Below, in pieces: positions 1 to 64,000 of a stretch of DNA of 64,000 bases. The position numbers were made by a program, and so were the translations under genes. This stretch comes from Bacteroidaceae bacterium. GTDB lineage: Bacteria; Bacteroidota; Bacteroidia; Bacteroidales; Bacteroidaceae. The notes beneath the pieces are model-generated. The model had not been told where the DNA came from. It searched no databases and worked only from the letters and a program-made list of their open reading frames with translations. Within the stretch, counting starts at the first letter, position 1. Every line of letters starts with the position of its first letter. Location of the stretch: NCBI GenBank assembly GCA_017483605.1, contig JAFUWG010000035.1, forward strand, positions 31,476-95,475, read 5' to 3'.

Positions 1-216
1 GAACAGTACCCCTTTCGGGAGGTAATCATAGCAGATGAACAATTTCATGTGTTGGTGAGTGTTGTGGATTTGGAAAGAGTGTTGTTGGACGTAGATGGCA
101 CTCCTGTTGACAGAAGTGCGGAGTGGGTAGATAGCAGAATTGCCTACTATGTGGATTCGGGGGAGTGTTTGCTTCTGAATGATAAAGTTTTACAGAATAT
201 GATCTATAGACAATGA
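1..216 (+). CDS. Hypothetical protein, 5' end cut by window
   Basis: The frame is open from base 1 and ends at TGA 214-216, giving 71 visible codons. The stop overlaps the ATG of the next gene as ATGA, so the two are probably translationally coupled. The visible part starts EQYPFREVIIADEQFHVL and is acidic, with no signal peptide or membrane segment. I do not recognise a domain. Close coupling to a nuclease-like gene suggests a partner protein in a small accessory module; that is inference from position only. Confidence 0.6.
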   Translation, partial: EQYPFREVIIADEQFHVLVSVVDLERVLLDVDGTPVDRSAEWVDSRIAYYVDSGECLLLNDKVLQNMIYRQ

Positions 217-719
217 TACGCTATCAATTTTTCCCTCGTTCAAGAGGTGTGACGGATGAAATACAGAAAGTCATCAACTGCTTTAAGGTAGTGGAGAATG
301 AGATTGATTCGAGTTGCAAGGAATTACAGTCAAATCCAGTTTTGGCAAAAGTAAGACCTTATCTCGAGCAGGAGGGGTTTTCTGTGGAAACAAGTAAACG
401 CAGTGGTGAAAGAATAGACGTGCCTGTTTTGTTTGGGAATGACAACAGGATTGACAAGTTTTTCAATGCTGATGCTTTAAGCAGTGACGGAAAGATCGTG
501 ATAGAGGTGGAGGCAGGAAGGGCGACGGAGAACAATCAGTTTTTGAAAGACATCTTCGAGGCAAGCATGATGTTTGATGTAGAGTATCTAGTACTTGCTG
601 TGAGGAATACATATCGAACACACAAGGATTTCGACATCATATATAACTTCTTGGAGACATTGTACATTTCGAACAGGTTGCATCTGCCACTGAAAGGGGT
701 GTTGTTAATCGGATATTAG
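213..719 (+). CDS. Hypothetical protein with PD-(D/E)XK nuclease-like core
   Basis: This 168-residue soluble protein starts at the ATG in the ATGA overlap with the preceding gene. Residues 54-105 look like a restriction-endonuclease fold core: an acidic stretch SGERIDVPVLFG, then D87 followed by the strand IVIEVEAG with E98 and E100, which fits the D...ExE/ExK spacing of PD-(D/E)XK enzymes. The C-terminal half is mixed alpha/beta and ends in a hydrophobic strand GVLLIGY. No DNA-recognition domain is visible. It could be a nuclease of a restriction or defence module or a structural relative without activity. Fold assignment is from motif reading and is not certain. Confidence 0.6.
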   Translation: MIRYQFFPRSRGVTDEIQKVINCFKVVENEIDSSCKELQSNPVLAKVRPYLEQEGFSVETSKRSGERIDVPVLFGNDNRIDKFFNADALSSDGKIVIEVEAGRATENNQFLKDIFEASMMFDVEYLVLAVRNTYRTHKDFDIIYNFLETLYISNRLHLPLKGVLLIGY

Positions 720-822
720 AACCTCTGAAAAAGATTCCCATTATTCCTCGATTCTCATTTAAATTCCCAATAATTCCTATGCAAATAACTCATTCCTGCC
801 TGCACGAGGCGACTACAAGAAG

Positions 823-1440
823 TTGGTGGCATTTCAGAAGGCTGAGTGCATCTATGACATGACCTGCTACTTCATCGAGCACTATCTGCCACCGATGGGC
901 GACCGCACAGTCGACCAGATGAAGCAGGCGGCACGTTCGGGTAAGCAGAACATTGCCGAGGGGAATGAGGCTTGTGCCACGTCGATGGAAACAGGCATCA
1001 AGTTGATGAACGTAGCGAAGGCGAGCCTGAAGGAGTTGCAGGAGGATTATGAGGACTATCTGCGGACGCATGGGATGCGGATTTGGGAAGGGAATGAGCC
1101 TCGATGCAGGGTGGCACGGGATTGGTGTAAGTCGCATTCTCAGACGGCAGACTACATGAGGGTGTGCCGGTTGCGAGATGACGAGACGGTGGCGAATGTA
1201 GCGCTGATATTGATTCACCAGACGATGTATTTGCTACATCGGCTGATTGAAAAATTCAAGCGTGATTTTTTGCAGAATGGTGGTATCAAAGAGCAAATGT
1301 CGGCAGCAAGGCGGCAATGGAGGGATGAGCATGGGATGGGGTGGATGAATGGGAGGGAATGGAATAAAGGGAAAAAAGAGAATAATGAGAATAATGGGAA
1401 GGCGAAAGGTTGTGAGCAAGAGGAACCTCCCAAGACATAA
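823..1440 (+). CDS. Four-helix-bundle (23S rRNA IVP-like) protein
   Basis: The central block GDRTVDQMKQAARSGKQNI, followed by IAEGNEA and ASLKELQEDYEDYL, is the signature I associate with the four-helix-bundle suffix group related to 23S rRNA intervening-sequence proteins, common in Bacteroidales and of unknown function. The listed start is TTG at 823, the first usual codon in frame. The family-like segment FLPARGDYKKL lies upstream of it in the same frame, which is open back to a TAA at 760-762. The true start may therefore be ATT at 763, or the 5' end has been damaged: an ATG at 779 is in another frame. The C-terminus is a low-complexity Asn/Lys/Glu tail. The family is identified with fair confidence, the start is not. 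Confidence 0.65.
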   Translation: MVAFQKAECIYDMTCYFIEHYLPPMGDRTVDQMKQAARSGKQNIAEGNEACATSMETGIKLMNVAKASLKELQEDYEDYLRTHGMRIWEGNEPRCRVARDWCKSHSQTADYMRVCRLRDDETVANVALILIHQTMYLLHRLIEKFKRDFLQNGGIKEQMSAARRQWRDEHGMGWMNGREWNKGKKENNENNGKAKGCEQEEPPKT

Positions 1441-1670
1441 AAGAGCAAGGTATTCGCGACCTCTATTTGATTAAGATTGCACGTGTGGGCACGAAGAAGG
1501 AGGTACATCCAGAATGCGATGACAACGATTTCCGACTGGTGTTCGAGATTGAGTTCATAAAGCAATTGTTTGATGATTACAAGCCTGTAGAGTTGAAGAT
1601 TTGGCACACTTTTACCGACACGACGATGGAGAAACTGGAGACCTCTGTACAGAATGAACCCAGAGAATAA
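1416..1670 (+). pseudogene. Remnant or 5'-truncated hypothetical gene
   Basis: A frame with protein-like composition is open from 1416 (TGA at 1413-1415) to the TAA at 1668-1670. It has no ATG; the only common start is TTG at 1467. It reads IRDLYLIKIARVGTKKEV, then ECDDNDFRLVFEIEF and VELKIWHTF, an alternating beta/alpha pattern. The frame overlaps the end of the four-helix gene, whose tail is low complexity. I read this as the C-terminal end of a gene whose front was lost, or a continuation after a frameshift. No family recognised. Confidence 0.35.
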
Positions 1671-1691
1671 TGAAGAAGAACATTGACAGAA

Positions 1692-1735
1692 AAAAGCAGG
1701 CGGGAAGCATGATGCTTCCCGCCTGGCTTTTTGAG
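1692..1735. terminator. Bidirectional intrinsic terminator
   Basis: An 11-bp perfect stem (1699-1709 with 1713-1723, GGCGGGAAGCA / TGCTTCCCGCC) has a three-base TGA loop. It is followed by a T run on the plus strand and preceded by an A run that becomes a T run on the minus strand. It sits between the plus-strand gene remnant and the convergent GH57 gene and can serve both. Confidence 0.85.
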
Positions 1736-1749
1736 GGGGTTGGTTGGGG

Positions 1750-3204
1750 TTATTTCTTGGCAGCCTTTTTGGCTGGGGCTTTCTTGGCAGGGGCGGGCTT
1801 GGGAGCCTCGGCTTTCACTGCGGGTTTGGGAGCGGCCTCTTTCTTGGTGGCTGCCTTGGGTGCTGCTTTGGGGGCAGACTTTGGAGCGGCTTTGGGGGCT
1901 GCTTTCTTGACGGGTTTCTTGTCCTCCAACTCGGTGGGGTTGTACTTTTCGAGTTTCTTGCGGAGGCGTTCGATTTCCTTGTCCTTGGCAGTGATTTCGT
2001 CCTGCTGGTTCTTGATCATGGTGATGAGTCCGTCGATTTCTTCGTTGTCGGCACCGCCGTAGAGGCTGTTGACGCGGGCAATGAAGTCGCCGAGGATGTT
2101 CATGTAGTTGGTGAACGCATCGTAGGGGCTGTCGTAGATGCCTCGATAGACGTAACTGGGCTTGGTGGTCATGAAGCGGAAGTTGTTCGATGCCTGCAGG
2201 CTGTCCCAGTCCATCTGGATGCGGCGGTCGCCGCTGACGCGGACGCGGTCTGCCACGCTGTAGAGTTTCTGGAATGCTTCACGCTGCATGACGTTGCCGA
2301 GCCAGCAGGAGGTGTCTCGCTCTTCGTCCACCCAGGAGATGTTGTAGGGCACTTCGAGCGCACCGACGCTGGGCTGTTCGCAGAATTCTGACGGAAGGGC
2401 GAAGCCGATGTTGCGTTCGCGTGCGAGCACGGGGATTGCCTTGAGGAACTCGAGGATGCCGCTGGAGAGTGGGTGGAAGATGCCGAAGGTGACGAGTTCG
2501 CCGAAGATGTTGATGACTTCCTCTTCTGCCGGTGTGGAGGCAATCCAGTCGAGCCACTGGTCTGCCATGAGCGGATGTGAGGTGAATCGCTCGGTGATGT
2601 CTTCGGAGAGGTTGATGTCACGCAGAAGGAGTTTCAGGCGTGGGTCGGTGGCACAATGGTAGATGTAGTGTGGCGATTTCCAGCCGAGCACCTGCTTGGC
2701 TCCTTCGGTGAGCATACCCTTGAATCCGAGGGCTGCCACCTGTGCGCCGATGTCGTCGTTGTAGATGAGGGATGAGTTGCGGAACACCTTCGGACGCTTG
2801 CCGAAGAGTTCTTTGATGCGGTTGCTCATTCGCTTCACTTCGGCGGCGAAACTCTCTTCGTTGGCGAGGGATGCCAGACCGTGGCTGTAGGGCTCGCAGA
2901 GGAATTCGACCTGACCTGTGGCGTTGATTTCTTGCAGGAGGTCGATGACCTGTGGTGCGTGGAACTCGAGTTGCTCAAGACCGCAGCCCGAGAGTGAGAA
3001 GGCAACTCGGAATTCTGGGTTGTCTTTGCACATCTGGATGAGGGTCTGGAGTGCCGGCACGTAACTGCGCTCGGCGATGTCGGTGATGGAGCGTTCGTTC
3101 TCGTAGTCGTCGTAGTAGTAGTGGTCACGGCCGATGTCGAAGAAGCGGTAACGCTTGAGATGGATTATCTGGTGAATCTCAAAATAAAGACAAATCTTTT
3201 TCAT
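1750..3204 (-). CDS. GH57 alpha-amylase-like protein, catalytic residues apparently lost, Lys/Ala/Pro tail
   Basis: This 484-residue cytoplasmic protein matches Bacteroidales GH57 alpha-amylase-type proteins: an N-terminal strand with H11 in the HQP-like position, GCGLEQLEF near 73-81, VEFLCEPYSHGLASLA near 99-114, and MLTEGAKQVLGWKSP. In active relatives as I recall them the nucleophile lies in FRNTELIY; here it reads FRNSSLIY, with Ser145 in place of Glu. The acid motif, recalled as MDYETFGEHQ, reads GELVTFGIFH (235-244). GH57 alpha-amylase-like homologues without catalytic residues are known from this phylum. A coiled coil (about 395-422) leads into a histone-H1-like tail (about 430-484) of KKAAPKAAPK-type repeats. 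It is last in an operon with a debranching enzyme and a GT4, so a glycogen-binding or scaffold role is plausible. Confidence 0.88.
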   Translation of the reverse strand: MKKICLYFEIHQIIHLKRYRFFDIGRDHYYYDDYENERSITDIAERSYVPALQTLIQMCKDNPEFRVAFSLSGCGLEQLEFHAPQVIDLLQEINATGQVEFLCEPYSHGLASLANEESFAAEVKRMSNRIKELFGKRPKVFRNSSLIYNDDIGAQVAALGFKGMLTEGAKQVLGWKSPHYIYHCATDPRLKLLLRDINLSEDITERFTSHPLMADQWLDWIASTPAEEEVINIFGELVTFGIFHPLSSGILEFLKAIPVLARERNIGFALPSEFCEQPSVGALEVPYNISWVDEERDTSCWLGNVMQREAFQKLYSVADRVRVSGDRRIQMDWDSLQASNNFRFMTTKPSYVYRGIYDSPYDAFTNYMNILGDFIARVNSLYGGADNEEIDGLITMIKNQQDEITAKDKEIERLRKKLEKYNPTELEDKKPVKKAAPKAAPKSAPKAAPKAATKKEAAPKPAVKAEAPKPAPAKKAPAKKAAKK

Positions 3205-3207
3205 AAA

Positions 3208-3240
3208 GACCCCCTCCCCGCTCCCCCTGTCGAGGGGGAG
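3208..3240. repeat. REP-like palindrome, C-rich/G-rich
   Basis: The intergenic unit has CTCCCCCT and AGGGGGAG arms around a short TGTCG loop, preceded by a C-rich lead. A near copy lies inside the coding region at 18729-18760. It sits between the GT4 and GH57 genes, so it may lower expression of the last gene of the operon, but no T run adjoins it. Confidence 0.6.
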
Positions 3241-3329
3241 AGTAGAATGATTGTGGGGAGGAATTCTACTTGCTGTTTTTTATATATTCTTTTTTTTATT
3301 TTTAATATGGAATGTGCGAACGGGGTGTG

Positions 3330-4607
3330 TTAATGCAGGAACCCTCCGTTGTAGATGCACTCGTCGTAGAGTTTGCGGATGCGGTGGCCGACTTTCACCC
3401 AGGTGATTTCGGCTACTTCCTTCAAGCCCTCGTCACGCAGGTAGGTGTGGAGACCCTCGTTGGTGCAGAGCGAGTAGATGGCGTCTGCCATGGCGTTGAT
3501 GTCCCAGTAATCGACCTTGATGACTTTGTCGAGAATCTCGCCGCAGCCTGACTGCTTGGAGATGATGGACGGGGTGCCGCACTGCATGGCTTCGAGCGGT
3601 GCAATGCCGAAGGGTTCTGACACGGACGGCATGACGAAGACGTCGCTCGCCTTGTAGCATTCGTAAACCTCTTTACCTCGCTGGAAACCAGGGAAATGTA
3701 CTCGGTCGGCGATGCCTTTGGCAGCGGCGAGGTCAACCATCTCCCAATACTTGTCGCCCGAACCTGCAAAGCAGAAGCGGATGTTCTTGGAACGCTGACA
3801 AACGAGGTCGGCTGCCTCGATGAAGTATTCGGGGCCCTTCTGCATGGTGATACGTCCGAGGAAGGTGACGACCTTCTCCTTACCGTGATCCACACGTGGG
3901 ATGTCGAGATACTCCTGTGGCAGCGGATAGACGGCGTTGTGCATGGCGAAGCACTTGCGTGGGTCCTGATGATACTCGCGGATGACGGTCTGACGGGTCA
4001 GTTCCGACACGCACATGATGCAGTCGGCATAGTCCATGCCGTTCTTCTCGATGGAATAGACCGTGGGGTTCACCTTGCCGCGTGAGCGGTCGAAGTCGGT
4101 GGCGTGTACGTGGATGCAGAGCGGTTTTCCGCTGACCATCTTGGCGTGTACACCAGCGGGATAGGTGAGCCAGTCGTGGGCGTGGATGATGTCGAACTGC
4201 TCTGAGCGAGCCACCACGCCGGCGATGATGGAGAAGTTGTTGATTTCGTCGTGCAGATTGCCCGGATAGCCACCGGCGAACTCCATACAGCCCATGTCGT
4301 TGACGTTCATGTAGGAGAAGTCGGCGTAGATGTGATTGCGGAAGTTGTAGTAGTCCTCAGGGCTCATGTAACTCGGCACGCGGCTCTTCACATACTCGTA
4401 GTCGTGGTCGCGATAGACGATGGGCACCTGGTTCATGCCAATGATACGCAGGAACTTTTCTTCCTCTCCGCAAGGCTTAGGAAGGCAGAAGGTAATCTCA
4501 GCATCTGGCTGACCTTCAACCATTCCCTTGGTGATACCGTAGGAAGCAACTGCCAGTCCGCCGTAAATCTTAGGTGGAAATTCCCAACCGAACATTAAAA
4601 CTTTCAT
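3330..4607 (-). CDS. GT4 glycogen (starch) synthase-like glycosyltransferase
   Basis: The 425-residue GT-B enzyme starts MKVLMFGWEFPPKIYGGLA, the glycine-rich loop of glycogen/starch synthases of this phylum. The C-terminal Rossmann domain shows LGRITMQKGPEYFIEA (about 249-264) and the GT4 retaining motif E-x7-E as EPFGIAPLE. HVHATDFDRS matches the acceptor-side loop. It lies 20 bp after the debranching enzyme and before the GH57 homologue. Known for the family: elongation of alpha-1,4-glucan from NDP-glucose in the cytoplasm. Donor choice cannot be read from sequence. The ATG is the only reasonable start. Confidence 0.88.
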   Translation of the reverse strand: MKVLMFGWEFPPKIYGGLAVASYGITKGMVEGQPDAEITFCLPKPCGEEEKFLRIIGMNQVPIVYRDHDYEYVKSRVPSYMSPEDYYNFRNHIYADFSYMNVNDMGCMEFAGGYPGNLHDEINNFSIIAGVVARSEQFDIIHAHDWLTYPAGVHAKMVSGKPLCIHVHATDFDRSRGKVNPTVYSIEKNGMDYADCIMCVSELTRQTVIREYHQDPRKCFAMHNAVYPLPQEYLDIPRVDHGKEKVVTFLGRITMQKGPEYFIEAADLVCQRSKNIRFCFAGSGDKYWEMVDLAAAKGIADRVHFPGFQRGKEVYECYKASDVFVMPSVSEPFGIAPLEAMQCGTPSIISKQSGCGEILDKVIKVDYWDINAMADAIYSLCTNEGLHTYLRDEGLKEVAEITWVKVGHRIRKLYDECIYNGGFLH

Positions 4608-4627
4608 ATCCTTTTGTCCTCCTTCTG

Positions 4628-6571
4628 TTAATAGTTATAGAATTTAGAGAGCACTCTGTTGACACGGAGCACGGCTGCCACATTCATGGCGAACGAGAGG
4701 GCTCCGCGGCCGCTGAATGGCGGGTTGCCGTCGAAGAGTTCGGGAAGAGTGCCGATGCAGTGGTAGAACATCTCCTCTTCCAGACCGACGAAGCAACGGT
4801 CCACCCACGAGAGTCCGCTACGCTTATAGACCTTCAGGCAGGTTTCGAGATAGAAGCCTGAGAGCCAAGGCCACACGGTGCCCTGGTGATAGGCTGAGTC
4901 GCGCTGCACCTGTCCGCCGGCATAGATGGGGTTGTAGCCACCCGACTTGGGCGAGAGGCTGCGCATTCCCTTCGGGGTGAGCAGTTCCTTGGTGCAGATG
5001 TCGAAAATCCGCTTCTTCTCGGGCGTGGTCAGTGGGCTGTACTCCAGCGAGGAAGCGATGAGCATATTGGGTCGGACGGACCAAGAGATGAATCCATCGT
5101 CCACATAGTCAAGCAGATAGCCGTGCTGATTGAGGAAGGTGTCCTTGAACGACTTGCCGGTCAGTTCTGCCAGACGGGTGTAGTCGCCTGCCTCGGCGGT
5201 CTGGCCAGAAGCCATCAGCATCTCGGCATTGAACAGCAGGGCGTTGTACCACAGGGCATTGATTTCCACCACATAGCCCGAACGCGGCACGACGGGATGA
5301 CCGTTCACCTCGGAGTTCATCCATGTGACGGCGTGGTCGCGGCCGTTCGTGTAGAGAAGACCATTGTCGTGCAGCAGCAGGTTTTCGTGCTTGCCCTGCT
5401 TGATGAAGCCGACAATCTGGTTGACCAGCCTGCCATACTTCTCGCGGGCGGCATCGGCACTGACCAGCCGCGAATACTGCTGGATGCACCACACTGCCCA
5501 GAGGAGCACATCGGGCTTCTCCATCTCGTATATCTTGATGTCCGACTTCTTGCCTGCCATGAAGTCCTGAATCGCCTTTTCGGCAGTCTTCATCGCCCGC
5601 TCGTAGTAGTCCACCTCGTCGATGGCGAGGGTGAGTCCCGGCAGGGATACGAACATATCGCGGGCACGGCACTTGAACCACGGATAGCCGGCGATGATGT
5701 AGTTCTCGCCGTCCTTCTCGTAGTGGAACTGATGGGCCGCATTGACCAGACAAGACTGGAAGTTGGTGCGTGGCACGTGTACCTCATACTCGTGGTCGAA
5801 GACCTTCTTCAACTGGCTGGACTTCACTTCGCTCAGTCCGGCGGCGAAGACCACGCTCTCGCCCTTCTTGATGTTGAACTCGAAGTAGCCTGGCACGTAG
5901 AGGTCCTCGGTGTAGTCATAGCCCATCTCCTGCTCCTTGTAGTATTCGATGCCGCGATACCAGTTGGGCTCGAAGACGAACTCGTTCTTCTTGTTGAGTT
6001 GCATCATCAGTTCTGGATAGCCCGGGTACATACGAGTCTTGATGCCGTTGTCGATGAGTTGGTACTCGCGGCTGGCACGTGAGTTCTCGTGTGTACACTC
6101 GCCCACACTGCGGAAGGCGAGGAACGGACGCAGACGAAGGGTTGTGACGGAGTGGGCATCGAGCAGCGTGTAGCGGATGAGGAAGCGGTTCTCGAAGTGC
6201 TGGAACACACGCTCCTTCTTCAGTATCACACCACCCACACGGTAGATGGTTGTCGGCAGTTTTTCCCATTCGCACGAACGGATGTACTTGTGTCCGTTGG
6301 GACTGTACACGTTGCCCGAATACTTGTGCAGACCCAGATTGAACTGAGCACCGTGCTGGATGACGGTCTCGTCGAGCGACGACAGGAGCACATGGTTCTC
6401 ATCGCCCAGTTCTGGGACAGGAACAACCAACAAACCGTGATATTTACGCGTATTGCAATCCACAATGGATGAGCACGAATACGCACCTGACCTGTTTGTA
6501 CGCAGAATCTCCTTTGGCATCGATTCCTGCAGGTTAGTCATCAGGGTTTTGTCGAAACGTAAATAACTCAT
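4628..6571 (-). CDS. Amylo-alpha-1,6-glucosidase (glycogen debranching enzyme)
   Basis: The 647-residue protein has the bacterial debranching layout. An N-terminal beta-sandwich (about 1-250) contains NRSGAYSCSSIVDCNTRKYHGLLV, here cited only by its pieces SGAYSCSS and RKYHGLLV, and a C-terminal (alpha/alpha)6 barrel (about 280-640) contains GYPWFKCRARDMFVSLPGL, VVEINALWYNALLF and YHQGTVWPWLSGFYLE. These are the usual GH133-type motifs. It removes alpha-1,6 branches of glycogen in the cytoplasm. It is the first gene of the operon and has a Bacteroidetes-type promoter upstream. Length is normal; nothing appears missing. Confidence 0.92.
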   Translation of the reverse strand: MSYLRFDKTLMTNLQESMPKEILRTNRSGAYSCSSIVDCNTRKYHGLLVVPVPELGDENHVLLSSLDETVIQHGAQFNLGLHKYSGNVYSPNGHKYIRSCEWEKLPTTIYRVGGVILKKERVFQHFENRFLIRYTLLDAHSVTTLRLRPFLAFRSVGECTHENSRASREYQLIDNGIKTRMYPGYPELMMQLNKKNEFVFEPNWYRGIEYYKEQEMGYDYTEDLYVPGYFEFNIKKGESVVFAAGLSEVKSSQLKKVFDHEYEVHVPRTNFQSCLVNAAHQFHYEKDGENYIIAGYPWFKCRARDMFVSLPGLTLAIDEVDYYERAMKTAEKAIQDFMAGKKSDIKIYEMEKPDVLLWAVWCIQQYSRLVSADAAREKYGRLVNQIVGFIKQGKHENLLLHDNGLLYTNGRDHAVTWMNSEVNGHPVVPRSGYVVEINALWYNALLFNAEMLMASGQTAEAGDYTRLAELTGKSFKDTFLNQHGYLLDYVDDGFISWSVRPNMLIASSLEYSPLTTPEKKRIFDICTKELLTPKGMRSLSPKSGGYNPIYAGGQVQRDSAYHQGTVWPWLSGFYLETCLKVYKRSGLSWVDRCFVGLEEEMFYHCIGTLPELFDGNPPFSGRGALSFAMNVAAVLRVNRVLSKFYNY

Positions 6572-6633
6572 AGAGGTTGTAGTATTTTAAGGTATTATTA
6601 GTTTTTTGCGGTTAGCACGCTCATTAAATTTGT

Positions 6634-6665
6634 CAAATTTAGGGATTATTTTTCTTGTGTACAAC
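6634..6665 (-). promoter_or_regulatory. Promoter of the glycogen operon
   Basis: Read on the minus strand: GTTG (6665-6662), 20 bases, then TAAATTTG (6641-6634), a match to the Bacteroidetes TTTG-N19-21-TAnnTTTG promoter. Predicted start near 6627 leaves a leader of about 55 bases before the debranching-enzyme ATG. Confidence 0.65.
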
Positions 6666-6753
6666 CTTTCTTCGATTTTTTTCAGAAAAAAATTCACATC
6701 CGCCCTCAAAAAACGTCAAAAAGATGTTGAAAAGCAGAAAATCGCAGAAAAGT

Positions 6754-6785
6754 TTTGTTTAATTTGCAACTTGTGTGTAACTTTG
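6754..6785 (+). promoter_or_regulatory. Promoter of the Crp-type regulator
   Basis: TTTG at 6754-6757, 20 bases, TAACTTTG at 6778-6785: an exact fit to the Bacteroidetes consensus. It faces away from the glycogen promoter about 90 bases upstream, so the 6.6-6.8 kb gap is a divergent control region where the regulator could bind. Confidence 0.75.
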
Positions 6786-6808
6786 CATTGCAAAACTCAA
6801 TAAGGTTA

Positions 6809-7513
6809 ATGAAAAAGAAATATTCCAGGATATTGGCAGAGACGGTGGAGAGTCTTCAGGACATCACGCAACTCCTCACCGACGAAGAGAAAGAGGAACT
6901 GAAGGATAACATTTCCGTGCAGCAATTCAAGAAGAACGAAGTGCTTTACCAGGAGGGTGAAGTGCCTCAGTTGTTCCACTGCCTCATCAGCGGCAAGGTG
7001 AAAATCTACAAGGACGGCGTGGGCGGCAGAACCCAGATCATCCGAGTGGTCAAGCCTGTGGAGTATTTCGGCTATCGTGCCTATTTTGCCAACCAGAACT
7101 ACGTGACCGCCGCCGCCACGCTGGAGGCGAGCACCATCTGCTTCATCCCGAACGAACTGATGGAGAAGTGGCTGATGGAAAACAACCGCCTTGCCCTCTA
7201 CTTCATCCGCAGATTGGCGGTGGAGGTGGGCAACTCCGACCAGCGGATGGTGAACCTCACCCAGAAGCACATCCGCGGACGCCTGGCAGAGTCGCTGCTC
7301 TTCCTGCGTGACAACTACGGGCTGGAGGAGGACGGTGCCACCCTGTCCATCTACCTTTCTCGCGAAGACCTTGCCAACATGTCGAACATGACGACTTCCA
7401 ACGCCATTCGCACCCTCTCCACTTTCGCACAGGAAAAAATTATCGCCATCGATGGGAAGAAAATCAAAATCATCGACGGCGAAAGTCTGGAGAAAATCAA
7501 TAAGATTGGGTGA
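6809..7513 (+). CDS. Crp/Fnr-family transcription regulator
   Basis: The 234-residue protein begins at ATG 6809, just after a consensus promoter; an upstream in-frame ATG would lie before the -7 box and is rejected. The cyclic-nucleotide-binding beta-roll spans about 20-140 (SVQQFKKNEVLYQEGEVP, LISGKVKIYKDG, IIRVVKPVEYFGYRAYF), followed by a dimer helix and a winged helix-turn-helix (about 165-230) with LSREDLANMSNMTTSNAIRTL. The usual phosphate-binding GE-L-RS signature of cAMP-binding Crp is absent, so the ligand is unknown. It diverges from the glycogen operon, so control of that operon is a reasonable guess. Confidence 0.9.
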   Translation: MKKKYSRILAETVESLQDITQLLTDEEKEELKDNISVQQFKKNEVLYQEGEVPQLFHCLISGKVKIYKDGVGGRTQIIRVVKPVEYFGYRAYFANQNYVTAAATLEASTICFIPNELMEKWLMENNRLALYFIRRLAVEVGNSDQRMVNLTQKHIRGRLAESLLFLRDNYGLEEDGATLSIYLSREDLANMSNMTTSNAIRTLSTFAQEKIIAIDGKKIKIIDGESLEKINKIG

Positions 7514-7579
7514 TTTTGCCCGCATCGCAGAGGGCTTTCCCTTTTTTGAGCGGCCTCTTCCTTGCGTGGGCTTTTTCTT

Positions 7580-8518
7580 CTATTCCACCAGTGGCACAAT
7601 AAAATTCAACGCATCTTTTTCGAGGCTGATACGCAGCGGCTCCGGCTGCTTGGTGGTCAGCACCAGGCCGTCGAACGACACGAGCGCCTTGTCCACCCGA
7701 TTGACCGTCACCTGCTGGGCACGGTAGGGATGCACATTCTTGTAGTTGAGGAACCGACCCTTGCCCAACAGCCAGAACCCCTCGAAGAGTTGCCACCACT
7801 TCGGACGGGTAATCAGCGAGATGTCCAGCATTCCGTTGTAGGGCACCGCATTGGGTGTCTGCCCGTAGCCGTGGCAGTTGCCGATGCACACCGACATATA
7901 GTTCTCCTCAATCGTCTCCGTCTCAATCTGCAACGCCATGTTGAACTGCTTCCGCTCGAAGATGCGGCTGATGAGGGCAGGAATGACCGAGAGCCTGCGG
8001 GAGCCGATAATCTGCACCGCGTCGTTGGTCGTCTTGATGAGCCGGGCACCCAGACCGATGTTCACACAGTTGAGGAAGTAGCGACGCTGCGGAATGCCGT
8101 CGTCCTGATAGATGCAGCAGCCCACATCCACCTTCCGCACATGGCGGGCGATGATGCTGTCCACCACCCTCTTGTAGTCGTCCACCGTCACCCCCCAGAA
8201 TCGGGAGAAGTCGTTGCCGATGCCATTCGGAATCACGGCAAAGGCAAAATCCTCGGGCAGCGACTCCCGCTGCTTCATGATGGCATTCACGGCACTGTTC
8301 AGCGAGCCGTCGCCACCCACCACGACCACCGTCCGGTAGCCGTTTTCGCAAAGCATCCCCACCAGTCGTCCCACCGAACTGAAGGTCTCCGACTGCAAAA
8401 AGTCATACTGCACACCCTTCTGCTCCAGATACTTGCGGATGAGCACCCATCGTTTCTGCGAGCGGTCCAGACCTGCGTGCGGACTGTAAACTACACCTAT
8501 GCGGTTTGCGTCAACCAT
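7580..8518 (-). CDS. Diacylglycerol/lipid kinase family protein (DagK/YegS type)
   Basis: This 312-residue soluble enzyme has the DAGK catalytic motif VVVVGGDGSLNSAVNAI (about 89-105) and the second signature VIPNGIGNDFSRFWG. The C-terminal beta-sandwich includes VCIGNCHGYGQTPNAVPYNG, typical of the YegS/BmrU group. Known for the family: ATP-dependent phosphorylation of diacylglycerol or a related lipid. The start overlaps the end of the upstream miaA by 22 bases, so the two genes are coupled. It is the last gene of the pfkA operon and convergent to the Crp gene, with only 66 bp between the stops. Confidence 0.88.
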   Translation of the reverse strand: MVDANRIGVVYSPHAGLDRSQKRWVLIRKYLEQKGVQYDFLQSETFSSVGRLVGMLCENGYRTVVVVGGDGSLNSAVNAIMKQRESLPEDFAFAVIPNGIGNDFSRFWGVTVDDYKRVVDSIIARHVRKVDVGCCIYQDDGIPQRRYFLNCVNIGLGARLIKTTNDAVQIIGSRRLSVIPALISRIFERKQFNMALQIETETIEENYMSVCIGNCHGYGQTPNAVPYNGMLDISLITRPKWWQLFEGFWLLGKGRFLNYKNVHPYRAQQVTVNRVDKALVSFDGLVLTTKQPEPLRISLEKDALNFIVPLVE

Positions 8519-9246
8519 AATGCTTCTACTTGCTTTATACGTTCTTCAATGGGCGTCTCGACGCTGAGCCAGTGAATCTTGATGCCCCGCCGCTCCTCCA
8601 TGCCACGAAACCAGGTCATCTGCCGCTTGGCAAACTGGTGGATGGCGATTTCGAGCAGCGACACCATCTCGTCATACTGCAACTGCCCCAGCAGATAGAG
8701 CGTCACGAACTTGTACTCCAGTCCGTAGCGGATGAGCCTTTCGGCGGGCACTCCCCTATCCAGCAGCCCTTTTATCTCGTCCACCATCCCCTCTTCCAGT
8801 CGGGCATGGAGACGCTTGGTGATTTTTGCCCTCCGCTCCTCGCGGCTGATGTCCAGCCCGACGATGAGCGAACGGAACTCGGGAAACTCCCTGCCGTCAA
8901 ACTCGTATGCCTTGACCACGCTCTCGATGTACATGCCCGTGCCGCCACACAGGATGGGCAGTTTGCCACGGGCGGTGATGTCGTCGTAGGCATCGAGGAA
9001 TCCCTGCTGCCACTCATACACATTGTACCTCGTGCCCGCCTCGGCAATGTCGATGAGGTGATACGGGATGTCCTTCCCCTCCACGCGGTAGTCCGCCAGG
9101 TCCTTCCCCGTGCCGATGTCCATGCCGCGATACACCTGCCGGCTGTCGGCACTGATGATTTCCCCGTCCATGTCATACGCCAAGCGTGCCGCAAAAGTAG
9201 TCTTGCCGCACGCCGTAGGTCCTAATATGATGAGCAGGTTCTTCAA
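8497..9246 (-). CDS. miaA: tRNA dimethylallyltransferase, short MiaA form
   Basis: The 249-residue protein has the P-loop GPTACGKTT (about 9-17), SADSRQVYRGMDIGTGK, YHLIDIAEAGTRYNV and GGTGMYIESVV, all MiaA signatures. The enzyme transfers a dimethylallyl group to A37 of tRNAs that read U-starting codons. It is about 50 residues shorter than usual MiaA: the insert domain is reduced and the C-terminus stops after the helix with FAKRQMTWFRGME. Bacteroidales often carry two MiaA paralogues and this looks like the shorter one. It starts one base after the pfkA stop. Confidence 0.87.
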   Translation of the reverse strand: MKNLLIILGPTACGKTTFAARLAYDMDGEIISADSRQVYRGMDIGTGKDLADYRVEGKDIPYHLIDIAEAGTRYNVYEWQQGFLDAYDDITARGKLPILCGGTGMYIESVVKAYEFDGREFPEFRSLIVGLDISREERRAKITKRLHARLEEGMVDEIKGLLDRGVPAERLIRYGLEYKFVTLYLLGQLQYDEMVSLLEIAIHQFAKRQMTWFRGMEERRGIKIHWLSVETPIEERIKQVEALWLTQTA

Positions 9247-9247
9247 A

Positions 9248-10225
9248 CTAAATCGAGAGTTCGTCCAGCACTCGTATGAGCGTCTTGTTCATTGCCTTGT
9301 CCGAGCGGATGGCATCGGTGAAAGGCACATACACCACCTCGTCGTTGCGGATGCCAATCATCACATTGCGCTGACCGTCGAGAATGGCATCGATGGCACC
9401 GGCACCCAGACGGCTTGCCAAGATGCGGTCGCGAGCCGATGGAGAACCGCCACGCTGCAAGTGTCCGAGGATGGACACACGCACGTCATACTGCGGATAT
9501 TCCTTCTTCACCCTGTCGGCATAGAACATCGCACCGCACTTGGGGCTTTCGCTCACGATGACGATGCTCGAGTTCTTGCTCTTGCGGATGCCTCGGCCGA
9601 TGAAGTGCTCCAACTGGTCAGCATCCGTGCTGTCCTCGGGAATGATGGCAGCCTCGGCACCGCTGGCGATGGCACTGTTCTGCGCCAGGAAGCCCGCGTC
9701 GCGACCCATCACCTCCACAAAGAAGATGCGTTCGTGCGAGTTGGCGGTGTCGCGAATCTTATCCACACAGTCCACGATGGTGTTCAGCGTCGTGTCGTAG
9801 CCGATGGTCAGGTCCGTTCCGTAGAGGTCGTTGTCAATCGTGCCGGGCAGACCGATGCACGGCACGTCATATTCCTGTGCAAAGATGCGGGCACCGGTGA
9901 GCGAGCCGTTTCCGCCAATCACCACCAGCGAATCGATACCCTCCCGCTGCATCGTCTCGTAAGCCTTCTTCCGTCCCTCGGGCGTCATGAAGTCCTTGCT
10001 GCGGGCACTCTTCAGGATGGTTCCGCCCCTCGACACGATGTTGCTCACGCTCTCGGTGGTGAACGTCTTGATTTCGCCCGTCATCAGGCCCTCATAGCCT
10101 CGATAGATGCCCTTCACCGTGAAGCCCTTGCAGATGGCGCTGCGGGTGATGGCACGGATGGCCGCATTCATGCCCGGCGAGTCACCACCCGATGTGAGAA
10201 TACCAATACAATTAATCTTTGCCAT
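9248..10225 (-). CDS. pfkA: 6-phosphofructokinase
   Basis: The 325-residue enzyme starts [17 protein letters not shown] and carries [19 protein letters not shown] with the catalytic Asp131, [12 protein letters not shown] and [18 protein letters not shown]. Length is that of bacterial ATP-PFK. It phosphorylates fructose 6-phosphate in glycolysis. The Mg/ATP loop reads GGNGS (104-108) where E. coli PfkA has GGDGS, so the acidic residue is Asn106 here. I believe the same change occurs in relatives, so this need not be loss of function. First gene of a pfkA-miaA-dagK operon. Confidence 0.93.
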
Positions 10226-10270
10226 ATCGTCTTACTGTTTGATTCAAGTTTCTCTTTTTTGTAGTTAAGG

Positions 10271-10348
10271 AGTTAAGTAGTTATCGCTACGCTCAGTAGT
10301 TAAGCCATTACCTTGCATCTGCCTGAGTATCGGCTTAACTACTTAACT
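10271..10348. repeat. Inverted repeat between nhaD and pfkA
   Basis: AGTTAAGTAGTTA (10271-10283) pairs with TAACTACTTAACT (10336-10348), 13 bp perfect. A second overlapping pairing, AGTAGTTAAGCC (10295-10306) with GGCTTAACTACT (10332-10343), is also possible. The two are mutually exclusive. Lies in the 157-bp gap before pfkA; no consensus pfkA promoter is visible here. Confidence 0.6.
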
Positions 10349-10382
10349 ACCGAATACTTAACTACCGACTATTAACCACCTC

Positions 10383-11765
10383 CTAATGCGTTAGCCAGAA
10401 CACGCCGATGCCGACCAGCCATGCCAGCAGCGCCCGCCACAGATAGTGACGGATGTACCACTTGAAGCGGATGCGTTCCACCTCCAGCACCGCCTGACCT
10501 GCCAGCGTGCCGATGAACAGCAGACAGCCGCCACACGCACAGCAGAAGGACAGCAACTGCCAGTAGATGCCGTTCTGCACAAACGGAGACGTGGAGCCCG
10601 CCACCTCGTCGAGCGAGAACAGATTCATGCCCGTCATCATCAGCGGCACATTGTCCATCACCGCCGACAGCACACCCACGATGCCGCCGTAGATGTACAC
10701 ATTGCTCACATTCCGCTCCAGCCACGTGCCCACATAGTCGAGCGCACCGCACTCTGCCAGGGCGCCGATACACAGCGTGATGCCCAGGAAGTAGAGGATG
10801 AGCCGCATACCGATGAACTCCGTCGTGCGGAAGTAGTGACGCTGCACCATCAGCACATTGCCGTTACGCTCCAGGTTGCACAGCCCTTCCACCGCCCACA
10901 CCAGCGCCAGCACCGACAGTGCCCCGAGGAATGGCGGCAGTTTCGTAATCACATGGAACGAGGGGATGAACCACAAGCCCGCGATGCCCAGCACCAGCAG
11001 CAGCACCTTCTGCCATGCCGCCAGCGAAGAGTCGTCGCCGTTGTAGCGAGAGAGCACCGAGAAGAGTTCCACCCTTCCGTGCAACTTCTGTGCAATCAGC
11101 AGATTGAACACACACGTGCTGGAGAACGCCGGCAGGAAGAGCCCCGCCGCGTATGCAGACGGCGTAATCACCCCACGCACCCACAGCATCACCGACGTCA
11201 TGTCGCCAATCGCCGTGAAGCAGCCGCCCATGCAGGCGGCAATCATGATGGTGCAGGCGTAGATGACCCGCTGGTGGTGGTTACGCACAATCTGCGTGAT
11301 GATGCTCATCATCAGCACCACCGTCGTGAAGTTGTCCACATTGGCAGAGATGGCAAACGTCAGCAGCGAGATGACCCACAGGAACGTGCGGCTGTTCCGC
11401 ATCCTGAGCCAGTCAATCAGCGAGTCGAACACCCCGTTGTTGTGCAGCACCTCCACAATCGTGTTCGTAGCAATCAAAAAAAGAATGACCGAACACGCCT
11501 CCCCGATGTATCGGGTGATGACATGCTCCGCCACAAACGTCTTCAGGCTCGCACTCGTCGATGCAGCCCCGTTCAGAAACTCCAGATACTCCCCGCTGTG
11601 CATCAACTGCACATACTCCTGACCCCTCAGCAGGTAGATGACCCACACAATCACGCCACACACCATCGCCACAGCAGCACGGTTGACGTGATGCAACTGC
11701 TCTGTGCTCATCAGCAGGAAACCGCTGACCAGCACAGCAACGATTATCAATGTCATCAATAGCAT
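10383..11765 (-). CDS. nhaD: Na+/H+ antiporter, NhaD type
   Basis: The 460-residue polytopic inner-membrane protein has about 11-12 hydrophobic segments. The pattern SLLTFAISANVDNFTTVVLMMSIITQIV and MIAACMGGCFTAIGDMTSVMLW (given here in pieces: SANVDNFTTVV, GGCFTAIGDMTSVMLW) is the NhaD/ArsB-fold signature, as is SAVMDNVPLMMTGMNLF near the C-terminus. The two D-N motifs are the probable ion sites. It exchanges sodium for protons. Single gene, 157 bp upstream of pfkA, preceded by a large AT-rich inverted repeat. Length normal. Confidence 0.9.
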   Translation of the reverse strand: MLLMTLIIVAVLVSGFLLMSTEQLHHVNRAAVAMVCGVIVWVIYLLRGQEYVQLMHSGEYLEFLNGAASTSASLKTFVAEHVITRYIGEACSVILFLIATNTIVEVLHNNGVFDSLIDWLRMRNSRTFLWVISLLTFAISANVDNFTTVVLMMSIITQIVRNHHQRVIYACTIMIAACMGGCFTAIGDMTSVMLWVRGVITPSAYAAGLFLPAFSSTCVFNLLIAQKLHGRVELFSVLSRYNGDDSSLAAWQKVLLLVLGIAGLWFIPSFHVITKLPPFLGALSVLALVWAVEGLCNLERNGNVLMVQRHYFRTTEFIGMRLILYFLGITLCIGALAECGALDYVGTWLERNVSNVYIYGGIVGVLSAVMDNVPLMMTGMNLFSLDEVAGSTSPFVQNGIYWQLLSFCCACGGCLLFIGTLAGQAVLEVERIRFKWYIRHYLWRALLAWLVGIGVFWLTH

Positions 11766-11776
11766 AGTGGTGAGTT

Positions 11777-11991
11777 TTTAGGTTCTTAAGTTTTTAAGTT
11801 TTTGAGTTTTTGGGTTTTGGGGTTCTTAAGTTTTTAAGTTTTTGAGTTTTTAGGTTTTTGAGTTTTTGGGTTTTTGAGTTTTTTGGGGGGTGGCACTTTG
11901 TCTTTTTGAGAACAAACACCCCGGATGGCAAACTTAAAAACTTAAAAACTCAAAAACTTAAAAACCTAAAAACTTAAAAACTCAAAAAACT
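11777..11991. repeat. Iterated GTTTTTNAG motifs forming a long inverted repeat
   Basis: From about 11777 to 11890 the plus strand repeats short units such as TTTTTAAGTTTTTGAG and TTTTTGGGTTTTT. From about 11932 to 11991 the complement appears (CTTAAAAACTCAAAAACTT). The two blocks can pair over 50 or more bases in several registers around a centre of about 40 bases. It lies between nhaD and tRNA-Gly. The nhaD promoter must be in or beside it; CAAACTTA at 11929-11936 is a possible -7 box on the minus strand, without a clear -33 box. Confidence 0.7.
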
Positions 11992-12000
11992 ATCACTTTG

Positions 12001-12073
12001 AGCGGTAGACGGGACTCGAACCCGCGACCCTCGGCTTGGGAAGCCAATGCTCTACCAACTGAGCCACTACCGC
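12001..12073 (-). tRNA. tRNA-Gly (anticodon CCC)
   Basis: Read on the minus strand from 12073, the acceptor GCGGTAG pairs with CTACCGC at 12008-12002. The D arm contains GCTCAGTTGGTAGAGC, the anticodon stem TTGGC/GCCGA encloses the loop TTCCCAA, and the T arm is GCGGG-TTCGAGT-CCCGT. The anticodon CCC specifies glycine. CCA is not encoded: the bases after the discriminator are CAA. A consensus promoter lies just upstream. Confidence 0.95.
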
Positions 12074-12087
12074 ATCGTTTTCGTTTG

Positions 12088-12118
12088 CAAAAGTAGTAAT
12101 TTCTTCTGACATAGCAAG
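12088..12118 (-). promoter_or_regulatory. Promoter of tRNA-Gly
   Basis: Minus strand: CTTG (12118-12115), 19 bases, TACTTTTG (12095-12088), fitting the Bacteroidetes pattern. Predicted start near 12081, about 8 bases before the mature 5' end. Confidence 0.65.
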
Positions 12119-12187
12119 TCTTTTCGGGAAAAAATCGACGAGAAACATGAATTAAATGCAAAATAACGGCTGACAGTTTATTTTTTC

Positions 12188-12329
12188 GTCGGCGAATTTT
12201 GATGTTTTTGTCGGCGAATTTTCCGAATGAAACGAATCTTATCGTCTCAGCGACGATGGCTGCCGCCCTGCACGCCGCATGGCAGAGCCGTCCCACGGCT
12301 CATTCGTTTCATTCGTATCATTCGCCGAC
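12188..12329. repeat. Large imperfect inverted repeat with 28-base arms
   Basis: The left arm 12210-12237 and right arm 12302-12329 match in 24 of 28 positions: GTCGGCGAAT pairs with ATTCGCCGAC and CGAATGAAACGAAT with ATTCGTTTCATTCG. A direct copy of the outer GTCGGCGAAT lies at 12188-12197. The 64-base centre has further short pairings (CGTC/GACG, TGGC/GCCA). There is no gene from 12074 to 12456; besides this element the gap holds the tRNA promoter and the interlocked palindromes at 12394-12440. Confidence 0.75.
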
Positions 12330-12393
12330 AACAAAAAACGCTGTTCCGCCGTCAGCCCTGCCCGCATTCCCCTTCGAGCCTTCCCCGCCTACC

Positions 12394-12440
12394 CTCACGA
12401 GCCATGCCCGCGTAGGCTCGTGAGCATACGCGGGCATGGC
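12394..12440. repeat. Two interlocked palindromes downstream of the giant surface gene
   Basis: CTCACGAGCC (12394-12403) pairs with GGCTCGTGAG (12415-12424), and GCCATGCCCGCGTA (12401-12414) pairs with TACGCGGGCATGGC (12427-12440). The order A-B-A'-B' means an RNA would form one hairpin or the other, or a pseudoknot. It lies 17 bases beyond the stop of the minus-strand giant gene and could act as its 3' structure. A related unit is at 34931-34984. Confidence 0.75.
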
Positions 12441-12456
12441 AAACAGAAAAAACACG

Positions 12457-15400
12457 TTACTTCAGAACGACTTTCTTTCCGTTCAGAATATACACACCCT
12501 TCGCCGTTGGCTTCGTGGCGAGTCGCACACCGCCCACGGTGTACCACACCTCAGCCTCTTCCGTGGCTGCGGCGTCGCTGATGCCCACAGGGTCGTAGAT
12601 GCCATAGTTGAACGTCACCACGCGGCTCGCGTCGTCACCCTTCACGGCGTAGGCTCGGATGGTGACCGCCTTCGTGATGCTGATGGGCGACGTATATTTC
12701 ACCCGTGTGCCGTTCTCGTCGCATGGGCAGGTTCCGTCCGTCGTGTACCAGATGGTGGCGTCCTTCGTTTCGCACGACAAGGTCACCGCCTCGCCCTCCT
12801 TCACGTAGGTGCCGCTGATGTGCGATGCCGTCGGTGCATACACGGGCAGCATCTTCGGGTCTTCCACCATGATGACCGACTGAGCCGTCACCTTCGAGTT
12901 CTCCAGACTCAGCACGAGCACCGTCTGTCCGCCCACCTTGCCCGTCACGGTCAGGTGCGCCTCGCCGCTGGCGTCGAACGTTGCCTCGTCCGTCACGGTA
13001 GCGATGGTGCCGATGATGCTCCGTGCCGTCACCTTCATGCCCTGTGCAGCCTCAGCCGGGAAGGCACGCACGGTGATGGTGCGTTCGCCGCCCTTTGCCA
13101 CCTCCACGATGGAGTCGGTGCCGATGGCATACACCTCACGCACCACGGTGAACTCCTGCTGATAGTCCTTCTGCATCTGCAAGCCGTTGTATGCCTCCAC
13201 CTGACGGCGCACGGTGAGTTGCACCTTGCTGCCGTTGGCGAGCGGACTTTCCGCCCTCACCTTCACACGCGACGCATACACCGCCTTCTTGTCGTAAGAC
13301 TGGCTTCTGTCCTGCTGCTCGATGCGGCATGGCACCTGCTCGCCGTTCTGCGAGAGGATGAGCCGCTCGGTGGTCAGCGACTGCGGACGCATGTACTCGT
13401 TGAAGGTCACCTCCACGCCGTCCTCGTAGGCACGAGCCGTCTGCACGTCGGGCAGGGTGTTACGCACCAGCGGGATGTTGATGTCCAACTGTGGAGGAGG
13501 CACAGGCAGCCAGTCGGAGTAAGCCGTCTCGTAGCCCTCCTTCTCTATCTTCACCTGCCACAAGCCCTGCGGCACGTCCCAGGCGTACTTGCCCTCGGCG
13601 TCGGTCATCTGCGGATTCTCCTGTCGGAACTCTTCGGCGTTCCACTTCACCACCTCGTCGTGCAGGTCGCCATACTCGTCCTCACCCGTCTGCTTGAAGT
13701 AGATGGTTGCCTTGGCATTCTCCACGCGGTTGTCCGCCACGGCTTCATAGACATAGCCAGAGGGGTCAACGGCTACACGAACCTTGCGATGGGCACGGTT
13801 GTAAGCCTGTCTCTTCTCTGCCAGATACTGAGCACGAATACGTTTCTTAGTCATCTCGTGGTCACAATCCAGATTATTCAGTCTGTAGTTGTATTTCTGG
13901 TATTGGTCTGTATAAATCTGGCTGTTCAACCAGTTTGCACCTATCTTGATGAGCGTGGTTGCCACTCCACCCATCATGGTGCTGAGTCCCACTCCAAATG
14001 GAGGAATCGGAATAGCCAATACACCCTTGTTCATGGCTTCTGTACCAGTCAAATCAGCGGTAGCCAATACTCCGAACCAGAAAATTTCTTTCACAGCAAA
14101 TTCGGCTATATCATCCTTCAGTGTGCTTGCCCCTTCATAATCATTGGTACAGGCGTATGGATTGGGAACTAAGTTGTACAACTGCATCAGACGGGTTACC
14201 TTGGTGGTGCCTTCCACAAGGTCGTTCACCACCGTGACATACGACAGCGCTGTTCCAAGTCCCTTCAACGCATTTAACGATGATTTGACCGTATTGGAGA
14301 TTGCAGTATTGGCAGGAGATTTGGAGAACAGTTCCAGTGCCTGTTTCGGGTCAAGTCCATATTGCTTGACACAGAACAAGATTTTGTCTGCACCATCCAA
14401 TATCCATTTCGTCACACCGAGTGCTCCAACAGCCGACTGTTCTGCGGCTGTCAATGCTCTTCCTCCTTCTGCGGTTGCCTCCAATGCCTTCAGGCTCCTA
14501 TTCGTCTCTGTCAATATAGGAATAATAAGTTTTTGTGCACCTGCGGCAGAACCTTTCAGGATTTCAACACCCTGGTTGAACAAGGTAATCCATGTGTTCA
14601 TGGAAGACACAAAGTCGTTTACTGCTTCTGCGATGTCAACTAACTTTGTGGCATTTCTGATTTTAGCCAGCAAGGCAGCCTGTTCGCCAGTCACCTCGAT
14701 GCAGACATCGTTTTGGAAATCGACAAACACGGTGCGGTCTTCTGCTACAAGTTGGTAGCAAATATGTCCGTCGGTATTTTCAATTTCTTCATAACCTTCA
14801 GCCAACAAGTCGGCAACATTCAGTCCTGCGGCATGGGTGATGTGCATGTTCTCCCCGAAGTCAACATCATAGAGGCTTGCCCCGCCTATCAAATCTCCTC
14901 CAATTTGCAACGCATCGACTGTCGCCTGTGCCTGTGCCAATGCTTCATCAAATGTCATATCCGCAGGCACTTCCCCTTCAACTTGAGATGCATCGAAGCC
15001 TACCAAGTTCAAGAACTCGCGGAACAATTCATAACGCTTTGTGGCATTGCCCTCTTTGCCCATCTTTTCCAGCAATCCCATCGCTTCGTTCTTAAAAGCC
15101 TGAATGTTGTCGTTGAGGGCTTCAATGATGTTTGCATTCGCGTTCAATATATTAGAATCTATTTGATGAGTCTCTTCTGTCAAGTAACCCACATCCACGC
15201 TGCTCACCGCATCATTCTGCAAGTTGACGCTGCACATCCAGTGTCCTGTGGTGCCATCATACTCCGCCTCAAGGTAATCAACCTCGCCATTGACGGTTGT
15301 GTATTCAAGGGTGACGTTCTTCACCTTGGTCGAATCCGTTGTGTTGAAGATAATCTCGAAGAGGAACGGTTGGCTCGTGTGGACGTATGCCGAATACCAC

Positions 15401-18400
15401 TGCTCGTCCAGTTTCTTAGGATTCTCGTAGTCGAAGTCAATGCACAGTTTTTCAGCATCGGAGATGAGTTTGCCATAGCCACTCCGATCGCCCTCATCAC
15501 TCCAAAGTGGAGGGAACATCAGCACGTGCAATGGACGAATCATGTTCTGGTCGTAGGTCACGTTCACCGTCTCGGTCTTTGCTTCCCGTCCCTGCTTGGT
15601 CGTGATGACGGCATACACAGGAATGGTTGACAAGTTAGGACAGTCGGACAGTTCCACGTGTATGTCCCAACTGCCGTCTGCCAACGACTGCGTTTCGCCC
15701 ACCAAGATGTCGTTGCCGGCATACACCCTGACAGGGCTGAATGCCGGGGCTGTGCCATAAACCGGGAAGGAGAGTTTGTAAATCGCTTCGGGTGCCACAA
15801 TCGTCATGTACTTCACATCGCAGGAAGCAGTACCGATGGGTTGTGTCACCGTTCTGCCGTCAATGTCGAACTGCACCTTTGCCGATGCCATCAGTGTGCC
15901 TTGGTCGATGGCGGTGAGGATGAAGCGGGCCGGCTCATCTAAGTAGTCCTTCTCCACAGGGATGCTGAGGTGTCCGTCCTCCATCGTGGCACGCACCATC
16001 TTGGTGCCCGTCATCGAGGAGCCTTCCACAAACTCTGCCATGCCTGTCGGATAGTCCACCAGCAGACGCACGTTGCTCACACGCTCCTTGATGCTCTCCT
16101 TGAAGCCGATTTCGGCACGCAGCGTCACGTTGCAACTGGTGCTCACCTCCGTCTTGTTCGACATGAAGAGCGTCTTGGCATCGTCGGTGTAGTAGAACGG
16201 GGCGGCATACAGCGTCGGAATCAGGTCGTTCGTCACCTCGCTGATGATGCCGCTCTCCACCTTCACCTTGTTGCTCACATAGTCCTTGTCGGCCTCCATG
16301 CCCACGGCGGTGTAGTCGCTCAGGTAGAGCATCTTGCTCAGCAGCGGGTCGCTGCCCATGGTCACCACGGTGTAGTCGCCATCCTTCAGTCCCGTGAGGG
16401 TGAGGCTCGCCTCGGCGAAGGTCTCCTGCTGGCACAGCAGTCCGTCAGCGTCGTAGAGGGCTGCCGTCACTGCCTGGTTGCCCGTCCGCAGGAACGACAC
16501 CTCCACACCGCCCAACTCCTTCAGGGCGAAGGTGACGGAATCAGCCTTCTCTTCCTCCTCATCAGTGAGGGTCACAGTCACCTCCACCGGCATGAAAGCA
16601 TCCTTCAGGCTCGATGCCGTCAGGCGGATACGGTCACCCGCCTTGGCTCCATCCAACAGTTGCACCTCGGGGTACTGCACCATGAGGCTGTCCAGCGCCT
16701 CACCCGTCGTCTCGTTGTAGGCAGCGACGACAACATTCTGGTAGTCGCTGTAGTAAGGCAGCGTGGTGGCTTCCTCATCAGCGGTGGTGGCGGCAGTGTA
16801 GGTGAAGTCGTAGTGGATGGTGGGGCCTGAGAGGGGAGCAAGTTGGATGGGGGCGATGTCGGTGGAGGAACCACCGACCACACTGAAGGCACGTCTCGCT
16901 GCCACATAGCCGCTGGCGCTGGCACTCAGGGTGAGGTCGCCAGTCAGGGCGGTCAGTTCATAGCGTCCCAGAGCGTTGGTGGTGGCAGTGAAGACCTTGC
17001 CCACGGTGCCGTTCATCATCAGGGAGGCGGTGACGTTTGCCATGGCGATGGGGTTGCCGTCGGGGTCGGTCACCTTGCCGCTCAGGGTGATGGAGTCGGG
17101 CTGACTGAGGGTGAGGACAGTCTGTGCCGTCGCTTCCTTCACCAGCAGTTCCGTGCGTGGCGGCACACCGTAGCGGGCTGCCAAGTCGGTAGGCAAGGTG
17201 ATGCCGTAGAGCAGTCGGGTGCCCTCCACCTGTCGGGCGAGGGTGCTGCCTGTGCCGATGCGGTTGCCCATGGCATCCATCCAGACGATGGTGGTCTGGT
17301 CGGTCACGTCGGTGGGGGTGCCGCCCTCCTCTTCGGCAGGGGTCTGGATGGTCAGTTGCACGGTGTGCATGGGCTGAACCATCTTGAAGGTCATCTCCAT
17401 CGGCTGCCCGCTCAGGGTGAGGGTGTCGGTGGAGGCAATCAGCACGCCCTGCGGACTCAGCAGTTGGGCGGTGTAAGGCTCCTCGTTGGTCTGTGCGTAG
17501 AAGATGTAGGAAGGGCGTTCATCGACGATGTACTTAGTCTGTTCGCCAGTCCGTGCGTTGCAGAGCAGGAGCGACATGCCCTCGTAGCGTCCGTCCGTAA
17601 AGTTGTCGGGCAGGTCAACGGTGATGTCCTCCGCCTCACCCTCGGGAATGGGGAGGATGTCGGCGAAGCGGTTGCTCCAAAGCGTGTCTGCCTTGTAGGC
17701 AGCAACAGACTGCTCAGGCACGTAAAGAACGCAAGATTCAGGGATTCTTCCGAACCCAGCAAGCCACTGCCTCCTAAATTCGTAATCGGACTGATTCCTG
17801 TCTGGTGGCACTGGGGCATAAAGCGTGATGGACTCCAACCCCTTCTCTTGAGGCAAACCCCACCATCCGATATGTTCTATGTTAGACGGAAGAATCAGTT
17901 GTTTCAGATTGGGCATTCCGCCGACTTCAATTTCCAGCACGTTTTCGTATATAAACCCATTACCATCATAATGAGGTGTAGCCGAAGAAGAGACATAGCC
18001 GTAAGTGTGGCGGAGGTCTAACTTCTCTGCGTTCGGAAATTGATTGTAATTGCTCAGGCTTAGGACACCATTGAAAGGGTGGAGGTATGAATCACCTGCC
18101 TCACCCACAACTGTGATGGTTTTCACATCGGTAGATTGAATGCCGTTCAGCCTCATATAGTCCCATAGATTGAAATCGAAATAGTTGACGAACAACTCGC
18201 CTGTCGCGGTGTTCCAACTGTTGGTGCCGGGACTTTTGGGATTCTCCAATCCACTTTCATCTTTTGGGTCTTCGGGGTCGAACTCAGCGTAGGCGTAAAT
18301 GGTGGCATCGTGGTCGGGCATGATGAAGACGCAGCCAAAAGAAGAGCCATCTTCTTCGTATATTTTCTTCCCTTCATATTCCATGTGGGTATAAACCCAA

Positions 18401-18660
18401 CCACAACGAGACACTGCCATAACGTTAATCAACACGCTGTCGCCAGTTGCCAACTCGCAACTGGCACTATCGTACTCGTTGTATGCCACCTTACCGCTGG
18501 CATAATTCCAGCCACTAGTATTCTCGTAATGACTGTAGAGATTGATGGACAAACCACTCCCGACGGTGGAGACAACCGTCAGTTTGTGGGTTTGTGCCTG
18601 TGCCGAAACTGCTGTAAGCATCAACAGCAGGGCGGCTAAATATCTTTGTATAGTTCTCAT
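12457..18660 (-). CDS. Giant secreted multidomain surface protein with T9SS-like C-terminal tail
   Basis: The 2067-residue protein has a signal peptide (MRTIQRYLAALLLMLTAVSAQA). Next come a leucine-rich-repeat region (about 160-340) ending in the typical CVLYVPEQSVAAYKADTLW, carboxypeptidase-regulatory-like beta-sandwiches near 530-620 (SGKVTDPDGNPIAMANV), and a long helical, partly hydrophobic middle (about 1170-1620). After it a module contains DPSGYVYEAVADNRVENA and WDVPQGLWQVKIEKEGYE. Near the end are a Big/FN3-like domain and a chitobiase-C-like domain (ATIWYTTDGTCPCDENGT). The tail KGVYILNGKKVVLK resembles sorting tails of type IX secretion. It starts 9 bp after the upstream surface gene, so the two share an operon. 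DNA of the middle part (about 13.8-15.2 kb) looks more AT-rich than the flanks, suggesting a mosaic gene. Adhesin or polymer-binding role is a guess. Confidence 0.85.
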   Translation of the reverse strand: MRTIQRYLAALLLMLTAVSAQAQTHKLTVVSTVGSGLSINLYSHYENTSGWNYASGKVAYNEYDSASCELATGDSVLINVMAVSRCGWVYTHMEYEGKKIYEEDGSSFGCVFIMPDHDATIYAYAEFDPEDPKDESGLENPKSPGTNSWNTATGELFVNYFDFNLWDYMRLNGIQSTDVKTITVVGEAGDSYLHPFNGVLSLSNYNQFPNAEKLDLRHTYGYVSSSATPHYDGNGFIYENVLEIEVGGMPNLKQLILPSNIEHIGWWGLPQEKGLESITLYAPVPPDRNQSDYEFRRQWLAGFGRIPESCVLYVPEQSVAAYKADTLWSNRFADILPIPEGEAEDITVDLPDNFTDGRYEGMSLLLCNARTGEQTKYIVDERPSYIFYAQTNEEPYTAQLLSPQGVLIASTDTLTLSGQPMEMTFKMVQPMHTVQLTIQTPAEEEGGTPTDVTDQTTIVWMDAMGNRIGTGSTLARQVEGTRLLYGITLPTDLAARYGVPPRTELLVKEATAQTVLTLSQPDSITLSGKVTDPDGNPIAMANVTASLMMNGTVGKVFTATTNALGRYELTALTGDLTLSASASGYVAARRAFSVVGGSSTDIAPIQLAPLSGPTIHYDFTYTAATTADEEATTLPYYSDYQNVVVAAYNETTGEALDSLMVQYPEVQLLDGAKAGDRIRLTASSLKDAFMPVEVTVTLTDEEEEKADSVTFALKELGGVEVSFLRTGNQAVTAALYDADGLLCQQETFAEASLTLTGLKDGDYTVVTMGSDPLLSKMLYLSDYTAVGMEADKDYVSNKVKVESGIISEVTNDLIPTLYAAPFYYTDDAKTLFMSNKTEVSTSCNVTLRAEIGFKESIKERVSNVRLLVDYPTGMAEFVEGSSMTGTKMVRATMEDGHLSIPVEKDYLDEPARFILTAIDQGTLMASAKVQFDIDGRTVTQPIGTASCDVKYMTIVAPEAIYKLSFPVYGTAPAFSPVRVYAGNDILVGETQSLADGSWDIHVELSDCPNLSTIPVYAVITTKQGREAKTETVNVTYDQNMIRPLHVLMFPPLWSDEGDRSGYGKLISDAEKLCIDFDYENPKKLDEQWYSAYVHTSQPFLFEIIFNTTDSTKVKNVTLEYTTVNGEVDYLEAEYDGTTGHWMCSVNLQNDAVSSVDVGYLTEETHQIDSNILNANANIIEALNDNIQAFKNEAMGLLEKMGKEGNATKRYELFREFLNLVGFDASQVEGEVPADMTFDEALAQAQATVDALQIGGDLIGGASLYDVDFGENMHITHAAGLNVADLLAEGYEEIENTDGHICYQLVAEDRTVFVDFQNDVCIEVTGEQAALLAKIRNATKLVDIAEAVNDFVSSMNTWITLFNQGVEILKGSAAGAQKLIIPILTETNRSLKALEATAEGGRALTAAEQSAVGALGVTKWILDGADKILFCVKQYGLDPKQALELFSKSPANTAISNTVKSSLNALKGLGTALSYVTVVNDLVEGTTKVTRLMQLYNLVPNPYACTNDYEGASTLKDDIAEFAVKEIFWFGVLATADLTGTEAMNKGVLAIPIPPFGVGLSTMMGGVATTLIKIGANWLNSQIYTDQYQKYNYRLNNLDCDHEMTKKRIRAQYLAEKRQAYNRAHRKVRVAVDPSGYVYEAVADNRVENAKATIYFKQTGEDEYGDLHDEVVKWNAEEFRQENPQMTDAEGKYAWDVPQGLWQVKIEKEGYETAYSDWLPVPPPQLDINIPLVRNTLPDVQTARAYEDGVEVTFNEYMRPQSLTTERLILSQNGEQVPCRIEQQDRSQSYDKKAVYASRVKVRAESPLANGSKVQLTVRRQVEAYNGLQMQKDYQQEFTVVREVYAIGTDSIVEVAKGGERTITVRAFPAEAAQGMKVTARSIIGTIATVTDEATFDASGEAHLTVTGKVGGQTVLVLSLENSKVTAQSVIMVEDPKMLPVYAPTASHISGTYVKEGEAVTLSCETKDATIWYTTDGTCPCDENGTRVKYTSPISITKAVTIRAYAVKGDDASRVVTFNYGIYDPVGISDAAATEEAEVWYTVGGVRLATKPTAKGVYILNGKKVVLK

Positions 18661-18669
18661 AGTATGTCG

Positions 18670-20994
18670 TTATTTGATGATGACTTTCTTTCCGTTCTTG
18701 ATGTAGATGCCAGGACGTAGGGCGCCAAGACCCCCTCCGTCTCCCCCTGTACGGGGAGTGACGAGACGACCTTGGAGGTCGTAGGTCTGTCCGCTTTGTT
18801 GCGACACCGTCGCAACAAAGGAGACCCCAGTGGCTTCGCTGCTGTAAGTGAGGGCAAAGCGGGTGGTTGTCTCTCCTGCCTGGGTGGTGAAGGTGTAAGG
18901 TTCGGTGGCAAGTTGGGTGATGCCTGTCTCGTAGTCGATGAGCATCACCTTGCCGTCCAAGTCGGGATAGTCGGTCTTGAAGTTGGCTTGCAGCGTGTAA
19001 GTGCCCGCTGTGGGGAACTTGGCACCCACGCTGACTTCATCCCCTTCAGTGAAAGGCTGTTCGCTGATGGCATAGTGGGTCTCGTCCGTACCTATTATAT
19101 ATAATAATGTGGAATTGCCGGTGAGGTCGGGGAACTTGGTGGCATCGCAAGCGGCTTCGTAGCCAGTGGTAGCATCGGGGTTGCCCACCAGACGGGTGCG
19201 GTCGAGTTGGATGCCATCGGCATTCTGCAACACGAGGTTGATGACACGGCGGTTCTCCATCGTGCCCACAGGTGGACGGGGTGCGGCTGCACGGCGATGG
19301 TTGACTTCGTCTTCCTCCTTCGCACCTCGGCCATCCATGCGAGCATGATGGCTCTCGGTTTGGCGTCGGTTGACCTGACTGTAATCCACGTCGGAGGTCA
19401 GGTCGGCATAGAAGTCCTCATACTCGTTGACGGTGGCAAAACGTCCGTACTCAGGGAGGTTCAGGGCATCGTAACCCAACGGACGCTGCACAAAGAAACC
19501 TTGGAAAGGATGCAGCACATAGTTGTCGTCAATGGGACTGTAGGTGACATAGCCCTCGGGATAAGTCGTCACGGTCGTTCCCCAAGGCAAAGGATAGGAG
19601 AAAGGCTCCTTTCTTCCATAGACCACGAACGGCATGGAAGGCTCGAAGTACTTGGTGCTGTAGAAGCAAGGATAGGGGTTGCCAATGAAGTTCCAAGAGC
19701 GGTCACACGCAGCCGAGGCGGTGTATTGTTGCAAGGGGATGCTGACGTCCTCGGTGGTGAAAAGGTTGTTCTTGTTGGCATTGTTGATGGCAGGCAGTTC
19801 AATGGTGATGTCGGGCGTGATGTACTCGTTCCATCCGCAGGTAAAGATGAAGCCTTCGCCCGCATGGAGGATGCTATCGGCGGTCTGCTTTACCCACACC
19901 TCATCGAACTTGGCATCGGCGCGCATCTGCCCCGAGTATTTCCGAATGGCCCACTGGAAATAGTTGTCCTTTTCGAGAATGCGCAGGTCACTCAGACGGC
20001 AGTCGAACGGCAGCGACATAAATATCCAGTCTCCACTCGTGAATTTCTTGCTGCTCAGCCGCAGGGTGGTCTTCACCTCGTCAGCGCGCATGGGCGACTC
20101 GGTGTAGAGCGTCGGCCAGCAGTTGTCGAGGGTGGTGGTGGTTATGGTGTTCTTTGCGAGGATGCGGATGGCATTCTCGTAGGCATCCTGCTCGATGTTG
20201 AATGTGCCGACGGAGAGGGTGCCGTCTGCCACATGGGTCAAGTGCCCCGCATAGTAGAGGCTGTTTTCGTTGTCCATGCTGACAGCAAGGGTCAGGTCGG
20301 GCTTATTGGTTGGCAGGTTCTGATAGAGCGTGAAGTCTTTGCATACACGCAACTCGTCAGGCCAACTGATGTCGAGCGGCTTGAACGCAGGGAAGTGGTT
20401 CCAACCCGACTCCAGTTCGTAGGGGGTGCAGGCAGGATGAGAAAGCGTGTGGTCACGCATCTTGTAGTTGAGATAGACCACCTGGTCGTAGGGATAGACA
20501 TTATCCCGGATAGTGTGCTTGCTGTCGGTGTCGTAAGCGTAGAGACCAAAATCCTTGGAGGGTTCCTTGCGGTTGTAGGTCGTGCTGTAATAGACATACC
20601 TCGTCTGGACGTTATAAAAGCCATATTCACCCTTGCGATAGTAGGTGGGATCGGGCACGAGAGTGGGCGGCACGATGCCCCGGCAGGTGACATCCTTCAG
20701 GCTGTCGCAAGAACGGAATGCATTCGCGGCACGAATCAGCGTGGAGGGCAACACCACCTTCCGCAAGTTCTTGCACCCTTGAAAGGCATCTCCTTCGATG
20801 ACTTCCACTCCCTCGGGAATGGTGACTTCAACCAAGTCTTCACGGTTCTGAAACGCGTACTTGGGAATGATTTTTGTTCCAGCCGGTAACTGCTCAGGCG
20901 TGATGCCCTCGTAGTCAATCTGGTTCTGTGCCCGTATGGGCACAATCCAACTTGCCAATAAAAGCAAGAGAATGGGGGGGGTAAATTTTTTCAT
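18670..20994 (-). CDS. Secreted BspA-type LRR surface protein with T9SS-like tail
   Basis: The 774-residue protein has a signal peptide (KKFTPPILLLLLASWIVPIRA), then BspA-type leucine-rich repeats at about 30-110 (IPKYAFQNREDLVEVTIP, GDAFQGCKNLRKVVLP). A large beta-rich region follows, with FMSLPFDCRLSDLRI and YTASAACDRSWNFIGNPYP, which is common to Prevotella surface proteins. The C-terminus is YDLQGRLVTPR, a Gly-rich linker and PGIYIKNGKKVIIK, a sorting-tail pattern. A run of eight C residues lies in the signal-peptide codons and a REP-like unit encodes the linker. Operon partner of the giant gene downstream; divergent from the LytTR regulator. Exported and probably surface attached. Confidence 0.88.
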   Translation of the reverse strand: MKKFTPPILLLLLASWIVPIRAQNQIDYEGITPEQLPAGTKIIPKYAFQNREDLVEVTIPEGVEVIEGDAFQGCKNLRKVVLPSTLIRAANAFRSCDSLKDVTCRGIVPPTLVPDPTYYRKGEYGFYNVQTRYVYYSTTYNRKEPSKDFGLYAYDTDSKHTIRDNVYPYDQVVYLNYKMRDHTLSHPACTPYELESGWNHFPAFKPLDISWPDELRVCKDFTLYQNLPTNKPDLTLAVSMDNENSLYYAGHLTHVADGTLSVGTFNIEQDAYENAIRILAKNTITTTTLDNCWPTLYTESPMRADEVKTTLRLSSKKFTSGDWIFMSLPFDCRLSDLRILEKDNYFQWAIRKYSGQMRADAKFDEVWVKQTADSILHAGEGFIFTCGWNEYITPDITIELPAINNANKNNLFTTEDVSIPLQQYTASAACDRSWNFIGNPYPCFYSTKYFEPSMPFVVYGRKEPFSYPLPWGTTVTTYPEGYVTYSPIDDNYVLHPFQGFFVQRPLGYDALNLPEYGRFATVNEYEDFYADLTSDVDYSQVNRRQTESHHARMDGRGAKEEDEVNHRRAAAPRPPVGTMENRRVINLVLQNADGIQLDRTRLVGNPDATTGYEAACDATKFPDLTGNSTLLYIIGTDETHYAISEQPFTEGDEVSVGAKFPTAGTYTLQANFKTDYPDLDGKVMLIDYETGITQLATEPYTFTTQAGETTTRFALTYSSEATGVSFVATVSQQSGQTYDLQGRLVTPRTGGDGGGLGALRPGIYIKNGKKVIIK
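18729..18760. repeat. REP-like palindrome inside a coding region
   Basis: GACCCCCTCC, a short spacer, then CTCCCCCTGTACGGGGAGT, nearly the same as the intergenic unit at 3208-3240. It lies in frame in the 3' end of the LRR surface gene and encodes the linker TGGDGGGLGA before the sorting tail. Confidence 0.65.
20974..20981. repeat. Homopolymer of eight G (C on the coding strand)
   Basis: Eight consecutive G on the plus strand give ACC CCC CCC ATT in the gene, codons 5-8 of the LRR surface protein, inside the signal peptide. Slippage by one base would shift the frame near the start, as in phase-variable surface genes. The present length keeps the frame open. Confidence 0.8.
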
Positions 20995-21030
20995 GTGCTA
21001 TAATAGTTTTTGAGTTGTTTTTGTCGTATG

Positions 21031-21038
21031 CAAAAATA
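21031..21038 (-). promoter_or_regulatory. Possible -7 box of the surface-protein operon
   Basis: On the minus strand 21038-21031 reads TATTTTTG, fitting TAnnTTTG. The nearest TTTG upstream (21066-21063) is 24 bases away, longer than usual. The leader would be about 30 bases. Confidence 0.45.
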
Positions 21039-21176
21039 GAGGATACAAACAAATAAAACTTTCAAAAAAAAGCGGTTTTTGATGAACTACCCCTTTTTTT
21101 TGATGGACTCAAGGGAGGTTTGGACAATTTTGTTATTTTTCTATATTTTTTGAAGGATTCATTGGCAAAAAATTCG

Positions 21177-21184
21177 TAATTTTG
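21177..21184 (+). promoter_or_regulatory. -7 box of the LytTR regulator gene, directly before the ATG
   Basis: TAATTTTG ends only 5 bases before the ATG at 21190, so transcription should begin at or next to the start codon. TTTG at 21149-21152 is 24 bases upstream, a weak -33 candidate. The mRNA is probably leaderless. Confidence 0.5.
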
Positions 21185-21189
21185 TCGCC

Positions 21190-23736
21190 ATGAAACTACT
21201 GATTGGAAGAAGATGGATGCTGACGGTGATGGCCATCGTCATGACGGGAATGGTGGCTCTGCCGCTGGCAGCACAGATGAAGAGCAGCCTATCTTTCCGC
21301 CGATACACGCCACAAGACGGACTGCCGCAGATTCAGGCAGAACGGGTGTGGCAAGACTCGCGCGGGTACATATATATAGGTACGTTGTCGGGGCTGGTAC
21401 GCTTCGACGGAAAGACGTTCACGCCGTTTCTGAAGGGAAAGCGTTACAACATCGTCGGTTTTGCCGAGGTGGACGGACAAGTGTGGGCTCTGGACTTTCG
21501 CCAACGATGGCGGGTGGGACTGGACGAGATTGAGATGCAGAAACTGGACGAAGAGGGGAAGTGGCTGCTGAACAACTTCAACAGCGGCGACCTGCCGAAC
21601 AGGATGGTGCTGATGGAGGACGAAGAGGAGGCAAACCGATGGATAGGACGGATGGAAGTCCCCTCGGGAGGTGTCCTGTGGCTGGGCAAGAATCGGGACA
21701 AGGTGAACATCCGCAGGGTGATGGCACACCCGCTGCTGGACAAGATGACACCCGACCGGCGACTGTATGTGGATTCGACCTGGGTCTATATCCCGACGGA
21801 ACAGGGTTTGCATCGGGTGAAGAAGGGGTCGGATGTCGCTGTGCGTCTGTCGGAAAATGATTCGTTCTATGCCCTCTGCCGAAAGGGAAAGATGCTGTAT
21901 GCCTTTGCCCAGGATGGCATCTACACGGTGGAGGATGACAGCGTAATCATGCACACGCCCTTCGACGAATGGCAGGCGGGATATGGACTGATTGTGAAGG
22001 CAACAAAAACGGAAGTGCTCATTGCCGATGAACACAGTCTCTACTCCTTCAACGGGCGGAGTGTGAGCAAGTTGCACGGCGGGGCGAACCTCATCAAAGA
22101 TATGCTCATCGACCGATGGGGACGGCTCTGGGTGGCAACATATCAGGGTGTCTATTGCTTCTTCGGCCGGCACTTCACGAACTACCAACTGAGCGACGAG
22201 AATGACATTGTGCGTGCCGTGGGTGTGGGTGAGGACGGACACATCGTAATGGGCACGCTGAACGGAAAAATTGAATCCCGCATCCCGCCCCTCTACCGCG
22301 ACGAGGAGGGAGACCCTGCGACAAGGATTCGCACCGCTCAACCCTTGACGCTCACCCTCTATGACGACCCCGACAACTTCTTCTGTCCGAGCACGGCACA
22401 AATTGGCAGGGGCACGTATCTGGCAGGAAGGAATGACGTGGCACGGGTGAACGGCAACAGCGTGGAGTGGCTGGGACTGCCGTTTGAACGCTATCAACAC
22501 GTCAGCGAGGCAAACGAACGGCTCATTCTGGTGACTCGGCAGGTGATTGCCGCCTACGACCCGAAGACGGAACGGGTGGATTCGCTCTCGACAGAGGTGC
22601 CCCACCCTTGGTGTGCCGCCGCCGACGGAGAGGGTCGCCTGTGGGTGGGCAGCACATTTGGACTCTTCTGCATTCAGGACAGCATGAACCACCTTCTGTC
22701 AACGGGCGACCATCGACTGTCAACCACCAAATATGACTATCCGCAGAAACTGATTATCACCACGATGGAGGCGGACACGCACGGGGCGGTGTTCTTTGCT
22801 TCGGGCGATTCGCTCTTCCTGATTCGCAAAGGCGAAGTGAAGGAACTGAGCAGTCAGATGCCGGAACTGGCGGGGCATGAGGTGCGTTCGCTGCACGTGT
22901 CGCCACGGGGCTTTCTGGTGGTGGCTGCCATCGACGGGCTGTTTGTGTGCCGGGTGAGTGAGGACTATCGGCTGAGTCAGGTGGTGTTCTTCGACCACAC
23001 GAACGGTTTCACCATGATTGAACCGCTGAAGACTCGCATGGCGGAGGAAGAGGACGGCACGGTGTGGTTGTGCGGTGTGGAGGAAATGACTTCGTTCAAG
23101 CCCGAAGCGTTGATTGCTGACAGTCAAGCAGATACATTCATCTCACCACCACCGGCATGGTGGCAGCACTGGTGGGTAGGACTGTTGGCAGTGGCAATTC
23201 TGGCAGGTGCGGTATGGGCACTGACCCGCTGGTATGAGAAACGCCGTGCCCGTCGGAAGTTGGCACGGTTGCAACGTGAAAAGCACGAGAAGGAGCAACT
23301 GATACGTGCCATTCGTGAGGAGGCGATGAAAGCAGAGAAGACGGAGTTGGCTGAAGACATCGTGAAGATGACAGAGAAGGAGATACCGAAGCAACTGGCA
23401 TTGCGTTCCATCAACGGGATGCTGATGGTGACCGCGGCAGATATTGTCTATCTGAAAGCCGACGGCAACTACACGCAGTTGGTGACGTTCGAGGGTTCAG
23501 AATTTATCCTGGCAGGTCTGGGGACCGTGAGCAAGATGCTGGACGAGCACATCTTCATCCGTGCCGACCGAAGCACGATGGTGAACATCAGTTATATCCG
23601 CCGTCTGAATACGATGGGACGCACCTGCACCTTCCGTTCACCCGACGGCAAAGAACTGGAAACCTCGCTCCTGACGCCTGCCTTCAAGCGTATCAAGGAA
23701 GAGTTGGAAATGCTGGAAAGAAGTGAGGATGCGTGA
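21190..23736 (+). CDS. Membrane-bound propeller-LytTR transcription regulator
   Basis: The 848-residue protein has a signal peptide or anchor (about 1-29, ending PLAAQ), then an extracytoplasmic two-component-regulator beta-propeller region (about 35-640) with repeats such as QDSRGYIYIGTLSGLVRFDG, RWGRLWVATYQGVYCF and GEGRLWVGSTFGLFCI. A transmembrane segment (about 660-678, VGLLAVAILAGAVWAL) and a basic coiled coil (about 682-725) lead to a C-terminal LytTR DNA-binding domain (about 735-840: MVTAADIVYLKADGNYTQLV, FIRADRSTMVNISYI). No histidine kinase or receiver lies between, so it is a one-component membrane regulator. It is divergent from the two surface-protein genes, which are its likely targets. 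The stop is 82 bp before recF. Confidence 0.88.
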   Translation: MKLLIGRRWMLTVMAIVMTGMVALPLAAQMKSSLSFRRYTPQDGLPQIQAERVWQDSRGYIYIGTLSGLVRFDGKTFTPFLKGKRYNIVGFAEVDGQVWALDFRQRWRVGLDEIEMQKLDEEGKWLLNNFNSGDLPNRMVLMEDEEEANRWIGRMEVPSGGVLWLGKNRDKVNIRRVMAHPLLDKMTPDRRLYVDSTWVYIPTEQGLHRVKKGSDVAVRLSENDSFYALCRKGKMLYAFAQDGIYTVEDDSVIMHTPFDEWQAGYGLIVKATKTEVLIADEHSLYSFNGRSVSKLHGGANLIKDMLIDRWGRLWVATYQGVYCFFGRHFTNYQLSDENDIVRAVGVGEDGHIVMGTLNGKIESRIPPLYRDEEGDPATRIRTAQPLTLTLYDDPDNFFCPSTAQIGRGTYLAGRNDVARVNGNSVEWLGLPFERYQHVSEANERLILVTRQVIAAYDPKTERVDSLSTEVPHPWCAAADGEGRLWVGSTFGLFCIQDSMNHLLSTGDHRLSTTKYDYPQKLIITTMEADTHGAVFFASGDSLFLIRKGEVKELSSQMPELAGHEVRSLHVSPRGFLVVAAIDGLFVCRVSEDYRLSQVVFFDHTNGFTMIEPLKTRMAEEEDGTVWLCGVEEMTSFKPEALIADSQADTFISPPPAWWQHWWVGLLAVAILAGAVWALTRWYEKRRARRKLARLQREKHEKEQLIRAIREEAMKAEKTELAEDIVKMTEKEIPKQLALRSINGMLMVTAADIVYLKADGNYTQLVTFEGSEFILAGLGTVSKMLDEHIFIRADRSTMVNISYIRRLNTMGRTCTFRSPDGKELETSLLTPAFKRIKEELEMLERSEDA

Positions 23737-23783
23737 AGATGAGGCTGGAAAGGGCTGGAGGAAAAAGATTTTTGGGGACAGGC

Positions 23784-23814
23784 TTTGTGGGGTGAAAAAT
23801 AATGACTACCTTTG
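23784..23814 (+). promoter_or_regulatory. Promoter of recF, leaderless
   Basis: TTTG at 23784-23787, 19 bases, TACCTTTG at 23807-23814: a consensus match. The recF ATG begins at 23819, 4 bases after the -7 box, which places the transcript start on or next to the start codon. Confidence 0.75.
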
Positions 23815-23818
23815 CCAC

Positions 23819-24922
23819 ATGATTCTGAAACGACTGAACATATTGAACTATCGGAATATCGCCTCGGCAGAACTGGAGTTCTCGCCGAAGGTGAACTGCT
23901 TTGTGGGACAGAACGGCGAGGGAAAGACGAATGTGCTGGATGCCATCTACTTTCTGTCGCTGACGAAAAGCATGACGAACACGGTGGACTCGATGAACGT
24001 GCGGCACGGCGAGGAACTGATGATGGTGCAGGGAACGTATGACCTGAACGGTGTGGAGGAGGACATCTCTCTGGGCATGAAACTGCACCAGAAGAAGCAC
24101 CTGAAACGGAACCTGAAGGAGTGCCAACGGCTGGTGGACCACATCGGACTGCTGCCGCTCATCATCGCTTCGCCCAATGACTCTGTCATCATCAGCGGCG
24201 GCAGCGAGGAACGGCGTCGGCTGATGGATGTGGTGATTTCGCAGTATGACTCGATGTACATGAAGTCGCTGATGAAGTATAACAAGATGCTGAGGAACAG
24301 GAACATCGTGCTGAAACTGGACGAGGACGAGTATCGCGACCATGACGGACTGATGGACACGTTTGATGCCATCATGGCGATGGAGGGTGAGCAAATCTAT
24401 GCCAAACGGGAGGCGTTCATCAAGGAGTTTGTCCCTGTGTTTCAGCATTTCTACTCTGTCATCTCGGGCGACAACGAGCGGGTGTCGCTCCGCTATGTGA
24501 GCCACTGCCAGCAGGGAGATCTGCACGAAACGCTGGTACGCAGCCGAGTGAAAGACCGCATCGTGGGTCATTCGCTGCACGGCATCCACAAGGACGAACT
24601 GGAGATGTCGCTGGGCGACTACCCCATCAAGCGGGAAGGCTCGCAGGGACAGAACAAGACGTATATGATTTCGCTGAAACTGGCTCAGTTCGACTTTCTG
24701 AAACGCACGGGCAGCCAAACGACGCCCCTGCTCCTGCTGGACGACATCTTCGACAAACTCGACGCTCGGCGTGTGGAGCAGATTGTCAACCTCGTGTCGA
24801 GCGACGCTTTCGGGCAAATCTTCATTACGGACACGAACCGTGAGAATCTGGACAAAATATTGGAAAGGACTCAGGGTAACTATAAGATTTTCAACGTGAA
24901 AGGCGGAGAAATCAGCGACTGA
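23819..24922 (+). CDS. recF: DNA replication and repair protein RecF
   Basis: The 367-residue protein starts MILKRLNILNYRNIASAEL. It has the Walker A GQNGEGKTN (about 31-39), the ABC-type signature in the C-terminal part (REGSQGQNKTYMISLKLAQ) and Walker B LLLLDDIFDKLD. RecF loads RecA at gaps with RecO and RecR. A longer frame starts upstream at 23723, but ATG 23819 gives the standard N-terminus and follows a consensus promoter. The stop is two bases before the DUF721 gene, a pairing frequent in this phylum. Confidence 0.95.
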   Translation: MILKRLNILNYRNIASAELEFSPKVNCFVGQNGEGKTNVLDAIYFLSLTKSMTNTVDSMNVRHGEELMMVQGTYDLNGVEEDISLGMKLHQKKHLKRNLKECQRLVDHIGLLPLIIASPNDSVIISGGSEERRRLMDVVISQYDSMYMKSLMKYNKMLRNRNIVLKLDEDEYRDHDGLMDTFDAIMAMEGEQIYAKREAFIKEFVPVFQHFYSVISGDNERVSLRYVSHCQQGDLHETLVRSRVKDRIVGHSLHGIHKDELEMSLGDYPIKREGSQGQNKTYMISLKLAQFDFLKRTGSQTTPLLLLDDIFDKLDARRVEQIVNLVSSDAFGQIFITDTNRENLDKILERTQGNYKIFNVKGGEISD

Positions 24923-24924
24923 CC

Positions 24925-25215
24925 ATGAAACGAAGCAACACGGAACGGATTGGTGATGTCGTCAGACAATTCATGCGACTGAACGGTATTGAAACACCTT
25001 ACAATCAATACCGTCTGATTGCTGCTTGGCCCACGGTGATGGGCAAGGTGATTCAACGCTACACGGGCAACATTTTCATCAAGAACCAGACGCTTCACGT
25101 GCAAATCACCTCTCCTGCCGTGAAGCAAAACCTGCTGATGGAGCACCGTGCCCTTGCCCGCAAACTGAATGAGCACGTGGGAGCACAGGTGATTGAAGAC
25201 ATTGTGTTTTATTGA
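24925..25215 (+). CDS. DUF721 / DciA-like protein
   Basis: The 96-residue basic protein has the DUF721 core: IGDVVRQFMRLNGIE, AAWPTVMGKVIQRYTGNIFI, LHVQITSPAVKQNLLMEHRALARKLNE. The conserved W in AAWP and the LHVQ strand are typical. DUF721 includes DciA, a loader or operator of the replicative helicase DnaB in bacteria without DnaC. It is coupled to recF (2-base gap), in line with a replication role. It is a short, single-domain form. Confidence 0.88.
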   Translation: MKRSNTERIGDVVRQFMRLNGIETPYNQYRLIAAWPTVMGKVIQRYTGNIFIKNQTLHVQITSPAVKQNLLMEHRALARKLNEHVGAQVIEDIVFY

Positions 25216-25336
25216 GACAAGGATGTTTCGGATGATAAAACAACGAATGTTTCGGATAAAGAAACAACGAATGGGACGAATTTAGCGAATGAAGTTTCGA
25301 TGCCGCAAGCGGCAACGAATGGAAACGAATGTCAAA
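25216..25336. repeat. Intergenic cluster of ACGAATG motifs
   Basis: In the 121-bp gap between convergent genes, AACGAATG or ACGAAT occurs five times, with TTTCGGAT twice and a small GCCGC-AA-GCGGC hairpin near 25301. No T run follows, so this is not a clear terminator. The motif is the same as in the inverted repeat at 12210-12329. Confidence 0.5.
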
Positions 25337-26143
25337 TTACTCAGCAATGCTTTGATTATAAATGTGTTGCATCACCATGCCTGCAATCATGAAGCCGAAG
25401 ATGGCGGTGGTGTGGGCAATGGTGCCATTGATTTGAGCCTTGGAAGTACACCACTCGTGGTTGAGGAGGTCTGCCCGACCCGGACCGTCGGCAGCCTTGG
25501 GACAGAGGCACTGGCTGGTGCCGCAACTTTTGTTCTCCCCCCGATTCTTGAGCAGTTCTTCGCTATAGACGCATTTGAATTTCTTGGCAGGGAAGGTTTT
25601 GTTGTGCTTGAACTTGCGACGAAGGGCTGCCGCCAACGGACATCCTTTCACTTTCCAGAACTCGGCAACGCTGATTTTGGTGGGATCCATCTTCAATGCC
25701 GCCCCCATCGAAGAGAAAAAGACGGAATCGGTCTGGGTGGCTCGAAGGATGAGGTATGCCTTATCTTTCAGAGAATCAATGGCATCGATGATGTAGTCGT
25801 AGGAAGAAAGGTGGAAAGAATCGGCAGTTTCGGCACTGTAGATGTCTTGAATGGCGGTGATTTGTGCGGCGGGATTGATGTCGAGCAGTCGCTGTTTGAG
25901 GACATCTACTTTCACTTTGCCGACGGTCTTCATGGTCGCCATGAGTTGGCGGTTGACGTTGGTCATGCAGATGCGGTCTGAATCGACAATGGTCAAATGC
26001 TCAATGCCCGAACGCACAAGGCTTTCGGCACACCACGACCCTACGCCGCCTACACCAAAAATGATGACGCTCTTCGATGCGATGACCTCCATCACATCTG
26101 CCCCCAACAACAGTTCTTCCCGTCTGAATATTCCTTTCGCCAT
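25337..26143 (-). CDS. tcdA: tRNA threonylcarbamoyladenosine dehydratase (TcdA/CsdL)
   Basis: The 268-residue E1-like enzyme has the ATP-binding loop IIFGVGGVGSWCAESLVRSG (about 28-47), DSDRICMTNVNRQLMA with the E1 R-Q pair, and YDYIIDAIDSLKDKAYL. Cysteines in CGTSQCLCP are usual for the group. TcdA cyclises t6A37 to ct6A in ANN-reading tRNAs using ATP. It starts within the stop of the upstream CNNM gene (TAATG), so the genes are coupled. Length is normal and no thiocarboxylate partner lies nearby, which favours TcdA over ThiF/MoeB. Confidence 0.9.
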   Translation of the reverse strand: MAKGIFRREELLLGADVMEVIASKSVIIFGVGGVGSWCAESLVRSGIEHLTIVDSDRICMTNVNRQLMATMKTVGKVKVDVLKQRLLDINPAAQITAIQDIYSAETADSFHLSSYDYIIDAIDSLKDKAYLILRATQTDSVFFSSMGAALKMDPTKISVAEFWKVKGCPLAAALRRKFKHNKTFPAKKFKCVYSEELLKNRGENKSCGTSQCLCPKAADGPGRADLLNHEWCTSKAQINGTIAHTTAIFGFMIAGMVMQHIYNQSIAE

Positions 26144-27222
26144 TACTTATGCTGCTCCTTCTGCATCTGCTTCCACTGAGCCTTTGCAAGTTCTTGCATA
26201 TCAACCACTTCGTCTTTCTCGTCCACAATCTCGAAGCCTAACATCGTTTCAATCACGTCTTCGAGCGTGACGATGCCACGGAGGGTTCCGTACTCGTCTA
26301 TAATAATAGAGATGTGTTCTTTCTTCTCCAGCAACTTCTCCCAGATGTTGGACACTTCTTCGTCCTCGGAGAACGACAGGATGGGACGTGCCAACTCGCC
26401 CAACTTGACATCGAACTTGTCTTCTGCCAAGCGTTCGAGAATTTCCTGCCGCAACACATAGCCGGTGATGTAGTCGCTCTCCTCATCTTTATAGACAGGG
26501 ATGCGGGAATACTTCTTGAACTCCTCGTCGTTGTAGAAATCACGCAAGGTCATCTCCTCTTCTGCCATCGTCACCACCACGCTGGGAGTCATAATCTCGT
26601 GTGCCGTGATACTGTCGAGTTTGAGCAGATGCTGAATCATGCGGTTTTCCTTCTTCTCCAAGACACCCTCTTCGGTGCCGACCGTCACCATCGCCGCCAC
26701 TTCGTCGCGAGTGACTGACTCCTGAGAAGAAGTGGAGCCAATGACGTGGGTCAACTTTTCGAGCAGCACAACCACCACGTAGGTGAGCACGACCAGGACG
26801 TGGATGAGACTGCTGGCAGGAATGGCAAGCCGACGCCAATAGGTGGAGCCAATGGTCTTGGGCACAATCTCGGAAAACACCAGAATGAGGAAGGTGAAAA
26901 TACCAGAAACGAGACCGACAAAGAAACTGGTCTCGTTCGTCGCTGAAAAGTGGGTGGTGGCATAATTGGCGGCTTGAGAACCGACCAGGGATGCACCCAC
27001 CGTATTGGCAATGGTGTTGACAATGAGAATGGCAGAAATAGGACGGTCGATGTTCGTCTTATACTGCTTGAGCCGCTGCCAGCCCTTGACGTTCTGTGCC
27101 TCAAGGGTGGTGACGTATGACATGGGGGTAGAAAGAATTGTTGCTTCGAGAACAGAACAAATCGCTGAGATAATCAGCGACAGGAGCATATAAGTAATTA
27201 AGAGTGATATTTGCGGGTCCAT
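26143..27222 (-). CDS. CNNM/CorB-type membrane protein with CBS pair
   Basis: The 359-residue protein has an N-terminal DUF21/CNNM domain with about four membrane segments (LLITYMLLSLIISAICSVLE, ILIVNTIANTVGASLVGSQA, GIFTFLILVFSEIVPKTIGS). A CBS pair follows (about 205-330: ITAHEIMTPSVVVTM, DYITGYVLRQEIL, HISIIIDEYGTLRGIVTLED). The SEIVPK motif is diagnostic. Such proteins are linked to Mg2+ or Co2+ export. The C-terminal CorC/HlyC domain is absent, so this is the short form. Second gene of upp-CNNM-tcdA. Confidence 0.9.
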   Translation of the reverse strand: MDPQISLLITYMLLSLIISAICSVLEATILSTPMSYVTTLEAQNVKGWQRLKQYKTNIDRPISAILIVNTIANTVGASLVGSQAANYATTHFSATNETSFFVGLVSGIFTFLILVFSEIVPKTIGSTYWRRLAIPASSLIHVLVVLTYVVVVLLEKLTHVIGSTSSQESVTRDEVAAMVTVGTEEGVLEKKENRMIQHLLKLDSITAHEIMTPSVVVTMAEEEMTLRDFYNDEEFKKYSRIPVYKDEESDYITGYVLRQEILERLAEDKFDVKLGELARPILSFSEDEEVSNIWEKLLEKKEHISIIIDEYGTLRGIVTLEDVIETMLGFEIVDEKDEVVDMQELAKAQWKQMQKEQHK

Positions 27223-27244
27223 TCAGGTTTTACCTTAGTTAATA

Positions 27245-27907
27245 CTATAGTTTGTCGCCGTATGCGAGGTCGCCCGCATCGCCCAGACCTGGCACGATGT
27301 AGCAGTGCTCGTTGAGTTCGGGGTCGATGGCGGCACACCAAAGGGTGACGTTGTCGTAGTCTGCAAATGCCTTCTTGATGTAGTCAACACCCTTCTGTGC
27401 CGCAATGACGCTGCACAGGTGAACCGTGGAGGGCACTCCCTTTGTGCAGAAAGCCTGATAACTCAGTTCGAGACTGCCACCTGTCGCCAACATGGGGTCC
27501 ACGATGATGAGGGTCTTGCCTGTGAGGTCGGGCGAAGCGATATACTCAATCTTGATGCCCACCTGCTTGTTGTCGCGGTCTTTATAGTAGCGATAGGCAG
27601 AGACAAAGGCATTTCCTGCCTTGTCGAACACGTCGAGAAATCCCTGATGGAAAGGAAGACCTGCACGGAAAATCGTGGAGAGCACAATCTGGTCGTCTGG
27701 CGTGGAAGCCTTTGCCACGGCAAGAGGAGTCTGAATGTCTTTCTCTGAATAGTGAAGGGTCTTGCTCAACTCATAAGCCATGAACTGACCGATGCGAGCA
27801 AGATTGTGACGAAACTTGGCACGGTCGTTCTGGACATTGACGTCGCGAAGTTCTGCTACATACTGATTGATGACCGTATTTTGCTTTGCAAAGTTGATAA
27901 CTTTCAT
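27245..27907 (-). CDS. upp: Uracil phosphoribosyltransferase
   Basis: The 220-residue enzyme starts at ATG 27907 (MKVINFAKQNTVINQYVAEL). An in-frame ATG at 27931 lies in the -7 box and is rejected. It has the uracil-PRTase motifs: ILSTIFRAGLPFHQGF-like VLSTIFRAGLPF (about 80), the PRPP loop LIIVDPMLATGGSL (about 130-143) and the C-terminal PGLGDAGDLAYGDKL. It converts uracil and PRPP to UMP (salvage). Led by a consensus promoter with a 20-base leader, it is the first gene of a three-gene operon. Confidence 0.95.
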   Translation of the reverse strand: MKVINFAKQNTVINQYVAELRDVNVQNDRAKFRHNLARIGQFMAYELSKTLHYSEKDIQTPLAVAKASTPDDQIVLSTIFRAGLPFHQGFLDVFDKAGNAFVSAYRYYKDRDNKQVGIKIEYIASPDLTGKTLIIVDPMLATGGSLELSYQAFCTKGVPSTVHLCSVIAAQKGVDYIKKAFADYDNVTLWCAAIDPELNEHCYIVPGLGDAGDLAYGDKL

Positions 27908-27928
27908 TGGTGTGAGAATAATTTGATG

Positions 27929-27960
27929 CAAAGATACAGCAATTCAAACAAAAAACCAAA
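27929..27960 (-). promoter_or_regulatory. Promoter of the upp operon
   Basis: Minus strand: TTTG (27960-27957), 20 bases, TATCTTTG (27936-27929), exact consensus. Predicted start near 27922, about 15 bases before the ATG. Confidence 0.8.
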
Positions 27961-28041
27961 GGAAAAGTTGTTTTTCTTTCTTTTTCCGTCTGAGCAATCA
28001 AGAATAAGACGATGTTAGTCAAAATAAAATGTAAAAATGTT

Positions 28042-28070
28042 TTTGAAGTAAAAAAAATTCTGTACCTTTG
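28042..28070 (+). promoter_or_regulatory. Promoter of the exopolysaccharide transferase gene
   Basis: TACCTTTG at 28063-28070 with TTTG at 28042-28045, 17 bases between, slightly short. The leader to the ATG at 28199 would be about 120 bases, long enough for control elements, but I see no clear terminator hairpin in it. Confidence 0.55.
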
Positions 28071-28198
28071 CAAAAAATAGTTGAAGACGGCAAAAAAGAA
28101 CTGAGCGGAAGCCGGAAAGTGATGATTTAGCCGAATAATTGATAATGGAAGTAACCTATCGTAAAAACAGATAGACTCCCAACAAAAGAAATTTCAAA

Positions 28199-29596
28199 AT
28201 GGGAACAGATAGAAATATACAAATAGGCATACTGATAGGAGAGGTTTTGATGCTTTCTCTTTTCATCTATGGATTCTATCATTTGATTTATCTTATTGAT
28301 CCTCTCTGGGTTTATGGAACAGGGCGAATGCGGAGACTGCTGATGACATACATCGTAAGTTTCCTTTCCAGTTATTCCTTTTATCCCTCCATCATACAAC
28401 AACGACTGGTCAAAGGCGAAGAAGTGGCGAAGCGAGTCATTGCGACATGCTGCTTAATGCTGCTATTCATCGCTTTGATCTCCTTGATTACACGCCCCTA
28501 CATCCACTTCCCAAGAAAATTCCTCTGCACTTCAGTCTTTTTCTTTGCCATTCTTCTGTTCATCGAACGTTTCTCTCTCAGACGCTATTTGATGTACATC
28601 CGTTCGAACAAAAGGAACCAAAAGAGAATCGTATTGGTGGGCAACGAGCAAACGGTGTACAGGTTGTATGACATTTTCAGCACACCTGCTTACGGGTATA
28701 ACATCATCGGCTCGTTTTTTGACGGAGAATGTCAACATAAAGGCTTGGCTCAATTGAGGCTGGGTGGTATCGGCGACATTTATGGCTGGCTGACAAACCA
28801 CTCTGATTTTAATGAAATATACGGATACTTCCCCAAGGAGCAGCAAGACACCATCAACATGATTAGCAAGTTTTGCGACAATCATCTCATCCGTTTTTTC
28901 TACATTCCAGCCATCGATGTGTTCAACAGCAACATGACTTGCACATTCATTGAAGGCATCCCTATCATTGCACGGCGCGACGAGCCGATGAGAAACCCCA
29001 TCAACCAGATTATCAAGCGAGTGTTCGACATTATTTTCTCTGCACTCGTCCTGATTTTTGTATTCCCGTGGGTGTGGCTGGTTGTTGCCATTATGATTAA
29101 GATTCAATCGCCCGGTCCTGTGTTCTTCGTTCAGGAAAGAACAGGCTTGGACGGTAAGATATTCAAGTGCATTAAGTTCCGTTCCATGAAGGTCAATGAC
29201 GACGCTGATAAAGTGCAAGCCACGAAGAATGACCCCAGGAAATTCCCATTCGGAACATTGATGCGTAGGACAAACATTGATGAAATACCACAATTCATCA
29301 ATGTGTTCATTGGGGATATGTCCGTTGTCGGTCCACGTCCTCACATGCTGAAACACACTGAAGAATATTCAAGACTCATCAATCGCTTCATGGTTCGCCA
29401 TTTGGCAAAGCCTGGCATCACGGGCTTGGCTCAGGTGACAGGATTCCGTGGCGAGACGAAGTACATCGACCAGATGGAAGGACGTGTGAAGAAGGATATC
29501 GAATACATCGAGAACTGGACATTCCTGCTCGACATCAAGATTATCATCAAGACCGTAACCAATATGTTCGGACGCGAGAAAGGGAATGCATATTAA
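28199..29596 (+). CDS. Polytopic undecaprenyl-phosphate sugar phosphotransferase (WbaP/PssY type)
   Basis: The 465-residue protein has four to five N-terminal membrane helices (about 10-125), a CoA-binding-like middle domain (KRIVLVGNEQTVYRLYDIF), a fifth membrane helix (IIFSALVLIFVFPWVWLVVA, about 276-295) and the bacterial sugar transferase domain (KIQSPGPVFFVQERTGLDGK, FRSMKVN, NIDEIPQFINVFIGDMSVVG, GPRPH). It starts exopolysaccharide repeat units by moving a hexose 1-phosphate to undecaprenyl phosphate in the inner membrane. Which sugar is unknown. It lies apart from the main minus-strand locus. Confidence 0.92.
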   Translation: MGTDRNIQIGILIGEVLMLSLFIYGFYHLIYLIDPLWVYGTGRMRRLLMTYIVSFLSSYSFYPSIIQQRLVKGEEVAKRVIATCCLMLLFIALISLITRPYIHFPRKFLCTSVFFFAILLFIERFSLRRYLMYIRSNKRNQKRIVLVGNEQTVYRLYDIFSTPAYGYNIIGSFFDGECQHKGLAQLRLGGIGDIYGWLTNHSDFNEIYGYFPKEQQDTINMISKFCDNHLIRFFYIPAIDVFNSNMTCTFIEGIPIIARRDEPMRNPINQIIKRVFDIIFSALVLIFVFPWVWLVVAIMIKIQSPGPVFFVQERTGLDGKIFKCIKFRSMKVNDDADKVQATKNDPRKFPFGTLMRRTNIDEIPQFINVFIGDMSVVGPRPHMLKHTEEYSRLINRFMVRHLAKPGITGLAQVTGFRGETKYIDQMEGRVKKDIEYIENWTFLLDIKIIIKTVTNMFGREKGNAY

Positions 29597-29649
29597 CAGA
29601 CATAACCAATTGAATTACAACGAATCAACAAGATAAACATTAAAACGAA

Positions 29650-30300
29650 ATGGCATTTTTAGATATCTTCAAAAAGAAGCGGAAGGAGAATGTTGGCGGG
29701 ATGGAAGACTTCATGACACTCATACGTGTCTACTTCCAGAGTGTGCTGGCAGCCAATCTCGGCATTTCCAATTTGGCGGCACTCCCCGACCTGCTCACTT
29801 TCAAACGCACACTGCGTGTCGCCACGGTTAACAACCGATTAGGCATCGGAGAGAAAAAAGCCTGTGCAAAAATGCTGAAAGACCTGTATGGCATCAGCGA
29901 TAACTTTTTCAAGGAAATCGACCAAAGCATCAAAAAAGGATGTCGCACACAAAATGACGTGAGCCGATACCTGTATCTTTTCCAGGGTTTTAGCCAGGAT
30001 TTGATGATGCTGATGGGCAACCTGCTGAAATGGAAATTCCGTATTCCTGGCTTCATGAGAAAAATGATGAAAAAGATTACGGATGCTACGGTACACGACA
30101 TTCTGACCAAAGACACTTGGGACGACAACAGCGTGGTGAAGGCCGTACATTCGGTTCGTCGCTACCAGCAGATGCTCGGATTCAGCGAGGCTTGGATGCA
30201 GGAGTATGTGTACAACCTCATCACGTTGGCAAAGAAAGAACCGAATCCTTCAGAGGAAGAGGTCGCCAAAGCAGAAGCCAAGGCTAAAGCGAGAAAATAA
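29650..30300 (+). CDS. Conserved hypothetical protein, helical
   Basis: This 216-residue soluble protein starts MAFLDIFKKKRKENVGGMED and is almost wholly alpha-helical, with a basic core (FRIPGFMRKMMKKITDATVH) and an Ala/Lys/Glu C-terminal tail (AKAEAKAKARK). There is no signal peptide or membrane segment. I do not recognise a family, though the protein looks like a conserved Bacteroidales one. It follows the sugar transferase by 53 bp and ends before a good terminator, so the two may share a transcript. Function unknown. Confidence 0.75.
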   Translation: MAFLDIFKKKRKENVGGMEDFMTLIRVYFQSVLAANLGISNLAALPDLLTFKRTLRVATVNNRLGIGEKKACAKMLKDLYGISDNFFKEIDQSIKKGCRTQNDVSRYLYLFQGFSQDLMMLMGNLLKWKFRIPGFMRKMMKKITDATVHDILTKDTWDDNSVVKAVHSVRRYQQMLGFSEAWMQEYVYNLITLAKKEPNPSEEEVAKAEAKAKARK

Positions 30301-30317
30301 ACCGTAAAAGGCTCATC

Positions 30318-30343
30318 GAGAGAGAAAAAAGTCTCTCTTTTTA
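30318..30343 (+). terminator. Intrinsic terminator
   Basis: AGAGAGA (30319-30325) and TCTCTCT (30332-30338) form a 7-bp stem with loop AAAAAG, followed by a T run. It ends the 28.2-30.3 kb transcript. Confidence 0.75.
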
Positions 30344-30383
30344 ACCTTTTTGATAAACAATCCGAACTTTTTCCACCCAAAAG

Positions 30384-30415
30384 GTTGGTTAAGTCCGTTG
30401 AATTATATAAATTTG
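30384..30415 (+). promoter_or_regulatory. Promoter of the zap genes
   Basis: GTTG at 30384-30387, 20 bases, TAAATTTG at 30408-30415. The leader to ATG 30467 is about 45 bases. Confidence 0.65.
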
Positions 30416-30466
30416 CATAAAATTGTTGTATAACATCCACGCTTAACGCACACATCAACAGACAAC

Positions 30467-30790
30467 ATGACAGCAGAAGAAAGACAGTCAATGAAGAAAT
30501 TTGAAGCGAAAGTACACCAAGTCATCGCTCAATTTCGTGTGCTCAAGCAAGAAAATGCCGACCTTTATGCCGAACTGGAAGGCAGGGATGAAGAAATCAA
30601 ACAACTCAAGGCTGATTTAGCCCAGAGCCAACGCGATTACAACAATCTGAAATTGGCCAAGATGATTGAAATCAGCGATGCTGACATCAAAGCGTCAAAG
30701 ACTAAAATCACTCGAATGGTTCGCGAAATCAACAAATGTATCAGTATTCTATCTACTGGCACCGAAGGTGACGGCAACGATATAGAATAA
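30467..30790 (+). CDS. Small coiled-coil protein, ZapB-like position
   Basis: The 107-residue protein has a long coiled coil (about 5-65: VHQVIAQFRVLKQENADLYA, EEIKQLKADLAQSQRDYNN) and an acidic C-terminus. It directly precedes zapA (53-bp gap) under a shared promoter. Coiled-coil partners of ZapA such as ZapB stabilise the FtsZ ring, so a divisome role is a fair inference from context. Direct sequence homology to ZapB is not evident to me. Confidence 0.75.
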   Translation: MTAEERQSMKKFEAKVHQVIAQFRVLKQENADLYAELEGRDEEIKQLKADLAQSQRDYNNLKLAKMIEISDADIKASKTKITRMVREINKCISILSTGTEGDGNDIE

Positions 30791-30843
30791 TAAGCAATCG
30801 GGATATAAAGAATCCGCTTACTGATCAACGATAGTACACCAAC

Positions 30844-31137
30844 ATGGCAAATAAACTGAACATCAAAGTAACCATCGAAGATATTCCGCTTCCTCTTCAG
30901 GTTTCATCGCCCGAAGAAGAAAAGGTGTATCGCGATGCTGCATCAACCATACAGCACCGTATTCAGAGGTTGCGTGATGCCTACCCCAACCTGCCGAACG
31001 ACAAGTACTATTACGTCATGGCAATGCTCAACACTGCTGTGGAGGCCGTCAAGGCTGCCAACAGGATTGACACACAGCCTTACGTGGAAATGATACATGA
31101 CATTGAGAAAGAAATAGAATCACTTGGCATCAAGTGA
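30844..31137 (+). CDS. zapA: Cell division protein ZapA
   Basis: The 97-residue protein matches the ZapA pattern: N-terminal beta strands (LNIKVTIEDIPLPLQVSSPE), EEKVYRDAASTIQHRIQRLR, then DKYYYVMAMLNTAVEAVKAA and a C-terminal coiled coil. ZapA binds and bundles FtsZ filaments at midcell. Gene order coiled coil-zapA-RNA element-rny is usual for Bacteroidales. Start and length are normal. Confidence 0.88.
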   Translation: MANKLNIKVTIEDIPLPLQVSSPEEEKVYRDAASTIQHRIQRLRDAYPNLPNDKYYYVMAMLNTAVEAVKAANRIDTQPYVEMIHDIEKEIESLGIK

Positions 31138-31140
31138 CTT

Positions 31141-31190
31141 TCTTGCGGCTACACATTATTTATAATTAAATAAGACAAGAGAAGCCGCAC
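31141..31190 (+). promoter_or_regulatory. Hairpin after the zapA stop
   Basis: TGCGGCT (31145-31151) pairs with AGCCGCA (31183-31189) around an AT-rich loop of about 30 bases. It may be the 5' domain of the RNA element whose main stem is at 31211-31267, or simply a 3' end structure of the zap transcript. No consensus promoter is seen between the two. Confidence 0.35.
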
Positions 31191-31210
31191 CCATCCAGCG
31201 AGCATTCAAG

Positions 31211-31272
31211 GCACAATTTCAGTTCTTCACATCTGCAAATACGGCATGTGAACGACTTGAATTGTGCTTTTA
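31211..31272 (+). ncRNA. Long hairpin RNA or terminator between zapA and rny
   Basis: GCACAATT...TTCACAT (31211-31232) pairs with ATGTGAA...AATTGTGC (31246-31267), giving a 22-bp stem with two mismatches and two wobble pairs and a 13-base loop, followed by TTTTAT. It may be the terminator of the zap operon. The stem is unusually long for that, and the place just after zapA is where 6S RNA (ssrS) lies in many gamma-proteobacteria, so a small RNA is possible. Total gap 31138-31345 is 208 bp. Confidence 0.5.
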
Positions 31273-31345
31273 TCGTATAACAAAGAAACAACTTTAGTAT
31301 CAAATAACATCGTGTAACCTAAAAACAAATAAAAAACAACGAACA

Positions 31346-32887
31346 ATGGATATTATATTAGCAATAAGCATTGCGGTTGCTTGTCTGATACTGGGCGGTG
31401 TCATAGGTTTCCTCCTATTCCGCTATGTCATCAAACAGAAGTACAACCAAATCATTAGTGAAGCAGAAATCGAGGCAGAGGCTCTCAAAGAAAAGAAGCA
31501 ACTGGAACTCAAAGAAAAGTTTCTGAATCGGAAGTCTGAATTGGACAAAGAGGCCAATCAGCGTAATCAGAAAATGCAGGCTTACGAAAACAAGTTGAAG
31601 CAGAGGGAACTCTCTTTGAATCAACGGCATGAAGAACTTCAGAAGAAGAATGGCGAAATCGATTCTCTGAAAGAAAATCTCGCCAAGCAACAGGAAAGAC
31701 TGGATGTCCGCCAGACAGAGGTTGATGCCTTGATTGCTGAACAGCGAGTCAAGTTGGAATCTATATCCGGATTAAGCACAGAGGAGGCTCGTGAATCCCT
31801 CATCGAATCGCTGAAAGACGAGGCTAAGACACAGGCTCAGCAGTACATCAATGAAATTATGGACGAGGCAAAGATGACAGCCAACAAGGAGGCGAAAAAG
31901 ATTGTCATTCAGTCCATTCAGCGGGTGGCTTCAGAAACGGCGGTTGAAAATTCCGTCAGCGTGTTCCACATTGATTCTGACGAAGTGAAAGGTCGTGTGA
32001 TTGGTCGCGAAGGACGCAACATTCGTGCCCTTGAGGCAGCCACAGGTACAGAAATTGTGGTTGACGACACTCCTGAGGCCATCGTCATCAGTGCATTCGA
32101 CCCTGTTCGCCGCGAAATCTGCCGCCTTGCCCTGCACCAACTCGTTGCCGATGGTCGTATCCACCCTGCACGCATCGAGGAAGTGGTGGCAAAGGTGAAG
32201 AAACAGGTGGAAGACGAGATTGTCGAGACCGGAAAGCGTACAGCCATCGACCTCGGCGTTCACGGTCTGCATCCAGAACTTATCCGCATTGTCGGCAAGA
32301 TGAAATATCGTTCATCCTACGGCCAGAACCTGTTGCAGCACGCACGCGAGACGGCAAATCTCTGTGCCGTCATGGCTGCAGAGTTAGGACTCAATCCCAA
32401 GAAGGCTCGCCGTGCTGGTCTCCTGCACGACATCGGCAAGGTGCCAGACGAGCAACTTGAAATTCCACACGCTCTCTACGGTGCACAGATTGCTGAGAAA
32501 TACAAAGAAAAGCCAGATATCTGCAACGCCATTGGTGCTCACCACGACGAGATGGAGATGACCACACTGTTGGCACCCATCGTTCAGGTCTGCGACGCCA
32601 TCAGCGGTGCCCGTCCAGGTGCCCGTCGTGAGATTGTTGAGGCCTACATCAAGCGTCTCAACGACCTCGAGAATTTGGCAGCAAGTTACCCTGGTGTCAC
32701 CAAGACTTACGCCATTCAGGCAGGTCGCGAACTTCGTGTCATCGTTGGTGCCGACAAGATTTCCGACAAGGAGATTGACGCACTCAGTGCCGACATCGCC
32801 AAGAAGATTCAGGACGAAATGACCTATCCAGGACAAGTCAAAATCACCGTCATTCGCGAGACTCGTGCGGTGGCATTCGCCAAGTAA
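31346..32887 (+). CDS. rny: Ribonuclease Y
   Basis: The 513-residue protein has an N-terminal membrane anchor (about 5-26, [20 protein letters not shown]), a long coiled coil (about 30-190), a KH domain (about 205-265: [20 protein letters not shown]) and an HD domain (about 325-430: [24 protein letters not shown]). RNase Y starts decay of many mRNAs at the inner membrane. The HD motif and the H-H-D are intact. All parts of a full-length enzyme are present. Confidence 0.96.
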
Positions 32888-32911
32888 AGACAACCTTTTG
32901 CAGAATAGACA

Positions 32912-34438
32912 ATGAGAAAGATTTTTCTGACATTGCTATCAGCCATTACCCTTCATACCTTTGCCCAGTCGCCAGACTTGGGCAAAGGTATTTCTTTTTC
33001 CGCCGAAATGTCAGGCACCATTTCCAGCGGCGATTACGCTCCCCTTTGGCTAACTGCCAACCAATACGGTTTGCCATCCGTCGAGTGCAATTCCGGCTAC
33101 TTGCGTGGCGGTATCTTCCGCAGCGTGATGAACGACTCCACACGACATTGGGACATCGGTTACGGAGCCGACCTTGTGGTTGCCGCCAATCACACAAGCA
33201 CCTTCTTCGTGCAACAACTTTATGCGGATGTCCGCTGGTTGAAAGGGACGCTGACCATTGGTCAGAAACAGCAGCCGATGCAACTCAAGAACAACGAGTT
33301 GAGCAGCGGTTCCCAAACATTTGGCATCAATGCACGCCCCTACCCCGAAGTTCGATTGGCGTTGCCCAATTACTGGGCAATCCCTGGCACAAAAGGCTTT
33401 CTCTCTTTCAAGGGTCATATCGCTTTCGGCATGTTCACTGACAACAACTTCCAGGAGGACTTTGCCCGAGGAACAGGCAGTTACGACCAAAACGTGCTGA
33501 TGCACACCAAGGCGGGCTACTTGAAGTTTGGGAAGGCTGACAAACCCTTCAGCGTGGAGGCTGGTCTCGAAATGGCATCCCAATTCGGCAGTACCCACTA
33601 CGACCTCCGCAATGGAACTTACACCGAAATCAAAAATGGTCGGGGGCTGAAATCCTTTTGGAACGCATTCAAAGGTGGAGGTTCCGACTCCGCCATGGAT
33701 GGAGCCACCCAGAACAACGAAGGTAACATGCTGGGCAGTTGGGTGTTGCGTCTGAACTACGACACCCAAGATGCCACCTATGGTCTCTATGCCGACCACT
33801 TCTTTGAAGACCATTCAGGTATGTTCCTGCTCGACTATGACGGATACGCCTACGAAAATGGCCACATGACAAAGAAAGACCATCGGTATCGGTATTATCC
33901 CATGAAGGACATCATGCTCGGCTTTGATGTCCATCTCAAGAAATGCCAATGGCTCAGCGATGCCGTGCTGGAATACGTCTATACGAAGTACCAGAGCGGT
34001 GCTGTTTATACAGACCGAACTCCACAACTGCCAGAGCACATCGGCGGCGTGGACAACTACTACAACAACGGGCTCGAACCCGGTTGGCAGCACTGGGGAC
34101 AGACGCTGGGCAACCCGCTCTACCTCTCCCCCGTTTACAACACCGACGGAAAACTCTTCTTCCACAACAACCGCTTCGTGGCATGGCATCTCGGCTTGGC
34201 AGGCCAACCCACCGCCAACCTCCACTACCGCCTCAGAGCCACGTGGCAAGAAGGCTTGGGCACTTACGACAAGCCCTATTTCAACCCGAAACACAATGTC
34301 AGCCTCGGCATCGAGGCCCGCTACAACCTTCACCAGTACGTGAAGGGGCTCAGTGCCGGTGCCGCATTCGGTTTCGACCGAGGTGCCCTGATGGGAAACA
34401 ACACCGGCGGCATCCTCACACTTAGATTCGAACGATAA
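32912..34438 (+). CDS. Wzi-like capsule assembly outer-membrane protein
   Basis: The 508-residue protein has a signal peptide (MRKIFLTLLSAITLHTFAQ) and many amphipathic beta strands with aromatic girdles (FSAEMSGTISSGDYAPLWLT at the start, GGILTLRFER at the end). It ends in an aromatic-type beta-barrel terminus. LTANQYGLPSVECNSGYLRG matches the Wzi/capsule-assembly family. Wzi holds polysaccharide at the cell surface, so it fits with the surrounding exopolysaccharide genes. The stop is 3 bases before the lipoprotein gene. Confidence 0.88.
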   Translation: MRKIFLTLLSAITLHTFAQSPDLGKGISFSAEMSGTISSGDYAPLWLTANQYGLPSVECNSGYLRGGIFRSVMNDSTRHWDIGYGADLVVAANHTSTFFVQQLYADVRWLKGTLTIGQKQQPMQLKNNELSSGSQTFGINARPYPEVRLALPNYWAIPGTKGFLSFKGHIAFGMFTDNNFQEDFARGTGSYDQNVLMHTKAGYLKFGKADKPFSVEAGLEMASQFGSTHYDLRNGTYTEIKNGRGLKSFWNAFKGGGSDSAMDGATQNNEGNMLGSWVLRLNYDTQDATYGLYADHFFEDHSGMFLLDYDGYAYENGHMTKKDHRYRYYPMKDIMLGFDVHLKKCQWLSDAVLEYVYTKYQSGAVYTDRTPQLPEHIGGVDNYYNNGLEPGWQHWGQTLGNPLYLSPVYNTDGKLFFHNNRFVAWHLGLAGQPTANLHYRLRATWQEGLGTYDKPYFNPKHNVSLGIEARYNLHQYVKGLSAGAAFGFDRGALMGNNTGGILTLRFER

Positions 34439-34441
34439 GTC

Positions 34442-34870
34442 ATGAAACAACCATTCTTCTATACCCTGCTCGCTTGTGCCCTGCTCGCCTCTTGCGACAT
34501 CGAGACCTCCAGCAACAATGAACTTGATGCCAACTGGCAATTGCGTGAGATAGACACCCTTGCCACCGAAGGCACAGCCGACATGTCGAGAAGCAACATC
34601 TACTGGGCCATCGAGGGAGACATCCTTCAGGTCAGAAACATCAGCAAAAGCCAGAAGTTCCTCTTTCACCTCCAGAAAGACAAGGACGCTCTGACCATCG
34701 GCACCCCCTACCATGCCCACACCAAAGACAGCCTGACCCTCGTCGAAAATGACAGCCTTCTCGCTCCGCTCGGCATCAACGGCACACAAGTCACCTACCA
34801 CATCAACCATCAAGGCAGCCATCTGACCCTGACGGACGAGGTGCTACGGCTCCACTTCCGCAAATACTGA
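34442..34870 (+). CDS. Small lipoprotein, lipocalin-like
   Basis: The 142-residue protein has a lipoprotein signal (LLACALLASC) with the acylated Cys at about 19. The mature part, NELDANWQLREIDT onward, is a single beta-sandwich or lipocalin-like fold of a kind frequent in Bacteroidales (short beta strands, W in the first strand). It starts 3 bases after the Wzi-like gene, so the products may work together at the outer membrane. Function unknown. Confidence 0.78.
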   Translation: MKQPFFYTLLACALLASCDIETSSNNELDANWQLREIDTLATEGTADMSRSNIYWAIEGDILQVRNISKSQKFLFHLQKDKDALTIGTPYHAHTKDSLTLVENDSLLAPLGINGTQVTYHINHQGSHLTLTDEVLRLHFRKY

Positions 34871-34930
34871 GCCCACTCCCCTGCTCCACCCTGCTTCCAC
34901 ACCCCTTGGGGCGATAGCCGCATGTGCCTG

Positions 34931-34984
34931 CGAGCCTTCGCGGCATAGGCTCACGAGGGTTAGCCGCAGAGGCTCATGAGCCTA
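34931..34984. repeat. Intergenic palindromic repeat, same family as 12394-12440
   Basis: CGAGCC-TTCGCGGCA-TAGGCTCACGAG (34931-34957) lines up with CGAGCC-ATGCCCGCG-TAGGCTCGTGAG at 12399-12424. TAGGCTCA (34946-34953) pairs with TGAGCCTA (34977-34984), and GGCTCATGAGCC (34971-34982) is a palindrome. It lies in the 281-bp gap 34871-35151, which has no gene and no clear promoter. Confidence 0.6.
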
Positions 34985-35151
34985 CCGAGCAAAGGCAAGC
35001 AGACACCACGAGTGAAGGCAAACAGACTCAGAGCGTAACTTTTTTCACCATTCAAGGAATATTTTAGACAACATTCACAATAAATAACACTTTTTCACGT
35101 TTAGTAATATAGCCGTAGAGAATGCGGCAACTGAACCACGAAAAACAATAT

Positions 35152-36243
35152 ATGACGATAGCATACACATACCTCATCATAGCGTTCGCCGTCAGTTTCA
35201 TTTTCTCGCTGATGGGCACCCCCTTCATCGTCAAGATGTGCAACATGCACGGACTCTACGACCAACCCAACACCCGCAAAGTACACAAGCAAGCCATCCC
35301 CCGACTGGGCGGCACCTTGTTCATGCCATCCATGGGGCTGGGCGTCACCACCGCCCTGCTCATCATCCTCGGCGACTGGGACAAAGGAGTCGAAGTGAGC
35401 GTCTCCGCCTTCGTCCTTTCGGTCGGTGCCCTGCTCATCTATCTGATAGGCATCCTCGACGACATCAAAGGACTGAAAGCCACCCAGAAGTTCGTCATCC
35501 AGACCGTCACAGCCCTCTTCTTCCCGCTGTGCAACCTGATGATAAACAACCTCCACGGACTCTTCGGCATCTACGAAATCCCCCTCTGGTTCAGTTACCC
35601 CCTCACCGTCTTCGTCATCCTGCTGATCGTCAACGCCATGAACCTCATCGACGGCATCGACGGACTCGCCTCCAGCCTTGCCATCCTCATCCTCGGTTCC
35701 TTTGCCTACCTCTACTACGACCTTGGCTCCGGACTCTTCAGCCTCATCAGCACAGGACTCGCCGGTGCCCTGCTGGCATTCTTCATCTACAACTACTACG
35801 GCAAAGTCGGTAACCTCAAAATCTTCATGGGCGACTCAGGCAGCCTCTTCCTCGGCTACGTCATCGCCTACCTCGCCATCAAGTACCAGATGTCCAACGA
35901 GAGTGGCGGATTCCCCTATCGCGAAGCCTCCCTGCTCATCTCCTTCACCCTCGTTTTCCTGCCCTGCATCGACGTCATCCGCGTCGCCCTCCAGCGGAAA
36001 ATCCGCGGCAGAAGCATGTTCGAGGCTGACAAGACCCACATCCACCACCGCATCATGCAGATGGGACTCGACATGCACCAGACCCTCGCCGTCATCCTCC
36101 TCCTCTTCCTCGCCATCTGCCTCATCAACTACGGGCTCTACGTTTACGGCTTGCAAGTCACCTGGATTACCCTGATTGACATACTCGTTTATTCTGTCTT
36201 CGTTTATTCAACAGGAAGGCTCACCTTCCTGCAACAGCATTGA
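35152..36243 (+). CDS. WecA/TagO-type polyprenyl-phosphate GlcNAc-1-phosphate transferase
   Basis: The 363-residue protein, taken from ATG 35152 (MTIAYTYLIIAFAVSFIFSL), has about ten membrane helices and the family motifs: RKVHKQAIPRLGG, GILDDIKGL (DD pair), NLIDGIDGLASSL, MGDSGSLFLGY and the cytoplasmic THIHHR loop. It belongs to the MraY/WecA group, which transfers a HexNAc 1-phosphate to undecaprenyl phosphate. The longer start at 35122 adds a hydrophilic stretch and is less likely. The next gene begins a few bases after the stop. Confidence 0.92.
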   Translation: MTIAYTYLIIAFAVSFIFSLMGTPFIVKMCNMHGLYDQPNTRKVHKQAIPRLGGTLFMPSMGLGVTTALLIILGDWDKGVEVSVSAFVLSVGALLIYLIGILDDIKGLKATQKFVIQTVTALFFPLCNLMINNLHGLFGIYEIPLWFSYPLTVFVILLIVNAMNLIDGIDGLASSLAILILGSFAYLYYDLGSGLFSLISTGLAGALLAFFIYNYYGKVGNLKIFMGDSGSLFLGYVIAYLAIKYQMSNESGGFPYREASLLISFTLVFLPCIDVIRVALQRKIRGRSMFEADKTHIHHRIMQMGLDMHQTLAVILLLFLAICLINYGLYVYGLQVTWITLIDILVYSVFVYSTGRLTFLQQH

Positions 36244-36248
36244 AGCCC

Positions 36249-37058
36249 ATGAATCGCAACCTTGTATCCGTCATCATGCCCACCTACAATGCGGAACGAT
36301 GGGTGGCCGCAAGCATCGACAGTGTTCTGGCTCAAACCTATCAAGATTTGGAACTCATCATCACCGACGACTGCTCGACCGACAACACGCGAACCATCCT
36401 GAAAGAATATGAGCAGAAAGACCCACGGGTGAAAGTCATCTATGCCGAGAAGAACTTAGGTGCAGGGCACACCCGAAACAAATGCATCGAAGCCGCCCAG
36501 GGACGCTACCTCGCCTTCTGCGACAGCGACGACCGCTGGATGCCCACCAAACTGGAAAAGCAACTCAACTTCATGCACGAAAAAGATTGCTGCATGGTTT
36601 TCGCCTCCTACATCACCTGCGACGAACAGGGGAACAACAACGGAGTCATCATTGCCCCCAAGCAGCAGAGCCTCTTCCAGACAAAATGCGACGACAAGAT
36701 AGGTTTCCTCACCTGCATCTACGACACGGAAAAGACCAGCGGAAAGATGTTCATGCCCGTGCAACGCAAGCGGCAGGACTATGCCTACGTGCTCCAAATC
36801 TTGCAGAAATGCCACTATGCCTACGGCATCGAAGAGCCCCTCGCCTACTATCGTCTCCACCCCGAAAGCATCTCTGCCAACAAGTGGTCGCTCATCAAGT
36901 ACGAGATGCTCACATGGAGAGTCGTTTTCGGCGACAGCAAACTCCACTCCTTCCTCTTCTTCATCTTCTGCTTCCTTCCCTCCTACGCATGGAAGAAACT
37001 GCACACCCGCATCGTCAACCAGCACAAAGAAAAATATCTCAGCAACCTCACAGAATGA
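36249..37058 (+). CDS. GT2 family glycosyltransferase
   Basis: The 269-residue GT-A enzyme starts at ATG 36249 (MNRNLVSVIMPTYNAERWVA); an in-frame TTG lies 9 bases upstream. It has IITDDCSTDNTRTIL, CDSDDRWMPTKLEKQ (the DxD-like metal site) and PVQRKRQDYAYVLQIL. Soluble, with a hydrophobic C-terminal helix (FLFFIFCFLPSYAW) that may touch the membrane. It adds a sugar to the lipid-linked repeat unit. The stop overlaps the next start as ATGA. Confidence 0.9.
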   Translation: MNRNLVSVIMPTYNAERWVAASIDSVLAQTYQDLELIITDDCSTDNTRTILKEYEQKDPRVKVIYAEKNLGAGHTRNKCIEAAQGRYLAFCDSDDRWMPTKLEKQLNFMHEKDCCMVFASYITCDEQGNNNGVIIAPKQQSLFQTKCDDKIGFLTCIYDTEKTSGKMFMPVQRKRQDYAYVLQILQKCHYAYGIEEPLAYYRLHPESISANKWSLIKYEMLTWRVVFGDSKLHSFLFFIFCFLPSYAWKKLHTRIVNQHKEKYLSNLTE

Positions 37059-38107
37059 AACCCTCCAAACTCGTCCTTTCAACCTTCGTCCTGTGCTTCA
37101 CACTTATGGCAAAAGCCGACGACAGGTCTATCATCAATGCAGCCAACAAAGTGCTACAGACGGAACCCGTGGCTGTCACCGACAAGTCCACCACCATCTC
37201 TGGCAATCCCCACAACTTTGAAAGTCTCTCCATCTACTGGTGGCCCGACCCCAAGAACCCAACTGGACCATACATCGCAAAAGACGGTCAGGCAAACCCC
37301 GAGCACACACAATACGACCTGCCACGTCTGCAGAAACTGGTGGACAATCTGGAGAAAGTCGGCAAAGCCTACATCGCCACCAATGACCAGAAATATTTTG
37401 ACTACTTCTGCAAGCAGTTAGATGTTTGGTTCATCAATGAGGACACAAAAATGCTTCCCAACTTCAACTACTGCCAGTTCATCCCTGGCAGAAACAACGG
37501 GAAAGGCAATCCACAGGGCATGATTGACTCGTACAATTTCAACCCCATCATCAACAACATCGCCAAGGTAAATGCCATCCAACCCATCGGGAACAAGAGG
37601 CTGAAAGCCGTGAGAAAATGGATGAAGAACTTTGCCAAATGGATGGAAACCAGCGAAAACGGAAAGGTGGCAAGCCGATACACCAACAATCAGGGCATCG
37701 CCTACGACACGACCCTGTTCAACATCTACCGATTTGCCGGCAACCATAAAAAGTGCAATCAGTTGATTCAAAGTTGCTGCAACAGAATCAAGCAACAGAT
37801 AGACCTTGAAGGCAATCAGCCCGAAGAAATCAAAAGAACACGGGCATACTTCTATTCCGTCTGGAATCTGCAACACATCGTCGAGTTCCTGTCATACGTC
37901 AACGAGGCTTCTTTTCAGATTGACAACGAAACGAAACAAAGGGTCTGCAAGTCCATCCAATACTTAGGGCAATTCGTGGGTCACAAAGAGAATTTCCCCT
38001 ATCAGGACATCAGCCCTGACTGGAACTACAACGAGCGACTCTTCTCCAATGTCCGCACACAAGCGTACAACTTAGAAGTTTGTTCCCCAATAGATTCCCA
38101 AGAATAA
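37055..38107 (+). CDS. Alginate-lyase-family protein, altered catalytic motif, possibly truncated
   Basis: The 350-residue protein has a signal peptide (KLVLSTFVLCFTLMAKA) and the alginate lyase (AlgL-type) (alpha/alpha) toroid: SLSIYWWPDPKNPTGPYIAK (58-77), QFIPGRNNG and DSYNFNPIINNIAKVNAI. In active members I recall NNHG near the middle; here it reads NNQG (211-214), so the catalytic His is probably Gln. The C-terminal end after FPYQDISPDWNYNERLF is short and its last 82 bases overlap the convergent glycosyltransferase gene. Coupled to the GT2 gene by ATGA. Lyases of this type in exopolysaccharide loci trim polymer in the periplasm; this one may only bind it. Confidence 0.82.
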   Translation: MKPSKLVLSTFVLCFTLMAKADDRSIINAANKVLQTEPVAVTDKSTTISGNPHNFESLSIYWWPDPKNPTGPYIAKDGQANPEHTQYDLPRLQKLVDNLEKVGKAYIATNDQKYFDYFCKQLDVWFINEDTKMLPNFNYCQFIPGRNNGKGNPQGMIDSYNFNPIINNIAKVNAIQPIGNKRLKAVRKWMKNFAKWMETSENGKVASRYTNNQGIAYDTTLFNIYRFAGNHKKCNQLIQSCCNRIKQQIDLEGNQPEEIKRTRAYFYSVWNLQHIVEFLSYVNEASFQIDNETKQRVCKSIQYLGQFVGHKENFPYQDISPDWNYNERLFSNVRTQAYNLEVCSPIDSQE

Positions 38108-39177
38108 ATCTTTTTGATTCGTTCAAACTCCTCTGTCGCACGACGAACACCGTCAATCTCCTCTCCGTCTTGAGCCAATCGGAGCAAAGCCCCCTGAAGA
38201 TTCTCGACAGTCGGCTCACCGATGTTCCATCCCACGCGAGCATATTGCATAGGTTCTGTCAGTCCCCCCACATCCGACACAAGCACAGGCACTCCTCGGC
38301 TCAGAGCCGTAAACAAGACCCCGCTCTGAGAAATCTTCTTGTAAGGGAGCAGCACCACCGACGAGAGTTGCAAATAAGCATCAAAATCGACATCTGAAAT
38401 CATCTCGTCAAGCACGAACACATTGCCACATCCCGCCAACGGAGCGAAATCGATATCCTTATTCCTGCCCACCAACAGAAGGTGCAGACGGGGATTCTCC
38501 CTCAACGCCGCCGTCTCGTTCCAGACCTTCACCACAAGGTCAATACCTTTGTAGGAATTCTGTATGCCGAGACAAGAAAACACCACGTCGCCCTGCTTGA
38601 TGCCAAGCGTATTTCTAAGCCCCTCACACCTTTCATCCACATCGGCTTGCACCACATCGTTCTCCAGCATCCCATGAAAAATCACCTTTATCTTATCAGC
38701 CTCAACGCCCAAATCTGACACCATCTCACGCTTCGTCCTTTCGCTATGAACAATGATGGCATCCGCCAACTGATAATACCTCGCATACCTCTTTGCATCC
38801 TGAGGTTTCGGGTTATGAGGAAGCACATTGTGTGCCGTGAACACAAACCGAATGCCCATCCGATGCAACAGCCATCCAAAAGCGTAATCGAGATGCCACA
38901 GACGCAACCATTGCACATGCACCACATCAGGCCGCTCCCTCACGACATCCAGCAGAATCCGAATCATGCTCATCGAATAACTCAATGCCTTCTGCCACGC
39001 ACGCTTCTTCACACTATAGCCAAACACCAGTTTCTGCCTTACCCCCCTCATCGGCTCACACTGATAGAGTTGATTGCCATAAAACACCACCTCATGCCCA
39101 CCAACATTGGTCAGCAAGTGATAGTCATACACACTCAAGTTGTTGTACGACTGAGGGTCTATGTAGAAGACTTTCAT
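38026..39177 (-). CDS. GT4 family glycosyltransferase
   Basis: The 383-residue GT-B enzyme has an N-terminal domain with HVQWLRLWHLDYAFGWLLHR and FVFTAHNVLPHNPK, and a C-terminal domain with VVFSCLGIQNSYKGIDLVVK, LHLLLVGRNKDIDFAPL and VVLLPYKKISQSGVLFTALS. The usual E-x7-E region is replaced by SQSGVLFTALSRGVPVLVSD. Last gene of the minus-strand exopolysaccharide operon; its start overlaps the upstream stop as ATGA and its 3' end overlaps the convergent lyase gene by 82 bp. Confidence 0.9.
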   Translation of the reverse strand: MKVFYIDPQSYNNLSVYDYHLLTNVGGHEVVFYGNQLYQCEPMRGVRQKLVFGYSVKKRAWQKALSYSMSMIRILLDVVRERPDVVHVQWLRLWHLDYAFGWLLHRMGIRFVFTAHNVLPHNPKPQDAKRYARYYQLADAIIVHSERTKREMVSDLGVEADKIKVIFHGMLENDVVQADVDERCEGLRNTLGIKQGDVVFSCLGIQNSYKGIDLVVKVWNETAALRENPRLHLLLVGRNKDIDFAPLAGCGNVFVLDEMISDVDFDAYLQLSSVVLLPYKKISQSGVLFTALSRGVPVLVSDVGGLTEPMQYARVGWNIGEPTVENLQGALLRLAQDGEEIDGVRRATEEFERIKKIYSWESIGEQTSKLYACVRTLEKSRSL

Positions 39178-40070
39178 TCGCCCGAGAGTTTTTTCTTCAG
39201 ATAAGTACGCAACTGCATCAGCATTGCAAGCCGTTCATCACACCGTCGCCCGAACAACGCCCTTACTCTTGCCCGAAAAATCAGCACATTGGTTCCACGC
39301 AACAGGTTCCGCCATGTGACCTGTGGAGAACGTCCCTTTTTTGTGTGGAGAAACACGGTCATGTCGGCAATTTTCTTCTCATATTCAAGGTCGGGCTTTC
39401 GTTCTGATACTAAATGCACATATTTCAACCTGCGATTGTACACAAATCGTTTTCCGAACCGCTTCTGCAATCGCCACCGAATGTCATCCTCCTCGCCATA
39501 CATAAAGACACTCTCATCAAACAGCCCCACCGCTTCAAGCATTGACTTACGTACATAGAAACAAGAACCCGAAAAATACATAAAACTGGGAACATACCAC
39601 TCCAGACGAGTACAAATTGCCCCAAGAATGCTACGGAAATAACCGTTCATCATATAGGTGGGGGCAAAAGAATTCGTACTTGCCACATCTGCGGAAAGCA
39701 TCTGCTTGGCACCCAGCATCACAAGCCTTTCATTCCTGTCAAAAGCACTTAACGCCTCGTGAAAAAAAGGTGTGAGAAGACGAACATCTGGATTCATAAT
39801 CAGCAGTAACGGTGCCGAGCAAGAACGAATGCCCACATTATTGCCTTGACCATAGCCGCCATTCTTAATGTTTTCAATCAGCACAATATCATCTCCCCAC
39901 TGCTCCCTCAGCCGCTGAAACATCGGCTCGGGAGCACGGCTATTGTTGTCCACCACCACAAGTTCAATCTCTGACCTCGGAATGTCGGCACAGCGAATGA
40001 TGCTATCTACGCAATCATAGATATCATCCTCCGAATTATAGGTTACAATAATGATGGATACTCGTTTCAT
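39174..40070 (-). CDS. GT2 glycosyltransferase, rhamnosyltransferase-like
   Basis: The 298-residue protein starts MKRVSIIIVTYNSEDDIYDC and contains ELVVVDNNSRAPEP, NGGYGQGNNVGIRSC, LLIMNPDVRLLTPFFHEAL (metal-binding NPD) and FMYGEEDDIRWRLQKRFGKR. NPDxR and GEExD motifs are typical of WbbL/RfbF-type rhamnosyltransferases; sugar specificity is not certain. C-terminal basic helices suggest membrane contact. Overlaps the next gene (ATGA). Confidence 0.9.
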   Translation of the reverse strand: MKRVSIIIVTYNSEDDIYDCVDSIIRCADIPRSEIELVVVDNNSRAPEPMFQRLREQWGDDIVLIENIKNGGYGQGNNVGIRSCSAPLLLIMNPDVRLLTPFFHEALSAFDRNERLVMLGAKQMLSADVASTNSFAPTYMMNGYFRSILGAICTRLEWYVPSFMYFSGSCFYVRKSMLEAVGLFDESVFMYGEEDDIRWRLQKRFGKRFVYNRRLKYVHLVSERKPDLEYEKKIADMTVFLHTKKGRSPQVTWRNLLRGTNVLIFRARVRALFGRRCDERLAMLMQLRTYLKKKLSGE

Positions 40071-40141
40071 TTTTCACACCTCAAGTTAAAGGTTTTGCCA
40101 CATAGAAAATTACTACCTTTCATGATACAACACAAAGGGAT

Positions 40142-41341
40142 TTACCCACTTCGCTTCTCCAAGCCATGAGAATGAGCAATGTGCTCATAGAAACTATACA
40201 CTTTCTCCACATAACTCTCAGTCGTATAAAAATGATTGACGGTCTGAAATGCCCTTTTCAAATAAGGCACATAATATTCTGCAGGATGCTTGCCGACCTC
40301 CAATAGAAGTTCTGTCAACTGTTCTTGTTCTTCATAATGCAAACCTATCTCATCCCCTGTAAAAATTCTTCCATTTTCTAACTGTTCCCACGTGCCTCCC
40401 GTGTGATGCCCAATCGCCAAACAGCCACAAAACATCGCTTCAGGCATACATCTGCCAAAACCCTCACAAGGAGAAGGTATGATAATAGCCAAGGCACGCC
40501 GCATCCAATTCTGGACATCAGGCTTCTCGCCGAAGATAGTCACATAACGCTCCAAATGATGTTTTTGCAGATACGCCATAATGCGGTCATAATACACCTT
40601 ATCCGCCAGTTCACCAATAAGGTAAAGAGGGTGTGCATCCTCTGTTCGTTCCTTATACGCATTATATGCTTTAATCATTTCCAAAACCCCTTTGATTGGT
40701 ACTATTCGCCCTGCATAAAGGAAAAATTTCTCTTTCTGCTGCAGAGAGGGGAATGTTTCAACCGCAGCCTGAATTCCATTGTAAATGACACGCGAAGTAC
40801 TGCTGTCCTGCTGCAGAAAGTGACGTTGTATATCTTTCGTGATACAGATGTTATAAGATGCTGGCGCTGTTAGTTGCCGGAGAAAACTATTGCGTGTAGG
40901 GAAAAAATACATTCCATGGTCTTTATCTGCATACTCACGTATATGATAAACATGGGGCACCCCCAACTTGCGAGACACCATAAAGCCGATGTTGCAGACA
41001 CCCACATTCGTATGCACCAACTGTATGGGAGTGCCTGCCATCTCTTTCACGATTTTTTTGACCGCCAACTTTATTACGACTCTACGCATCACGAGACGTG
41101 GAAAAAAAAGAAGGGCATCCTTAAAAGAATGAACCCAAGGATATGTATTGTTTCTGTATGGAACTACAATCGTCGGAACACCCATCCCTACTATCTCGGC
41201 ATAAATTCCATTCTTATCAGGCATCACCACTACAGGATGAATACCTTTTTGCATCAATCCTTGCAACATAATCAAAAATGATTTTGCACTCCCTGCCATC
41301 AGCAAGGTTTGATGTATGATATATAGCACTGTCATCTGCAT
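40142..41341 (-). CDS. GT4 family glycosyltransferase
   Basis: The 399-residue GT-B enzyme has an N-terminal MAGSAKSFLIMLQGLMQKGI, QLVHTNVGVCNIGFMVSRKL and HVYHIREYADKDHG. The C-terminal part has EKFFLYAGRIVPIKGVLEMI and the motif SPCEGFGRCMPEAMFCGCLA, where E-x7-E is EGFGRCMPE. ATGs at 41341 and 41335 are both possible. It follows the GT2 gene at 41419 with a 77-bp gap. Cytoplasmic, adds one sugar of the repeat unit; specificity unknown. Confidence 0.9.
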   Translation of the reverse strand: MQMTVLYIIHQTLLMAGSAKSFLIMLQGLMQKGIHPVVVMPDKNGIYAEIVGMGVPTIVVPYRNNTYPWVHSFKDALLFFPRLVMRRVVIKLAVKKIVKEMAGTPIQLVHTNVGVCNIGFMVSRKLGVPHVYHIREYADKDHGMYFFPTRNSFLRQLTAPASYNICITKDIQRHFLQQDSSTSRVIYNGIQAAVETFPSLQQKEKFFLYAGRIVPIKGVLEMIKAYNAYKERTEDAHPLYLIGELADKVYYDRIMAYLQKHHLERYVTIFGEKPDVQNWMRRALAIIIPSPCEGFGRCMPEAMFCGCLAIGHHTGGTWEQLENGRIFTGDEIGLHYEEQEQLTELLLEVGKHPAEYYVPYLKRAFQTVNHFYTTESYVEKVYSFYEHIAHSHGLEKRSG

Positions 41342-41418
41342 GATTTTTATACTGCCATTTTATGTTAACCGATTAAATCGTACACGATGTTTCCTTTCAT
41401 TGAACATTCTCCAAAGAG

Positions 41419-42282
41419 TTACAGCCAACATGGCTGTTTCTTTTTCTCCTCTCTACGAGACCTAATAATTTGCACGAAATAAGGTAGCAAACTCATCCAT
41501 TCAATTAGAAATCTAACAGGTGCATGAACTCCAATAGAAGCCCATTTGTATAGCCTTTGAGACAATGTCAAATTGATATTGCATGCACAAACTAAGGTTT
41601 TAAGGTGTACTTCTTTCTTATTATACAATTGTGCGTTTCCACGCACCTCTCTATCGTGAAACATTTTAGCACTCACTGCAACAAGAACCTTACGACCGTG
41701 ATAATCAAGACGGGTATAATAATTATTGTCCTCACCATATTGGAAAAACAAAGGATTGAACCCACCTATCTCTTCCAACATATTGATGGGCATAAACCAG
41801 CACGCCGCACAAACTTCCCCCACTTCATATAAAGACTTCACAGATTTTCCCAGAAGTAAATCGTCCAACAACGAATTATCAGCCCGCCGTAATGATGCTT
41901 TAAACATCATGTCCAACCTGCTACCATCACCATTCAAATGCAGTGGGCTGACCAAGTTTCGCCCATCTGCTATTTTCAACATTTCCTTCACAGCAGTAGG
42001 TTGCAGATAAGCGTCTTGATTCAGCAAAAGTACGTAATCGGCTTCATGCTTCATTGCATAACGTATCCCAACATTATTTCCTTGTCCAAAACCCAAATTC
42101 TTTTCCTGAGGTAACCAGACGACCTCCGAAAAATGGGAAGGAACATACTCACGAGTGCCGTCAACAGAGGCATTATCAACCACGACAGGAATAACAGAGA
42201 CCGTGCTTTGCCTGAGGCATTGCAAACAACGTTCGATCCACCTCATTGCGTTATATGTCACAATAATGGTAAAGACTCTCAT
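41419..42282 (-). CDS. GT2 family glycosyltransferase
   Basis: The 287-residue protein starts MRVFTIIVTYNAMRWIERCL and has VIPVVVDNASVDGTREYV, NLGFGQGNNVGIRYAMKH, VLLLNQDAYLQPTAV (NQD metal site) and FQYGEDNNYYTRLDYHGRKV. It is a GT-A enzyme similar in layout to the GT2 at 39174. The C-terminus has a hydrophobic helix followed by basic residues (SRREEKKKQ). The start overlaps the stop of the polymerase gene (ATGA). Confidence 0.9.
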   Translation of the reverse strand: MRVFTIIVTYNAMRWIERCLQCLRQSTVSVIPVVVDNASVDGTREYVPSHFSEVVWLPQEKNLGFGQGNNVGIRYAMKHEADYVLLLNQDAYLQPTAVKEMLKIADGRNLVSPLHLNGDGSRLDMMFKASLRRADNSLLDDLLLGKSVKSLYEVGEVCAACWFMPINMLEEIGGFNPLFFQYGEDNNYYTRLDYHGRKVLVAVSAKMFHDREVRGNAQLYNKKEVHLKTLVCACNINLTLSQRLYKWASIGVHAPVRFLIEWMSLLPYFVQIIRSRREEKKKQPCWL

Positions 42283-43541
42283 TTATATACAATTTTAATT
42301 TTTGACAAAACATACATCAGCCCCACAAGCACCAACATAACGGTATATTTATAAGAAAAATATCGATAATAAAAGATGCCAAAAACTGGGATTACCGCCA
42401 ATGCAAATATCGCCAATACTTCGCCCAACGACAATTCTTCTCGGTGAGGGTTTTGAATGATATAATAACAAAGCAGCACATAGAAAATGACCCACAATAT
42501 CATCCCGATAGGACTAAGGTCGAGCATAATGTCACCAATGAACGTTGCAAAGACACTGATAAAGAACCCCTGCTGTCCCGACCTCACCGCCCGTCGTTCT
42601 GGATTGGAGTCGATATGGTAAATATAGTGATGTATCAATGGAAACTCACGCTCGGCAGAAATGATGTCAGGATTTGCGTTCTCCCAGAAATAGCAGAAAT
42701 TCAGATAGCCTTGACCTGTATACTGCATGGCACCAGCCCCTGCACCTCCTTCTCGTTCATCAAAACGTGCCTGAGAGACAGCAACGAAATAGACCAATGC
42801 CGCAGCCATCACTGGTATGCCCGCTACCAAAAACGCAATCTTAACCTTTTTGGAGAGAAATTTGTAGAAGAACAAGAGACAATAAATAAACATCATGCCA
42901 AAGAATGCAATTTCTGTTCGGTCTGCCACTTGCATCTCCTTGATGGGGGTACTCAATGAGGCAAAAAACAACAATATATTATACCACCAAGGACGATGCT
43001 CGAAACACACCGAATAGAAAAACAATGGCAGAGCCAATAGTGTGGAGGTATTAAGAATATAGAAATAACGCAATGGAGCAGACATGGACTGTGCCTTGAT
43101 TTCGGCAGGTGAAAGGAAACCTGCATAATGGTCGGAACGCACAGAGGAAAGGTCACCTTGCAGAATTTCCAACGTTGAATCTGCAACAAGATATAAGTTG
43201 AGGAAAGAAACAGCGATGAATATACACCCCAAAACCAAAGGAAGCCATGACATTGACACATACACATTCTTCAAATCCCTGCCATATAGCATAGAGAAGG
43301 GCCATATACTCAGGGTCAAAATAGCACAATACAGCACTGTCGGGATAATACCCAAAGTCAAACCGATTTCATTGAACAAGATGCCACCTTCGCCCAACAT
43401 ATTTCCATAGACAATCACGATGGCAAACAGCGAAGTCAACGTGTAAAGTCCTGACATATAGACACAAACATCCAGTGCCCGATGTTTTATCCACCAGTAG
43501 ACCGTCAACAAAAGGAAATATATGAAAGGTATAAATAACAT
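42279..43541 (-). CDS. Wzy-like polysaccharide polymerase
   Basis: The 420-residue polytopic protein is taken from ATG 43541 (MLFIPFIYFLLLTVYWWIKH), which overlaps the flippase stop as TAATG; the frame runs further up but that part is antisense-like and Cys-rich. It has about 10-12 hydrophobic segments with a large loop near 190-320 (STLEILQGDLSSVRSDHYAG, FDEREGGAGAGAMQYTGQGY). This is the layout of oligosaccharide-repeat (EpsG/Wzy) polymerases. Placement between Wzx and the transferases supports the call; sequence motifs are weak, as is usual for Wzy. Confidence 0.82.
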   Translation of the reverse strand: MLFIPFIYFLLLTVYWWIKHRALDVCVYMSGLYTLTSLFAIVIVYGNMLGEGGILFNEIGLTLGIIPTVLYCAILTLSIWPFSMLYGRDLKNVYVSMSWLPLVLGCIFIAVSFLNLYLVADSTLEILQGDLSSVRSDHYAGFLSPAEIKAQSMSAPLRYFYILNTSTLLALPLFFYSVCFEHRPWWYNILLFFASLSTPIKEMQVADRTEIAFFGMMFIYCLLFFYKFLSKKVKIAFLVAGIPVMAAALVYFVAVSQARFDEREGGAGAGAMQYTGQGYLNFCYFWENANPDIISAEREFPLIHHYIYHIDSNPERRAVRSGQQGFFISVFATFIGDIMLDLSPIGMILWVIFYVLLCYYIIQNPHREELSLGEVLAIFALAVIPVFGIFYYRYFSYKYTVMLVLVGLMYVLSKIKIVYK

Positions 43542-44899
43542 TAGTTCTTCAGAATTTGCTTGATGTGAACAATATCTTTCCAACCATACAGAAGCGTCTT
43601 TGTCTGGCGTACAAACAGATGGCGATAGGGAGAAATCAATATATCGGCAATATAGCCTGCACAAACATAACTTGCAATAGCAACGGCGGCGGCAGCCATG
43701 ATGCCATAACGCGGCAAAAGCATCCAATTGAGTGCCACACATACAAGACATCCAAAGCCATCACGAAAAATAGCGTAACGTTGCAATCCCTCAATGACCA
43801 GCATACATCCTGCCGTTGTGGACAAGGCGTAAGCAGTTGCCTTGAAAGACAAAACCTGCAAAACGGGAACAGCAGCCAAATAACGGACTCCAAAAGTGTA
43901 ACGCACCAAATAAAATGCACACACAGATACCAGAATTGACAAAATCAGTGTTCCCCAGAAGGTGAGATTCATAAACCGCTGAGCCCTGTCTGCATATAGC
44001 GAGACGGACTCTTCACGCTTCCGCACCAAGATGGGAGAGATGGTCTGTGTCAGCATCATCGGCACATACATCATCACTTCGACAAGTCGAGCGGCTGTAG
44101 AGAAATAACCAACCGACTCCTTATCTATCATGTTGCCAATCATCACTTGGTCAATCCGCTGGTAAATGAAGACGGCTGCACTCGTGAGCAACAATGGGAA
44201 AGACTCTTTCAACAGGAATTTGGCATAGCCGCTGTCAAACTTCCATTCCCGCATTGAACCGACGATTTGACGATATGCCACATTATATCCACCTGCCAGC
44301 AACACAAAATCGAAAGCAGATGCCGCCACAAAGAGAATCAGAGGAGCATGATGCCACAACAAAACCAACTTGATAATAATACCCACCAGAGTTCGGGAAA
44401 TCTCAGACTTCACCACATATTCATTCTTGACTATCGACGTAAAGTAATTACGAATGACCGTGAACGTATTGGCGATGATAGACACCGCATAAATCAACAC
44501 ATACAACGTAATGGTCTTGTCCGCTTCCATCCACCATGAGGTAGCAACCGTCAGCAAAACCGTCAGCACAGCAAATGCCAGTTTCAAACCAAATGCAGTT
44601 CCCATCACGACCTGAACAGGCACTGTACTTTTTGACTCTTCACGAATCTCTATGTTGTCAAGTCCAAACAAGGCGATGATTTGGAATAGCCCCACATAAC
44701 TGATGACATAATTCATCAGACCGTATTGCTCTGGGCCTAAATATCGTGCGATGACAATTCCAACAAATAATCCACCTAAAAGTGTGACAACCTTGCCTAC
44801 CACAGACCAGAAAAGGTTGCGGACAATCTTCTCTTTGGTCTCAGACAGGTGCAAGCGGGATGATATGTAATAAAGGATTGACACACTCAAAACAAACAC
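43541..44899 (-). CDS. Wzx-like repeat-unit flippase
   Basis: The 452-residue polytopic protein begins with GTG 44899, 7 bases after the Wzz stop; no ATG lies in its first helix. It has about 12-14 membrane segments, with KIVRNLFWSVVGKVVTLLGG, GIVIARYLGPEQYGLMNYVI and SFPLLLTSAAVFIYQRIDQV. These are signatures of the MATE/PST (Wzx) family, which flips lipid-linked repeats across the inner membrane. Stop and next start overlap (TAATG). Confidence 0.92.
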   Translation of the reverse strand: MFVLSVSILYYISSRLHLSETKEKIVRNLFWSVVGKVVTLLGGLFVGIVIARYLGPEQYGLMNYVISYVGLFQIIALFGLDNIEIREESKSTVPVQVVMGTAFGLKLAFAVLTVLLTVATSWWMEADKTITLYVLIYAVSIIANTFTVIRNYFTSIVKNEYVVKSEISRTLVGIIIKLVLLWHHAPLILFVAASAFDFVLLAGGYNVAYRQIVGSMREWKFDSGYAKFLLKESFPLLLTSAAVFIYQRIDQVMIGNMIDKESVGYFSTAARLVEVMMYVPMMLTQTISPILVRKREESVSLYADRAQRFMNLTFWGTLILSILVSVCAFYLVRYTFGVRYLAAVPVLQVLSFKATAYALSTTAGCMLVIEGLQRYAIFRDGFGCLVCVALNWMLLPRYGIMAAAAVAIASYVCAGYIADILISPYRHLFVRQTKTLLYGWKDIVHIKQILKN

Positions 44900-44906
44900 T
44901 TTCGTT

Positions 44907-45971
44907 TTATACGGATTCTTCCACTATCTGCCCTCGACTTATCCAAAATGCAGTAATGATAGAACTCAAAAACAACATACCAATGACAAAAAGCATCCGC
45001 TTAGGTCCTGCTGGTTTCACTGGCACGACCACACTCTTCAATGTTGTGAATGAAGGCGTCCGTTCTTGCACTTTTGCTTTAGCGGCCTCCAGTTGCACAT
45101 TCATGGCATTGTAGGTGTTAAACTTCAACGACATTTTGTTTTCCAGTTCATCACGCTCAGAGATATTGGCCTGAAGAATCATGTTTTTGTGTGCATCACA
45201 ATAATCACTGTACTCTTTCACCGATTTTTCATAATCAGTCCACGCTTGATTCGCCAACTCTTGATAATAGTCAACATCCATACGAGCCTTGCTTGTACGG
45301 TACTCCGTAATAAAATCTTGCAAATGCTGCTTGACCGAATCGGCCAAAAGTGCCGACACCAAAGCGTCCTGGTCTTGTACCGTAATGGTGACAACATCTG
45401 TCTTTTGATCCACAGAACAAGTAATGTTGCTCTGAACACTTTCCATCAGAGCAAAATCCTCTTCTGACATCTGGAAAGAACTAATTTTTCCATCCTCACC
45501 CAAATGCCCTTTCTTTGATGTGAAGATTTTTTTCACCCACTTCACCGCATCCTTGAAAGGTTTTGTCAACCAATTCGGCTGTTGATGCTTTTTCATATAG
45601 GTGTAATAATCGGTGGTCAAATCACCTTCTGCTGTTGTAATTTTTATGTCATACAACCCCACCGTAAATTCTGGTGATTCGAACAAATCAGGATACAATA
45701 TCGGATAAATTGCATCGTTATTTGCCATTGCACCAATGTTGATGCCAAAAGAAGAGGCGATAGAAGACAATCCACCTCCCGCTTCTGCTCCACCCGTTTC
45801 TGGTGCGACCGTCACAGAAGAGATATAATATCGTGGTTGTGGAAAAATCCAGATACAGGAAAGTACAAACACTATTGCCCATACCTTATAAAATACTTTC
45901 TTCTTCTGTAAAAGCAGTTTGAACAACTTTCGTAAGTTGACTGTTTTTATTTGATTATTATTTCCTTCCAT
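44907..45971 (-). CDS. Wzz-type chain-length determinant
   Basis: The 354-residue protein has an N-terminal membrane helix (about 25-45), a Wzz domain with YYISSVTVAPETGG, the central coiled coil (about 200-300) and a second membrane helix (about 322-345) preceded by VVPVKPAGPKRMLFV (the Pro-rich motif). No BY-kinase domain is fused. It controls polymer length. It contains TVNLRKLFKLLLQKKKVFYK at the start. 66 bp lie between it and glf. Confidence 0.9.
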   Translation of the reverse strand: MEGNNNQIKTVNLRKLFKLLLQKKKVFYKVWAIVFVLSCIWIFPQPRYYISSVTVAPETGGAEAGGGLSSIASSFGINIGAMANNDAIYPILYPDLFESPEFTVGLYDIKITTAEGDLTTDYYTYMKKHQQPNWLTKPFKDAVKWVKKIFTSKKGHLGEDGKISSFQMSEEDFALMESVQSNITCSVDQKTDVVTITVQDQDALVSALLADSVKQHLQDFITEYRTSKARMDVDYYQELANQAWTDYEKSVKEYSDYCDAHKNMILQANISERDELENKMSLKFNTYNAMNVQLEAAKAKVQERTPSFTTLKSVVVPVKPAGPKRMLFVIGMLFLSSIITAFWISRGQIVEESV

Positions 45972-46037
45972 ATCGGACTTCTATTTTCATTTGTGTGAGG
46001 GAATCATCTTCTGTAACAATCATCAAAGGAACAACTT

Positions 46038-47156
46038 CTACAATTGTTCCACCACCTCGAACGCCCTTTCGATGACCTTGTGCATGTCGTAGTATTTGTA
46101 CTCGGCAAGACGGCCGCCAAAGATGACTTTGGTCTGGCTGTCGGCAAGGGCTTTGTACTGGGCATAGAGGGCTGAGTTCTTGTCGTCGTTGACGGGATAG
46201 TAGGGTTCGTCGCCTGGTTGCCACTCCTTGCTGTACTCGCGAGAGATGATGGTGTCGGGACACTCGGCAATGGCGGAGCCGAACATTTCGAAATGCTTGT
46301 GCTCGATGATGCGGGTGTAGGGCGTTTCGGCATCGGTGTAGTTCACCACAGCGTTGCCCTGATAGTTGTCCACGCCTTCGAGCAGTTCGGTCTCGAAAGA
46401 GACTGTGCGGTATTGCAGATGACCGTACTGATAGTTGAAGTAGCGGTCGATTTCGCCTGTGTAGATGATTCGCTCGGCAAGGGCATCGAGTGCTTCCTTC
46501 TGGTCGAAGTAATCTACTCCCAATCGCACCTCACAACCTTCTATCATCTTCTCAATCAGTGCGGTATAGCCGCCTTCCGGAATGCCTTGGTACTTGTCGT
46601 TGAAGTAGTTGTTGTCGAAGGTGAAACGCACGGGCAGTCGCTTGATGATGAAGGCTGGCAGTTCGGTACACTTTCTGCCCCACTGCTTCTGGGTGTAGCC
46701 CTTGATGAGTGCCTCGTAAATGTCCTTGCCAATCAGGCTGATGGCCTGTTCTTCCAGATTCTGCGGATGGTCGATGTGGTACTCCTTCTTCTGCTCCTCG
46801 ATTTTCGCCATTGCCTCGGCAGGTGTCTTCACACCCCACATCTGATAGAACGTGTTCATGTTGAAAGGCAGGTTGTAGAGTTTGCCCTTGTAGTTCGCCA
46901 CCGGCGAGTTGGTGTAGCGGTTGAACTCCACGAAACTGTTCACAAACTGCCACACCTGCTTGTTGCTCGTGTGGAAGATGTGGGCACCGTACTTATGCAC
47001 ATTGATGCCACGCACTTTCTCGGTGTAGATGTTTCCGCCGATGTGTTCACGCTTGTCAATCAGACAGATGGAATATCCTTTCTGCCTGAGCAGATAGGCT
47101 GACACGGCACCAAAAAGACCTGTGCCGACAATGAGAAAATCGTATTTGGGTTTCAT
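46038..47156 (-). CDS. glf: UDP-galactopyranose mutase
   Basis: The 372-residue flavoprotein starts DFLIVGTGLFGAVSAYLLRQ (FAD dinucleotide fold, GxGxxG variant) and has DKREHIGGNIYTE, GAHIFHTSNKQVW, NLPFNMNTFYQMWG and RPVRFT-like LPVRFTFDNNYFNDKYQGIP, with TGEIDRYFNYQYGHLQYRT. All are Glf signatures. It makes UDP-galactofuranose, so the exopolysaccharide probably contains Galf. It lies between the exporter and Wzz genes. Confidence 0.95.
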   Translation of the reverse strand: MKPKYDFLIVGTGLFGAVSAYLLRQKGYSICLIDKREHIGGNIYTEKVRGINVHKYGAHIFHTSNKQVWQFVNSFVEFNRYTNSPVANYKGKLYNLPFNMNTFYQMWGVKTPAEAMAKIEEQKKEYHIDHPQNLEEQAISLIGKDIYEALIKGYTQKQWGRKCTELPAFIIKRLPVRFTFDNNYFNDKYQGIPEGGYTALIEKMIEGCEVRLGVDYFDQKEALDALAERIIYTGEIDRYFNYQYGHLQYRTVSFETELLEGVDNYQGNAVVNYTDAETPYTRIIEHKHFEMFGSAIAECPDTIISREYSKEWQPGDEPYYPVNDDKNSALYAQYKALADSQTKVIFGGRLAEYKYYDMHKVIERAFEVVEQL

Positions 47157-47188
47157 AAAATGAAGTTTTTGCGAGTTTGGTCAAATGA

Positions 47189-49747
47189 TTATTTCAGAAT
47201 GTTGGCAATCGTCACCATCATGGTGGCAATAGAGGCTGCCGACGTTCCCATAGCGGCGTACTCTGCCGTCGTCATCTTGTTCTTCTGCTTCTTCGATGGC
47301 ACCACGATGGTACAACCCGGTTCCACCGCCTTCGTGCTTCGGTGGCTCAGCAGTTCCACCGCACCATTCGCATAGACGGCATACACACGGCTCTTGCGGG
47401 CGTTGTCGCCATATCCACCAGCACGTTTGATGTAGTAGTTGAGCGATTCGCCTTTCTTGTAGTTCATCGAAATCGGGTACATCACGTCGCCGCTGATTTT
47501 CACGATGGATGAGTATTGCGGAATGACCAGTTTGTCACCCTCGCGGAGCACGATGTCGTCCTCACCGCCAGGGTTCTTCATGGCCTTTTCGAGGTCGATA
47601 GCGACAGGGAATGTGTTGCCCACATCGAGTTTCATCGTCAGCAGCGTGTCGGCACGGTTGAAGTCGAAACTCTTGGCATCAGCCTGCATCGCCTCTTCGT
47701 AGAGGGCAATCTGAGAGGCACGAAGTGAGGCTTCCTGCTGTTGACGCTCTTCTTCCGTCATCATGCGTTCCAGACGGGCACCCTTGGCATAACCCAGCGA
47801 ACTGAGTCCACCGGCTGCCTTCACCAAGTCGCTCAGTTTGTAGTTCTTGTTGGTCATGGCGTAAGTTCCTGCAAAGTTCACAGCACCAGACACTTGCACG
47901 TTCTGCTGCTCCGAATAGGAAGGACTCTTACGGATGGCCACCTGGTCGTAAGGCTGCAAGGTAAAGCCAGGCTCACCATCGACCACAAAACCATCTTTCA
48001 GGGCGAAAGAGAAGGTTTGAGTCAGGTTTTCATTATCCTCCAGTGCGGTCGGGTCGTCAATGCGTCGATAGACATCCACCTTCACCGTCGAAGCCGCGTC
48101 CGTCAAGCCGCCTGCCTGCAAGACGAGGTCTTCCAGTGAGGTGTTGGAGGCATAGATGTATTCACCCGGGAAGTTGACCTCACCCGTGATGAACAACTTT
48201 TGTTCGCCAGTCAAGTCGAGTTTGCTCGGGATGTAGAGAACGTCATTCTTTCGGAGGGGAATGTCAGCCACGCGTCCATCCATAATTCCCTGAATGTCAA
48301 CCGCCAGCACCTCCAAGGTGAGGTCGGGCTTCTGGCGATGCATCACCGCACGAGCCGTGAACGCGTCTTCACGCAATCCCTCGGCGGCGTTAATCAGTTC
48401 CCGCACCGTGTTGATGTTGCCGTCCATCTGGTACATGCCGGTATGGAAGACCGCACCACGCACCTCCACCATGTTGGAGTAGCGTGCCACAACGCTATCG
48501 ACAAACACCGAGTCGCCATCCGTCACGTTGAATCCGTTCCAGTCGAACTCGCCCACCGTGTGGATAGAATATTCGGCTCCGTTCTTGCGAATCACGCGGA
48601 GGCTCTTCTTGTAGGCGTCGCCCGTGAAACCGCCTGTGTATTTCAGCAGCGTGGCGAGGCTCTCGTTGGTCTTCATCTCGTAGAACATCGGGCGTTTCAC
48701 CTTACCCCGCACGTCCACCAACGCTTCGTAGGGACCCACCACAATGATGTCGTTATCGTTCAGTCGCACGTCGCCTCGCGAGTTTCCGTTGATGATATAG
48801 TCGTACACGTCAATCGTGGCAATCTGTCTGCCCTGGCGATAAACCTTGATGTCACGCAACGTACCGATGTCGCTGATGCCGCCCGCTGCATAGAGTGCGT
48901 TGAAAGCGGAAGAGAGCGAACTGAGCGTGTAGGTGCCCGGCACATTCACCTCACCCAACACCTGCACCTGTATGCTGCGGGTCTCGCCCACCGCCATCTG
49001 TATCTGCGAATCGGAATAATATTTGCCCAAGCGAGAACGGAGATAGGAAGTCGCTTCCGCCACGGTCATGCCGCCGATTTTGCAGGGGCCTACCCCTTCG
49101 ATGGTCACCACGCCGTCGGGCGAAACAATCACATCGAACGTCTCCTGAGAAGCACCCCACACGTCGATAATCACCTGATCGCCAGCACCTAAGCGGTAGT
49201 TAGTCGGCGTCGCCATGTTCATGGCAGGTTCAAAAGTCAACAGTTCGTTGTTGAAGATGTTGCGACCGAACACCTCGCTCTCGTCCTTGAAGTAGTTCTG
49301 ATAGTAAATCAGCGAGTCGATGTCCATGAAGGCAATCTCGTCGTTCAACGCCTGCTCACGCTCCTCTTTCGTGCCGAAGTTACGATTCTGGCGACGCACC
49401 TGCGACTGAATCATGTACTGGTTGCGTCGCTGACTCTCCTCGCCCTGCACCTGCCTCTGCTGACGCAGGCGGGTCTTGTCCTGCTGCGCGTTCTTGCCTG
49501 TCAGGTCGATGGCTCCCATGTTTTCCTGCTCAGCCTCGTATTTTTTGCGGATACGACGCAACTGCTCGGTCGTCACGCCACGTCTAAGAAGTTGAGTGAC
49601 AATCTGTTGCTGAGTGGAACCTTTTTCCTGTTGCTGCTGCACATACTTGATGACCTGTTCGTCGGTCATCGACTGACCGAACACCGAAAGGCATACAAAA
49701 GACAAGGTGAAAGTGAAGAGAAGTTTCTTCAGAAAAGACAGCGTCAT
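47189..49747 (-). CDS. Wza-like polysaccharide export protein, multi-SLBB
   Basis: The 852-residue protein has a signal peptide (LLFTFTLSFVCLSVFGQ), a helical region with Gln-rich repeats (about 25-150) and a Poly_export domain (about 185-265: NYRLGAGDQVIIDVWGASQE). About six SLBB domains follow (QVLGEVNVPGTYTLSSL, VRGAVFHTGMYQMDG, ITGEVNFPGEYIYASN, VSGAVNFAGTYAMTN, ISGDVMYPISMNYKKG). It ends in a hydrophobic helix (YAAMGTSAASIATMMVTIAN). It is larger than E. coli Wza and typical for Bacteroidales. It forms the periplasmic/outer-membrane export channel. 18 bp after the transferase gene. Confidence 0.92.
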   Translation of the reverse strand: MTLSFLKKLLFTFTLSFVCLSVFGQSMTDEQVIKYVQQQQEKGSTQQQIVTQLLRRGVTTEQLRRIRKKYEAEQENMGAIDLTGKNAQQDKTRLRQQRQVQGEESQRRNQYMIQSQVRRQNRNFGTKEEREQALNDEIAFMDIDSLIYYQNYFKDESEVFGRNIFNNELLTFEPAMNMATPTNYRLGAGDQVIIDVWGASQETFDVIVSPDGVVTIEGVGPCKIGGMTVAEATSYLRSRLGKYYSDSQIQMAVGETRSIQVQVLGEVNVPGTYTLSSLSSAFNALYAAGGISDIGTLRDIKVYRQGRQIATIDVYDYIINGNSRGDVRLNDNDIIVVGPYEALVDVRGKVKRPMFYEMKTNESLATLLKYTGGFTGDAYKKSLRVIRKNGAEYSIHTVGEFDWNGFNVTDGDSVFVDSVVARYSNMVEVRGAVFHTGMYQMDGNINTVRELINAAEGLREDAFTARAVMHRQKPDLTLEVLAVDIQGIMDGRVADIPLRKNDVLYIPSKLDLTGEQKLFITGEVNFPGEYIYASNTSLEDLVLQAGGLTDAASTVKVDVYRRIDDPTALEDNENLTQTFSFALKDGFVVDGEPGFTLQPYDQVAIRKSPSYSEQQNVQVSGAVNFAGTYAMTNKNYKLSDLVKAAGGLSSLGYAKGARLERMMTEEERQQQEASLRASQIALYEEAMQADAKSFDFNRADTLLTMKLDVGNTFPVAIDLEKAMKNPGGEDDIVLREGDKLVIPQYSSIVKISGDVMYPISMNYKKGESLNYYIKRAGGYGDNARKSRVYAVYANGAVELLSHRSTKAVEPGCTIVVPSKKQKNKMTTAEYAAMGTSAASIATMMVTIANILK

Positions 49748-49765
49748 GTTGATAGTATTGAGGAT

Positions 49766-50377
49766 TTAGATGTTAAACAATGTTTTGGAAATAATCTTCA
49801 TGTCAAGTACCAAACTTCTGTTTTTCAGATAGTCAAGATCCATGTCGAGACGCTTCAGCATCTTCTCCATCGTGTCGGTGTAGCCATTGGTGATGGTTGC
49901 CATCGAGGTCACGCCCGGACAGGTCTGATAGAGCAACTGATAGTCTGGATTTTGTTCCATAATCTTATCGATAAAGAACTGACGCTCAGGACGGTAGCCC
50001 ACGAAGGACATGTCGCCGATGAGCACGTTCCAAATCTGTGGCAGTTCGTCCAGATGACGCTTCCGGAGCACACGTCCGAACTCCGTCAACCGAGGGTCGT
50101 CCACCTGTTCCAACTGCGGGGTTCCATCCTTCTCGGCATCGACCACCATCGTGCGGAACTTATAAATGCTGAAAGGCTTGCCACCCTTGCCGATTCTCTC
50201 TTGGCTATAGATGGCGGGCCCTGGATTGGTCAGTTTCTGCCTGATGTAAATATAGAGAAACACAGGAGACAGCACAATCAGCAGAACAACTGCTCCCACA
50301 ATGTCGCCAGCACGTTTCAACGCTCTCTCCAGTCCATTCATGCCGTCTATGTTCTTAAACTCAACTTCGATACTCAT
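49766..50377 (-). CDS. Monotopic sugar phosphotransferase (initiating PGT)
   Basis: The 203-residue protein has one N-terminal membrane hairpin (GDIVGAVVLLIVLSPVFLYI, about 24-43) and the bacterial sugar transferase core: TNPGPAIYSQERIGKGGKPF, FRTMVVDAE, RKRHLDELPQIWNVLIGDMS, GYRPERQF. It is the small PglC/WcaJ-C type that transfers a sugar 1-phosphate to undecaprenyl phosphate. The usual PRP near the end reads YRP. First gene of the minus-strand exopolysaccharide operon. Confidence 0.92.
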   Translation of the reverse strand: MSIEVEFKNIDGMNGLERALKRAGDIVGAVVLLIVLSPVFLYIYIRQKLTNPGPAIYSQERIGKGGKPFSIYKFRTMVVDAEKDGTPQLEQVDDPRLTEFGRVLRKRHLDELPQIWNVLIGDMSFVGYRPERQFFIDKIMEQNPDYQLLYQTCPGVTSMATITNGYTDTMEKMLKRLDMDLDYLKNRSLVLDMKIISKTLFNI

Positions 50378-50463
50378 TCAATATAGGCTTTTCTAACTTC
50401 GTTATCTATAGATAAGAACGAAAAGCATTTGCATTTATTATATTAAAAATTCCAAAAATCGGA

Positions 50464-50471
50464 CAAAGTTA
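50464..50471 (-). promoter_or_regulatory. -7 box of the minus-strand exopolysaccharide operon
   Basis: Minus strand 50471-50464 reads TAACTTTG, matching TAnnTTTG. No TTTG lies at the usual distance, which may mean an activator is needed. The leader would be about 80 bases. Confidence 0.5.
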
Positions 50472-50645
50472 GCAATAATTTGTGGATAAACGATGATGAT
50501 ACAAATTTTTTTCCTTAATTTCGCACTCATTAAGAGGAATAAGACCAGTTTTCATGACGAAACAGAGATAAATCACAGCAACGGTGACACGTTTCGGATG
50601 AGCAGGAATGTCCCCAATGTGCCGCAGGGGCACACCCCGAGTGGC

Positions 50646-50786
50646 TTTTGCCGCAAGTGTTCTTAAAACTAAACTTAGATTTTATAAAATTCAAGTTAGA
50701 TTTATATAAATTTAAGTTCAATTTTATAAAATTTAAGTTTGATTTTATAAAATCTAAGTTTAGTTTTAAGAAAGGTAGCGGCAAAA
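50646..50786. repeat. 141-base palindrome built on 21-22-base tandem units
   Basis: Outer arms TTTTGCCGC (50646-50654) and GCGGCAAAA (50778-50786) enclose perfect 29-base arms at 50662-50690 and 50742-50770, starting CTTAAAACTAAACTTAGA and ending in the complement. Between them the unit AAGTTNGATTTTATAAAATT recurs about four times, each unit itself near-palindromic. It lies in the 580-bp gap before the C1 peptidase gene; the ORF inside it is low complexity. Confidence 0.85.
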
Positions 50787-50915
50787 GGAGGAAACGGACA
50801 CGGAAAAAGGACGGTTGGGGAGGTGAAAGAGGATGGGTTGAGGAGGTGGAGATGGAAGGGTTGAAGAGGTGAGAATGGATGAGATGAAGAGGTGGAAATG
50901 GAAAGGTTGAGGAGT
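50787..50915 (+). other. Purine-rich degenerate repeat tract
   Basis: The plus strand is almost only G and A with regular T: units such as GGTTGAGGAGGTGGAGATGGAA and GGTTGAAGAGGTGAGAATGG recur in degenerate form. It is not coding. It may include strong Shine-Dalgarno-like sites but lies 40 or more bases before the ATG of the peptidase. No consensus promoter is seen for that gene. Confidence 0.5.
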
Positions 50916-50957
50916 CGAGAGAAAGCAGACAAATACACATTAAATATATAAAAAGAC

Positions 50958-52343
50958 ATGAAGAAAAACATTTTGACATTGACACTCCTGTGCTGCACAC
51001 TCGGTGCATCGGCACAAGGAATCACCCCGGAAATGCTGTCGAAGTTTGCACAGGAAAACAAACTCACGGGCAGCGAACGAGCCATCAAGAACGCCCTGGC
51101 GGCAGGTCCTGTGTCGGCTTTGGCTCTGAATCAGGACAATCAGGTGGAGCAAGACACCTACTTCTCCAACTCGGTGCCATCGAAGGGCATCACCGACCAG
51201 AAGTCCTCGGGCAGATGCTGGCTGTTCACCGGCATGAACGTGCTGAGGGCAAAGATGATCAAGGAGCAGCACCTCCCCACCGCCATCGAGTTCTCGCAGA
51301 ACTACCTCTTCTTCTACGACCAACTGGAGAAGGCGAACCTCTTCCTGCAAGCCGTCATCGACACCCGCAAGAAGCCGATGGACGACCAGACGGTGATGTG
51401 GCTGTTCCAGAATCCGCTCTCCGACGGCGGCACCTTCACGGGTGTGGCAGACTTGGTGTCGAAGTATGGCATTGTGCCCAAAGGTGCTATGCCCGAAACG
51501 TACACCTCGAACAACACAAGCCAGTTCACCACCTTCCTGAAACGCAAACTGCGTGAGGACGGATTGGCGCTGAGAGCCGATGCCAAGGCAACGGACAAGA
51601 CGCTGCAAGCACAGAAGGAAAAGTATCTGTCGGAGATTTACCACATGCTCACCCTGGGTCTGGGCACCCCCGTCACCGAGTTCACCTGGGCACCGAAAGA
51701 CAGCGACGGCCAGAGCGTGTATGAGCCGAAAAAATATACCCCCAAGTCCTTCTACGACGAGTTCATCGGGCTTGACCTGCAGAACGACTACCTGATGCTG
51801 ATGAACGACCCAACGCGTGAATACTGGAAGACCTACGAGATTCAGTACGACCGCCACACCTACGACGGTCACAACTGGCTGTATCTCAACGTGCCAATGG
51901 AGGACATCAAGGAGGCTGCCATCGCATCCATCAAGGACTCGACCATGATGTACTTCTCCTGCGACGTGAGCAAGTTCCTCGACCGCTCGAAGGGCTATTC
52001 CGACTTGGCAAACTATGACTACGATGCCATCTTCGGCGTTCACTTTGGCATGGACAAGGCACAGAGAATCAAGTCGTTCGACTCTGGTTCCACTCATGCC
52101 ATGACCCTCAAGGCGGTGGACCTCGACGAGAGTGGGAAGCCGCTGAAATGGGAGGTGGAAAATTCGTGGGGAGCCAACTACGGCCACCAAGGTCACATCA
52201 TCATGACAGACGAATGGTTTGACAACTACATGTTCCGTCTGGTCGTCAACAAGAAATACGCATCGGAGAAAGTGCTGAAGGCCAGCCAGCAGAAGCCAAC
52301 CCTCCTGCCATGCTGGGACCCAATGTTTGGAGCGGAGGAATAA
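50958..52343 (+). CDS. Secreted C1B aminopeptidase (bleomycin-hydrolase type)
   Basis: The 461-residue protein has a signal peptide (MKKNILTLTLLCCTLGASAQ), unlike cytoplasmic PepC. The papain-like core has the active Cys in ITDQKSSGRCWLFTGMNVLR, the His in FDSGSTHAMTLKAVD and the Asn in WEVENSWGANYGH. Length fits the bleomycin hydrolase family, which forms hexamers and removes N-terminal residues from peptides. Export to the periplasm fits peptide feeding. 3 bp separate it from pepT, so the two form a peptide-degrading operon. Confidence 0.93.
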   Translation: MKKNILTLTLLCCTLGASAQGITPEMLSKFAQENKLTGSERAIKNALAAGPVSALALNQDNQVEQDTYFSNSVPSKGITDQKSSGRCWLFTGMNVLRAKMIKEQHLPTAIEFSQNYLFFYDQLEKANLFLQAVIDTRKKPMDDQTVMWLFQNPLSDGGTFTGVADLVSKYGIVPKGAMPETYTSNNTSQFTTFLKRKLREDGLALRADAKATDKTLQAQKEKYLSEIYHMLTLGLGTPVTEFTWAPKDSDGQSVYEPKKYTPKSFYDEFIGLDLQNDYLMLMNDPTREYWKTYEIQYDRHTYDGHNWLYLNVPMEDIKEAAIASIKDSTMMYFSCDVSKFLDRSKGYSDLANYDYDAIFGVHFGMDKAQRIKSFDSGSTHAMTLKAVDLDESGKPLKWEVENSWGANYGHQGHIIMTDEWFDNYMFRLVVNKKYASEKVLKASQQKPTLLPCWDPMFGAEE

Positions 52344-52346
52344 GGC

Positions 52347-53573
52347 ATGGACATCGTCGAAAGATTCTTGAAATATGTGTCGTTTGACACACAATCGGCG
52401 GAGGACACAGGCGTGACACCCTCCACCGAGAAGCAGCGAGTGTTTGCCAAATATCTGAAGGAAGAACTGATTGCAGAAGGGCTGCAAGACGTTGAATTAG
52501 ACGAACTTGGCTATCTCTACGCCACCCTGCCAGCCAACACCGACAAGCCAGTGCCCACCATCGGCTTCATCGCCCACATGGACACCAGCCCCGACGCGTC
52601 GGGCGAGAACGTGCGACCTCGCATCGTCACCCACTACGACGGCGGTGACATTGTGCTGTCTGAAGGCATCATCACCTCGCCCGAAAAGTTCCCCGAACTG
52701 CTTGACCACAAGGGGGAAGACCTCATCGTGACCGACGGAACGACCCTGCTCGGTGCCGACGACAAGGCGGGCATCGCCGAAATTGTGCAGGCGATGGTCT
52801 ATCTGCAACAACACCCCGACATCCAACACGGCACCATCCGCGTCGGTTTCAACCCCGACGAGGAGATTGGCCTTGGTGCCCATCACTTTGATGTGGAGAA
52901 ATTCGGCTGCGAGTTTGCCTACACGATGGACGGCAGCGAGGTGGGCGAAATCGAGTTTGAGAACTTCAACGCCGCCTCTGCCAAAATCACCATCAACGGC
53001 TGCTCCGTCCACCCGGGCTATGCCAAAGGCAAGATGCTGAATGCCGCCCGCATCGCCACCGAACTGGTGGGCATGTTGCCAGCCGACGAAACGCCCGAAA
53101 CGACAGAGGGTTACGAGGGTTTCTTCCATCTGACCAGCATCAGCGGCGGTTGCGAGAAAGCCCAACTCTCTTTCATCATCCGCGACCACGACCGCGAGTA
53201 TTTCGAGAGCCGCAAGACGGAGATGCAGGACGTGGTGGCAGCCATCAACGAGAAGTTTGGCGAGGGCGTGGCTGTACTCGAAATGAATGACCAATACTAC
53301 AACATGCGGGAGAAACTGGAGGACAAGATGTACATCATCGACATCGCCCAAGCCGCCATGACCGAAGCAGGCATCGAGCCGAAAATCAAGGCGATACGTG
53401 GCGGAACCGACGGTGCCCAACTCTCCTTCAAGGGTCTGCCCTGCCCCAACCTCTTCGCCGGTGGGCTCAACTTCCACGGCCCCCACGAGTTCTGCCCCGT
53501 GCAGAGTCTCGAAAAGGCGATGCAGACGGTGGTGAACATTTGTTCCATAACAGCAGAGAGGCTTGGCAAATAA
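52347..53573 (+). CDS. pepT: Peptidase T (tripeptide aminopeptidase)
   Basis: The 408-residue M20 metallopeptidase has the zinc sites: HMDTSPD (His and Asp), [25 protein letters not shown] with the Glu pair, [18 protein letters not shown] and [16 protein letters not shown] near the end. It is cytoplasmic and releases N-terminal residues from tripeptides. Complete and of normal length. The stop codon lies in the loop of the terminator that follows. Confidence 0.96.
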
Positions 53574-53595
53574 CCAAGCCTCTCTGCTGTTTCTT
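53552..53595 (+). terminator. Intrinsic terminator overlapping the pepT 3' end
   Basis: AGCAGAGAGGCTTGG (53552-53566) and CCAAGCCTCTCTGCT (53574-53588) form a perfect 15-bp stem; the loop CAAATAA holds the TAA stop at 53571-53573. GTTTCTTT follows. The last codons of pepT are thus part of the terminator stem. Confidence 0.9.
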
Positions 53596-53669
53596 TAGAT
53601 ACGTCGTCAGCGTCACTTTAGTAAAAAATCACCGAGCGAGTATCCTCGTCCTTAAGTATATACACCAAT

Positions 53670-54332
53670 TCACTTCTTTTTCTTCTTAAACAAATCTTTT
53701 ACGCCACCCACAATTTTGTCGCCAGCCTTGGCACGTTCCTGATTGATGATGAGGTTCACCTCAGTGTCTTCGCACTTCACCACGACGATGCCAGAACGTT
53801 CCTCGTCGCCCTTATTCTCCTGCACTTCGACATTGATTTTGGTGGCAGCCTTATAGACCTCCACCCAATCGGGCTTCGATTCGACAACCCAGTCGTCATA
53901 GTTGCAGTTCACCTCCACACTCTGGGTGGCGCCTTCCTTGGGTTTGTACTTGAAGTCCAAGCGGGTATCGGAAAGCGAAAGTTGCACGTCCGTCCGCTTC
54001 GTTACCACCGGTTCGGGCTCGGGTTCGGGCACAGACTCCTCCACTTTCTTCTTTACGGATGTCTTCGTTTTCGTGCCGATACTTCTGATGTTGCTGTTGC
54101 AGATGGCAATCTGGTTGTCGCACATCTTCTTCTTGTCGGCGGCAGTATAAACAGCCTTTGCCGCTTGAAACTTCTTGATGGCAGCATTCTGCGACACCAC
54201 CGTGAGGGTCTTTTGCAGATTCTGCCCCTCCAGAAAGAGTTTGTCGCCCGTTGACGTCTGTGCCAAGGCAACCACCGATGCACATAGCATCAAAAACAAT
54301 GCCATGACTCGGGATAAATTTCTGATATTCAT
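53670..54332 (-). CDS. Secreted BACON-domain protein of the signalling operon
   Basis: The 220-residue protein has a signal peptide (about 1-25, ending VVALAQ), a helical TPR-like segment (about 30-80: AAIKKFQAAKAVYTAADKKK), an acidic Pro linker (ESVPEPEPEPVV) and a BACON domain (about 115-203) with WVVESKPDWVEVYK and ERSGIVVVKCEDTEVNLIIN. The end is KKKKK. BACON domains bind glycans or proteins outside the cytoplasm. It lies 18 bp after a kinase gene and is the last gene of the operon. It may sense or bind an envelope ligand; that is inference. Confidence 0.85.
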   Translation of the reverse strand: MNIRNLSRVMALFLMLCASVVALAQTSTGDKLFLEGQNLQKTLTVVSQNAAIKKFQAAKAVYTAADKKKMCDNQIAICNSNIRSIGTKTKTSVKKKVEESVPEPEPEPVVTKRTDVQLSLSDTRLDFKYKPKEGATQSVEVNCNYDDWVVESKPDWVEVYKAATKINVEVQENKGDEERSGIVVVKCEDTEVNLIINQERAKAGDKIVGGVKDLFKKKKK

Positions 54333-54350
54333 AGTTTTTATTATTTTTTG

Positions 54351-55838
54351 TTATGTTTTTACAGAGTCTGTCTGTTCAGGGTCAGCAGCAGGAGCAGCTC
54401 CTACATCCATCGTCTCGAGGAAAGACTTTAATTCGGCGGCACGTTGCTGAAACTCCTCGGCTGTGCCAGACTCGCCAGCCGCCAAAAGCACGGCAGCCGT
54501 CTCTTCGTAATAGCCGACAGCGTCATGCATCGCCTTCACCATCCGCTGCTGCTTCTGAGCCACCTCGGGCATCTGCACCCCATAGGTGTTGTCTGTAGTC
54601 AACAACACTTCTATCTGGTGGTATGCCTCGTATGCGTTCATCAGCATCTGGCCGTAGCCCTCCACGTCGTGCTCTGTTCCCAAGGCCTTCTCCGCCTCCT
54701 GGTCAGCACGTGCCAAACGACTGTTGAGGTCGGTCACAAAGGCAGACTTCGCTTGTTCCGCCTGAACCTGAGCGGCCTGCTCATCGGCAGCGTCGCTCTT
54801 CGTCTTGGCGAGGATGCCAACAATGCCCAGCACCACTACCAGAGCGGCAGCAGCCGCAATGAGCATGATTTTCGTCTTCTGAGTCATACCCCCTCCGCGG
54901 TTGGGGTTCATTGTCTCCAAGGCCACGCGCATCTCCGCCGAAGTCTGATAGCGTAATTCCTGCTTCTTCTGGCAAGCCGTAGCAATGATGCCGCGCAAGG
55001 CCTTGTTCTTCACCACACCGAGGGGCAGTTTCTCCTTCAACTGCTTCTCCAAAATCTCATGCCGTGCTCCCTCGAAAGGCGTGTGACCCACGATGCACTG
55101 GTAGAGTAGGATGCCCATGGCATAGATGTCTGTGGTCTGGTTCTGGTGCTGAATGTCGCCCAGTGCCAGTTCGGGTGCGGCATACTCTGGCTTGCCCATG
55201 AACTTGCCTGCCACAGTGAGCGACTTGTCGCTGGTGGTCAAAGTATTCATCTGCTTAGCGATGCCGAAATCAATGAGTTTGATGTGCCCGTCGCTGGTCA
55301 CCATGATGTTGGACGGGTCGATGTCGCGGTGGATGTAGCCAGCATCGTGCAGTGCCATGAGTCCCGAGAGCACGTTCATCACGACGGTGCGGGCAAAGTG
55401 TTCAGGGTCGTTGCGGTAGTCCTGCGAGAGTTTCACGGCGTAGGGCACTTCCTGCCCGTCGCGGTCAGTCGTCTTGCCTGCCATCAAGTCTGAGAGCGAG
55501 ACACCCGTCAGCAGTTCGCTCACCACGTGGAAGTGCTGTCGTACCTCGCCCGATGGTGTGTGCTCGTCTATCTCAATGAAACCCAACATCTCCACCAGAT
55601 TGTCGTTGCGTAACTGGATGGAAGCCTCGCGACGGGCACGTTCGATGGCCTGTGAAGGCAGGTCATCAAACATGAACTTGATGGCCACGGGGCGGGTCGC
55701 CTTGGTGCGCTCATTCACACAGAGGCCCTTGAACACTTGTCCCATGCCGCCAGCACCGATGGGCACATCAGCCGAGTCCAGTTGGTAGTAAATGCCTCTC
55801 TGTCTCTCGTCTTCTCCTTGTAATCTTATCAAAGCCAT
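54351..55838 (-). CDS. Membrane Ser/Thr protein kinase A, HRD motif with Asp for Lys
   Basis: The 495-residue protein has a kinase domain (about 15-310): glycine loop IGAGGMGQVFKG (27-38), VAIK with K54, E71, catalytic loop HRDIDPSN (170-177), DFG (190-192) and APE (221-223). The Lys usual two residues after the catalytic Asp is Asp174. After it come a membrane segment (about 323-344) and a periplasmic helical domain (about 350-495) rich in Ala and Glu. This is PknB-like topology without PASTA repeats. It lies 20 bp after the PP2C-A gene. Substrates are probably the FHA proteins of the operon (inference). Confidence 0.92.
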   Translation of the reverse strand: MALIRLQGEDERQRGIYYQLDSADVPIGAGGMGQVFKGLCVNERTKATRPVAIKFMFDDLPSQAIERARREASIQLRNDNLVEMLGFIEIDEHTPSGEVRQHFHVVSELLTGVSLSDLMAGKTTDRDGQEVPYAVKLSQDYRNDPEHFARTVVMNVLSGLMALHDAGYIHRDIDPSNIMVTSDGHIKLIDFGIAKQMNTLTTSDKSLTVAGKFMGKPEYAAPELALGDIQHQNQTTDIYAMGILLYQCIVGHTPFEGARHEILEKQLKEKLPLGVVKNKALRGIIATACQKKQELRYQTSAEMRVALETMNPNRGGGMTQKTKIMLIAAAAALVVVLGIVGILAKTKSDAADEQAAQVQAEQAKSAFVTDLNSRLARADQEAEKALGTEHDVEGYGQMLMNAYEAYHQIEVLLTTDNTYGVQMPEVAQKQQRMVKAMHDAVGYYEETAAVLLAAGESGTAEEFQQRAAELKSFLETMDVGAAPAADPEQTDSVKT

Positions 55839-55858
55839 ATTATTCTTAAGATTTTATT

Positions 55859-57391
55859 TTACTTATATTTCGATACAATTTCCTTCACCTTCTCGACAAT
55901 CGCGTCGATGCGCTTGTTGGCTGAGAGAGTGGATATATACTCCTCCGTCGCAGTGTTCTTGGCATTGCGCATGACCAGCAGGGCGGTACTCGGATGGAGT
56001 GAACCTGGCGGGTCTGCCAGTTCCTTCTTGATGCCAACAATAGTGTCATGGCACCGTCCTTCCGTCTTGCGGTCAAGGGCTGCCAACTGCGTCATTACTT
56101 CCTGGCGGCACTTCACCTTTTGCTGGGTAGCTTCGTGCTCAGTGCCAGCCTTGCAGTTCTTCATGCTTTGCAGGTTGGCAAGTATCTGTCCCGTGATATC
56201 AGCCACGGTGACAGAGGCTTCCGCCTTCTTCACCTTGTCCTGCTTGGGGGCGTCACCCTTCTGGGCGGCAGCAACTGGTTTCGATTGCTGAGCCTTCGCC
56301 AGAGCATCCTTCAGCGAATCGACCTCGGAAAGCAGTTCCTCCACCCGTTCGCCCAGAAGTTCGTTCTCGTAGGCGAGAATTTCCATCTTCTTGATGAGTT
56401 CTGTGCTACCAGCATCCTTCAGTTCGGTGTACATAGCAAGGGAACTCTTCAGGTTCTCCACCTCCCGCTCCTTGGCAGCCAATTGCTGCCGCAGTTCGTC
56501 CACCTGCACGCCACTGCCCGAACGGACCAACCCGACCACGTTGAACACGAGACTGACCACTAGCAGGGTTGTCAGGGCGGCAAGGGCAATTTTCAATTGA
56601 TTGCTCATCTTGTCTTTCAGTTTTGAATCGGTTTGTACTTCGACAATCGCCAGCGTGTGGTTGTCGTGTCCACCGCCACGAGAGAAGCCCATTTGATCCA
56701 CCTCGGCAGAAAGGCGATCTGCCAAGGTGCCCAACTCCAGATGGGAAATGAGCCGCTCGACCAATTGTTCATGAGGCATGATACCCCAAACACCGTCAGT
56801 ACAGAGTACGAATCGGTCACCACGACAGTAGGGCACTTCCTCGATTTCGGGTACATGGTTGGAGGTGGCTCCAAGGGCACGCTTGATGACGTTCGACTGG
56901 GGCGAAAGCCTCGCCTGTTCCTCGGTCATCGTCTGATTCTGTACCATCTCGCCCACCAGCGAGTGGTCGATGGTACGGAAGACTACCATACCGCCGTGCA
57001 CACGGTAACAGCGGCTATCACCCAGATGCACTACGAGGGCAGACTGCTCGTTGACGAGCACCGCTACCAGCGTGGACCCCATGCCGCACAGGGCTGGCTC
57101 CAGTTCCATCTGACGGTAGATGGCATCATTGGCACGACTCACCGCCATTTTGAGGGCATCAACAGGCGAGGCTTGCGGACTGCTGTTGTAGAGTGCCGTC
57201 ATGAACTCGCACTTGGCAATATAGGAAGCCGTCTTACCTCCTGGACCTCCACCCATACCGTCGCATACTACCAGCAGAGCACCTAACGGCGTGTCGACAA
57301 AGCCGCAGTCGTCCTGGTTCTCCTTTCTACCGCCCTGACGGGTGTTCACCACACCATTGAGCGGATAACGTTGCGAGGCGAATGGAGTCAT
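55859..57391 (-). CDS. PP2C-type Ser/Thr phosphatase A, membrane anchored
   Basis: The 510-residue protein has an N-terminal PP2C domain (about 10-252): GRKENQDDCGFV, VVCDGMGGGPGGKTAS, GMGSTLVAVLV, VVHLGDSRCYRV, VLCTDGVWGIM, GGGHDNHTLAIVEV. All metal-binding Asp positions are present. A membrane segment (about 267-289) is followed by a coiled coil (about 300-370) and a helical extracytoplasmic domain (about 400-510). It removes phosphate from Ser/Thr proteins and is expected to oppose kinase A encoded just downstream. Confidence 0.93.
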   Translation of the reverse strand: MTPFASQRYPLNGVVNTRQGGRKENQDDCGFVDTPLGALLVVCDGMGGGPGGKTASYIAKCEFMTALYNSSPQASPVDALKMAVSRANDAIYRQMELEPALCGMGSTLVAVLVNEQSALVVHLGDSRCYRVHGGMVVFRTIDHSLVGEMVQNQTMTEEQARLSPQSNVIKRALGATSNHVPEIEEVPYCRGDRFVLCTDGVWGIMPHEQLVERLISHLELGTLADRLSAEVDQMGFSRGGGHDNHTLAIVEVQTDSKLKDKMSNQLKIALAALTTLLVVSLVFNVVGLVRSGSGVQVDELRQQLAAKEREVENLKSSLAMYTELKDAGSTELIKKMEILAYENELLGERVEELLSEVDSLKDALAKAQQSKPVAAAQKGDAPKQDKVKKAEASVTVADITGQILANLQSMKNCKAGTEHEATQQKVKCRQEVMTQLAALDRKTEGRCHDTIVGIKKELADPPGSLHPSTALLVMRNAKNTATEEYISTLSANKRIDAIVEKVKEIVSKYK

Positions 57392-57471
57392 CGTTAATGT
57401 GCGTTCGTCTTTGTAGGTTATTGTTCTTTTTCCCTTGCGGGTATCTCATTAATTCCTTACTTCACAGTGTT

Positions 57472-58698
57472 TCATTTCACTTCGAGGGGGTATGCCAGAC
57501 GGGTCTTGGCATCGTAAAAGACAAAGATGCCCTTTTCGCCAATCACGTATTCAGCCTTGGTGATGTTATTCACACTGGTCTCCACACTCGTAGGGCGATA
57601 GAAGGCGTTGACCAGATCACGGTAACTGAAACTGTAGGAAGTCTCCTTCTTCGACTTCTTCTCTATGGCTTTCACCAGTTGGAAGACATCAATTGCAGCA
57701 CCTGGCTCAGTGCGGTACTGGAGGGTCACTTTCACGGTCTTATCGGCTCCGCACTTGGCACTCACGCTTGGCGTAAACTGCCCCAACACCAGATTGTCGC
57801 CCTGCTCCGTGATGTGTACCGACCTTACACGCGTGCCGTCGATGGCCACTTCATTCTTACTAAGTAGGATGTCGAAGATGGGCTGAAATTTCAAGTTCAC
57901 CTCCTTGCGTATCTCCACAATGTCACCCAAGGGGATTTTCTGTGTGCTGCCCGTCTCCTGCTGTACGGTAAAGAAGTCGTCAGCATAATTCTGCTCAGTG
58001 ATGATGCCGCGAATCTCACTGCCCTTCTTGTCCCTCACCACATCCAACAACTCGCTCTGCAGGAAGATGTCCTGATTGGGATTGACGGCACGGAAGGTAT
58101 ATTTCACCACGTCATCGAGTTTGAAAGACTGACGGCCTCCGTTATCGAGATAGAGCACAAGCATGGAATCGTTCTCCTCTGCATACTGACCCACAAACTC
58201 CTCGCCCGATTTGAGCGTATAGATGCGGTTGATGCCCGAGAGTTGGGTTTTCGGCCGACGCTCGCCTTTGATGCACTCCACATCGTCCCAGGGGATAACA
58301 TAGAGGTTTGGGGTCATCTCCTGGTACTTCACAACGACACCCCGTTCGAGGATGCGCACCTTGAGCACGTTCTTCGATGGCGAGGTGACATCGGCAAGGG
58401 TGAGTCCCTGTTTGCCGTTCTTGGCTTCGTAAGCATCATTGCGGTTGGCCCACTCCGCCCACGCCTTATCGAGTTCGCTGGAAGCGTAGTACTTCTCGTT
58501 GGCGATGGTGACACCGTCCTGAGCGAGGCACACCTCGGCACTGTCGGAGGCGAAGGTCAAATTGCCGGCGGCATCCTGCTTCTGGATGTAACCGCTCAAC
58601 ACCGACCCGTTCTTCAGGTAAAGCCGCTGCACGGTGATGGCCTGAGCGGCACCCGTAAAGGCCAGTGTGACGGCGATAGCTAATAGTATCTTTTTCAT
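57472..58698 (-). CDS. Secreted protein with repeated beta motifs, function unknown
   Basis: The 408-residue protein has a signal peptide (MKKILLAIAVTLAFTGAAQA). At least three copies of a short beta motif recur: LYLKNGSVLSGYI (about 26), YTLKSGEEFVGQYA (about 166) and DKKGSEIRGIITEQ (about 228). These look like SH3- or LSm-like strands with a G-S/E turn. A C-terminal helical part contains IDVFQLVKAIEKKSKKETSY. No enzyme motif is seen. It lies between the FHA-protease and PP2C-A genes, 8 bp after the former, so an envelope part of the same pathway is likely. No family recognised. Confidence 0.78.
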   Translation of the reverse strand: MKKILLAIAVTLAFTGAAQAITVQRLYLKNGSVLSGYIQKQDAAGNLTFASDSAEVCLAQDGVTIANEKYYASSELDKAWAEWANRNDAYEAKNGKQGLTLADVTSPSKNVLKVRILERGVVVKYQEMTPNLYVIPWDDVECIKGERRPKTQLSGINRIYTLKSGEEFVGQYAEENDSMLVLYLDNGGRQSFKLDDVVKYTFRAVNPNQDIFLQSELLDVVRDKKGSEIRGIITEQNYADDFFTVQQETGSTQKIPLGDIVEIRKEVNLKFQPIFDILLSKNEVAIDGTRVRSVHITEQGDNLVLGQFTPSVSAKCGADKTVKVTLQYRTEPGAAIDVFQLVKAIEKKSKKETSYSFSYRDLVNAFYRPTSVETSVNNITKAEYVIGEKGIFVFYDAKTRLAYPLEVK

Positions 58699-58705
58699 AT
58701 TATCG

Positions 58706-60322
58706 TCAGTTTACTTTATGTGGAGAATCTAAAAGTTCTTTCACGTATTTAGCCTTGATGCCATAGTTGTAGCCCTGTGTAAGCGACTGGCTAGCTCCAG
58801 CATGGTGAACACCTATCAACATGCCATATTTGTTAAATACGGGCGAGCCACTGGCACCTCCTGTAGTGGCAGCGTTGTAACTAAATTCATATTCTCCATT
58901 CTGCTGGGTGATGTCACCTCCTTGCGCATAGACTTGTATGCCTTCTTCATTTTTCCTGTTCTGTAAGCCCATGCCAGCTGGGAAGCCAATGGTATAAACA
59001 TGCTGACCAACTGTCAGCGATTCGTCGTCTGTTTCAATCGAGTCTGTCATATTAAGATAGGTACAATCAGATGCTGGCATACGCTTTGACACTGTCTGGA
59101 TAAGAGCAATGTCTTTGTTCGGGTCGTTACCAGCTGAAAGCACTTTGCACTTGATGGTGTTGTCCACGTCGAAGATATCGCCTTGCGGTATCAAAGCGAT
59201 GTAGTCCAGTTCTCCTTCCACCTTCAGCTGCGAGATGTAGGCCGACAAGCCCAACGGGATACTATTGGATATCAGCATTTCAGAGAACTTGCTCAATTTG
59301 TAAGTGAGTTGGCTTTTATACTCTTCCAGCAATTTTGCCTCAGGTTCAAAAAGCCACGGCTTCACCACATGCAAATTAGTGATGAGTTGCCCATTGTCGG
59401 AAATGAAAAATCCTGTGGCAGAATAGAGACCGATGTTGCCGTCGTGGTTGAACGCCTCAATGATTTCCTTCGAAGAGGCTCCGCTGGCATTGAGTGTATT
59501 AATTCCACCCGAAGACTTGTCGCGGAACAAAATAACCTTGGAAGGAAAATAGTAACCCTCTTTCAATAACCCGAGTTGCTGGGAGATCGTGTTCAGATTG
59601 TCTAAATCCAAGTCACCCATAGTTATATTGTAGTGATAGATACCTACTAACATAACCACCGAATGGTTGTAGCGTGCATATAATTCTCCATCAGTCAGTT
59701 CGCCACCCCCTCTCCCGTCGATGAGTTTCTTTACGCCCCAGCCAATACCAGCCAGAAGCACGGCACAGGCGGCTGCAATGAGGATGGGCTTCCACACCGA
59801 AGTAGGCCACTGCACGGGCGTGGTACGCAGGTTAACTGGCACACCGCCACAGACGACAGCACTAGTCTTCTTAATGCGGTAAGGTGTGTGGGGGGTGATC
59901 TTCATACCATCGACCGTGGTGCCGTTCTTGCTGTGGTCGATGATATAGACCTTGCCGTCGCGGCCCACCTTGATGGTGGCATGGTAGCGGCTGACAGTGC
60001 CGCCCGACACTTGGATGTCGTTGTTGAAGTGGGAACCAATGCCGTAGATGGCCTTGTAGGCGGAGTTGTCTTCGGGCAGGGGAACCTGCCCCCACTGCAG
60101 TTCCACATCGCCGAAGCGGATAGCGTCGCCTCGGCGCACGTTGACCTGTGCACCTGGGCGGATGGCCTGGTTCTGGATGAAGGTGCCGTTTCGGCTGCCC
60201 TTGTCCTCCAGCAGAATGTCGCCGTTGTTCATCAGGGTCAGTTCTGCATGGAGCGCACTCACGTTTTCACTGTGCAGTACGATGTCGCAACTCATATCGC
60301 GACCTATCTTCAGTAGTCTCAT
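58706..60322 (-). CDS. Double-FHA, transmembrane, trypsin-like protease fusion
   Basis: The 538-residue protein has FHA domain 1 (about 1-78: KIGRDMSCDIVL, SALHAEL, GSRNGTFI), FHA domain 2 (about 93-165: GIGSHFNNDIQV, VSRYHATI, HSKNGTTV) and a membrane segment (about 178-198). The extracytoplasmic part is a trypsin-like serine protease: H318 in ITNLHVVKP, D404 in DPNKDIALIQ and S491 in GGASGSPVFN, an HtrA-like set. FHA domains bind phosphothreonine, so the cytoplasmic half can read kinase activity while the protease acts in the periplasm. No PDZ domain follows. Flanked by FHA and kinase/phosphatase genes. Confidence 0.92.
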   Translation of the reverse strand: MRLLKIGRDMSCDIVLHSENVSALHAELTLMNNGDILLEDKGSRNGTFIQNQAIRPGAQVNVRRGDAIRFGDVELQWGQVPLPEDNSAYKAIYGIGSHFNNDIQVSGGTVSRYHATIKVGRDGKVYIIDHSKNGTTVDGMKITPHTPYRIKKTSAVVCGGVPVNLRTTPVQWPTSVWKPILIAAACAVLLAGIGWGVKKLIDGRGGGELTDGELYARYNHSVVMLVGIYHYNITMGDLDLDNLNTISQQLGLLKEGYYFPSKVILFRDKSSGGINTLNASGASSKEIIEAFNHDGNIGLYSATGFFISDNGQLITNLHVVKPWLFEPEAKLLEEYKSQLTYKLSKFSEMLISNSIPLGLSAYISQLKVEGELDYIALIPQGDIFDVDNTIKCKVLSAGNDPNKDIALIQTVSKRMPASDCTYLNMTDSIETDDESLTVGQHVYTIGFPAGMGLQNRKNEEGIQVYAQGGDITQQNGEYEFSYNAATTGGASGSPVFNKYGMLIGVHHAGASQSLTQGYNYGIKAKYVKELLDSPHKVN

Positions 60323-60355
60323 TGTTTTTCTGTATTAAATGGTGAATATGTGTTG

Positions 60356-60985
60356 TCAACCTCGCATCCTCCGCTTCGGTTCTTCTTTCTTAGGCTCTGC
60401 CTTGGGGGTATCCTGCTTCTTAGTGCCGTCGCTGGTTGGAGCAGCCAGCCTGGGGGTGCTCTTCGCTTTGGCAGGGACGGTATTCTTGTTGTGCACCTTG
60501 TTGAGCGAGTCAGTAACGTGCTGCTTGATGGAGTCTTGCAGTTGTTTCTCCTTCTTCAGCATTTTCTCCTTCTCGCGTTTCAGGTCGATCGAATCGACTG
60601 CCACGGGTGACTGCGGCGTCTCGGGCTTCGGGGTACCGCTGTCCTGGAGTGCATTGAAGAGCAGAACGCCTCCTACCACCAAAATAATGGCAAGCAGGGC
60701 AATAAGACCGTAACGCACAAGACTGGCACGGGGATTAGGCACTTGGTTCCAGTCGAGCCGTGCGACATGGGCGAAGGAGATGTTGTCCTTACGCGTAACG
60801 GGCACAGGCACGTTGGACGAGATGCGGATACCATTCACATAAGTGCCGTTGTGACTGGTATCAACAATGGTCATTTTTCCAGAGGATGCCACGTTGAGGG
60901 TGGCATGGCGACGGCTGATGACATCGGTGCTATCGTTGATGACGATATCGCAGCCCAACTCTCTTCCGATAGAATATACTTTCAT
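60356..60985 (-). CDS. FHA-domain single-pass membrane protein
   Basis: The 209-residue protein has an N-terminal FHA domain (about 1-85): SIGRELGCDIVI, DVISRRHATL, DTSHNGTYVNG. A membrane segment follows (about 92-112, LIALLAIILVVGGVLLF). The extracytoplasmic tail (about 118-209) has a Lys/Glu coiled coil and Lys/Pro-rich sequence ending in RRMRG. The phosphothreonine-binding residues (G7 R8, S24 R25 H27, N46 G47) are present. It may dock phosphorylated kinase or phosphatase partners to the membrane. 6 bp after PP2C-B. Confidence 0.9.
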   Translation of the reverse strand: MKVYSIGRELGCDIVINDSTDVISRRHATLNVASSGKMTIVDTSHNGTYVNGIRISSNVPVPVTRKDNISFAHVARLDWNQVPNPRASLVRYGLIALLAIILVVGGVLLFNALQDSGTPKPETPQSPVAVDSIDLKREKEKMLKKEKQLQDSIKQHVTDSLNKVHNKNTVPAKAKSTPRLAAPTSDGTKKQDTPKAEPKKEEPKRRMRG

Positions 60986-60991
60986 GGCAGG

Positions 60992-62017
60992 TTATGGGTT
61001 TTGAGGTTTTTCGTTAAGTTGCTTGGTAAGTGAGTCCACCCGTTCTGCCAGGCTCTTGATAGTGTCCTGCTGGGCTGCAACCCAGGCTGTCAGGCTGCTG
61101 TCGGCTGGCAGGGCGACGGATGCATGAGAACACTTGCCTGTGGCCTGAACGATGTTGAGGATGATGCTGATGATGCAGACTGCCGCCAGACACATCAGCG
61201 TGATTCTGACTTGTTTCGACATTTTAGGCTTGAGTTTTGAATTGTTTTTGGTTTCGACGACGGCAAGGGTCAGGTTGTCGTGACCACCACCGCTCATATG
61301 TCCGAGATTGTCAACGTAGGTGGCAATGTCATCCACCACCGCTCCGAGGACACTCTTTCTGTTAGAGAGGCGGTGAATCAGTTCTTTCTCGGGCATGATC
61401 CCGTGGATGCCATCGGAACAGAGCACGAAGCGATCACCCTTCTCGTAGGGCAACTCTGCCACATCGACCTGCACATCAGGTTGGATGCCGAGGGCACGGG
61501 TTATGATGTTGGACTGTGCCGAGAGGCGTGCCTGCTCTTCAGTGATGACACCTTGCCTGACGAGGTCGAAAACCATAGAGTGGTCGAAGGTTCGAAACAC
61601 TTTCCGACCGCCCCTGAGTTGATAGACACGGCTGTCGCCCACGTGTGCCACAAAGGCGGAACGTTCAGTGAGTAGCAGCACGGTGGCAGTGGAGCCCATA
61701 CCCTTCAGTGCTGGATTCTCATTACCCGCCTCAAGGATGGCAAGGTTGGCACGGAGGATGGCCTGCTTGAGAATATTGGAGGTCTCGTTGTCACGGCTCG
61801 CCTCCTCGATGCCCGCTACGATTTCCTGTACGGCAATGACCGATGCAGTCTTGCCGGCAGGACCTCCACCCATGCCATCGCAGACTGTGATGATATAGCC
61901 AAATTCGGTCTGTTTGAAGCCGTAGGTATCCTGATTTTCCGAGCGTCCTCCGATGCGGGACTCGGCAAACCCCACGAAGAGGTTGCTGTCGGCTTGATGT
62001 AATTGCTGTAGTTCCAT
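60992..62017 (-). CDS. PP2C-type Ser/Thr phosphatase B, membrane anchored
   Basis: The 341-residue protein is taken from ATG 62017 (MELQQLHQADSNLFVGFAES), 4 bases after the kinase-B stop; the frame extends upstream in the kinase gene but that part has no family features. The PP2C domain (about 10-255) has GRSENQDTYGF, VCDGMGGGPAGKTAS, MGSTATVLLL, AHVGDSRVYQL, VLCSDGIHGIM, GGGHDNLTLAVVE. A membrane segment (about 271-289) and a short coiled coil follow. It is very like PP2C-A in the catalytic part, so the two probably arose by duplication. Confidence 0.93.
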   Translation of the reverse strand: MELQQLHQADSNLFVGFAESRIGGRSENQDTYGFKQTEFGYIITVCDGMGGGPAGKTASVIAVQEIVAGIEEASRDNETSNILKQAILRANLAILEAGNENPALKGMGSTATVLLLTERSAFVAHVGDSRVYQLRGGRKVFRTFDHSMVFDLVRQGVITEEQARLSAQSNIITRALGIQPDVQVDVAELPYEKGDRFVLCSDGIHGIMPEKELIHRLSNRKSVLGAVVDDIATYVDNLGHMSGGGHDNLTLAVVETKNNSKLKPKMSKQVRITLMCLAAVCIISIILNIVQATGKCSHASVALPADSSLTAWVAAQQDTIKSLAERVDSLTKQLNEKPQNP

Positions 62018-62021
62018 AGAG

Positions 62022-63011
62022 TTATATGAGGAGAATGAGGATGATGAACACCAACAATGCAAGAGCGATGGCTGCGAAGACAACCATGAGGACATGCTCC
62101 TGCATCCAGTCGGATACGCGCTCAAAGAGGGACGGTTCAGGCATCAAGGCGGCAAGGATTGCATTCTTGAAGTCGAGAGCACGCTGGTAACGTTTCGACT
62201 GCTCTTTCTCGGTAGCCTTCCAGATGACCTGCATGAGTTTGCACGGTATCTTAGCATCGCCTGGCAGCGGTTCCTTCATCTGCTTGGTCAGGGTCGCAGT
62301 CTCGGTGTCGCACGACATAGGGTTCCGGTCGGTGAGCAGTTCGTAGAAGGTGATGCCCAAGGCGTATATGTCAGTAGTGGCGTTGATGGGGGCTGTCTGG
62401 CCGTTCTGTTCGGGTATCATCTGCTCGGGTGCGGCATATTCGGGGGTGCCGATGAAACCCGTGGAAGAGAACTTGCCAGCGGCATTGACGCGAGCGATGC
62501 CAAGATCCATCAGGCGAACATTGGACCCGTTCTCCACCATGATGTTGGAGGGCTTAATGTCGCGATGGATGACACCACGTGAGTGAACGTAATCAAGGGC
62601 GTCAAGCACGGCACAGATGGCACTGCAGATTTTCTCCACACGGTTAGGGGATCCAGCGAATCGCTTCACGTACTTATCAATATCCTCGCCTTGCACGTAA
62701 TGACTCAGGATGAATATAGGGCCCGACTCGCGGGCGTACTCGCAGTAGCCCACCATCTCCACGAGGTTGGGATGGCGAAAGGCAAGCGAAGCCTCTTGCC
62801 TTGCCCGCTCGCGAATCATCTTATTGTTGGCAAACGCATCCTTCACCTTCTTCACCGCTATCATCTCGCCGTTCTTGCACCTGTAGCCACAATAGACGTC
62901 GCCCATGGCACCACTGCCGAGGGGAGGTTCCTGCGGATTGTAGCAGTACCACTCGCCCATGGCGTACAGGTAGATGTAAGGATCGTTCGGCCGCTGAACT
63001 ACTGTCTGCAT
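62022..63011 (-). CDS. Tail-anchored Ser/Thr protein kinase B
   Basis: The 329-residue protein has a kinase domain (about 25-290): LGSGAMGDVYCG (31-42), IAVKKV (K54), E73, catalytic loop HRDIKPSN (149-156), DLG (169-171) in place of DFG, and the APE triplet in YAAPEQ. The catalytic residues are present. The last 23 residues are a hydrophobic helix (about 307-329), so it is anchored by its C-terminus with almost nothing outside; it probably senses through partners. It lies between FHA-1 and PP2C-B. Confidence 0.93.
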   Translation of the reverse strand: MQTVVQRPNDPYIYLYAMGEWYCYNPQEPPLGSGAMGDVYCGYRCKNGEMIAVKKVKDAFANNKMIRERARQEASLAFRHPNLVEMVGYCEYARESGPIFILSHYVQGEDIDKYVKRFAGSPNRVEKICSAICAVLDALDYVHSRGVIHRDIKPSNIMVENGSNVRLMDLGIARVNAAGKFSSTGFIGTPEYAAPEQMIPEQNGQTAPINATTDIYALGITFYELLTDRNPMSCDTETATLTKQMKEPLPGDAKIPCKLMQVIWKATEKEQSKRYQRALDFKNAILAALMPEPSLFERVSDWMQEHVLMVVFAAIALALLVFIILILLI

Positions 63012-63037
63012 CGTATCCCCTCCCCTACGCTATCCGT

Positions 63038-63796
63038 TTACATGCCAATGGTGCCGCCCTTGGCTCCGAAGGAGGAGCCGTCGAAGCCGATGGTGCCACC
63101 GTTAGGAGGGGTGAAACCGCCATCGAGGGGCTGAAAGCCCTCACCTGGACGGGTATAGCCGTCGGGCATGGAGGGCAGACCGGCATTGGCTAGCTCGTCT
63201 GTCTCAATGGAAATAAAGTTCTCAGACACTTTTAGTCCGAGGGCTGCAGCATCCACCAAGATAAGCAGCAACTCGTAGTTGTCGCCGATGGTGATGATGT
63301 CACCACTCTTACACTCTTCGGCTGAGAAGCCGAGGCTCACGCCGTTAAGCATGGTACCGTTGGTGGAACGTGCGTCATTGATGGAAGCAATAACCTTCTC
63401 TGGGTTCTTCATCTTTCTGACCACAAGCACGGCATGTTCACCCGACACGGTGCCTTCCGGCAGCACTATATCACATTCGGCACGATGGCCGATAGTATTC
63501 TGTCCTACATGGAGTGGCCAGTACTCACCAGCCATGGTTCGTGACACACTATAGAGGAAACCCACCACTGGCTTACCTGAAGCTGTTGGATGCTGTGATG
63601 GCGGCATCATTTGTGTCTGACCAAGCGACGATTGAGGATTCTGCACGTTGGGACGTGGAGCGTCTTCCATTCCCGACACAACGGTTCCATGAGCCGCGGG
63701 GCGGTATCCACCTCTGGAATAGAAACTGGAACTGGCTCCGTAGGTGGTGGAGTCAGCAGGCTCCAAACCCTGAATGACGGTTTTGTTTTGTGACAT
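63038..63796 (-). CDS. Cytoplasmic FHA-domain protein with repeated T-[VI]-x-x-G motifs
   Basis: The 252-residue soluble protein has a Ser/Pro/Gly-rich N-terminal region (about 1-75), a FHA domain (about 90-180: NTIGHRAECDIVL, TVSGEHAVLVV, ARSTNGTMLNG) and a Gly/Pro-rich C-terminal tail. Short motifs recur at both ends: KTVIQGLEP, GTVVSGMED, GGTIGFDG and GGTIGM. They could be kinase target sites for FHA binding. First gene of the nine-gene signalling operon, 26 bp before kinase B, with a -7 box upstream. Confidence 0.88.
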   Translation of the reverse strand: MSQNKTVIQGLEPADSTTYGASSSFYSRGGYRPAAHGTVVSGMEDAPRPNVQNPQSSLGQTQMMPPSQHPTASGKPVVGFLYSVSRTMAGEYWPLHVGQNTIGHRAECDIVLPEGTVSGEHAVLVVRKMKNPEKVIASINDARSTNGTMLNGVSLGFSAEECKSGDIITIGDNYELLLILVDAAALGLKVSENFISIETDELANAGLPSMPDGYTRPGEGFQPLDGGFTPPNGGTIGFDGSSFGAKGGTIGM

Positions 63797-63834
63797 ATTT
63801 CTTATTCTATTATAAAAAAAACTATATGAATTTT

Positions 63835-63842
63835 CAAAGTTA
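63835..63842 (-). promoter_or_regulatory. -7 box of the signalling operon
   Basis: Minus strand 63842-63835 reads TAACTTTG, a TAnnTTTG match, about 39 bases before the FHA-1 ATG. No clear TTTG lies 19-21 bases upstream. Confidence 0.5.
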
Positions 63843-63874
63843 CATTTTTTACATCATTTTACCTGTTGGTTGAA

Positions 63875-64000
63875 TTAAAAAAATGCATACTTAACTTGTC
63901 CTATAGGGCGATGGTTGAGAAAGTTGAAATACTGCAACATTGTGAAAGCCGCCACTTTGGCAGCCATTCTCGCAAAGAGTCCATCTGGCTGCTTTGCATA
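63875..64000 (-). CDS. 3' end of a probable transposase gene (cut by window)
   Basis: The minus-strand frame is open from base 64000 to TAA at 63877-63875, 41 codons. It reads DGLFARMAAKVAAFTMLQYF and NHRPIGQVKYAFF, which resembles the C-terminal ends of IS982-like DDE transposases in Bacteroidales; I am not sure of the family. The IS end should lie within the next tens of bases, close to or inside the promoter of the FHA operon. No terminal inverted repeat can be named with only one end visible. Confidence 0.5.
   Translation of the reverse strand, partial: YAKQPDGLFARMAAKVAAFTMLQYFNFLNHRPIGQVKYAFF

Follow-up and report, generated by a model that had tools for sequence, protein, structure and literature searches.

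A nine-gene cluster in the window (the whole 64,000-nucleotide stretch of DNA analysed here), from a rumen bacterium related to Prevotella, may constitute an accessory trans-envelope phosphothreonine receptor system, in which the kinase KinA would act with a cognate secreted partner and FHA proteins would dock onto a membrane protease; we give this reading close to, but short of, an even chance. All nine ORFs are on the minus strand, between 53670 and 63796, and are separated by gaps of 4-80 bp, as the preliminary description of this DNA had it (Table 1). Its assignment of kinases, PP2C phosphatases, FHA proteins, a protease and a BACON protein was confirmed by Pfam, which matched the protease to Trypsin_2, with its triad intact, and placed one FHA domain in g1, one in g4 and two in g5. 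PP2C-B most likely begins at the ATG at 62017, not at the TTG farther upstream that the ORF list gives. Promoter and terminator scans gave sites no more numerous than in shuffles; one promoter-like site (11/12) was seen just upstream of g1.

Table 1. Positions of the genes, residues and flanking features in the window.
Feature	Position	Strand	Description and basis
IS982-family transposase C-terminus	63878..64000	-	At contig end, just upstream of cluster; 61% identity over all 41 residues to annotated IS982 family transposase, E 2e-10
g1 FHA1	63038..63796	-	FHA protein without predicted TM helix, long low-conservation tails; Pfam FHA E 6e-12; alignment of 18 and count over 20 loci
FHA1 Thr6	63779..63781	-	Candidate phosphoacceptor (putative); kept in 20/20 loci
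FHA1 Thr38	63683..63685	-	Candidate phosphoacceptor (putative); kept in 20/20 loci
FHA1 Thr235	63092..63094	-	Candidate phosphoacceptor (putative); kept in 19/20 loci
FHA1 Thr249	63050..63052	-	Candidate phosphoacceptor (putative); kept in 19/20 loci
g2 KinB	62022..63011	-	Ser/Thr kinase, C-terminal tail anchor, no outer domain; Pkinase E 1e-42; HRDIKPSN, DLG, APE
g3 PP2C-B	60992..62017	-	Phosphatase, one TM helix, outer tail ~29 aa; PP2C_2 E 4e-17; DGMG, GDSR, SDG, DN motifs
g4 FHA-TM	60356..60985	-	FHA, one TM helix, Lys-rich outer tail ~100 aa; Pfam FHA E 3e-16; TM and composition
g5 FHA-FHA-TM-trypsin-like protease	58706..60322	-	Pfam FHA (twice) and Trypsin_2 E 8e-17; alignment A5
g5 His318	59369..59371	-	Predicted catalytic triad; invariant in A5 and 23 type-1 sequences
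g5 Asp404	59111..59113	-	Predicted catalytic triad; invariant in A5 and 23 type-1 sequences
g5 Ser493	58844..58846	-	Predicted catalytic triad (GxSGS); invariant in A5 and 23 type-1 sequences
g6	57472..58698	-	Secreted protein, perhaps small beta-barrel repeats; no Pfam family; weak domain and fold matches
g7 PP2C-A	55859..57391	-	Phosphatase, TM, outer domain ~220 aa; PP2C_2 E 6e-15; PP2C motifs
g8 KinA	54351..55838	-	Ser/Thr kinase, TM, outer domain ~150 aa; Pkinase E 1e-34; HRDIDPSN, DFG, APE
KinA outer domain, class eB (BACON-associated)	54354..54812 (limits approximate)	-	Pairwise BLASTP and class profiles
g9	53670..54332	-	Secreted BACON-domain protein, predicted cognate partner of KinA; Pfam BACON E 5e-10; BACON after 5/5 eB kinases
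pepT	52347..53573	+	Flanking gene at insertion site; peptidase T model, score over cut-off; neighbours compared

The gene order FHA1-[KinA]-KinB-PP2C-FHA/TM-FHA/FHA/TM/protease was found in 24/24 type-1 loci whose contig reaches FHA1 (counting L016, whose contig ends inside g5), and these loci span several Bacteroidales families. The gene next after g5 was g6 in 26/28 type-1 loci; the other two (L016 and L020) are cut by contig ends. L013, from Prevotella pectinovora P4-76, is a version with nine genes. Recurrence of the order in further genera and families makes it more than chance, and the possibility that it would be found in no other genome proved false. The module is accessory: 2/45 genomes of the genus carry it, the window's genome included (13/45 passed E 0.001, and only the window's genome, G000, and G021 matched both halves of g5). 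It was found in 22/399 family genomes, a count that excludes six genomes of the family sample with a match to the protease part only; in the three of these six that were fetched, the protease occurs without FHA. The cluster sits after pepT, a spot that is empty in 7/10 congeners examined, and the insertion site is defined on this one side. The transposase tail was recognised through plasmid records; it had no Pfam match, and comparison with the transposase near the L026 cluster was also negative. Carriage by phage or plasmid was rejected: no phage record in the collection searched matched g5, and of two plasmid records that did, the one matching over 99% of g5 is a 140-kb Phocaeicola massiliensis record that carries a type-1 cluster and whose plasmid label is perhaps an assembly matter.

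The claim that most products span the membrane once and end in an extracytoplasmic domain held in part. One TM helix was predicted in 6/9 products and an outer stretch at the end in 5/9, because KinB has its helix at the protein end and thus no outer domain, no helix was predicted in g1, and the sole helix of g6 and of g9 is N-terminal and was read by eye as a signal peptide. KinB of L018, L021 and L022 has no helix at its end, and that of L027, L028, L030 and L036 has HMD in place of HRD. The term "duplicated kinase/phosphatase pair" fits the window, which has two of each, but is loose for the family of loci: among relatives, identity over the aligned parts is 41-50% between the PP2C types and 30-34% between the kinase types, and only 10/28 type-1 loci show a second PP2C.

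Ten threonines lie in the FHA1 tails of the window; four are kept in 19-20/20 loci and six in 1-11, so that the four stand out in otherwise unconserved tails. We took the phosphothreonine-reading residues of FHA domains to be GR, SxxH and NG. In a set of 23 type-1 g5 sequences, the first FHA domain of g5 has the GR Arg in 17/23 sequences, the Ser and His in 23/23, and the Asn in 22/23. The second has Ser, His and Asn in 23/23 each and the GR Arg in 0/23, and may thus depart from the usual mode of phosphothreonine binding. The protease triad was invariant (23/23) in each of two overlapping sets, alignment A5 (17 type-1 and 6 type-2 g5 sequences) and the 23 type-1 sequences, and g5 is accordingly predicted to be trypsin-like, with a His-Asp-Ser triad in a chymotrypsin-type domain. 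Membership of the HtrA family was rejected: a Pfam scan at E 0.1 revealed no PDZ domain in g5. The structure model of g5 was too poor for use (pLDDT 51). No Pfam family matched g6 at E 0.05 or better; an NCBIfam LA_0442/LA_0875 domain match fell below its cut-off, and the middling AF2 model (pLDDT 67.9) gave local Sm/SH3-like matches, none at E 0.001. g6 perhaps consists of small beta-barrel repeats.

Cytosolic domains of relatives were 43-88% identical to those of the window, whereas the outer parts of KinA and PP2C-A were 15-33% identical: the cytosolic halves are conserved and the periplasmic halves are not. KinA ectodomains of class eB were followed directly by a BACON gene in 5/5 cases, with no WG-repeat gene (four distinct members only), and those of class eW (E about 1e-5 or better) had a WG-repeat gene in the locus in 15/15 cases, with no BACON gene; this association is uncorrected for phylogeny, reflects few independent swaps and includes near-duplicate loci (L010/L011 and L013/L016, 98-99% identical; L027/L028, 93%). 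Seven of the 15 eW members and one of the five eB members had not been used in building the profiles. One more eW kinase with a WG-repeat gene was found in Phocaeicola massiliensis. Several kinases fit neither class: the extra kinases of L034, L036 and L091, the KinA of L034 itself, the second KinA in L010/L011, and the first KinA of L025, which was matched pairwise by one eW member (E 8e-7) but not by the profile. The KinA ectodomain is co-inherited with the neighbouring secreted gene, which would add a concrete sensing step to the transmembrane phosphothreonine circuit, facing the envelope, that the preliminary description had proposed. Such a circuit is supported by the conserved catalytic residues, most FHA residues, the predicted topology and the four conserved FHA1 threonines; the preliminary reading as a whole is partly supported.

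The protease part was also exchanged. FHA-FHA halves of L014/L015 are 92-96% identical to those of L009/L010, but their proteases are only 25-26% identical; the L014/L015 proteases are 51-58% identical to those of L020-L022. L014/L015 carry WG-OMP-lipoprotein genes where L010/L011 carry BACON. Judged from these identities, one protease swap is clear, and the parts that face outward look interchangeable among relatives, with the inner machinery unchanged. A wider proposal is possible, at somewhat less than even chances: a receptor-kinase chassis with a fixed cytosolic phosphothreonine core (kinases, PP2C and three FHA proteins), into which recombination would plug a KinA ectodomain together with its matching secreted protein (either BACON or a WG-repeat protein accompanied by OMP, lipoprotein and S41 protease) plus one of two periplasmic protease types, with output wired to type VI secretion (T6SS) in at least two Bacteroidales families.

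In the receptor system proposed at the outset, KinA would be a receptor kinase that crosses the membrane once and uses its periplasmic domain to read the cognate secreted protein encoded nearby, the BACON protein here and the WG-repeat protein in relatives. The targets of KinA and of tail-anchored KinB would be threonines, most probably the four that are conserved in the tails of FHA1, a soluble adaptor. FHA-TM and FHA-FHA-TM-protease may then dock on these phosphothreonines through their FHA domains and so draw the membrane protease into a complex, such that the cytosolic phosphorylation state would control periplasmic cleavage by the trypsin-like domain, with g6 or g9 as possible substrates. 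Phosphorylation would be reset by the membrane-bound PP2Cs, and in a few lineages the same core would be wired to a T6SS locus.

The preliminary description had stated that no secretion gene is present. No TssC was found in the window's genome, nor any TssB-like match in a scan run without a positive control, but its absence of T6SS is not certain because the genome is 81.5% complete, and in 4/37 cluster genomes the cluster adjoins a Bacteroidota T6SS locus. In G057, G203 and G229 it continues into genes for a ClpB/ClpV-type ATPase, a small TssB-like protein and TssC (the last by Pfam); in G679 it meets the ATPase and TssB-like genes together with a TssC fragment. A g6 fragment adjoins such a locus in G084. 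Consistent linkage to a known secretion system, named in advance as a refuting outcome, was thus seen in a minority only, with none in 33/37 genomes, where contig ends limit the view. In Pseudomonas aeruginosa, TagQRST-PpkA-PppA-Fha1 comprises an inner-membrane kinase activated through an envelope module, a phosphatase that resets the pathway and an FHA substrate (PMC12607579). The cluster resembles that threonine phosphorylation pathway in encoding a membrane Ser/Thr kinase, a PP2C and an FHA protein together and in adjoining a T6SS locus in four genomes, and the four FHA1 threonines are compatible with its Thr-phosphorylated FHA output. TssC was searched in the 399 family genomes and 15 more; within the family sample it occurred in 6/22 cluster genomes vs 26/377 others (Fisher p 0.005, uncorrected for phylogeny, all six from one genus). 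A simple T6SS-regulator reading was nevertheless rejected, as 29/37 cluster genomes have no TssC. A post-translational regulator of the PpkA-PppA-Fha type, with the T6SS here unassembled or the regulator kept alone, is unlikely: TssC occurs in only 8/37 cluster genomes, it is lacking from two cluster genomes of 99% completeness, G104 and G263 (the latter a single contig), and G1144 has TssC on a 33-kb contig and the cluster on a separate 25-kb contig. Conversely, no kinase, PP2C or FHA profile match lay near 8/12 TssC loci of the same score class or 3/3 of other classes examined (stretch up to 20 kb). The cluster also differs from the P. aeruginosa pathway in having two kinases, two PP2Cs, FHA-TM, FHA-FHA-TM-protease, g6 and BACON/WG proteins; no TagQRST relative was noted in passing, and in the window's genome no T6SS was found for it to be encoded with or to act on.

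Control of peptidoglycan synthesis, with the cluster regulating growth and division as the actinobacterial PknA/PknB-PstP-FhaA-FhaB locus does, is a rather improbable alternative. The pknB-pknA-pbpA-rodA-pstP-fhaB-fhaA locus is conserved throughout Actinobacteria, and its parts are similar, in that two kinases, FHA adaptors and a membrane PP2C are encoded together (PMC6554272). Here, however, the cluster is accessory and patchy (2/45 genus and 22/399 family genomes) and has a protease and secreted partners added. Its kinases scored 151 and 184 bits, far below the PknB_PASTA cut-off of 450, with no PASTA domain in the Pfam scan; Pfam revealed neither rodA nor pbpA among the nine genes, and the listed flanks of relatives, read by eye, had no recurrent cell-wall gene. 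Still less probable is a KKP-like role in phage defence or as a toxin-antitoxin system, with toxic kinases released when phosphatase control is lost. KKP is a kinase-kinase-phosphatase module, mostly of prophages, with a PP2C gene followed by two kinase genes, and some of the kinases surveyed are FHA-fused (PMC11341870). The cluster shares two kinases with a PP2C, is patchy and beside an IS element, and its kinases score against PADLOC kinase models. However, the PADLOC matches of KinA and KinB are confined to the kinase domain, and a defence-system reading was rejected on this basis. The gene order differs, g5 has no phage match in the collection searched, and the cluster is membrane-anchored (6/9 products with a membrane helix, two that look secreted), with FHA on separate proteins and with a protease and secreted proteins; the word "transmembrane" does not occur in the main text of the KKP paper.

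No description of this gene set was found among the literature matches listed, and the words kinase and FHA were absent from the main text of the Bacteroidota T6SS papers searched by term. New here are the contrast between conserved cytosolic and variable periplasmic halves with the protease swap, the tracking of KinA class with the secreted gene, and the four kept FHA1 threonines. If the receptor reading is true, gut and rumen Bacteroidales would possess a phospho-receptor system that signals from the outside in and for which candidate ligands, phosphosites and a protease output can be named; natural domain exchanges would be available for testing sensor-ligand pairing. GarA and OdhI are FHA phospho-switch proteins with a Thr switch, and their chains were matched by the g5 profile. 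FHA1 is like them in having conserved Thr outside its FHA domain; unlike them, it has four, on both sides of that domain, and is clustered with two other FHA proteins.

At the sequence level the anatomy of the cluster is firm. Pfam supported the assigned types of eight of the nine genes and gave no family for g6. A Kyte-Doolittle scan of L039, the window's own cluster, predicted a single helix, internal or C-terminal, in each of g2, g3, g4, g5, g7 and g8. The profile of the g5 protease found solved relatives including glutamyl endopeptidase, Spl and DegP-type proteases. The predicted model of g6 was a row of small beta-barrels; its local matches to Sm-like and small lipoprotein folds (2rb6, TM 0.76; 2k57, 0.74; by target length, E ~0.3) give only a hint of likeness. 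How the parts would be wired into a mechanism we infer. The assembly of the window's genome, G000 (3.06 Mb, 56 contigs, 81.5% complete), contained three kinase matches, two of them in the cluster, and five FHA matches, four of them in the cluster. A kinase-like product on contig C35 is perhaps a pseudokinase, judging by its motifs.

Coordinates and composition of the cluster, its main layouts and outlying genes
Feature	Location	Strand	Composition
Nine-gene cluster, window	53670-63796	minus	nine ORFs, spacing 4-80 bp; transcription order g1 FHA1, g2 KinB, g3 PP2C-B, g4 FHA-TM, g5 FHA-FHA-TM-protease, g6 secreted protein, g7 PP2C-A, g8 KinA, g9 BACON protein
Type 1 layout, 28 loci including L039 and near duplicates L010/L011 and L013/L016			FHA1-[KinA]-KinB-PP2C-FHA/TM-g5, then g6
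Type 2 layout, 7 loci of the same family (L029, L031-L033, L035, L037, L038; L032 cut by contig end)			g5-FHA-PP2C-KIN/FHA-FHA-giant kinase (~1270 aa); parts are FHA-FHA-protease, FHA, PP2C, kinase-FHA fusion, FHA-TM and giant kinase
Kinase-like gene, G000 contig C35	L003:1165-2094		after mutS-like gene; HLD motif, no DFG (read by eye)
Sole FHA match outside cluster, G000 contig C52	L008:1447-1989		small protein with N-terminal Cys pairs and FHA domain; adjoins AraC-like gene (types judged by eye)
Second KinA of L010	L010:17630-20066		ectodomain of neither class, then protein without Pfam family

Eight loci came from a scan of named genomes, their titles reading Prevotella, Prevotellaceae or Bacteroidales; each has the same gene order over the part that its contig covers. 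A g5-like match at E 1e-20 was present in 28 of 399 family genomes, with the FHA and protease parts together in 22 of these. Full g5 was found in G000, G057 and four genomes from four other families in the order sample (393 genomes), and in G000 and four genomes from one family outside the class in the phylum sample (345 genomes). Two main layouts were distinguished among relatives; the type 1 order was present in 24/24 loci whose contig extends to FHA1. The exact nine-gene order occurred in the window, L013 (Prevotella pectinovora P4-76) and L018; L010 and L011 differed from it by one extra FHA gene and a second KinA. The phylum relatives L092-L095 had a further layout with several kinases. 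In L093 (G1013, outside the class), at least seven kinase genes surrounded the FHA-FHA-protease gene within 20 kb.

Both halves of g5 were matched in only two of 45 genus genomes, G000 and G021. By pepT, G021 was close to G000 (87% identity; 64-72% in the ten other genomes compared), yet its cluster was far more distant from the window's than L010's was: FHA1 was 40% identical in G021 and 69% in L010, and the KinB kinase domain 43% and 81%, respectively. The G000 and G021 clusters thus do not have the appearance of recent, vertically inherited copies. In seven of ten congeners examined, an Hsp15-like S4 gene, pth and L25 directly followed pepT in opposite orientation, the S4 match beginning 110-349 bp past pepT; these genes were not in the fetched stretch after pepT in G034, G006 and G021. 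In G000, the cluster comes after pepT and its contig ends 204 bp past g1, inside an IS982-family transposase end; the S4 gene, pth and L25 begin 346 bp inside a separate contig, C32. The simplest reading is that the cluster inserted between pepT and the S4 gene and that one border carries an IS982 copy; this is the only border seen, as the stretch between the cluster contig and C32 is unassembled.

The kinase, PP2C and FHA domains of relatives were 43-88% identical to the window's, and the outer parts of KinA and PP2C-A 15-33%. The FHA-FHA half of g5 in L014/L015 was 92-96% identical to that of L009/L010. The protease half was 25-26% identical to L009/L010 and 51-58% identical to L020-L022, whose FHA-FHA halves shared only 64-71% identity with L014/L015. 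From these identities, the g5 protease was clearly exchanged between relatives; its triad remained invariant. In both L010 and L014/L015, g6 was 56-57% and the PP2C-A outer domain 30-33% identical to the window, indicating that neither moved with the protease. Proteases akin to the g5 outer domain, lacking FHA domains (open frames 373-867 aa), were present in L040, L041 and L042, and are a possible source pool for such swaps.

In the FHA1 tails, T6 and T38 were kept in 20/20 loci and T235 and T249 in 19/20; the other six of the window's ten tail threonines were kept in 1-11 of 20. Within the tails, the only residues conserved to at least 90% were the start, these four threonines, the glycines next to them and one aspartate. 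The four threonines are the obvious candidate sites of phosphorylation and FHA docking.

The two classes of KinA outer domain, BACON-associated (eB) and WG-associated (eW), gave no cross-class match at E 1e-4 in 120 pairs. Both profiles were run on every ORF of the 28 type 1 loci, of 11 further loci and of four T6SS flank loci. The eB profile matched five loci (window, L010, L011, L013, L018; four used in building it); each has BACON immediately downstream and lacks a WG gene. The eW profile matched 15 at E ~1e-5 or better (L014, L015, L017, L019, L021, L022, L024-L028, L030, L088, L090, L091; eight used in building it), all with a WG-repeat gene and no BACON. A Phocaeicola massiliensis record supplied one additional eW kinase with WG. 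Two sets of weak matches were left uncounted: those of eW (E 0.02-0.06) to three kinases, each with WG after it, at the distal end of T6SS loci, and those of eB (E 0.3-0.4) to two L093 kinases. WG occurred without an eW kinase in L020, L023 and L089, where the contig starts within KinB, and in L034, whose KinA is of neither class. Among the 28 type 1 loci, 19 had WG, 14 an outer-membrane barrel (that of L013 sits upstream and may be unrelated), 13 a lipoprotein and six an S41 protease; none of these was found in the 11 other-layout loci or the 64-kb window.

We take the KinA ectodomain and its neighbouring secreted protein to be a putative sensor and ligand that are co-inherited. Common ancestry by itself could explain part of the association; the comparison of L010/L011 with L014/L015, whose cores are nearly the same, favours exchange. 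L017 and L019 combine WG with the window's protease type, so protease type does not follow the partner. The second KinA of L010 and the protein after it are perhaps a third sensor-partner pair.

The cluster resembles the PpkA-PppA-Fha pathway in its inferred way of working; in Pseudomonas, that pathway is driven through an envelope module (PMC12607579). We did not class the cluster as a member because T6SS was sought in G000 and not found. In L024, L025 and L026, the cluster is continued by WG, a gene of ClpB/ClpV type, a small TssB-like gene and TssC (E 8e-132 in L024). L088, from another family, carries ClpB/ClpV-type and small TssB-like genes and a TssC fragment at the contig end, and in G084 a g6 fragment adjoins such a T6SS locus. 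TssC was above cut-off in 32/399 family genomes; it co-occurred with the cluster in six (1.8 expected), all of one genus. Among 37 cluster genomes (22 from the family sample, G021, four order, four phylum and six behind named loci), eight had TssC and four had it linked to the cluster, so the module is without T6SS in most genomes seen. In a minority of genomes, from two families, it was joined to T6SS. Past TssC, L024-L026 carry a second set (kinase/FHA, kinase, WG). In the T6SS loci L082, L083 and L084 (G229, G203 and G057), the distal end holds a further kinase/FHA gene and a kinase with a WG-repeat gene after it, so that phospho-signalling sets stand on both sides of the secretion locus.
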